NCBI GenBank assembly: GCA_025353925.1
Contig: JANXNV010000031.1
Coordinates: 1 to 34,827, forward strand
Origin: Armatimonadota bacterium
GTDB taxonomy: Bacteria > Armatimonadota > Armatimonadia > Armatimonadales > Capsulimonadaceae
Reading direction: 5' to 3'
DNA: 34,827 nucleotides
Of this stretch, positions 1 to 34,827 are shown piece by piece. Position numbers and translations under genes: made by a program. Under the pieces are notes generated by a model, which saw only the letters and a program-made list of their open reading frames with translations, had not been told where the DNA came from and searched no databases. Within the stretch, counting starts at the first letter, position 1; every line of letters starts with the position of its first letter.

Positions 1-750
1 GAGCTGAAGCAGATGCAGCTGCTGCTCGAAAACCCGAGCCTGTCGCGGGACCTGGGCATCGAACCGCCCACAGGCCTCCTGCTCTACGGCCCGCCGGGCA
101 CGGGCAAGACGACCATTGCGCGAGTGCTGGCTCACGAATCCCACTGCCAGTTTCTTGCGACCAGCCCGGCCGAGATCAACTCCATGTGGCTGGGAGAGAG
201 CGAAAAGGCGGTCAAGCGTCTCTTCGATGAGGCACGCGCCAAAGCCCCGGCGATTGTCTTTCTGGACGAGATCGACGCCCTGCTGCCCTCACGCTCGGGC
301 GGGGTCAACCAGTACAGCGACAAAGTCGTCAACCAGTTCCTGCATGAGATGGACGGCCTGATCAAGAACCGCCGCATTTTCGTGGTGGGCGCGACCAACC
401 GGCGTGATATGCTTGATTCGGCACTGCTGCGCGGCGGGCGTCTCTCCCGGGAAATCGAGATCCCGCTGCCGGATGAACCTGCCCGTCGGCAGCTTTTTGC
501 CCTGGCCTCGGGCAATGCAAAGCTGGCCCAGGACATTGATCTGGAGGAGATGGCCCGGCGAACCGAAGGCTTTTCCGGAGCGAATATCAAGGCGGTAGTC
601 AACGAAGCAGGTCTGCAGGCGTTGATCCGGCTGTCCGAAGCCCCGCGCGATGCCCCCCGAGTGCTCACCCGCGAGGACTTCGAGGAGGCGCTCACCAACT
701 TTACACCTCCGGCGGAAGAGAAAGCCGATCCGTGGAAGATGTTCGGGTAG
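1..750 (+). CDS. AAA family ATPase, C-terminal part (gene starts upstream of the window)
   Basis: Walker A GPPGTGKT, Walker B IVFLDEID, sensor region VVGATNRRDMLDSALLRGGRLSREIEIPLPD; frame is open from base 1, so ATG at 13 is probably internal. Confidence 0.9.
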   Translation, partial: ELKQMQLLLENPSLSRDLGIEPPTGLLLYGPPGTGKTTIARVLAHESHCQFLATSPAEINSMWLGESEKAVKRLFDEARAKAPAIVFLDEIDALLPSRSGGVNQYSDKVVNQFLHEMDGLIKNRRIFVVGATNRRDMLDSALLRGGRLSREIEIPLPDEPARRQLFALASGNAKLAQDIDLEEMARRTEGFSGANIKAVVNEAGLQALIRLSEAPRDAPRVLTREDFEEALTNFTPPAEEKADPWKMFG

Positions 751-759
751 GTTCCTAAT

Positions 760-3381
760 TTGCCCAAACTGCGTCATCTCTTCCTGCGACGACCCAAACG
801 CTGGCTGCGCCGATCCCGTTGGCTGCTGACCGAAACCCGAGCCGATCTCGGCCTCGGCGGTCCTCGTCCAGCGGCTCCGGCGTGGCTGCAGGACAACCCC
901 TTTCTGATCAAGACCAGCCGGACGGAGACCCGGCGTTTGGGCGTCAGTCTGCGTCTGGGCCTCGCCGTGCTGATTTTGTCCGCACTGCTGCTTGGCGGTC
1001 TGTGGCTGCTGGGTGCTTTTCCGGCTGTCTTTCACCGCCCGATGCCATATCTGCCGGGCGGGGCATTCCCGACGTTCCTGTTCGTCGTCCTCTCGTTTGC
1101 CCATGTGATGCTGGTTTCCAGTGCCCGCACGGCCCAGGCGGTCTTGCTCGGGGACGAAGCCCGGCGCGGGACGCTCTCCGATCTGCTGCTGACTCCCCTT
1201 CGGCGGGCGGAGATGCTGCTGGCGATGGGTGTCGGCCCGGCACGGGGTGCTTTGCTAACGGCACTGGTCGGCCTGCCGGTGTACCTGCTTCTGGCGCAGC
1301 TCGGCGGGGCGTCGGCAGGAGAAGTCGCGGCTTTGTACGTGCTACTCGCCCTGCTTTCCTACTCACCGCCGAGCTACGCTCTGCCCGCGCTGTCCGGGGC
1401 GGCGGCGACCCCCGACAACCCGCTGACGGTGCAGTCGCAGCAGGTTTTTGGCCGGAAGGCCGCGCCGCGCACGGGGGTGTTCGCGGCCTCGTGGCTCTGG
1501 TCTTTCGTATTCCTACTTTTCTTCAGCCAGGGCTTTGCGTTTCTCGGCGGCTCCTGGCTGACGCACCTGCTCCAAGCCCTGCATATCGACCTGCCGAGCG
1601 GCCCCATCGGACGCATCTTCGGACGCTTCATGCTGTTCTTCGCATGGCCATATTATGTCACGCAGATTTTTGGCACCACGCTGGACTTCTTCCACACGCG
1701 AGTCCCGCCGTTGCTCTTTCTTCTGCCTCTGGCTCTGCTGCACTGGACTGCCTCTGCGCTGACATCCGCGTCGGCCCTGTCGGCAGGCAGCTTGGAGGAG
1801 ATGCGCCGCCTTCCTCTCTATTCGCGGGCGCAAACGCTGAGACGCTGGACCGCGCGGGCGGCCACTTTGTGCGCCGTCGGGCTGCTCTGGAAGGCCTGGG
1901 TGGAAAGTGGGGATACCGGTACTTTGGCGACATCCGTGGGCAGCGGCCCGCGCTGGGATGCGGCGGGTTTGCTGCTGCTGCTCGGCGGGGTCAGCCTGTA
2001 CGGCGTCCTCGACCGCGCCCTGCTCCTCCCGCTCCGCAAGAAAGAGGGCCAGTCTCTGCGATCTTACCTGCCGACGCTGCGGCGCGGAGTCAAGCGAAGC
2101 CTGCGGCCATTAGTCGGTGCCGGGATACTCTTTCTGCTGGCCTGCGCCCTGGGCGGATTGTCACCGCTGGTGCGCCCGGTCGCCGAGGTCGCCGGTCGCC
2201 TGCTGCTGGTCGGTCTGTGCAGCGTGGTCTGGGCGATTGGCCTGCGGCGGGTCCTGCCCGGCCCAACTTCGGAGCGGCGGGTTTCGCGTCTGCTGCTGTA
2301 CGGGCTGCCGGTCGCGGCACTTTCCCAGCCCGCCGCCGGACTCTGGAACCTGGCGGCCCTCAGCCCGGTCTCGGCATGGGTCTCCTTGTTCCCGAACAGC
2401 TCGGTACTGCTTTCCGGTTTTCCCTTCTGGACGCTCGGGACGCTGCCGCCGTTTGAAGTGTGCGTCCTCGGCTCGGCGGCGACGGGCCTGCTGCTGGCCG
2501 CAGTGCCCTCTCTGCTTACCCGCCGGGTGCAAGTCCTGCCGCCGGTTTCCGTCAAGGTGTCGCCGCCGGTGAAGGAGCGCAATGCCGCCTGGACCGCCGC
2601 CCTAATGGCCTGGGTGACAGCCCGCACGGACAATCCGCTTTTCACGCAGGAGCTTCGAGCGCGGGCCCGGTCGGGCAGCTGGGCGGAGTGGCGGCTGTAT
2701 GCGCCGGGAGTCTTTGCGGCCTCCATCGTGCTCGGCCTGGCGTACCCCGCGATCGTGGAGAACCTGCTTCCCTTTCACCTACTTCCGACAAGCTCGCTGT
2801 GGGCGAATCTGGCGATGATTTTGCTGATGCTGCAATGCTACACGCTGATTTTCCGGGGGCAGGTGCTGGGCGAGTCGCTGATCGCCCGGGATCGGCTGCG
2901 GGGTGTCTGGGGATTTATTCTGCTGACACCGCTGACCGCCCCGCAGATCTTCTGGGGCAAGGTCTTTGGGCAGACATCCGGCATCAGCGCGGCCTGGCTG
3001 GTCTGCGGCGTCTTCAGCCTGCTCTTTTACCTGCTGGCTGCCCCGACGGTTGGGCTGGGCACCGCACTCGCTGCCTGGCTGACCGGACAGGTTTTCGTCG
3101 CCGCGCTGTTCAGCCTGGGCCTCAGCCTGGGGGCGGCGGTGACGACATTCCCGGTATTCATGAAGGGCCTGCGCGGCTTTTCGTTCCTGCTGTTTGTCTG
3201 CACGATCGGCGGCGGCATTTTGCTGACGCTGAATGTCCTCCCTGAGTTCTCCCTGGAAGCACGCCTGCTCATTGGCAGTGCCTACGCCGCTTTGCTGTCC
3301 ATCCCGGCCTTTTTGTTTGCCGTCTGGCGCGTTGGTGCTTTGCGGACGAAAGATATTGCGTTTGGGGATGGGTCAGAATAA
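760..3381 (+). CDS. Large polytopic membrane protein with two ABC-2 permease-like halves
   Basis: 873 aa, many hydrophobic segments; ABC-2-like motif twice (GDEARRGTLSDLLLTPLRRAEMLLAMG and ARDRLRGVWGFILLTPLTAPQIFWGKVFG); TTG start is uncertain. Confidence 0.7.
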   Translation: MPKLRHLFLRRPKRWLRRSRWLLTETRADLGLGGPRPAAPAWLQDNPFLIKTSRTETRRLGVSLRLGLAVLILSALLLGGLWLLGAFPAVFHRPMPYLPGGAFPTFLFVVLSFAHVMLVSSARTAQAVLLGDEARRGTLSDLLLTPLRRAEMLLAMGVGPARGALLTALVGLPVYLLLAQLGGASAGEVAALYVLLALLSYSPPSYALPALSGAAATPDNPLTVQSQQVFGRKAAPRTGVFAASWLWSFVFLLFFSQGFAFLGGSWLTHLLQALHIDLPSGPIGRIFGRFMLFFAWPYYVTQIFGTTLDFFHTRVPPLLFLLPLALLHWTASALTSASALSAGSLEEMRRLPLYSRAQTLRRWTARAATLCAVGLLWKAWVESGDTGTLATSVGSGPRWDAAGLLLLLGGVSLYGVLDRALLLPLRKKEGQSLRSYLPTLRRGVKRSLRPLVGAGILFLLACALGGLSPLVRPVAEVAGRLLLVGLCSVVWAIGLRRVLPGPTSERRVSRLLLYGLPVAALSQPAAGLWNLAALSPVSAWVSLFPNSSVLLSGFPFWTLGTLPPFEVCVLGSAATGLLLAAVPSLLTRRVQVLPPVSVKVSPPVKERNAAWTAALMAWVTARTDNPLFTQELRARARSGSWAEWRLYAPGVFAASIVLGLAYPAIVENLLPFHLLPTSSLWANLAMILLMLQCYTLIFRGQVLGESLIARDRLRGVWGFILLTPLTAPQIFWGKVFGQTSGISAAWLVCGVFSLLFYLLAAPTVGLGTALAAWLTGQVFVAALFSLGLSLGAAVTTFPVFMKGLRGFSFLLFVCTIGGGILLTLNVLPEFSLEARLLIGSAYAALLSIPAFLFAVWRVGALRTKDIAFGDGSE

Positions 3382-3388
3382 AAAAATC

Positions 3389-3424
3389 AAAGCGGCTCAG
3401 GAGAGATCTCCTGAGCCGCTTTTG
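3389..3424. terminator. Bidirectional intrinsic terminator between convergent genes
   Basis: AGCGGCTCAGGAGA-GA-TCTCCTGAGCCGCT perfect stem with A-run and T-run flanks. Confidence 0.9.
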
Positions 3425-3447
3425 CCTTGATCACGTGCGTCTTGCGT

Positions 3448-5292
<1,845 letters not shown>

Positions 5293-5339
5293 TTATCTTC
5301 TCCCTATGATGATTTTCTGCTAAAAACTTGTGACACCCC

Positions 5340-5368
5340 ATTATATCACTTGAGCGCGTCACTGTCAA
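5340..5368 (-). promoter_or_regulatory. Sigma70-type promoter of dnaK
   Basis: On minus strand TTGACA (5363-5368) - 17 bp - TATAAT (5340-5345), both hexamers perfect consensus. Confidence 0.85.
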
Positions 5369-5523
5369 GCTTCTTAACAAAACATCTATGGGTATTGTTC
5401 CCGGAATTGGAGGGATTGTAACAGAGAGTTTTTGGAGAGGGCAGAATGAGAAAACCCCGACACTTGAACACAGAAGGATTCAAAGGCCGAGGCAGTATGC
5501 TATGTTCTTTTGGAAAAGAAGTG

Positions 5524-6684
5524 TTAAGCCGCCCGCTTCCGGCGTACAGTCATGAGGCCACCTATTCCCAGCATGAGCAGGAGGCCGAGGCTGACCGTGG
5601 TGGAGGCTTCCGGGACGGGAGCGTTTGGCTTCAGCAGGAAAGCGAAAAACTGTCCTTTGCTGTCCAAGCCCGATCCTGTGATGAAGCCTGTGTTGCTAAT
5701 CCCGTTGGCATTCGTCAGCGTCACCCCGGAACCGGGAGCAATCAGCGAGTTTAAGTCAAGCATCGCGCCGCCGGAAAACAAGAAAGCGTGTTTGTTGCTG
5801 CCTGCCGTATCGGAATATCCGACGACTTGCCCGCTGTCATTGACTCCAAAGCCAAAACTGCCGGTGTCGCCCGGCAGTGTTCCGAGATCGGTCAGCGGCC
5901 CGCCGTTTGACCCGGACAAGAAGGCGTGAGCTGGACCGCTTGCTATGTCGGAATATCCAACAACTTGCCCACTGTTGTTGACTCCGAAGCCCAAACTGGA
6001 GGTTCCGCCGAAAGTCCCGAGGTCTTTGAGAGGTCCGCCGTTTGACCCCGACAAGAAAGCATGGTACTGGGCATTGCTTACCGTGCCGGAATATCCGACG
6101 ACTTGCCCGCTGTCATTGACCCCAAAGCCAAAGCTGCTGGTGCTGCCCGGCAGCGTTCCGAGGTCGGTCAGCGGCCCGCCGTTTGGGCCGGACAAGAAGG
6201 CGTGTTCCTGGGTGTTGCCTGCCATATAGGCTTCTCCAGCGACCTGCCCACTGCTGTTGACGCCGTTGCCAAAGCTGAGTGTTCCGCCAAGAGTTCCGAG
6301 GTCTTTGAGAGACCCGCCGTTTGCCCCCGACAAGAAGGCGTGCTGCCCGCTTGCTGTGGAGGCTTGTCCAGCGACTTGCCCGCTGTTGTTGATACCAAAG
6401 CCATAGCTGAAGGTTCCACCGAGAGTTCCAAGGTCTTTGAGAGGGCCGCCATTCGGTCCGGACAGAAAAGCATGAGCCTGACTGCCTACTGTGGAGGCTT
6501 GTCCGGCGACTTGCCCGCTGCTGTTGACCGCATAGCCAAAGCTGTAAGTTCCGCCTGACAGTACTCCGAGGTTAGTCAGAGTGTAGGATTGTGCGTGGGC
6601 CGCAAGGGGAACCGCGCTGCCGCCCGCCAGCAGCACCAGCGAGACGAAAACGGGAGAGGAGCGAAAAGAAAGTGAGATCGTCAT
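5524..6684 (-). CDS. HAF-repeat extracellular protein with PEP-CTERM-like C-terminal sorting signal
   Basis: Signal peptide; repeats of HAFLSGxNGGPLKDLGTLGG...VNxSGQVxGxS; C-terminus VPEASTTVSLGLLLMLGIGGLMTVRRKRAA. Confidence 0.85.
   Translation of the reverse strand: MTISLSFRSSPVFVSLVLLAGGSAVPLAAHAQSYTLTNLGVLSGGTYSFGYAVNSSGQVAGQASTVGSQAHAFLSGPNGGPLKDLGTLGGTFSYGFGINNSGQVAGQASTASGQHAFLSGANGGSLKDLGTLGGTLSFGNGVNSSGQVAGEAYMAGNTQEHAFLSGPNGGPLTDLGTLPGSTSSFGFGVNDSGQVVGYSGTVSNAQYHAFLSGSNGGPLKDLGTFGGTSSLGFGVNNSGQVVGYSDIASGPAHAFLSGSNGGPLTDLGTLPGDTGSFGFGVNDSGQVVGYSDTAGSNKHAFLFSGGAMLDLNSLIAPGSGVTLTNANGISNTGFITGSGLDSKGQFFAFLLKPNAPVPEASTTVSLGLLLMLGIGGLMTVRRKRAA
5800..6560 (-). repeat. Tandem coding repeats (HAF repeats, roughly 40 aa units) inside the PEP-CTERM-like protein
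   Basis: Recurring DNA blocks such as gaggtctttgagaggtccgccgtttgaccccgacaagaaagc and the translated HAF unit. Confidence 0.8.
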
Positions 6685-6733
6685 GGGTAAATCCTTTCCA
6701 ACAGGTGAACAACTTTAAGAAATTCCAAGTGAT

Positions 6734-6761
6734 CGCGGCAGGTCTGCAATAAGACCCCGCG
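6734..6761 (-). promoter_or_regulatory. Stem-loop in the 5' leader of the HAF/PEP-CTERM gene
   Basis: Plus-strand CGCGG-CA-GGTCT-GCAATA-AGACC-CCGCG: two 5-bp helices separated by a 2-nt bulge. Confidence 0.5.
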
Positions 6762-6772
6762 AAACTACTGTG

Positions 6773-6789
6773 TGCAAAAATCATGCCAA
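6773..6789 (-). promoter_or_regulatory. Candidate sigma-54 (-24/-12) promoter of the HAF/PEP-CTERM gene
   Basis: Minus strand TTGGCATGATTTTTGCA, GG to GC spacing 12; differs from TTGGCACG-N4-TTGCA at one specified base. Confidence 0.6.
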
Positions 6790-6959
6790 CTGGGCATTCC
6801 TGAAAGCATCCACTGCTATTGTGAGCAACAATGGCGGAAAAGTCGAGGTTATGCTGTCTGTGTATGGCAAACGGAAAAAATGTTGCCTGTCCCAAGCGGC
6901 AGTAGCAGGTCGTAGCACTGAGGAACCTCGCGGTATTGAATGGCACGGCAATGTTTTAA

Positions 6960-6989
6960 AAACACCCCGCGATAAATCGCGGGGTGTTT
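6960..6989. terminator. Intrinsic terminator downstream of the cytochrome peroxidase gene
   Basis: AAACACCCCGCGAT-AA-ATCGCGGGGTGTTT, perfect 14-bp stem. Confidence 0.85.
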
Positions 6990-7003
6990 CAACTCTTACT
7001 TCC

Positions 7004-8443
7004 TCACAAAGTCCGGAGAAATGCGACGATGTCTTTCGACTCGCGTTTTGTCAGGCCGATATTGAAGCGCGTGTTGTAGAACGTCACCGCGTCGCCCAGG
7101 CTCGCTGCCGAGCCGTTGTGGAAATACGGGGCGCGGGTCGCGAGGCCGCGCAGGATGGGACCTTTGAATTTGCCGATGTCCGCCCATTTGCCGGTGATCA
7201 GAGCACGGCCCGGATCGGTCGTTTCTACAGTCTCACCGGTGGTCTTATTGACCAGGGTGTAGAGAGGCAGGTCGGGAGTACGGCGCGACGCATCGGTGAG
7301 GCCGATGTTCAGCGGCATGGAGACCGAGTGGTTGCCGACATTCGGCGTGTCATGGCAGGTGGTGCAGGTGCCGTGGATCAGCGGGTTGTGCAGGGTGTCG
7401 TTCAGCCCGGCCACACCGACAATCGCGATGGGCTTTGTGTTGAACAGCACTTCGCCGCGTGCGACCGACTCATGCGCGTCTTCCTCCCGGTCTTCTGCTC
7501 TTTGGCGATCTGCATTCAAGTCATTCTCGGCCCAAGCAGTGTAGAGCGTAAATGCGCTGGGATCGAAGGCCGCACCCGTGGGGTTCAGGCCGATGGGATC
7601 GTTGATGCCGATGTAGAAGTTTTGCTGGGACAGCATCTGCGGGCCGCCCAATCCGCCGTCCTGGTTCAGCCAGCCGGCGTGGGCATCGTAGGTCTGGGCC
7701 ATGAATAGCTTCGTTTCGAATGTGACGATGGACTGGAGCACCTCCGGCGACAGCGTATTACCAACCGAGCGCTGGGCATGACCGTTGATGGCATCGAGGG
7801 CCTGCGAAGTGAGGTTGTCGTTCATCGAGCGTCCGGCCTTGTTCTGCCGCCCGTCCCACATGACCGTGCTCAGAAACGGCACGTTGACGGTCGGCAGGGG
7901 GCGTCGAAACAGGGAAAGGTCGGTAGTGGACGCATGATGATATGGGTCGTCGACATCAGCCAGCGCGAATTCCGCCGTGGCGGGGATCGGCAGGCCGACG
8001 CGGATCAAGCCCTTTGTGAGCAGCATGCGGGAGGCTTTGCGCCGTGCCCGAAGCGTCGACTGATCGGCGGTCGGCGAGTCCGTTCCGTCATTGGACTGGA
8101 AAAGCGGGTCACGGCCATTTGTGTCCTCGAAGACTTCTTTGATGGAAGCGGGGGTGATTGTCCAGCCGAACTTCGGCTGGTGGCAGGTCTGGCAGGTCCG
8201 TCCATTGGTGCCTAGACTCTGAAAAAACGCATTCTTCAGGTCGACATGCCCCGTAGTCGAAAACGTGCTGAAGGCCCCGCTTTCATCCTGGAAATTCCGG
8301 CCCTGGATGGGGTCCCGGTGCGCACCTGTCGTGACCGGCTGGCTGTCACTTTGAGCGGGTGGGGCGGTGCCGATGGCCACGGCGGCTCCGGCGAGGAGCA
8401 GCGTGGCGGTGACGGCACAATGATACCGACGAATCTTTAACAT
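7004..8443 (-). CDS. Di-heme cytochrome c peroxidase / MauG-like protein
   Basis: Signal peptide, heme motifs CQTCH and CTTCH, C-terminal APYFHNGSAASLGDAVTFYNTRFNIGLTKRESKDIVAFLRTL. Confidence 0.88.
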   Translation of the reverse strand: MLKIRRYHCAVTATLLLAGAAVAIGTAPPAQSDSQPVTTGAHRDPIQGRNFQDESGAFSTFSTTGHVDLKNAFFQSLGTNGRTCQTCHQPKFGWTITPASIKEVFEDTNGRDPLFQSNDGTDSPTADQSTLRARRKASRMLLTKGLIRVGLPIPATAEFALADVDDPYHHASTTDLSLFRRPLPTVNVPFLSTVMWDGRQNKAGRSMNDNLTSQALDAINGHAQRSVGNTLSPEVLQSIVTFETKLFMAQTYDAHAGWLNQDGGLGGPQMLSQQNFYIGINDPIGLNPTGAAFDPSAFTLYTAWAENDLNADRQRAEDREEDAHESVARGEVLFNTKPIAIVGVAGLNDTLHNPLIHGTCTTCHDTPNVGNHSVSMPLNIGLTDASRRTPDLPLYTLVNKTTGETVETTDPGRALITGKWADIGKFKGPILRGLATRAPYFHNGSAASLGDAVTFYNTRFNIGLTKRESKDIVAFLRTL

Positions 8444-8554
8444 GAGTGGTTTCCTTCGCTGGAAAATGCCGGTTCCGAGAGTGGATCGGCGGCGGTCAAA
8501 AAAGGCCCAAAGGCCGACGGTGGTGGGATTTGTAGGACACCGTACTCTTCACAG

Positions 8555-8571
8555 TGCATAAAGTGTGCCAA
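8555..8571 (-). promoter_or_regulatory. Candidate sigma-54 (-24/-12) promoter of the cytochrome peroxidase gene
   Basis: Minus strand TTGGCACACTTTATGCA, GG to GC spacing 12. Confidence 0.5.
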
Positions 8572-8690
8572 AGTGAATGATTTTGGGGTAAAGCAGCGAA
8601 ATAGCGAACATGGTTCCGAAAGCCCTCCGTCACTTAAGGCTGATAGAGACAATTCGGTACTCATCTTCGCCTAACCCATAGCCAACCCAC

Positions 8691-8716
8691 GTTTACACAG
8701 CTTTTCAGTTGGGTAT
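8691..8716 (+). promoter_or_regulatory. Candidate SigB-type stress promoter upstream of csbD-like gene
   Basis: GTTTAC (8691-8696) - 14 bp - GGGTAT (8711-8716), about 25 bp before the CsbD ATG, with AAGGAG between. Confidence 0.5.
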
Positions 8717-8740
8717 TTTTGACTCAAGGAGACTACTCAA

Positions 8741-8926
8741 ATGCCAGATGAAGATGTGATTGCGGGTAAGGTCAAGCAGGTCGAAGGCAAGGCGCAGGAC
8801 GCCGTCGGTGATGTGACCGACAGCCCCAAAGACGATCTGGAAGGCAAGGCCAAGCAGGTCGAAGGGAAAATCCAGGAAGGGTTCGGCAAGGCGAAAGATG
8901 CCGTGCGGGACGCGCTGGACAAGTAA
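8741..8926 (+). CDS. CsbD-like stress response protein
   Basis: 61 aa; two GKxKQVEGKxQ(D/E)-type repeats (AGKVKQVEGKAQDAVGDV, EGKAKQVEGKIQEGFGKAKDAV). Confidence 0.9.
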   Translation: MPDEDVIAGKVKQVEGKAQDAVGDVTDSPKDDLEGKAKQVEGKIQEGFGKAKDAVRDALDK

Positions 8927-8946
8927 CGACAAAATCAGGATGAAAA

Positions 8947-8977
8947 GCGACCGGGCAGTCTGCCTGGTCGCTTTTTG
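8947..8977 (+). terminator. Intrinsic terminator of csbD-like gene
   Basis: AGCGACCGGGCAG...CTGCCTGGTCGCT followed by TTTTT. Confidence 0.85.
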
Positions 8978-8978
8978 C

Positions 8979-9007
8979 TTGTATAAGTGCAGTGCCTGTG
9001 CTATAAT
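8979..9007 (+). promoter_or_regulatory. Sigma70-type promoter of mscL
   Basis: TTGTAT - 17 bp - TATAAT (9002-9007). Confidence 0.6.
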
Positions 9008-9075
9008 GCGCTACCAAAGAGGCAAAAAGCCTTTGAGTTAGACAATCTTCCAAGTGAAGAAAAGGAGCGACAGAC

Positions 9076-9486
9076 ATGAGCTTAGTGAAAGATTTCCGGG
9101 AGTTTATCCTGCGGGGCAGCGTGATCGATCTAGCCGTCGGTGTCATCATCGGCGGTGCGTTCGGCAAGATCGTGGAGGCACTGGTCAAAGATGTCGTCAC
9201 ACCGTTTGTCGGCATGTTCGGCAAAGTCGACTTGAGCGGCTACAATGCGACAATCAACGGGGCGAAGTTCGGCTTCGGCGACTTCCTGAACCAAGTGACC
9301 AGCTTCCTGATCATAGCCTTCGTCGTGTTCTTCTTCATCGTCAAGCCGGTCAACCATTTGATGTCCCTACGCAAGACCGATACCGCCGCCGATCCGATTA
9401 CGCGCGAGTGCCCCTTCTGCCTCAGCAGCGTACCTGCCGGTGCTTCTCGCTGTGCGTTTTGCACGTCTGAGCTGGCGAAAGCGTAA
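9076..9486 (+). CDS. mscL: Large-conductance mechanosensitive channel MscL with C-terminal zinc-ribbon-like tail
   Basis: FREFILRGSVIDLAVGVIIGGAFGKIVEALVKDVVTPFVG plus C-terminal CPFC-x9-CAFC. Confidence 0.95.
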   Translation: MSLVKDFREFILRGSVIDLAVGVIIGGAFGKIVEALVKDVVTPFVGMFGKVDLSGYNATINGAKFGFGDFLNQVTSFLIIAFVVFFFIVKPVNHLMSLRKTDTAADPITRECPFCLSSVPAGASRCAFCTSELAKA

Positions 9487-9501
9487 GCAGTGCAGTGCGA
9501 A

Positions 9502-9532
9502 GAAGCCGAGTGGTTGAAAACCACTCGGCTTC
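9502..9532. terminator. Shared terminator hairpin between mscL and the GH30-like gene
   Basis: GAAGCCGAGTGGTT-GAA-AACCACTCGGCTTC perfect 14-bp stem. Confidence 0.75.
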
Positions 9533-11321
9533 ATCTCGCTTGCACCATGCGCCAGTGCTGGCTGGACGCCCCATTCACCGCTTGCTGCGTCAGCCTCCCT
9601 GCGGCATCCGCGCTCAAAGCCAGCCCGCTGTTTTCATTCACAAAAACAAACTCGCCGTTCTGCGCTGGGATGGCGTGCCAAATCTGATTTGCCCCGTCGT
9701 TAAAGCCGTATTCGATGACCTCCGCTCCCGGGGTCTTCAATGCTGTGGTGACATCGAGAACCTGGCCGGTGGCCCGTCCGGCGATCTTGTAGCGGTCGTT
9801 TCCGAGGCCGAGCAAAGCCCACTGCCGGTTTGCACCGTGGCTGAGCGGCAGGCTGGAGCCGGCATTTGTGAGCTGGTAAAAGCTACGGTAGCCGAATCCT
9901 GACTTGCTGCTGAACACGGCCCCGGCGATGACATACGAAGTCACGCTTTTTGGGGGAAGGGCCACGCTCAGGGTTTTACCTGTGAGCCGAACTGCGGGCA
10001 GCTTTGTCCAATTCTCAGTCGGAGAAGTACGCGTTCCGGCCGCCGTTACTCCGACATGGGCGAACCGCGAGAGATCAAAGCTCGCCTGCCGGGGTGTGTC
10101 GTCGCTGTTAGTGACAATTAGTACGAGCGATTTGGTGTGCGGGTCATAAGCCGTAAGTGTATTCGGGTCATCGTTTGCAATGATCACAGTGCCAGGCCGG
10201 ACAAAACGGCTGTATTGGCCCAGGACGTAGTATTTCCCGTTGACACCGTACGCTGTCGTGGTTTCGTCCTTCTCCGGGTTGGTCAGCAGGCCCCATCCGC
10301 CGCCGTCGACAGCCTGCCAGTAGACCCAGGCGGACGGGTGAAGGCCCTTCACATCGGTTAAAATCTGCCGGGACATTTCCAGGCCGCTGGCATCCCCATC
10401 CCCGTACTCAGACATCCACAGAGCTTTTCCCGCCGCGCTCGCGAGGGTGAAAAGCTGGGTACGGTCTCCTCCGCCGTAGGTATGCACATTGATCTTCGAA
10501 AGCCCCTTTAACGCCGTGGCGTCATAGTGGCCGAATGTAGCAATGGCCGAAACAACCGAAGTCTCATCGGAGGCGGTCGTCGATGTCACGGTGACACCCG
10601 CGCGTCTCAGCGAGGCGGCGGTCTCTTTGACCAGTTGGTTCTGGTGGGGCGGCGTGACGACGCAGCCTTCCTGACCGTTAAATGCGCCCCCATAGGCCCA
10701 GCCGTTGGTCGGCTCATTCAGCGGAACGAGAGACTGGAACGTGATCCCCCACGACGTCTGAAAATGTTTGGCGACTGTCGCCAGATAATCTGCAAACTGC
10801 TTGTCGGCATCCGGGCGCAGGTTGTCGGCTCCGCCATGCCCGCCGGTGACGCTGCCGCTGACGGTCGCCCACCAAGGCGGCGAGTTGGAGAACGCTTCCA
10901 GCTGGTCCGCCCCGTGCTTGATCGCTTCGGTCAAGACCCAGCGCTGGGCGGAGTCGGCAGTCCAGTTCCAAACGCCGGGCGAGGTCTCGTAGCCGGGAAT
11001 GTCGGCGCGAAACGCCATAAACGATTTGTGCGGCGGATCGGGATGCGGGTTTTCACCGCCGCCGATATTGTAACGAACGACATTCAGCCCAAGTCCGTTG
11101 GTTGGGCTAAAAACTTTCTCCATGTAGTCGCTGCGAGCCGGCTCGGGAAACCCGCCGACCACTTTCGCCCACCAGGCCAGAGAGGTTCCCCAGCCTTGCC
11201 ATTTCCCATACTCGATCGTGGGGTCCACGGTGATGGCGGCCCCCGCCTGAGCCCCCGGGGCGGCCAGTAAGTTGAAAAGCATAACCGCGGCGGCTCCGCT
11301 AACTAAAAAACTTAAGTTCAT
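9531..11321 (-). CDS. Secreted GH30-like glycoside hydrolase (endo-beta-1,6-galactanase-like) with C-terminal ricin-type beta-trefoil domain
   Basis: Signal peptide; WQGWGTSLAWWAKVVGGFP, GLNVVRYNIGGGENP, SNSPPWWATVSGSVTGG, PLNEPTNGW; C-terminal ...VLDVTTALKTPGAEVIEYGFNDGANQIWHAIP. Confidence 0.8.
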   Translation of the reverse strand: MNLSFLVSGAAAVMLFNLLAAPGAQAGAAITVDPTIEYGKWQGWGTSLAWWAKVVGGFPEPARSDYMEKVFSPTNGLGLNVVRYNIGGGENPHPDPPHKSFMAFRADIPGYETSPGVWNWTADSAQRWVLTEAIKHGADQLEAFSNSPPWWATVSGSVTGGHGGADNLRPDADKQFADYLATVAKHFQTSWGITFQSLVPLNEPTNGWAYGGAFNGQEGCVVTPPHQNQLVKETAASLRRAGVTVTSTTASDETSVVSAIATFGHYDATALKGLSKINVHTYGGGDRTQLFTLASAAGKALWMSEYGDGDASGLEMSRQILTDVKGLHPSAWVYWQAVDGGGWGLLTNPEKDETTTAYGVNGKYYVLGQYSRFVRPGTVIIANDDPNTLTAYDPHTKSLVLIVTNSDDTPRQASFDLSRFAHVGVTAAGTRTSPTENWTKLPAVRLTGKTLSVALPPKSVTSYVIAGAVFSSKSGFGYRSFYQLTNAGSSLPLSHGANRQWALLGLGNDRYKIAGRATGQVLDVTTALKTPGAEVIEYGFNDGANQIWHAIPAQNGEFVFVNENSGLALSADAAGRLTQQAVNGASSQHWRMVQAR

Positions 11322-11455
11322 GGCGATCTCCTGTGATCCTGCTATGAGCTATCTTCGCCACAGCCTCCTCGGTCTCCTGCGTTCTGCGAAGGAACTCTCG
11401 ACCCTTCGCGATTGTACAAACGGGAAGCAGCCGCAAGAATGGCAGAAAAGAGAAA

Positions 11456-12223
11456 ATGACTATGAAATACCAACGCACTCTGGGCCTTACCGCCGGACTT
11501 CTGGCTCTCGGGATCAGCACCCCGTCCCCCGCCGCTCCGGGGAAGCCGACACCCGTGATTGTAGAATTGTTCACGTCGGAAGGCTGCTCCAGCTGCCCGC
11601 CCGCCGATACGGTGCTGTCCGGTCTGACCCGGCAGCCGATTGCCGGAGTGGAGGTGATTGCCCTCGGCGAACATGTAGACTACTGGAACCACGGCGGCTG
11701 GGCGGATTCGTTTTCGTCCGCGAAGTTTAGCGGGCGTCAGAGCGACTACTCACAGACATTCGGCAAAGACACTGTTTACACGCCGCAGATGATCGTGGAC
11801 GGAAAGACGCAGTTCGTCGGCAGCGATGAAGACCTCGCTCGAAAAGCAATCTCAGCGGCGGCCCACACGCCGAAGGCCAATGTTAATCTCGCGCAGTCCG
11901 GGCCGCAGTCGCTGACCGTCCGCGTGGATCATCTTCCGGTCTCCGTGCAGAATGATCCGGCAGACATTCTTCTCGCCGTGACCGAAGACGGGCTTGCCTC
12001 GTCAGTCGGCGGCGGCGAGAATTCGGGGCGGCATCTGGTGCATAGCGCGGTGGTGCGGAGCCTTCAAGTTTTGGGGAGGACTTCCGGCGGCGTCTTTACC
12101 GCGACTCCTACCGTGACGCGAACCGCAGGCTGGAAGCGCGGGCGCTTGCATGCGATCATATTCGTGCAGGAGCATCGCAGCCGCCGGATCGTCGGCGCGG
12201 CAGAAGTGGGTCTAGCCGGGTAA
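11456..12223 (+). CDS. DUF1223 (thioredoxin-fold-like) secreted protein
   Basis: VIVELFTSEGCSSCPPADTVLSGL, HVDYWNHGGWADSFSS, YTPQMIVDGKTQFVGSD. Confidence 0.85.
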   Translation: MTMKYQRTLGLTAGLLALGISTPSPAAPGKPTPVIVELFTSEGCSSCPPADTVLSGLTRQPIAGVEVIALGEHVDYWNHGGWADSFSSAKFSGRQSDYSQTFGKDTVYTPQMIVDGKTQFVGSDEDLARKAISAAAHTPKANVNLAQSGPQSLTVRVDHLPVSVQNDPADILLAVTEDGLASSVGGGENSGRHLVHSAVVRSLQVLGRTSGGVFTATPTVTRTAGWKRGRLHAIIFVQEHRSRRIVGAAEVGLAG

Positions 12224-12370
12224 CACGCCTCAACAGGTTTATTATTCGGTCCCCGACCGATATTTGTTTCGCGCTGCCCTTTCTTATGGGTAGGAATAAA
12301 TGCGCACTGCGGGCAAACATACCGGCAATAATACACCTGCAGGAAGCAGGCCAAGAAGAGGAGAAATCGG

Positions 12371-12577
12371 ATGAAATTACGCGGACTTGCGGCGGCGATC
12401 GCCCTCCTGACACTCGCCTCGGGCACGACTGCCTTTGCGGCCAGCCCGATGATGCATCATAAGATGATGCACGGCAAAATGATGCATGGCAAAATGATGC
12501 ACCATCGCATGATGCACCATCGCATGATGCACCGCCATATGATGATGCATCACAAAATGATGATGCACAAAATGTAA
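12371..12577 (+). CDS. Small secreted Met/His-rich pentapeptide-repeat protein, putative metal binder
   Basis: Signal peptide MKLRGLAAAIALLTLASGTTAFAA followed by (MMH[HG][KR])n; RBS GAGGAG upstream and terminator downstream. Confidence 0.75.
   Translation: MKLRGLAAAIALLTLASGTTAFAASPMMHHKMMHGKMMHGKMMHHRMMHHRMMHRHMMMHHKMMMHKM
12450..12577 (+). repeat. 15-bp tandem coding repeat (ATGATGCA...)
   Basis: Repeated atgatgcaccatcgc / atgatgcacggcaaa units. Confidence 0.85.
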
Positions 12578-12590
12578 ACAGCTCGGCAAA

Positions 12591-12637
12591 CGGCAGTCGG
12601 GCAGCCGCAGAGGCTACGCCCGGCTGCCGTTTTTTTG
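12591..12637 (+). terminator. Intrinsic terminator after the Met/His peptide gene
   Basis: CGGCAGTCGGGC...GCCCGGCTGCCG followed by TTTTTTT. Confidence 0.85.
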
Positions 12638-12679
12638 ACTTGATTTCTTCGGATTTTTCGTGACACGAGGCTTCGAATT

Positions 12680-13495
12680 ATGGCAACACTGACACTCAAC
12701 GCACCCGCAGCGACGCAGACGGTTGCTCGTAAGCATCACTGGCTGGTGCGGGTCACGCACTGGCTGAATGTTCCGATCCTGCTGGGGCTGACCCTCAGCG
12801 GCCTTTCCATCTACTGGGCCGCTCCGGTGTATACCCATGCGGCGGATGCCAACGGCAACGTCGACTACCTCAATGACATTGGCCTCTGGGTCGCACGTCA
12901 TGAACCCTGGCGGCACTCCTATGGTGCCCCGGAGACCTGGCTGCCGGGGACACATTACAACGCCCGCTGGGTCTATGACCATTTCAGCCTCGGTACGGGC
13001 ATGCTCTCAACCGCGCTGAACCTGCACTGGCTCTTTGCCTACCTATTTCTTGCGAACGGGCTGCTTTATTTGATCGGTCTGGGAGTCGGCGGGGGATACA
13101 AGGCCCTGCTGCCGCGCCGTGACGATCTCAAAGATGCGTTTATCATGCAGCGGTATTACTTAGGTATGCCGTTTGCGAAGCTCCTGCGCAAGCCCTGGAA
13201 CCACCCAAAGATCACTACCAAATACAACGCTTTGCAGCGGCTGGCGTATTTCGCGATGCCGGTCGCCGGAACCGTCGCCGTGCTGACAGGCTGGGCGATC
13301 CACAAACCGGCCCAGCTCGGCTGGCTGCAAGCCCTCTTCGGCGGCTACGATTACGCCCGCCTCTGGCATTTCGGTTTGCTTTGGCTCTTCGCGTTGTTTG
13401 TTGTCCCGCACGTCATCCTGGTCCTGGCCGACGGCTGGGACACCATGCGCTCTATGGTCGCGGGGTGGACGGAGCGGGGGGCGTCGGACTTGTGA
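12680..13495 (+). CDS. Cytochrome b561 / Ni-Fe hydrogenase b-type cytochrome-like membrane protein
   Basis: HHWLVRVTHWLNVPILLGLTLSGLSIYW..., several TM segments with conserved His, RLWHFGLLWLFALFVVPHVILVLADGWDT. Confidence 0.8.
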   Translation: MATLTLNAPAATQTVARKHHWLVRVTHWLNVPILLGLTLSGLSIYWAAPVYTHAADANGNVDYLNDIGLWVARHEPWRHSYGAPETWLPGTHYNARWVYDHFSLGTGMLSTALNLHWLFAYLFLANGLLYLIGLGVGGGYKALLPRRDDLKDAFIMQRYYLGMPFAKLLRKPWNHPKITTKYNALQRLAYFAMPVAGTVAVLTGWAIHKPAQLGWLQALFGGYDYARLWHFGLLWLFALFVVPHVILVLADGWDTMRSMVAGWTERGASDL

Positions 13496-14147
13496 CGCTG
13501 CTAACTTTGACCCATTTGCCTCCCGAGAGCCGAAAACGAAAACTCTCCGTGTTATTATTGTTCAAGTCCACCGATAGATTATTTTTCTCTAGTGAGCCGG
13601 CCACAGTAGCAGCGATTATGAAGATTTCTTTTGCGTCATTATCAGTGATTAATATTGCATCAACCCAGCCAACTTCAGGTTTGTTCGCTGGCGCATCAGG
13701 TGTGATGATGTTTGCAGAGGTCATCCCAGATTCTTTGTAGACAACACACAATTTGCCTTTGCTTATCGTTGCATCCAGGACTTTCATCGGCAAGCCTGCT
13801 AGGGCTGAAGAATCACTGTAGTGGTTGCTCCGTCGCGACCAGAGTAATTTTTCTTTCAGTCCGCTTCGCAACTGAAACGTATACAGGCAGACATGATCTG
13901 GAATGCCAAAATGGACACTAGGGCCTAATGTTTTTAGCTCCGGCGGAATGGCATAGGGTACTTCTTCTTCTAAAACGATAAGATTCTGCTTTTGCGGAAG
14001 AGCTTTTTGAAATACTACTTTTTTTGGGCTTACCTGTGAAGATGCCGCACTTGAAGCAAGCAAAAAGCAAATACTTGGCACAAATACTAAGGGTAATTTT
14101 ATTTTAATGACCTTTTTGCCCCGCAAGTGAGTGACTTGCGGGGTCAA
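13452..14147 (-). CDS. Hypothetical secreted protein, locally AT-rich
   Basis: ORF of about 230 aa with signal-peptide-like N-terminus (IKLPLVFVPSICFLLASSAASSQ); exact start uncertain; 3' end overlaps the cytochrome b gene. Confidence 0.55.
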   Translation of the reverse strand: MTPQVTHLRGKKVIKIKLPLVFVPSICFLLASSAASSQVSPKKVVFQKALPQKQNLIVLEEEVPYAIPPELKTLGPSVHFGIPDHVCLYTFQLRSGLKEKLLWSRRSNHYSDSSALAGLPMKVLDATISKGKLCVVYKESGMTSANIITPDAPANKPEVGWVDAILITDNDAKEIFIIAATVAGSLEKNNLSVDLNNNNTESFRFRLSGGKWVKVSSVTSPTPPAPSTPRP

Positions 14148-14174
14148 GCAACATGGGAATAAATTCCGAGGAAT

Positions 14175-16250
14175 CTAAGGGTGAAGTGGAAAAAACTGAA
14201 CTTCCTTGATATTCTTTGTTTCATCCGTATCGAGATACTGAAACTGACCGCTGGTGAGAAGGGTGCTTCCGACAGGTACCGAAGGAACAGTTACAAGAAG
14301 AGCAGAGACGGAAGCCGTCGTATTTCGAGTGTAGCAAAGGGGATAACAGAGGCTCTTTGAATCATCGACACTACCGTCGCTCTTGACGACAGAATTATCC
14401 TGCCACTGCGGGGCATTGCAGCTGGTTCCATCCAGGTCATTTTTTACGATATGCGAACCTGCTCCGCTAAACGAAAGCTGTTTTAGTTTCAAGTCCACCA
14501 CGACGACCTTGACTGTGCTACCTTGGTCAGCCGCCGCAGTACCCGAAGTGGCGATGACGGCTTTAATCCCCGTCTCGCCCTGATCTTGCAGGCCGGTGAC
14601 GTTTGCGCCGACTTCCACCAGCATAGGCTTGTAGGCACCTGCGTTGACAACGGAGTTGCCGCGCAGCGTTACCGTTTTGCAGTTGGAAAGAGAAACCGGG
14701 GATTTTTTGTCCATCATCGCCGGCCACGGAGCGGCTCCGGTGAGGGTGTTGCCGGAGAGGGTGACGCCCTCGGCCCATTCGATCTGCAAATCGCCCTGGA
14801 GATTAGAAGAGAAGTGGTTGTCTTTGATGACGATGTTTTTGTTCCCCATCGCCCCGTCCCCGTGGATCAAAATCGCGGCACCGCCGTAAGTCGCGCCGCC
14901 GTTTCCGCGCAGGGTGTTTCCGGCAAGGGTGACGTTCTGGACGTAGTCCGCTTCATTCCAGTAGTACTCGGGGCCCAAGCTGATCGCCGCCATGCCGCAG
15001 TCTTCAATAACGTTGTTTTGTACCACAGCGTGGTCGCACTTCAATAATATGCCTCGGGAGCGCGTATTGCCCAGGCGGCAGCCGATGATCTTTGTGCCTG
15101 CGCCGTCCGCTTGCGGATTGCTGAGCTTTGCGCCGATGGGCACTCCCAAGTCTTTGTCCAGCGTGACTGTGCTCGTTTGATCGCCGTTGTCCTTCAAAGC
15201 AGTGACGACCGCTTCCCCGAAAAAGCCTTTGGTGTCTGAGAGTCGAGCCGGTTCACCGACTTTCAGGTTCGCTGAGCCATTTTTGACGATCAGTACGGCT
15301 CCATTGACGCTTTGTATCGTTTGGAACGACCCGTGAACGGCGAGGCAGTCATCGAGCAAAATTCCCTGAAAGACACAGTTTTCGATGTCCGGGCCGGGGT
15401 TTGCGCCGGTGGAGTGCAGGCCGTCGGCGGCATTGGTGACCAGCGGGTTTTCCGTCGCACCCCCAGGTCGCGGGCCTAATGCCCAGATGTCATGCAGAAA
15501 ATGGTTGCCGCCGCCACCGTCTTCGCGGATATTGGAGAAACCGTTCCGCATCATAGTGACGTCTTGAATCGTGCAGTCTCGGCAATTGTCTAGGGAGACT
15601 TTGAACGGGGCATCGCCGTACCGGCCCACCAGCCAGTCCCCTGGCCCAAAGTGCAGCGTTTTCTGATTAAAGCTCAGACGATAGCTGCCATCCCCCAAAT
15701 CTTCCAGCGGCAGATCATAAAAGTCCCCGTTGCCGATTTTGAGTCGGCGGGTGCGGGAGTCCACGACGTTTGCGGCACCGGGAAACTTTTTCGTGCCGAC
15801 CGGGAGGGCCGGATAGCTGGCATCGGGCTTCCAGTCGCAGGTCGCGCTGCCATTCGGGCTTATACCGACAGCGACGACGCGGCCTTGGTACGAAGTGATC
15901 TTATTCTGGGAGAGTGTTCCTCCCAGTACCATCACCTGCGAACAGCGATCCAGCTCAAATAAGTTGTGTCCCCAGGTTAGGTCCGTTAAGATCAGGGTCG
16001 CTCCGTAGAGGCTGATGGTCGCACCGCTCCAGCCTTTCAAGTTGAATTGCGAGTGACCGACATTCGGCAGGAGGTAGACGCCGGGTTTGATCACGATCCG
16101 CCGCGCCCCGCCAACATAAGCCGCCTGAACTGCCGATGCCAGCCGTTCCGGTGTTTTTGGATTGCCGACAGTGACCGCGGGAGTAGCGGCGAAGGCGATT
16201 TGTGTGAGCAGCAGAAGCGGCAGAAAACAAAAACTCCGGGATATTCTCAT
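14175..16250 (-). CDS. Secreted right-handed parallel beta-helix repeat protein (pectate-lyase-like fold)
   Basis: Signal peptide; HAVVQNNVIEDCGMAAISLGPEYYWNEADYVQNVTLAGNTLRGNG, NIVIKDNHFSSN. Confidence 0.8.
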   Translation of the reverse strand: MRISRSFCFLPLLLLTQIAFAATPAVTVGNPKTPERLASAVQAAYVGGARRIVIKPGVYLLPNVGHSQFNLKGWSGATISLYGATLILTDLTWGHNLFELDRCSQVMVLGGTLSQNKITSYQGRVVAVGISPNGSATCDWKPDASYPALPVGTKKFPGAANVVDSRTRRLKIGNGDFYDLPLEDLGDGSYRLSFNQKTLHFGPGDWLVGRYGDAPFKVSLDNCRDCTIQDVTMMRNGFSNIREDGGGGNHFLHDIWALGPRPGGATENPLVTNAADGLHSTGANPGPDIENCVFQGILLDDCLAVHGSFQTIQSVNGAVLIVKNGSANLKVGEPARLSDTKGFFGEAVVTALKDNGDQTSTVTLDKDLGVPIGAKLSNPQADGAGTKIIGCRLGNTRSRGILLKCDHAVVQNNVIEDCGMAAISLGPEYYWNEADYVQNVTLAGNTLRGNGGATYGGAAILIHGDGAMGNKNIVIKDNHFSSNLQGDLQIEWAEGVTLSGNTLTGAAPWPAMMDKKSPVSLSNCKTVTLRGNSVVNAGAYKPMLVEVGANVTGLQDQGETGIKAVIATSGTAAADQGSTVKVVVVDLKLKQLSFSGAGSHIVKNDLDGTSCNAPQWQDNSVVKSDGSVDDSKSLCYPLCYTRNTTASVSALLVTVPSVPVGSTLLTSGQFQYLDTDETKNIKEVQFFPLHP

Positions 16251-16271
16251 AGCCTGAGTATACTCGGAAAA

Positions 16272-16312
16272 TATTTATCTCTCTTGCATATTTTGTCAAA
16301 TTGTGCTATGAT
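16272..16312. promoter_or_regulatory. Overlapping divergent sigma70-type promoters
   Basis: Plus: TTGCAT (16284-16289) - 17 bp - TATGAT (16307-16312). Minus: TTGACA (16294-16299) - 16 bp - TAAATA (16272-16277). Confidence 0.5.
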
Positions 16313-16409
16313 TGGGGAACTTCACTTGTCAGGTAGTAACTGACCGGTCCTTCTGCATCCTCACGGTCAGCCTATAAGCTACTTTCACGCTTTCGAAAGG
16401 AACAGGACA

Positions 16410-17015
16410 ATGAAATCTCTCCCACTCTTCTCTGTGGCCGGTTTGATTTTGGGCAGTGTCGCCACTGCTGCCGCCCAAGTGCCAGGTTTTACCCTAGACG
16501 CTGTGACATTTGACGAAAACGGCAAAGGGACCTACCAGCAGAACAACAATCCATCGGCTTCTCTCTCTTTCGCGATCGGACCCAGCGGAGTTCTGACATA
16601 CTCACTGCCGTTTGCCGTGACCCCGGGCGACGTTCTCATCAACGACAGCCCGGCGGGGGTGGCATCCGACATCGGTGACATTCTGCGCTTCACGGCGAAT
16701 AACACGGTCGAGTTCTACTCAGCCAGCGGTCCTAACGACCCAGCGGATGCACTTGCTGATAAGGCACCCTTTCCGACCCGGAACTCGTTTTCTGCGAATG
16801 CCTTTACAATCAATGAAGTCGGTTCCGAAGGCAGCAACGGGGTATTTTACATTCCGGCTGCCGGCCAGCCGGGTTATAACTCCAAAGTGACGGTAACGAC
16901 TTACGGAGTCATCAGCGATGCGCCGATTCCCGAAGCGGCTTCCAGCGTCTCGCTCGGTTTGCTGCTGATGCTAGGTGGCCTTGTGGTGGTCGCGCGTCGG
17001 CGCAAAGCCGCGTAA
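16410..17015 (+). CDS. PEP-CTERM-like sorting domain secreted protein
   Basis: Signal peptide and C-terminus IPEAASSVSLGLLLMLGGLVVVARRRKAA. Confidence 0.8.
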   Translation: MKSLPLFSVAGLILGSVATAAAQVPGFTLDAVTFDENGKGTYQQNNNPSASLSFAIGPSGVLTYSLPFAVTPGDVLINDSPAGVASDIGDILRFTANNTVEFYSASGPNDPADALADKAPFPTRNSFSANAFTINEVGSEGSNGVFYIPAAGQPGYNSKVTVTTYGVISDAPIPEAASSVSLGLLLMLGGLVVVARRRKAA

Positions 17016-17039
17016 CAGTTCCAGAAATCTCTCTGACAG

Positions 17040-17076
17040 CACCTGCTTTCTGCGGAAAGCGGGTGTTATTTTTTGT
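17040..17076 (+). terminator. Intrinsic terminator of the second PEP-CTERM-like gene
   Basis: CACCTGCTTTC-TGCG-GAAAGCGGGTG followed by TTATTTTTTG. Confidence 0.8.
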
Positions 17077-17123
17077 GTCACGGGGAACACTGTGAATGGT
17101 ATTTGCAAAAGGAGAAATCACAT

Positions 17124-17993
17124 ATGATGGCAGCTAACCCTGATGCCGCGCAGTCCGGCTCGTTTAATTTGGGCGGTGATCTTCCCGTCCATCGACTCGG
17201 ATTTGGTGCGATGCGTATCACCGGGCAAGGGATCTGGGGCGACCCAAAAGACCCCGCCGAAGCGAAGCGCGTTTTGCAGCGTTTGCCGGATCTCGGTGTC
17301 AACTTCATCGACACCGCCGACTCGTATGGCCCGGAGATCTCGGAGCTTTTAATCGCCGAGGCACTCTTTCCCTATCCCGCCGGGATGGTGATCGCGACTA
17401 AGGGCGGCCTGACCCGCCAGGGGCCGGACCAGTGGCTGCCGGTTGGGCGGCCCGAGTATCTGCGTCAGTGCCTCGAGCTGAGCCTGCGCCGCCTCAAGAC
17501 GGACACGATTGATCTGTACCAACTGCACCGCTTCGATCCGCAGGTTCCCGCCGAAGACACCCTCGGAGCACTCAAAGATCTGCAGCAGCAAGGCAAGATT
17601 AAGCACATCGGCCTTTCGGAAGTCTCGGTGGAAGAACTGGAGCATGCCCAGACCATTGTAGATATTGTGTCGGTGCAGAACCTATACAACCTGTCCGAAC
17701 GCAAGTCCGAAGTCCTTTTGGATTACTGCACGGAGAAGAGCATCGGTTTCATTCCGTGGTTCCCGGTGGCGGGCGGCGACCTCGTCAAGCCCGGCGGGGT
17801 GCTGGACACGGCGGCGAAGGAGCACGGGGCAACAGTCGCGCAGCTTGCCCTGGCATGGCTCCTGAAACGTTCCCCGGTTATGCTGCCGATCCCCGGGACT
17901 TCGTCGGTCGCCCACCTGGAAGAGAATGTCGCATCGGCTTCCGTGACGCTGACGGATGAAGAGTTCGAGGCACTGAGTGCGCTTGGTAAGTAG
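17124..17993 (+). CDS. Aldo/keto reductase
   Basis: [58 protein letters not shown] aggaga before ATG. Confidence 0.93.
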
Positions 17994-18025
17994 CGGCCAG
18001 AGTGCGCTTGGTAAGTAGCGGCCAG
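17976..18025 (+). repeat. Perfect 25-bp tandem duplication spanning the aldo/keto reductase stop codon
   Basis: agtgcgcttggtaagtagcggccag x2, then agtgcg. Confidence 0.97.
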
Positions 18026-18044
18026 AGTGCGTTGACAAGGAAAC

Positions 18045-18074
18045 AAAAGCTCCCGGTGAGGACCGGGAGCTTTT
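18045..18074 (+). terminator. Intrinsic terminator after aldo/keto reductase
   Basis: AAAAGCTCCCGG-TGAGGA-CCGGGAGCTTTT. Confidence 0.88.
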
Positions 18075-18313
18075 GGCTTTGCACCCTAACCCTTCAACAT
18101 TAACCCCCAGTTACAAAATCGCCAAAAATCACCTGAAACAAAAGGTCGTGCGGACACTCTGCTACACTGAGCCGTAGAAGAATAAGCAATGGAACTTGTT
18201 TGGCGGCGAAAGAGTCGTTCAAGAAGAGGCGACGAGGGCCGCAGCCGGTGGAACATTCCAGGCGTGCTTTGTGTTGAATAAGTGAGAGTGTATTGAATTT
18301 AGAAACGACCATC

Positions 18314-19654
18314 ATGAATACTGTTGTTCCTACTGAAATTTCTTTTTCCTCGTCTGCACCTTCCTACGATGACTTTCACGTGATGGAAGTTATCCCGCAC
18401 ACCATACATGAATTCGGGGTGGAGGCCCGCAAACCCGGCAAGTCCTGGGAAGCGGCCTTCAACGGCCCGATCCAGTCGTTTGAAGACCCGGCGACCGGGC
18501 AGCCGACATACGCCGTGACGGTGCGCTTATCCCGGCTGAAAGACCCGGTGACACGTGAGCTGTTTTCCACCAACCTGCTCTTTTATATGGCCCCCGAAGA
18601 GATGTCCGGAATGCACAATGTCTATGACATGGCCCGGCAGTACCCGTTCACGCGTATTCGCGGGCCGCGCACTCTCGTGCCGAGCTGCCCGCCGCGCGAT
18701 GGGCGACTCTGGTACGATGCCAACCCCGAGGGTGTCATCATGGAGGACCTGCGCCTGACTCCGACGACCCTGCCGAGCGGCCAGCCCGGCTTTTTCGTGA
18801 CGGGGCAGGGCTACCGGGGCAAAGTGACCTCTCCAAACGGTCAGTTCACACACGATGTGGGAGTATACGGCGGCTATCTGGACCCGCTGGAGCGTCCGGG
18901 GCAGCTGGAGCTGCAGCACCTCTTCGGCGGCATTGAGTTTGCCCCGTACCGGGCCGGCGGCGAAGAAAATCCGCTGCTGACGGAGCTGGGCGAGGACATC
19001 TGGGTCAAGGGAATTGGGGCGATCACGATTGGGCTGCCGACAGTCGAATCTTACAAGAATTCGGTCAAGCTGCCATCCTGCGATGCAAACAAAACTTTGA
19101 TTGGCGCACGCTCGATGAGCGAGACCAAGCAGATCGCCTGGTTTGAGAGCCGCTCACCGGACGGCCTGAGCGGCTTCCGGCTCGGAGGCGTGATCGATGG
19201 ACTCCACCGGGCACTCGGCCTGCAGATCTGGGATCGGGTCCACCGTGTGGGGCTGGGCAGCAACTTTGTGGATTGCCCGGAGCTGGGCGGCTTTATCGGC
19301 CTGATCCACATTGTGATGGAGAAAAACAATCCGGCATTCCCGGAGACGCTTGACCCGGCGCACCCTGGAATTACGGAGCAGTACGAGGGCTGGCTGGTCT
19401 GGCTAACATTCGATGAAAGCGGCTCGCCGACCATCAAGGCCTGTGTTCGGGCCATCACCCCGGACGATGTCCCGTTGGGCTATCACGGGGCCGGAGAGCT
19501 GTTCGATACCAAACGGGTTGCCTTCCCGATGTCGCTTTACCGCCGGGGCAACGCCCTCCAGGCAGGCTACGGCTGGGGCGACCGCGCTTTGTTCCAGGCA
19601 GAGTTCGACTATGCAACGGTGACGGCTCAGCTTTCGAGCCACTGCCGGAAGTAG
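18314..19654 (+). CDS. Putative beta-propeller glycosidase/phosphorylase-like protein (GH130-like)
   Basis: C-terminal EGWLVWLTFDESGSPTIKACVRAITPDD...VAFPMSLYRRGNALQAGYGWGDRALFQAEFDYATV resembles the closing blade region of GH130 proteins; remainder not recognised. Confidence 0.4.
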   Translation: MNTVVPTEISFSSSAPSYDDFHVMEVIPHTIHEFGVEARKPGKSWEAAFNGPIQSFEDPATGQPTYAVTVRLSRLKDPVTRELFSTNLLFYMAPEEMSGMHNVYDMARQYPFTRIRGPRTLVPSCPPRDGRLWYDANPEGVIMEDLRLTPTTLPSGQPGFFVTGQGYRGKVTSPNGQFTHDVGVYGGYLDPLERPGQLELQHLFGGIEFAPYRAGGEENPLLTELGEDIWVKGIGAITIGLPTVESYKNSVKLPSCDANKTLIGARSMSETKQIAWFESRSPDGLSGFRLGGVIDGLHRALGLQIWDRVHRVGLGSNFVDCPELGGFIGLIHIVMEKNNPAFPETLDPAHPGITEQYEGWLVWLTFDESGSPTIKACVRAITPDDVPLGYHGAGELFDTKRVAFPMSLYRRGNALQAGYGWGDRALFQAEFDYATVTAQLSSHCRK

Positions 19655-19664
19655 GGAATGAAAG

Positions 19665-19832
19665 AACCTAACCCCGTCGCTCCGCGCCGACCCTTCCCTC
19701 AGAAGGAAGGGTGAAGACAGCAGCAAGAAATTGGCCCCAGCTTCTCGAAAAGAGGCTGGGGCCTTTATTCTCTCCCAACTCCTCACCCTTCCTTCTGAGG
19801 GAAGGGTCGGCGCGGAGCGACGGGGTTAGGTT
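19665..19832. repeat. 168-bp intergenic element with perfect 50-bp inverted repeats
   Basis: Left arm 19665-19714 is the exact reverse complement of 19783-19832; 68-bp spacer. Confidence 0.95.
19733..19767 (+). terminator. Terminator hairpin nested inside the 168-bp inverted-repeat element
   Basis: GGCCCCAGC...GCTGGGGCC followed by TTTATT. Confidence 0.75.
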
Positions 19833-19838
19833 CGGCTC

Positions 19839-20357
19839 CTATCGGTTCATCACACCCGGCGTGCCGGTGCGCGGCGAGCCGTGCATGGTCCGATTTCCCA
19901 TCGAGTGGTTTCCCGAAGATGTTCCGGCGCGGCGGAAGCCGGCGGCTTCGGCTTCGCGCTCGCTGCGGAAGTAGACGCGGTTCTGCTCGGCGGGCATTGC
20001 GCCCCGGTCTCCAGCCATGTGGTAAACATGGGTATTCTTGTTGCCGACGATGCTGCCGCTGCCCATCATACCGCCCATCGGGCGGTAACCGGGTCGTCCG
20101 CCCATGGGACGGTAATTTGGGTGTCCGCCCATCGTGTGGCCCGGTGCCGTGTTGTACACTGGGCGGCCCGGCATAGGGCGGCCCGAGTTGACCTGGCCGG
20201 GCTTTGGGCGATGGAACATGTTATGCAGGAAGCCGTGTTTTGCCGGCGGCGGTGGGGGCGGCGGCTGTCCCTGAGCGAAGGCGGCTCCTGTCCCGAGGGC
20301 GGAAAGAGCGGTGAGGGCGGCGGAAAGTTTGAGGGAGATAGCGAATGATCTTTGCAT
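19839..20357 (-). CDS. Secreted Gly/Pro/Met-rich protein with C-terminal sunset/Ada-like small domain
   Basis: Signal peptide; PPPPPPP; GRPGYRPMGGMM repeats; IVGNKNTHVYHMAGDRGAMPAEQNRVYFRSEREAEAAGFRRA. Confidence 0.65.
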   Translation of the reverse strand: MQRSFAISLKLSAALTALSALGTGAAFAQGQPPPPPPPAKHGFLHNMFHRPKPGQVNSGRPMPGRPVYNTAPGHTMGGHPNYRPMGGRPGYRPMGGMMGSGSIVGNKNTHVYHMAGDRGAMPAEQNRVYFRSEREAEAAGFRRAGTSSGNHSMGNRTMHGSPRTGTPGVMNR

Positions 20358-20475
20358 GGTCAGCTCCTTTGATGTTTAGCTGACGATAGAAGCGAAACTT
20401 CTCCAAGTAAAGTTCCCAGCAAATTACCCGATAATCATACCGTGAAGAATTGCTGTTCTCCCAGGAGGTCTTATT

Positions 20476-20688
20476 ATGCCGGTCAGTCGTTTTGCGCTTT
20501 ATTTTTTCGGTCTCGCCGTGTGTGCCACGGTCGCTTTCGCCTCGGGACAAGCCGGGAAAGCCGTCACGACTGACGGCTCGGCGGCACTTGAAGCCGCCTC
20601 CGGCCGACCGGTCACTCCGACGGAACGGGAAGCAATGAAGCATCACCCGTTATTTCATGGACGTGCTCAGGTCGCACAGGTCGACTAG
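20476..20688 (+). CDS. Small secreted hypothetical protein
   Basis: 70 aa with signal peptide; RBS aggagg upstream. Confidence 0.55.
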   Translation: MPVSRFALYFFGLAVCATVAFASGQAGKAVTTDGSAALEAASGRPVTPTEREAMKHHPLFHGRAQVAQVD

Positions 20689-20783
20689 CCCGTTCTGAGA
20701 AGCTGCTCCTGCACGGTTCTCGCATTTTATCGTCAGTCCGGGTATAATCGGAAGTCCTAAACTTCAGGATGAGGATTGTACCT

Positions 20784-21665
20784 ATGCCCCCGGATGGATG
20801 GTTTCGCCGAAAATCCAAATTTGCCCCGGCTCCTGCCGCACAGATCGTCGCACAGGTGCCGGACGGCGTTGCGATTAAATGCGCTCAGTGCAGCGAGATA
20901 ATTTTTACCAAAGATTTTGAGAAAAACCTCAAAGTTTGCCCCCATTGCGGCTCCCACCACCGGCTGACGGCGGCGGAGCGTATTGCGTACACGGTGGACG
21001 AAGGCTCCTGGGTGGAGCTTTTTGCGAATCTACGCTCCGTCGATCCCCTGCACTTCAAAGAGTACGATTCCAAGCTGGCAAAAAGCGTTCAAGTGACCGG
21101 CCTCGGGGACGGCTTTGTGGTCGGCACGGCGGCGGTCAGCGGCCTGCCGCTGGTGCTCGGAGTGTCGGATTTCCGGTTCATGGGCGGCTCCATGGGGTCG
21201 GTTGCGGGCGAAAAAGTGGCCCGGGCCATGGAAGAGGGAATCGCGCGTCGGCTGCCGGTCGTTCTGTTTACGGCGTCGGGCGGGGCGCGGATGCAGGAAG
21301 GCCTGCTGTCGCTGATGCAGATGGCGAAGACTTCCGCCGCTGCCGCACGTCTCGCCGAAGCGAAGCTGCCGTACATCGTCGTGATGACCGATGCGACCAT
21401 GGCGGGCGTGCTGGCGTCGTATGCGTCGCTCGGCGATATCCATCTGGCGGAGCCGGGAGCACTGATCGGCTTCGCCGGGGCGCGGGTCGTCGCCCAGGCG
21501 ACGGTGCAGAAACCCCCGGAAGATTACCAAACGGCGGAGTGGCAGCTCGGGCGCGGGCAGATCGATTCCATTGTGCCGCGCCGGGATTTGCCTCAAACAC
21601 TCGCGACTCTGCTCAGCCTCCTCACGGGTCGTGCCTCGGTGAACACGGGAGGGCTGAATGGCTAG
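20784..21665 (+). CDS. accD: Acetyl-CoA carboxylase carboxyltransferase subunit beta
   Basis: Zinc ribbon CAQC...CPHC, TASGGARMQEGLLSLMQMAKT; upstream TATAAT at 20743-20748. Confidence 0.96.
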   Translation: MPPDGWFRRKSKFAPAPAAQIVAQVPDGVAIKCAQCSEIIFTKDFEKNLKVCPHCGSHHRLTAAERIAYTVDEGSWVELFANLRSVDPLHFKEYDSKLAKSVQVTGLGDGFVVGTAAVSGLPLVLGVSDFRFMGGSMGSVAGEKVARAMEEGIARRLPVVLFTASGGARMQEGLLSLMQMAKTSAAAARLAEAKLPYIVVMTDATMAGVLASYASLGDIHLAEPGALIGFAGARVVAQATVQKPPEDYQTAEWQLGRGQIDSIVPRRDLPQTLATLLSLLTGRASVNTGGLNG

Positions 21666-22644
21666 CTTAAATGTCCTCGACTTCGAAAAGTCGATTGCGG
21701 AACTCGACGAAAACCTTTCCAAGCTGCACCAGATCGTGGAGGACCGGAACAACCCTCAGAACAAGCCGGATCTGGCGGGGCAGATCGCCGAGCTGGAAGA
21801 GCATCGAACGGCCCTTTTGTCCGCGTTATTTGCCAATCTCACTCCCTGGGACAAGGTCCTGCTGGCCCGGCACGTCAAGCGGCCTTATACACTGGACTAT
21901 GTCGGGGCGATCTTCGAGGATTGGACGGAGCTGCACGGCGACCGGATGTTTGCCGACGACGGCGCGATTGTCGCCGGTCTGGCAAAGCTTGACGGCCAGC
22001 CGGTAGCGGTCATCGGGCATCAGAAGGGCCGCGATCTGAAGCAGCGGCAACAGCGGAACTTCGGCTCTGCCCGTCCTGAGGGTTTCCGGAAGGCCGGACG
22101 GATCATGCAGATGGCGGCGAAATTCGGTATTCCCGTCGTCACCCTGATCGACACAGCCGCCGCCGCCGCCGATATTGCCGCCGATGAGCGCGGCATCTCC
22201 GAGGCGATTGCCCGCTCCATGTTCGAAATGGCGACTTTGCCGGTGCCGATCGTTTCCATTATCATCGGCGAAGGCGGCAGTGGGGGAGCCTTGGGGATCG
22301 CCGTGGCGGACCGGGTTCTGATGCTGGAACATGCGGTTTACTCGGTCATACCCCCGGAAGGCTGCGCTGCGATTTTGTGGCGTGATCCGGAGCGCAAGTC
22401 GGATGCCGCCGCCGCGCTGAACCTGACGGCCCAGCGGGCTTTGGAGCTGTGTATTATCGACGACATCGTCCCGGAACCCCTGGGTGGGGCACACCGCGAC
22501 TGGGCCGAGTCCGCCGAATCCGTCAAAGCCGCTCTGCTGCAGAGCCTGCGCCCGCTGACCGGTATTCCCGCCCCGACCTTGGTCGCCCAGCGGTACGAAA
22601 AATTCCGACGTATGGGCCGCTTCACCGAGCTGGAGGGTGTGTGA
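21658..22644 (+). CDS. accA: Acetyl-CoA carboxylase carboxyltransferase subunit alpha
   Basis: LDFEKSIAELDENLSKL, HGDRMFADDGAIVAGLAKLDGQPVAVIGHQKGRD; overlaps accD by 8 bp. Confidence 0.97.
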   Translation: MASLNVLDFEKSIAELDENLSKLHQIVEDRNNPQNKPDLAGQIAELEEHRTALLSALFANLTPWDKVLLARHVKRPYTLDYVGAIFEDWTELHGDRMFADDGAIVAGLAKLDGQPVAVIGHQKGRDLKQRQQRNFGSARPEGFRKAGRIMQMAAKFGIPVVTLIDTAAAAADIAADERGISEAIARSMFEMATLPVPIVSIIIGEGGSGGALGIAVADRVLMLEHAVYSVIPPEGCAAILWRDPERKSDAAAALNLTAQRALELCIIDDIVPEPLGGAHRDWAESAESVKAALLQSLRPLTGIPAPTLVAQRYEKFRRMGRFTELEGV

Positions 22645-22647
22645 GTC

Positions 22648-23943
22648 ATGCCTCTCAAATATCCACGTGCCAAAGGCACCCATGACCTGTTCCCAGGAGC
22701 CGCTTCCTGGGAGGAGGACAGCCACCGCTGCCACTACCTGGAAGACATCTTTCGCGGCGTCTCCAACCTGTACGGCTATTCGGAGATCCGCACCCCGGTC
22801 TTTGAGCCGACTGAGCTGTTCACCCGCTCTATTGGCGAGGCGACCGATATCGTCTCCAAGGAAATGTACACGCTGGTCACCAAAGGCGGCGACTCGCTGA
22901 CCCTGCGGCCCGAGAGCACCGCTCCGGTTCTGCGGGCCTATGTTCAGAACTCATTGTACGCGTCCGGCGGTGTGAGCAAGCTTTTTTACTGCGCGTCGCA
23001 CTTTCGCTATGAGCGTGCCCAGAAGGGCCGCTACCGGCAGCATGAGCAGCTTGGCGTCGAGGCGTTGGGCGCGGACGACCCCGCACTCGACGCCGAAGTG
23101 ATTGCGCTGGCACTGGCGTTTTTTCGGCGTATCGGGATCCACAATCTGACTCTCAAGCTGAATTCCGTCGGCTCGCTCGAGTCCCGCGCGGCGTACTTGG
23201 TTGCGCTGAAAGAGTTTGTCTTGCCCCACTTGCCGGAGTTTAGCGGCGAGGGGCAGGCCCGGTTCGAGACCAATCCCCTGCGTCTGCTGGACACCAAAAA
23301 TGCGCGTGAGCTGGAAATACTGTCGTCGGCCCCGCACCTCTCGGCCTATTTGACGGATGAGGAGCGGCTGCACCACGAAACGCTCATCGGTTATCTGACC
23401 GACGCGGGCGTGGACTTCGAGCCGGATCCGTTTTTGGTGCGCGGCTTCGATTATTACACGAAGACGGCTTTTGAGATCCAGTCGCCCGATTTAGGGGCGC
23501 AGAATGCGCTGGGCGGCGGCGGGCGTTATAACAAGCTGGTGGAGCAGATCGGCGGACCGCCAACACCGGGGATCGGCTTCGGGCTGGGGGTGGAGCGTGC
23601 GCTGATCGCGCTTCAGGCACTCGCGGTAGAGATGCCGCCGCCGCCTTGTCCGACTGCGTTCATCATTATTCAGGGCCAATCCGCGCGTCCTGTCGGCATC
23701 AAACTCCTGTCGGACCTGCGGGCGGCAGGCATTGCCGCCGAGACGGACTACGGCTCCCGCAGCATGAAGGCGCAGATGCGGGCGGCGGACAAGGCCCATG
23801 CCCGGTATGCGCTGATTTTGGGAGATGATGAAGTGGCGCAGAACGTGATCCAGCTAAAAAATCTGTACGACAGCTGGCAGCATACGATCCCGCTGGCCGA
23901 AGCGGTCGAGTGGCTTTCCAGCGATGGCCCGCCTGCGCGATGA
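22648..23943 (+). CDS. hisS: Histidyl-tRNA synthetase
   Basis: KGTHDLFP, LRPESTAPVLRAY, FYCASHFRYERAQKGRYRQHEQLGVE, GGGGRYNKLVEQIGGPPTPGIGFGLGVERAL. Confidence 0.97.
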   Translation: MPLKYPRAKGTHDLFPGAASWEEDSHRCHYLEDIFRGVSNLYGYSEIRTPVFEPTELFTRSIGEATDIVSKEMYTLVTKGGDSLTLRPESTAPVLRAYVQNSLYASGGVSKLFYCASHFRYERAQKGRYRQHEQLGVEALGADDPALDAEVIALALAFFRRIGIHNLTLKLNSVGSLESRAAYLVALKEFVLPHLPEFSGEGQARFETNPLRLLDTKNARELEILSSAPHLSAYLTDEERLHHETLIGYLTDAGVDFEPDPFLVRGFDYYTKTAFEIQSPDLGAQNALGGGGRYNKLVEQIGGPPTPGIGFGLGVERALIALQALAVEMPPPPCPTAFIIIQGQSARPVGIKLLSDLRAAGIAAETDYGSRSMKAQMRAADKAHARYALILGDDEVAQNVIQLKNLYDSWQHTIPLAEAVEWLSSDGPPAR

Positions 23944-24470
23944 AAGTGTTTCTGCCAATTCTCGCCCGGTGGCTGCACTCGGTCGCGCTTTCCGTCTGGC
24001 TCGGCGGGCTGCTGGCGATTGGGGCCTTGGTAGCCCCGAAAGCGTTTGCCGTCCTGCGCGGGAGTCCTGAGCTGACACTGGCTCAGGCGAACACGCTGGC
24101 AGGTCACGTGGTTGGAGACAGCCTCGCGCTCTTCACATACGCCTGTTATGGCTGCGGGGCACTTCTGCTGCTCGCGAACTTTCTCCTGCTGCCTTACGCC
24201 AACCGCCTGCTGGTAATCCGCAGCCTGATCGTCTCCGGCCTGCTCCTGGGTTCGGCCCTGCTGCTCGGCTTCGTGCTGACTCCGGCGATGGAGGCCGCTC
24301 GGACTCAGGGCGACCTGGTCACATTCGACCGTCTGCATCACCTGTACGAGCGGACTTCGACTCTGGTTCAGTTCCCGCTGCTACTGGTGCTGGCGTGGAT
24401 TGGGGCGATGCGGGACGGGATAGCAGCGTCTTTTCCATCCGTGCCATCGGCAGCACCGCACCGTCGCTGA
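23940..24470 (+). CDS. DUF4149-like membrane protein
   Basis: ATGA overlap with hisS stop; RWLHSVALSVWLGGLLAIGALVAPKAF, several TM segments. Confidence 0.7.
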   Translation: MKVFLPILARWLHSVALSVWLGGLLAIGALVAPKAFAVLRGSPELTLAQANTLAGHVVGDSLALFTYACYGCGALLLLANFLLLPYANRLLVIRSLIVSGLLLGSALLLGFVLTPAMEAARTQGDLVTFDRLHHLYERTSTLVQFPLLLVLAWIGAMRDGIAASFPSVPSAAPHRR

Positions 24471-24954
24471 GGCGAGTTTCGAGGAGCTGCGTGACCGTGT
24501 ATCCCAGGGCGGCATACAGCGGCTGTCCGGGCAGAGTCGCTACCAGAGTGAAAGTCTGGAAACCAGCTGTCTTCGCGGCTGCCTCGCAGGCTTCGATCAG
24601 CCGCCGCCCAATTCCCTGACGGGCAAAGTCGGGATGCACGAAGAATGCTCGGATGCGGGCTGAATCCACTGCCGGGTCCAGCTCCGGGTCGGCGACGGTT
24701 TTGTACCGATCCCCGCCGAAGAGTGTCTGCCGCTTGCTCCACCCGCCGCACCCGACTATTCCTTCCGAATTCTCTGCGATAAAGTACGTGCCGTCGGCGA
24801 TAAGCTGCGTGTCTACCCCAAACAGATGTGTCAGGGCACTTTCGACTTGCTTCGGGGAATAATAACCGGCACTCAGGGCGCGAACGGACGTCTCGATCAG
24901 CCGCTCCAAAGCGGGGACATCGGCTGTCGATGCCAAACGAAGCACAATCACCAT
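24319..24954 (-). CDS. GNAT family N-acetyltransferase
   Basis: YFIAENSEGIVGCGGWSKR, RAFFVHPDFARQGIGRRLIEACEAAAKTAGFQTFTLVAT. Confidence 0.9.
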   Translation of the reverse strand: MVIVLRLASTADVPALERLIETSVRALSAGYYSPKQVESALTHLFGVDTQLIADGTYFIAENSEGIVGCGGWSKRQTLFGGDRYKTVADPELDPAVDSARIRAFFVHPDFARQGIGRRLIEACEAAAKTAGFQTFTLVATLPGQPLYAALGYTVTQLLETRLSDGAVLPMARMEKTLLSRPASPQSTPAPVAAGTEPESKSARTGDADGRM

Positions 24955-24992
24955 CAGAGCGGCTCCTTATTCTTTCTCATCACTCTTTCCTT

Positions 24993-25394
24993 CTACTCTT
25001 TTTCTTTCTGAGCATCAACTCCCAGCAGTTTTGCCCCATTCAGCCCCAGAACTGCGCCGAGCAGGGTGCCGACAATCCCCGCCAGCACCGTCAGCGCACT
25101 TTTTCGCAGCTCCGCTTCCTTGTCGAACAAGGCAATGTAGCCGCAGGCCCCTGTGATCATGATTGAGATAAGAATCGTCACACCGAGGATAAGCAGAGTC
25201 AGTATCTGACGAAACCGCTCCCGGCTTTTCGCCATCTCATGTTTATGGGCCGTTTCCAACGGGTCATCCGGTGGTTTGTACGAGAACGCGGTGCGCTGAA
25301 CGACCTCGCTGGGCGTCTGGGGTGAAAGCACGGCCAATCCGGCAAAAGTAAAATCCGAAAGATCTTCATCCGTTTTCGAGTGGTCTGCATCCAT
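24993..25394 (-). CDS. Small membrane protein, two predicted TM helices, paired with RHH gene
   Basis: ILTLLILGVTILISIMITGACGYIALF and ALTVLAGIVGTLLGAVLGLNGAKLL; RBS AGGAGAAG upstream. Confidence 0.7.
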   Translation of the reverse strand: MDADHSKTDEDLSDFTFAGLAVLSPQTPSEVVQRTAFSYKPPDDPLETAHKHEMAKSRERFRQILTLLILGVTILISIMITGACGYIALFDKEAELRKSALTVLAGIVGTLLGAVLGLNGAKLLGVDAQKEKE

Positions 25395-25412
25395 ACTGAA
25401 TCTTCTCCTAAG

Positions 25413-25616
25413 CTAAGGCAGCAGGATTTCCTGGACTGTCTTATTTTTCTCATCTATCATCGTGATGCGTTTCCCTGCTTCGCGGCCCTCTTCCAGATAG
25501 GAATAGTAGGCAACGGCGCGGCGAATGATCTCTGATTTGGGCACTTCCTTGTTGTCGGAAAGCTCCGTCAGCACTTTGTCAAGTTTCGGATTTAAATCCA
25601 TCGTAAACCGAGGCAT
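25413..25616 (-). CDS. Ribbon-helix-helix (CopG-like) DNA-binding protein
   Basis: MPRFTMDLNPKLDKVLTELSDNKEVPKSEIIRRAVAYYSYLEEGREAGKRI; RBS aaagga. Confidence 0.85.
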   Translation of the reverse strand: MPRFTMDLNPKLDKVLTELSDNKEVPKSEIIRRAVAYYSYLEEGREAGKRITMIDEKNKTVQEILLP

Positions 25617-25640
25617 TTTCTTTCTTTTCCTTTCAGCGTC

Positions 25641-25679
25641 ATATTGACTGCAATCTTACTGCATTCTCACTGCACTATA
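25641..25679 (-). promoter_or_regulatory. Three 11-bp direct repeats next to -10 TATAGT: putative RHH operator
   Basis: ATATTGACTGC / AATCTTACTGC / ATTCTCACTGC (25641-25673) with minus-strand TATAGT at 25674-25679. Confidence 0.6.
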
Positions 25680-25740
25680 CCACAAAACAATCGTGATAAA
25701 AATCGTTTTCGAGAGGGCTTGCGTTTTGCCGTTTGCCCGG

Positions 25741-25746
25741 TATAAT
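25741..25746 (+). promoter_or_regulatory. -10 element of the ARPP-1/VKOR/DsbA-like operon
   Basis: TATAAT, weak -35 TTGCGT 16 bp upstream. Confidence 0.5.
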
Positions 25747-25807
25747 AAGCATACGATTCGGTCTTTCATCTGTGTATCAGCGCGTCTGTTCTTCAGGAGG
25801 AACGATT

Positions 25808-27016
25808 ATGTCCCAGCTTTCCCGCACTCTCGCTCGTGTTGGTCTCTTCGGCGTCTTCGGCACGGCGGTGGCCGTGGCGGCAGTCTTGGTCGGCAGTCGG
25901 CATCATGCCGCTCCGGCACTTCCCCTTGTGGTTGCACAAAACAGCGCTGCGCTCAGCAGCGGCTTTGGGCATCTGCACCTGGCTCCGGCGGTGACCTACG
26001 CCAACTTGACGGTCTACCCCGTGTATGCTGATGGCGGCGTCAGGTCTTGTCCGCAGGCGACGGCCCCTGAGTTTACGACGCTCGCGGAGGGCATGGACAA
26101 GGGTCTGGTACAGGCGCGGGAAGCCAACTGTCAGTGCGCTCCCGATTCCGAAGCGGCTGTGCCGCTGCCTGCCGGGGTGACGATCCCCGGACCCGAGGCG
26201 ACCAATGCGGAGCAGGGCGACAATCACCGGGGAGCAAACCTGCTGATGGTCACGAATATCAGCCCGAAGCCGACCTATATCCCTGATGGGCAAGTAGTTC
26301 CCGGCGGCGGCCAGGACCGGGGCACGGCGGCGGATACCGTCGTTCCGGCCCGCAGTGCTCAGGTCAGCGTGGCGGCGTTTTGCGTCGAGCAGGGCCGGTC
26401 CAATGGCCCTTCAGGAGAGTTCCGCAAAAATGTCGTGCTGGCGATCCCCTCCGTGCGCTATGCCATGCAGGTAGTCGGCGATCAGCAGCCGGTCTGGAAC
26501 TCGGTCGCAGTCGCCACGCACCACTTCGGGGCAACCACCGAGTCCGGCACTTACGCCGCCTTGAACCAGAACCGTGCTGCTCAGGCCGCTGTGCAGCCCT
26601 ATGCACAGGCGATGACTGTCGGCGTGCAGTCAGCGACACCGGGGCGCGTGGTTGGAGTGGTCGCGACAATCAATGGACGCATTGTCTGCGCGGACCTCTA
26701 CCGAAACCCGGCTCTCTTTAACCAGATGTGGCCGGCTCTGCTGCGCTCTTATGCCCTTCAGGCGGCGATGGTTCGTCCGGCAGCACACAAGTCCGCCCCA
26801 GGCGTTCCGGCCTCTGAAGCCGGACACTGGCTGGCCGCACTCGATATGGCTCCTAGTGCGCCAAGCCGGGCGTCGGCTTACACTCAGGTCGCACGGATCA
26901 CGACTGCCGCCGGGGCGGGAAATCGAACTGTGGCGGTGACTTCGCTGGACGGCTCCGCGAAGATGGCTCTGCTGCATGAGGCGTTCTGGACCCCGGCGGC
27001 CGCGCTCACAAACTAG
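25808..27016 (+). CDS. Secreted/anchored protein with ARPP-1-like domain
   Basis: LTVYPVYADG...FTTLAEGMDKGLVQAREA...LLMVTNISPKPTYIPDGQVVPGGGQDRGTAADTVVPARSAQVSVAAFCVEQGRS. Confidence 0.7.
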   Translation: MSQLSRTLARVGLFGVFGTAVAVAAVLVGSRHHAAPALPLVVAQNSAALSSGFGHLHLAPAVTYANLTVYPVYADGGVRSCPQATAPEFTTLAEGMDKGLVQAREANCQCAPDSEAAVPLPAGVTIPGPEATNAEQGDNHRGANLLMVTNISPKPTYIPDGQVVPGGGQDRGTAADTVVPARSAQVSVAAFCVEQGRSNGPSGEFRKNVVLAIPSVRYAMQVVGDQQPVWNSVAVATHHFGATTESGTYAALNQNRAAQAAVQPYAQAMTVGVQSATPGRVVGVVATINGRIVCADLYRNPALFNQMWPALLRSYALQAAMVRPAAHKSAPGVPASEAGHWLAALDMAPSAPSRASAYTQVARITTAAGAGNRTVAVTSLDGSAKMALLHEAFWTPAAALTN

Positions 27017-27018
27017 AG

Positions 27019-27555
27019 ATGGCATCCGTAGAGTCAGACATGTCAAGCACCGCCGCCGTCATTCACCAAAGCGAACCTGTCCGTCAGACTTGCACGGTGA
27101 TTGCGGCGGTGCTTTCGTTTGTTGGGGCGGGAATCGCGGGGACTCTCTGGTGGACGGAGAAAACGCGTCAGGATGTGCCGTGCAGCGCGGACGGCGGCTG
27201 TGCGATCGTAGCGGCAAGCAAATGGTCTCATGTCGATCTGATCTTTTGGCACGATGTTCCGGTCGCACTGCTAGGCCTTCTTGGTTACATCTTTCTGCTC
27301 AGCATCGCCATGCTGCGCCTTGGGTGGGAGAATGAGGCGGTTCAGCGTCGTCTGCACGGCCTGACCTGGCTGACGACCGCCACCGGGACAGCGTACTCGT
27401 GGTACCTGCAGTGGATCGCCCATTTCGAGATCGGGGCGTACTGCCCCTGGTGCCGGGCTTCGGCGATCACGATGACGGTTTTATTTCTGACGGTGACAGC
27501 GGAGTGGCTAGCACAAAAACGCCGCAGAAACGGGAGAGTGCCGGCGCATGAGTAA
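27019..27555 (+). CDS. Vitamin K epoxide reductase (VKOR) family membrane protein
   Basis: VPCSADGGCAIVAASKWSHVDLIFWHDVPVALLGLLGY...GAYCPWCRASAITMTVLFL. Confidence 0.92.
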   Translation: MASVESDMSSTAAVIHQSEPVRQTCTVIAAVLSFVGAGIAGTLWWTEKTRQDVPCSADGGCAIVAASKWSHVDLIFWHDVPVALLGLLGYIFLLSIAMLRLGWENEAVQRRLHGLTWLTTATGTAYSWYLQWIAHFEIGAYCPWCRASAITMTVLFLTVTAEWLAQKRRRNGRVPAHE

Positions 27556-28321
27556 CGGGACTGGGAAAAAGATTGCCCTGCTGGCGGTTTTTCTGGCAAT
27601 GATGATCGGGCTGGGTGTGTGGATCACCAAGTTCAATCCGGAAAGTGGCAGCTCGAATGCGACCGCGCGAAAGCTGCAGCCCGCTCCGAAGCTGGATACG
27701 GTTAAGCTGGCAGGGCAGTGGCCACAGATCGTCGCGCATGCGGCGGCTCCGGCCCGGGGCCGTGCGGCAGCCCGGTACACGATCGCCGAGTTCGGCGATT
27801 TTCAGTGCCCGCAGTGCGGCAAAGTCCGGCCGCTTCTGGAGACTCTGCTGCAGAAATACCCAGACGAAGTTAATCTGCTTTTTATTCATCGCCCCTTCCC
27901 GCAGCTGCATCAGTGGGCCATCCCTGCCGGGAAAGCTTCGGAGATCGCCGCTGTGCAGGGCAAGTTCTGGCCGATGTACGACCAGCTTTACGGTCATCAG
28001 GACAATCTGGAGCCGGGCTATTACAGCGAGTATGCGGCGCAGGTGGGATTAGATAAAGCGGGCTTTCAGAAAGCGTTCGATACGGGCGCGGGCGCAGATA
28101 AAGTCAAGGCGGCAAGCGCATTCTCCGATGCGGTCGGTGTTCAGGAAACGCCGACCCTTCTGCTCCGAGACAATAAAAAGAACACGGTTACGATCTATCT
28201 TGGAATCGACGGGACCAAAAATGCAGATGGTACGCTTCAGTACCCCGGCGTCAAAGAATTAGTCGCGCGGCCTCCTTGGACTCAAGCCGTTGCGGCGTCA
28301 CTTCCTCCGTCACCACGGTGA
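27548..28321 (+). CDS. DsbA-like thioredoxin-domain protein
   Basis: IAEFGDFQCPQCGKVRPLLETLLQKYPDEVNLLFIHRPFPQLHQWAIPAGKASEIAAVQGKFWPMYDQLYGHQDNL; overlaps VKOR gene. Confidence 0.92.
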   Translation: MSNGTGKKIALLAVFLAMMIGLGVWITKFNPESGSSNATARKLQPAPKLDTVKLAGQWPQIVAHAAAPARGRAAARYTIAEFGDFQCPQCGKVRPLLETLLQKYPDEVNLLFIHRPFPQLHQWAIPAGKASEIAAVQGKFWPMYDQLYGHQDNLEPGYYSEYAAQVGLDKAGFQKAFDTGAGADKVKAASAFSDAVGVQETPTLLLRDNKKNTVTIYLGIDGTKNADGTLQYPGVKELVARPPWTQAVAASLPPSPR

Positions 28322-29099
28322 ACTTTTCCAGCGTATTCATTCCAAAGGCGGTGGTCATGGCGATGTCTACGGCGTCGCGCCCACGTGTCATGAGGATCCG
28401 TCCGATACGCGGCGTGTTATGGCGCGGGTCGAACATATGCCACCGTCCGCCCAGATACACTTCCATCCACGCATTGAAATCCATGGGGTTCGGGTCCGTG
28501 GGAATTCCGATGTCTCCCAAGTAGCCGTTGCAGTACCGTGCCGGAATATTCATGCAGCGGCAGAACGTCACCGCCAGATGCGTGAAGTCCCGGCAGACTC
28601 CGCGCCGCTCCTGGAAAACGTCCCGCGCCGTTTTAGAGGGTCGGGCGTATTTGTACCCGAACTCAACATTCTGGAAGACCCAGTCGCAAATTGCCTGCAC
28701 CCTTGCCCATCCCGGCGGCGTTTTCTCGAACAGGTCCCACGCGACCGGCAGCATTTCCGCCACTTCGCAGTAGCGGGAAGCCAGCAGGAACGGCAGGCAC
28801 TCATCCGGAAGCTCTTCCACCGGAAACTCAAACACCTGAGGCGAGGGGACTTCCAGCAGCCCGCTGTCCTCGGCTATCGTCTCGCTGAACAGCCGCATCC
28901 GCCCGCGCGGCGCGACCAATCGGTGGCTGATATTTCCGAATCCATCCACGAATTCGCGGATCGGCACCTCCGGCTCCGTGCGCGGCCCGTCCGGCTTCTC
29001 TAATCGGTGCAATTCGGAGGGATGAACATTCAGCAGCAGCACGAGGGGGGTCGGTGCGGCGAAATTATAAATCAAGTCGTAGCCAATTCGAATCCGCAT
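28251..29099 (-). CDS. Transglutaminase-like family protein
   Basis: RIGYDLIYNFAAPTPLVLLLNVHP, RRGVCRDFTHLAVTFCRCMNIPARYCNGYLGDIG, DFNAWMEVYLGGRWHMFDPRHNTPRIGRI. Confidence 0.92.
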   Translation of the reverse strand: MRIRIGYDLIYNFAAPTPLVLLLNVHPSELHRLEKPDGPRTEPEVPIREFVDGFGNISHRLVAPRGRMRLFSETIAEDSGLLEVPSPQVFEFPVEELPDECLPFLLASRYCEVAEMLPVAWDLFEKTPPGWARVQAICDWVFQNVEFGYKYARPSKTARDVFQERRGVCRDFTHLAVTFCRCMNIPARYCNGYLGDIGIPTDPNPMDFNAWMEVYLGGRWHMFDPRHNTPRIGRILMTRGRDAVDIAMTTAFGMNTLEKFTVVTEEVTPQRLESKEAARLIL

Positions 29100-29244
29100 T
29101 TGAGGGTTCCGGGTGGTAACATAAATGGGACGGCGGCATTGCCGGTGAGTTGGTGCAAGTAGCACCGCCAGTATAGCCGAAAAATGGCGAAAGTAAGCTA
29201 AGACGTGGAACTAAAGTTCTACGCTGTGTGGCGCAGACGCCTAG

Positions 29245-29262
29245 TTTCGACCTGCGTCGAAA
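29245..29262. promoter_or_regulatory. 18-bp palindrome upstream of the small antitoxin-like cassette
   Basis: TTTCGAC-CTGC-GTCGAAA. Confidence 0.4.
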
Positions 29263-29307
29263 AAGATACACAGACAGCAGAAGGTGGTCTTGTCTGGTTC
29301 AATTACG

Positions 29308-29505
29308 ATGAACATCACAGAAATTACAATGGCAGCTGATTCTCTTTCTTTTCATGACATGAACAAGCTCATGGAGCGGCTGGAAGAGATGCGCCAAGAA
29401 AAATGGGATCAGCAGATTGCCCAGGATTGGGAAAATGGGCGTTTCGATGAGGCAATAGCCCGCGCGAAGAAAGCCTGCGCCGAGGGCCGGTGTACCCCAC
29501 TTTGA
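29308..29505 (+). CDS. Small antitoxin-like helical protein
   Basis: MERLEEMRQEKWDQQIAQDWENGRFDEAIARAKKACAEGRCTPL resembles the WDxQIxxDxxxGRLD..AxAExxxGR tail seen in RelB-like addiction antitoxins; no toxin next to it. Confidence 0.5.
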   Translation: MNITEITMAADSLSFHDMNKLMERLEEMRQEKWDQQIAQDWENGRFDEAIARAKKACAEGRCTPL

Positions 29506-29786
29506 ACCTAGTGTTCAATAAAGTGATGGCCATTGTCGCAAATACATTCGATGTAAGCGTCGGAAGCCTCTCGTTGGAGACACGCTTCCTCGAAGAGTTA
29601 AACGCATCGCTTAATTTCACCGAAATGATCATGGCTTGTGAAGAGGCGTTTGACATCGCCATTCCAGATGAGGATGCCGAAAAACTACTCACCGTAGGTC
29701 TGCTGGCCGCCTATCTCGAGGCGCGAGTCCACGCTGGGAGCGCGGTGTGGCCACCCCCTCCCAAGATAGCAGGATACGACTCCTGA
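29490..29786 (+). CDS. Acyl-carrier-protein-like protein with altered DSL motif
   Basis: [57 protein letters not shown] aligned by eye to ACP [37 protein letters not shown]; GTG 29490 or ATG 29526 start. Confidence 0.65.
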   Translation: [98 protein letters not shown]

Positions 29787-29794
29787 GGGCGTCA

Positions 29795-30448
29795 ATGATT
29801 ATAACAAACACATCTACCGTACCGAACTACGAAAAGCGTCTCGATGCCAATCACACCTGGGCACTCCGGGAGGGTGGAATGTTCTTTCAGAACGAGAGTG
29901 AGGTGCAGAAGTCGCTGCGCCGCATCACGGACCGCCTCCGAGACCTCGGCATCGACTATGCGGTGGTGGGCGGCATGGCACTCTTTCTGCATGGCTATCG
30001 GCGGTTCACGGAAGACGTAGACTTGCTGGTGACACCGGACGGGCTGGCAAAAGCACACGCGGCTCTGGAAGGGAGTGGGTATCGGCCTCCGTTTCCTAAC
30101 AGCAAGAATTTGCGGGATACGGAGAATGGGGTGAGAATAGAGTTCATAATCACCGGTGAGTATCCGGGCGATGGTAAGCCAAAGCCCGTCGCGTTCCCCG
30201 ATCCTGTACATGCCGGGGTAATGCATGAGGGTATCACGCTGCTGAATTTACCGGCACTCATCGAGCTGAAGTTAGCATCGGGCATGACGGGGGCGGGTCG
30301 CATCAAAGATTTGGGAGATGTCCAAGAATTGATCAAACTGCTGAAACTGCCGTCTGATTATGCCGCTGTGGTCTCGCCGTTTGTTCAGGAGAAATACAAG
30401 GAACTGTGGCAGTCCGCAGCGGGCATTTCTGAGCAGGAAGAACAGTAG
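29795..30448 (+). CDS. Nucleotidyltransferase-like protein (DUF6036/AbiEii-type fold)
   Basis: IDYAVVGGMALFLHGYRRFTEDVDLLVTPDGLAKAHAALE...LIELKLASGMTGAGRIKDLGDVQELI. Confidence 0.75.
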   Translation: MIITNTSTVPNYEKRLDANHTWALREGGMFFQNESEVQKSLRRITDRLRDLGIDYAVVGGMALFLHGYRRFTEDVDLLVTPDGLAKAHAALEGSGYRPPFPNSKNLRDTENGVRIEFIITGEYPGDGKPKPVAFPDPVHAGVMHEGITLLNLPALIELKLASGMTGAGRIKDLGDVQELIKLLKLPSDYAAVVSPFVQEKYKELWQSAAGISEQEEQ

Positions 30449-30458
30449 GGATAAACAC

Positions 30459-33053
30459 ATGGCACAGAGCGCGGTCGATACGGAGCTGGAAACGCTGATC
30501 CGGGCACGGTACCCGATCATTTATGTCGTCTCCTGGGAAGAGAAGCGGGTTGAGGAGGCCCTTGGGGCAATCGCGAAAGCCCGCGGCAAGAAGATGTACC
30601 AGTGGACTGTCACGCAGGGCATGGTGCTGAACCCGCTGAACCGGGATGAGGCCACCCGGGACCCGCTGGCCGCGCTGGACTTTATCATGGAGTCGCGCGA
30701 TCAGGCTGTGTTCGTGCTGAAAGACTTTCATCCATTTTTAAACGATACGGCCCTGGTGCGCCGTCTGCGGGATTTGACGGTGTCCCTGAAAACTTCTTAT
30801 AAAACCATCGTCCTGCTCTCGCCCCTGCTGAAGCTGCCGCCGGAGCTGGAAAAAGAGATCACCGTGGTGGATTATGCCCTGCCGTCGGAAGAGGATTTAG
30901 GGCTGCTGCTGGACAGCATTATCCAGAGCGTCAAGGCGAACCCCCAGGTGCAGACCGAGCTGACCACTGCCCAGCGGGAGCAGCTTCTGAAAGCCGCTCT
31001 GGGGCTGACGGCGACGGAGGCGGAGAACGTCTTCGCGAAGTCCCTGGTCGAGCGGCGCCGGTTCGATGTAGACGTCATTCTTTCGGAGAAAGAGCAGATC
31101 ATTCGCAAGTCCGCCATTCTGGAATACTACCGGACTTCGGAAGCCTTCGGGGATGTCGGCGGACTCAATCTGCTGAAGGACTGGATGGACAAACGCACCG
31201 TGGCGTTCACTGAAAAAGCCCGCGAATACGGCCTGCCGTCCCCGAAAGGGATCCTGATTTTAGGCGTGCAAGGGTGCGGTAAGTGCCATGCATTGGACAC
31301 CCCGATTTTGATGCACGACGGTTCGGTCAAGACAGTGCAAAATGTCGAGGTCGGTGACAGGCTGATGGGGCCGGACTCGCAGTCGCGTGCGGTACTGTCC
31401 ACGATGCAGGGACGAGGCGAAATGTACCGGGTCTCGCCGATGAAGGGGGACTCCTACACGGTCAACGCTGACCACATCCTGTCTCTGCGCGTGAGTGGCT
31501 ACACCCCCAAACACAAGAAATTCAAAGAGGCCGATACGAATGGCCTCATCAACATTCCCGTATGTGACTATTTAAAGCGCAGCCCCTGCTTCCATCAATC
31601 TGCGATGGGCTGGCGTACGGGCGTAGACTTCCCCGTGCAATCCGTTCCCTTAGATCCCTACTTCCTCGGCCTGTGGCTCGGAGACGAGGACTCCTGCCAT
31701 CCGAATATCACGACGATGGACCCGGAGATTGCAGCGTATCTGGAAGTTATTGCGGCGCGGTACGGGGTGCGTGTTCGCAGCAGCATCACGAAGGGCAGAG
31801 CGACGCATTACTGCCTATCAGCGGGTCAGCTCGGCAGTGCGCCAAATCCATTGACTTGCCTACTGCGGCAGCTCGATGTCGCCGGGAACAAACATATCCC
31901 GCATCTTTACAAAACAAATAGCCGGGAAATTCGTTTGCAGGTGCTGGCCGGGATCATCGACACGGATGGGCACCAGAACGGCAATACCTATGATCTTATC
32001 CAAAAGAATCAGAAATTGGCCCAGGATATTGTATTTCTGGCACGGTCGCTCGGTCTCGCCGCCTATCTTATGCCCTGCGAGAAGTCTTGTTCTTACCTGG
32101 GCCTGAAGCGCAGCGGACACCACTTCCGTGTGTCAATCTCAGGAGATACCGATCAAATTCCAGTTCGTGTCGCGCATAAAAAGTGCAGCCCTCGTCGTCA
32201 GCGCAAGAATGTTCTCAATGTTGGCATCACTGTGTCACCGGTCGGGGTGGACGACTATTACGGGTTCGAGGTCGAGGGCGACGGCCTTTTTCTACTCGGC
32301 GATTTCACAGTCACGCACAACTCGCTCTCGGCAAAAGCGATCGCGTCGCTCTGGAAACTGCCGCTTCTGCGGATGGATGTCGGCAAGATTTTTGGGGGCA
32401 TTGTCGGGCAGAGCGAAGAGAATATCCGAAAAGCCATTCGGGTGGCGGAAAGCACGGCCCCGAATATCGTCTGGATCGATGAGCTGGAGAAGGGCTTTTC
32501 GGGAACGCAGTCGTCAGGAATCAGCGACGGAGGCACGACGGCGCGGGTATTTGGAACGTTTCTCGCCTGGCTTCAGGACAAAACGGCTCCGTGCTTTGTC
32601 GTGGCGACCGCAAACGACGTTTCCGCGCTGCCGCCGGAGCTGCTGCGCAAGGGCCGCTTCGATGAGATTTTCTTTGTCGACCTCCCGGATGGACCGGAGC
32701 GGGAAGAGATCTTCACGATCCACTTGAAAAAGCGGAAGCGGGACCCGGCGAAGTTCGATCTACCCGCACTCGCGAAAGCGACACCGGGTTACTCGGGGGC
32801 GGAGATCGAGCAGGCCGTGATCTCGGCCATGTATGATGCATTCAATCTGGACCGGGACATCCAGACCGAAGATATTCTCACTGTCGCCAAGCAGTCCGTG
32901 CCGCTGTCATTGACCATGAAGGAAAAGATAGACATCCTGCGCTTCTGGGCCGAAACCCGCGCCCGCCCGGCTTCGTCCGCCCCGCCGGTCGAGACGCAGG
33001 AAGCGGGAATGCAGGAGCACGATGACCGGATCACGCCGGTGCTGATTGAATGA
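30459..33053 (+). CDS. Ycf46-like AAA ATPase interrupted by an in-frame intein
   Basis: N-extein [25 protein letters not shown]...[13 protein letters not shown]-extein [61 protein letters not shown]. Confidence 0.93.
31284..32321 (+). mobile_element. Intein (346 aa) with LAGLIDADG-type homing endonuclease motifs, inserted in Walker A between K and S
   Basis: Block [30 protein letters not shown]; block [21 protein letters not shown] and LAGIIDTDG; blocks [24 protein letters not shown] followed by S. Confidence 0.95.
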
Positions 33054-33085
33054 GGGGGATTGGAGGCACGAACAGAAGTCCCACA

Positions 33086-33237
33086 GATAGGAGCCACGGA
33101 TTGGAAATCCGAGGCTGGAAAGTGCCCACCGTCGAAGCGACGTTCATACTGCGACGCACGGCCCTTATCTACCACTCTTGCGTCCCCTGGACGCTGGGCT
33201 TTTTCCAGCCTCGGATTTCCAATCCGTGGCTCCTATC
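33086..33237. repeat. 152-bp intergenic element with 36-bp perfect inverted repeats
   Basis: GATAGGAGCCACGGATTGGAAATCCGAGGCTGGAAA (33086-33121) is the reverse complement of 33202-33237; imperfect pairing continues inward. Confidence 0.93.
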
Positions 33238-33275
33238 CGGTCTGACGGGCTTCGTTTGAAATCAGTAACAACCGT

Positions 33276-34178
33276 ATGACTACCTTCCCCAAATCTTTAG
33301 ACGCCTTCCTCTCCAATATGTCCGCAGAGCGCGGCCTGTCCCAAAACACGCTGACGGCTTATCAGTATGACCTGACGCAGTTCTTCGAATTTCTTTCCGC
33401 CCAGCAAGTCACGTCTGTCAGTGCGATCACACCGGGCCATGTCTACGACTTTCTGGCTCACTTGCGCCGGATCGGGCAGCGTCCGGCCAGTGTTTCCCGG
33501 AAGCTGATCTCAATCAAGATGTGGATGCAGTTTCTGTGCCGAGACGGACTGCGTAAAGATGACCCGACAAGCCGGCTGGACAAAATCAAGCCGCCGCCGC
33601 TGCGTCTGCCGCATACCCTTTCCTTGATTGAGATCGAACGACTGATTGTGGCTCCCACCACCGAGACCCCGACGGGACTGCGGGACCGGGCCATGCTGGA
33701 GATGATGTACGGCTGTGGCCTGCGGGTCTCGGAGCTGGTTACTTTGAAGTCAGGCGATGTGGACACACGCGCCGGTCTGGTCCGGCCTTTCGGGAAAGGC
33801 GGCAAGGAGCGTCAAGTGCCAATGGGCGACGGCATTCGCGACAGCCTCGCGGCCTATCTCAAATCCAGCCGTCCAAAGCTGCTGGAAAAGAAGCCGCCGA
33901 CGACCGCGCTCTTCGTGACGCACCGGGGCGGGCCGATGACTCGGCAGCATTTTCTGGTACTGGTCAAAACCTATGCGCGGCAGGCACAAATCGCCAAAAC
34001 CATCTCCCCTCATATCCTGCGGCATTCGTTCGCCACCCATCTGCTGTCCGGCGGAGCCGATCTGCGGGCGATCCAGGAGATGCTCGGCCATGTCAGCGTG
34101 CAGACCACCCAGCGGTACACGCGGGTGGATGTCGCCCGACTGCGCGAAGCCTACGACAAAGCACATCCGAGGGCCTGA
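33276..34178 (+). CDS. xerD: Site-specific tyrosine recombinase XerD
   Basis: LDAFLSNMSAERGLSQNTLTAYQYDL, MYGCGLRVSELVTL, SPHILRHSFATHLLSGGADLRAIQEMLGHVSVQTTQRYTRV. Confidence 0.94.
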   Translation: MTTFPKSLDAFLSNMSAERGLSQNTLTAYQYDLTQFFEFLSAQQVTSVSAITPGHVYDFLAHLRRIGQRPASVSRKLISIKMWMQFLCRDGLRKDDPTSRLDKIKPPPLRLPHTLSLIEIERLIVAPTTETPTGLRDRAMLEMMYGCGLRVSELVTLKSGDVDTRAGLVRPFGKGGKERQVPMGDGIRDSLAAYLKSSRPKLLEKKPPTTALFVTHRGGPMTRQHFLVLVKTYARQAQIAKTISPHILRHSFATHLLSGGADLRAIQEMLGHVSVQTTQRYTRVDVARLREAYDKAHPRA

Positions 34179-34181
34179 AGT

Positions 34182-34827
34182 ATGCGCCGCGTAATTTTAA
34201 TCGTTCTGGACGGCTGCGGGGTGGGGGCCATGCCCGACGCCGCACTGTACGGCACATTAGACCCTTTGAGCGCGACCCTGCCGCATGTCGCGGAGGCGGT
34301 CGGCGGGCTGAACCTGCCGACTTTGCAGACGCTGGGCCTCGGGAATATCGTGCCGATTCTCGGCGTGCCGCCCGCTGAAGCTCTCGGCGGCTGGGGCCGT
34401 CTGGCGGAGGCTTCGGCGGGCAAAGACAGCGTTGCAGGGCACTGGGAGCTGATGGGTGTCGTGACGGAAACGCCGTTTCCGACGTACCCCAATGGCTTCC
34501 CACTGGACGTCATCGCGGAATTCGAAGCGCGGATCGGGCGGGGCACTCTCGGCAACTTGGCCGGGTCCGGGACGGAGATGCTGAAACGCTTCGGGGCGGA
34601 GCATCTGGCGACCGGTAAGCCGATTGTGTACACGTCGGCGGACAGCGTGTTTCAGATCGCGGCGCATGAGTCGGTTGTGCCTCTCGAAACACTCTACGAA
34701 ATGTGCGCGGCGGCCCGGGAGATGCTGATCTCGCCGAACGCTGTCCTGCGCGTGATCGCGCGGCCTTTCATCGGGGATGGCCCGGAGGATTTCCAGCGGA
34801 CGCAGAATCGACGCGATTTTCCGCTGG
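34182..34827 (+). CDS. deoB: Phosphopentomutase, N-terminal part (runs off the window)
   Basis: [73 protein letters not shown]; open to window end so absent from the ORF track. Confidence 0.94.

Follow-up and report, generated by a model that had tools for sequence, protein, structure and literature searches.

How does a bacterium obtain a working P-loop ATPase from a gene whose Walker A motif is interrupted, in frame, by 346 codons, and where did the interrupting sequence come from? This question is raised by a locus in a 34,827-nucleotide stretch of DNA (contig JANXNV010000031.1, assembly GCA_025353925.1; the whole stretch is called the window below) from an Armatimonadota bacterium of the family Capsulimonadaceae. 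Very probably, the interrupting sequence is a full-length class-1 intein of the PI-SceI/VMA1 type, inserted at the Lys|Ser junction of the motif (the bar marks the splice junction throughout), which is likely to be splicing-competent and which most likely derives from a pool of P-loop inteins that is mostly phage-borne.

The Host Gene and the Boundaries of the Insert

The gene occupies positions 30459..33053 of the forward strand, on which all features described here lie, and encodes an intein-containing precursor of 864 aa, or 518 aa once spliced. The longest open reading frame called mechanically begins at 30360 (897 aa), but homologues favor translation from 30459 (MAQ), which is probably the start in use. 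On its sequence, the host protein appears to be Ycf46-like (an AAA ATPase of the SpoVK/Ycf46/Vps4 group). The host flank matches Pfam AAA (2.3e-20) and AAA_lid_3, and homologues occur in 185 of the 292 Cyanobacteriota genomes that were sampled. An Rfam search gave zero matches.

The insert spans residues Cys276–Asn621 of the precursor; it starts with a cysteine, ends in His-Asn, and is followed by a serine. In its own numbering it runs from Cys1 to Asn346 (346 aa; 31284..32321). The N-extein (30459..31283; 275 aa), which is 98% identical to its intein-free counterpart in G001, a genome of the same genus, terminates in GVQGCGK, residues 1–7 of Walker A (31263..31283). The motif is continued by the serine at 32322..32324, which is at once the Walker A serine and the predicted +1 splicing nucleophile, and the C-extein (32322..33050; 243 aa) supplies the remaining AAA domain and the lid (AAA, 7.4e-21; AAA_lid_3, 2.3e-8). 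The original prediction had placed an intein within Walker A at exactly these coordinates, and removal of the insert does restore GVQGCGK|SLSAKA in a 518-aa product, with the junction at Lys275|Ser276 of the spliced protein.

An empty allele joins at the same point. In G001 the gene lacks the insert and the alignments of the two exteins meet exactly at K|S, with 504 of 518 extein residues identical (98 and 97% on the two sides of the junction). Five further members of the family were found, all of them intein-free. The spliced protein also aligns across K|S with an intein-free AAA ATPase from a Treponema plasmid (55% identity over 96%) and with CDC48 (6.5e-52). Failure of intein-less homologues to align through this junction, or a lack of Hint similarity in the insert, had been named in advance as grounds for abandoning the prediction; the homologues align through it, and the Hint similarity is given below. 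The architecture of insert and host is far above chance, and the intein is correctly delimited.

Fold and Splicing Residues of the Intein

Against Pfam, the insert matches Hom_end_hint (3.4e-16; 60.4 bits against a cut-off of 32.1) and Hom_end (7.3e-7; 29.7 bits against a cut-off of 21.1), as the original prediction proposed to check. A search of PDB sequences with the intein returns PI-SceI as the top match (E 5.8e-14), and PI-SceI is again the top PDB fold match when an AlphaFold2 model of the intein, built from an alignment of 82 relatives (pLDDT 96.4), is compared by Foldseek (E 2.6e-25; TM 0.80 on the query). The N-terminal splicing half, including Cys1, corresponds to the Hom_end_hint match (residues 1–71; 31284..31496), and the C-terminal half, which contains blocks F and G, covers the last 23 residues (32253..32321).

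The splicing signatures claimed at both ends are present, and the class-1 set is complete: Cys1, His64, His345, Asn346, and Ser+1. Block B reads NADH (31464..31475), in which Asn replaces the usual Thr, as it does in 93 of 105 relatives. Since Cys1, the block-B His64, His345, and Asn346 are invariant across all 105 relatives and a serine occupies +1, class-1 splicing can be inferred. According to this scheme, the 864-aa translation product would be inactive, its P-loop being split; Cys1 would attack the peptide bond at Lys275, the N-extein would pass to Ser+1, Asn346 would cyclize with the assistance of His345, and the 518-aa ATPase would be released with its P-loop restored. By analogy with P. 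horikoshii RadA, whose unspliced P-loop precursor is reported to be inactive (cited in PMC6195587), the unspliced precursor may soundly be expected to be unable to bind ATP.

Kinship with Phage Inteins

The nearest kin of the intein outside its order are phage inteins on IMG/VR contigs, which are 47–51% identical over the full length. In total, 679 phage records match it; one such relative, gp34 of Salmonella phage vB_SenS-Ent1 (HE775250), is annotated as an intein-containing helicase. Relatives were gathered by intein sequence motifs rather than by their flanks, and 105 non-redundant members were kept. The insertion site is GK|[ST] in 78 of these and G|xGK[ST], three residues earlier, in 22, while 5 lie elsewhere or in degenerate P-loops. 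Thus 100 of the 105 interrupt Walker A in otherwise unrelated P-loop ATPases. Inteins are known to favor such proteins, as the original prediction states, and the P-loop Lys|Ser/Thr junction is an established, classic intein site (PMC5050341; PMC10643990). The hosts include SF2 helicases, DnaB, AAA, MoxR, Cdc6, VirD4-like proteins, and terminase. Among 81 C-exteins compared with Pfam, about half carry SF2 helicase domains (ResIII in 46, Helicase_C in 45), with single or few cases of AAA, Cdc6, DnaB, MoxR-type AAA_3, RecA, UvrD, type IV secretion (T4SS) coupling protein, and terminase GpA. As the Walker A sites are shared by non-homologous ATPases, the register of insertion has been kept while the host family changed.

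In the intein tree, the window intein and a second Armatimonadota intein, from G010 (JAPLCP010000219.1, Armatimonadetes bacterium; another family of the same order), form a clade (100/85), which is sister to an intein in a DnaB-like protein from a phage contig (99/98). By this grouping and by its GK|S site, the window intein is a member of a phage-borne P-loop intein lineage. The direction of transfer is not fixed by a tree in which the collection is mostly phage sequences, support is low for many of the deeper branches, and the bootstrap is short of fully settled; we infer that the intein most likely entered the order from the phage-borne P-loop pool. The same intein lineage also occurs in Cdc6-like AAA proteins of Thaumarchaeota, at three loci.

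The LAGLIDADG Nuclease and Probable Spread by Homing

Between the splicing halves lie two LAGLIDADG motifs. As originally noticed, the first (31662..31691; 10 residues) reads LGLWLGDED, in which Asp134, at the catalytic position, is kept and the consensus Gly135 is replaced by Glu; position 135 is Gly in 102 of the 105 relatives and Glu in 1 of 105, the present intein. The second motif (31944..31970), LAGIIDTDG, is intact, so both Asp134 and Asp228 are retained. The G010 intein has a normal LGDG in its first motif. Because of the Glu at 135, present nuclease activity of this copy is uncertain, and the nuclease may be decaying here. At an earlier time, the nuclease domain would have driven homing into empty alleles.

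These features bear on the view that the intein is a purely selfish element, which splices constitutively, has no effect on its host, and spreads by homing. Its sporadic distribution, its kinship with phage inteins, and the retention of the nuclease Asp residues together with the fold around them are all consistent with such an element, and we regard this reading as rather likely, tempered by the Gly135Glu substitution, which may signal nuclease decay in this copy, and by a cysteine arrangement suggestive of regulation.

A Native Cysteine at Extein Position -3

The host P-loop, GVQGCGK, places a cysteine (Cys273; 31275..31277) at extein position -3, and this residue is a candidate redox-trap partner of intein Cys1. 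The G010 allele, the other one with an intein in Walker A, also has Cys at exactly -3. Among the GK| members of the intein family, Cys at -3 is rare. Two inteins, that of MoaA in Pyrococcus abyssi and an engineered form of Ssp DnaE, are under the control of a disulfide between Cys-3 and Cys1 (PMC3922620; PMC10663303). In Synechocystis, oxidative and other stresses are reported to elicit a response of the ycf46 operon (PMC7496141). By analogy, the cysteine at -3 could slow splicing, and the intein might even act as a conditional switch, in which oxidation would lead to a Cys273-Cys1 disulfide, splicing would stop, and the ATPase would stay off until reduction allowed the P-loop to be restored. 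On the other hand, the cytoplasm is reducing as a rule, and Cys at -3 is shared by almost all of the Armatimonadota Ycf46-like loci read, whether or not they contain an intein, so that the cysteine is older than the intein and was not selected for it. The exact position in both alleles, the disulfide precedents, and the stress response of the cyanobacterial operon keep such a switch a tentative idea, which we consider rather unlikely.

Distribution of the Intein and the Case for Vertical Inheritance

In 291 Armatimonadota genomes searched, 212 of which have the Ycf46-like gene, this intein is found in this gene in 2, those of the window and G010. The two inteins share the site and are 58% identical, and the exteins are 69–74% identical. 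No other genome of the order that has the gene carries the intein, and no intein-bearing Ycf46 is present among the approximately 150 Cyanobacteriota matches listed (frames all ≤620 aa). The GC content of the intein is below that of its exteins in both the window genome and G010, and its GC3 differs from that of both hosts.

An old intein, inherited vertically and lost in most lineages of the order, would explain why the window and G010 inteins group together in the tree and why they have diverged just somewhat more than their exteins. It would also require numerous precise losses, as the intein is absent from the same-genus sister, from the five family members, and from the rest of the gene-bearing genomes of the order, and a GC3 unlike that of the hosts sits poorly with long residence; vertical inheritance is unlikely, and a later, phage-derived gain is preferred. 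That the intein is dead, leaving the precursor unspliced and the gene a pseudogene, is highly improbable: nothing beyond the lone nuclease substitution speaks for it, whereas the reading frame is open across 864 codons, every splicing residue is an invariant one, the exteins are 97% identical to the intact sister, and no second Ycf46-like copy, intein-free or not, was found in the genome, where the other matches are weak and to AAA proteins. As the sole Ycf46-like gene found, this copy presumably must splice to be useful.

Synonymous Re-coding of the Empty Site

The window exteins and the G001 gene differ at 175 of 1554 nt. Codons 274–278, at the insertion point, contain 8 differences in 15 nt, all synonymous, which is the highest value of any 15-nt interval in the gene (by permutation, p is 5e-5 for this site and 0.02 for any position in the gene). 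The serines at +1 and +3 are coded by TCG in the window and by AGT/AGC in G001, while TCN/AGY switches between the sister genomes affect 1 of 168 conserved serines in a background of 13 neighboring genes only. Since relatives in the family code these serines with TCN, the change is most simply placed on the intein-free G001 branch. Homing resistance, recombinational loss of an intein, or co-conversion in the lineage of the window are possible origins of the re-coding. The fuller conjunction, in which an intein of phage lineage would serve as a natural redox switch of a stress-type ATPase and the intein-free sister would have escaped homing through synonymous re-coding, is distinctly unlikely as a whole.

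Other Inteins and Neighboring Sequence

A second intein site exists in the same gene family. Ycf46-like genes in G011 and G221 carry different inteins at VAP|C, just before Walker B, of approximately 490 and 260 aa, respectively, as read from the translations; the short G221 intein seems to be without a nuclease. The window protein has Asn in the +1 place of this site and, by the usual rules, could not splice an intein there. The window genome has four intein-bearing genes altogether, the other three being DnaB, a PcrA/UvrD-type helicase, and GyrA, whose inteins are unrelated to the Ycf46 intein at the search sensitivity used; no further copies of the latter were found elsewhere in the genome. 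Armatimonadota inteins also occur in a RecD-like helicase (G007) and a terminase-like protein (G252).

Just 3' of the ycf46-like gene lies an inverted repeat (33086-33237; 57-nt arms, 89% complementary), which looks like a dispersed element of MITE or REP type, as the sister genome has related copies at dozens of positions. Two more short stretches, at about 29196-29268 and at 19664-19834, have several sister-genome matches each. Directly after the inverted repeat is a tyrosine recombinase of the phage integrase family (33276-34178), which adjoins the ycf46-like gene in G001 too and is thus probably a housekeeping gene of the XerC/D type. Assembly contamination was ruled out by the synteny of the contig with G001.

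Implications

The original prediction knew of no intein documented in Ycf46-like ATPases, and no report of one was found in the open full-text literature searched. As K|S/T is a classic intein site, the window intein is a known kind of element in a new host gene. The phage kinship, the native Cys-3, the second Ycf46 intein site, and the re-coded empty site go beyond the initial claim. The intein map gains the Ycf46-like ATPase as a host gene, with two distinct sites within one phylum. The Walker A intein is also a clear example of an intein in a cellular P-loop protein that, beyond its own order, is most closely related to phage inteins of non-homologous ATPases. Because of the native Cys-3, whether inteins serve as regulators can be tested directly with natural exteins, and natural homing resistance can likewise be tested with the re-coded empty site of a close relative.

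Comparison with Known Systems

PI-SceI, the yeast VMA1 intein, resembles the window intein in its Hint domain, two-motif LAGLIDADG architecture, Cys1, and terminal His-Asn. It is larger (454 against 346 aa), is about 20% identical, and resides in V-ATPase subunit A rather than in an AAA ATPase. The Pyrococcus abyssi MoaA intein likewise follows a native Cys at -3 with an intein Cys1 (PMC3922620); its host is unrelated, and in the window the trap is a prediction. The classic P-loop inteins (TerL1-a, MCM-a, archaeal VMA-b, and P-loop RadA) occupy the same kind of site, Walker A Lys|Ser/Thr (PMC5050341; PMC10643990; PMC5790916), in other host proteins. Phage helicase inteins, such as those of Salmonella phage vB_SenS-Ent1 gp34 and Vibrio phage 1.009.O, are 44–48% identical to the window intein over the full length and belong to a lineage that, like it, sits mostly in Walker A; their hosts are phage helicases, whereas the host in the window is the bacterium's own AAA ATPase.
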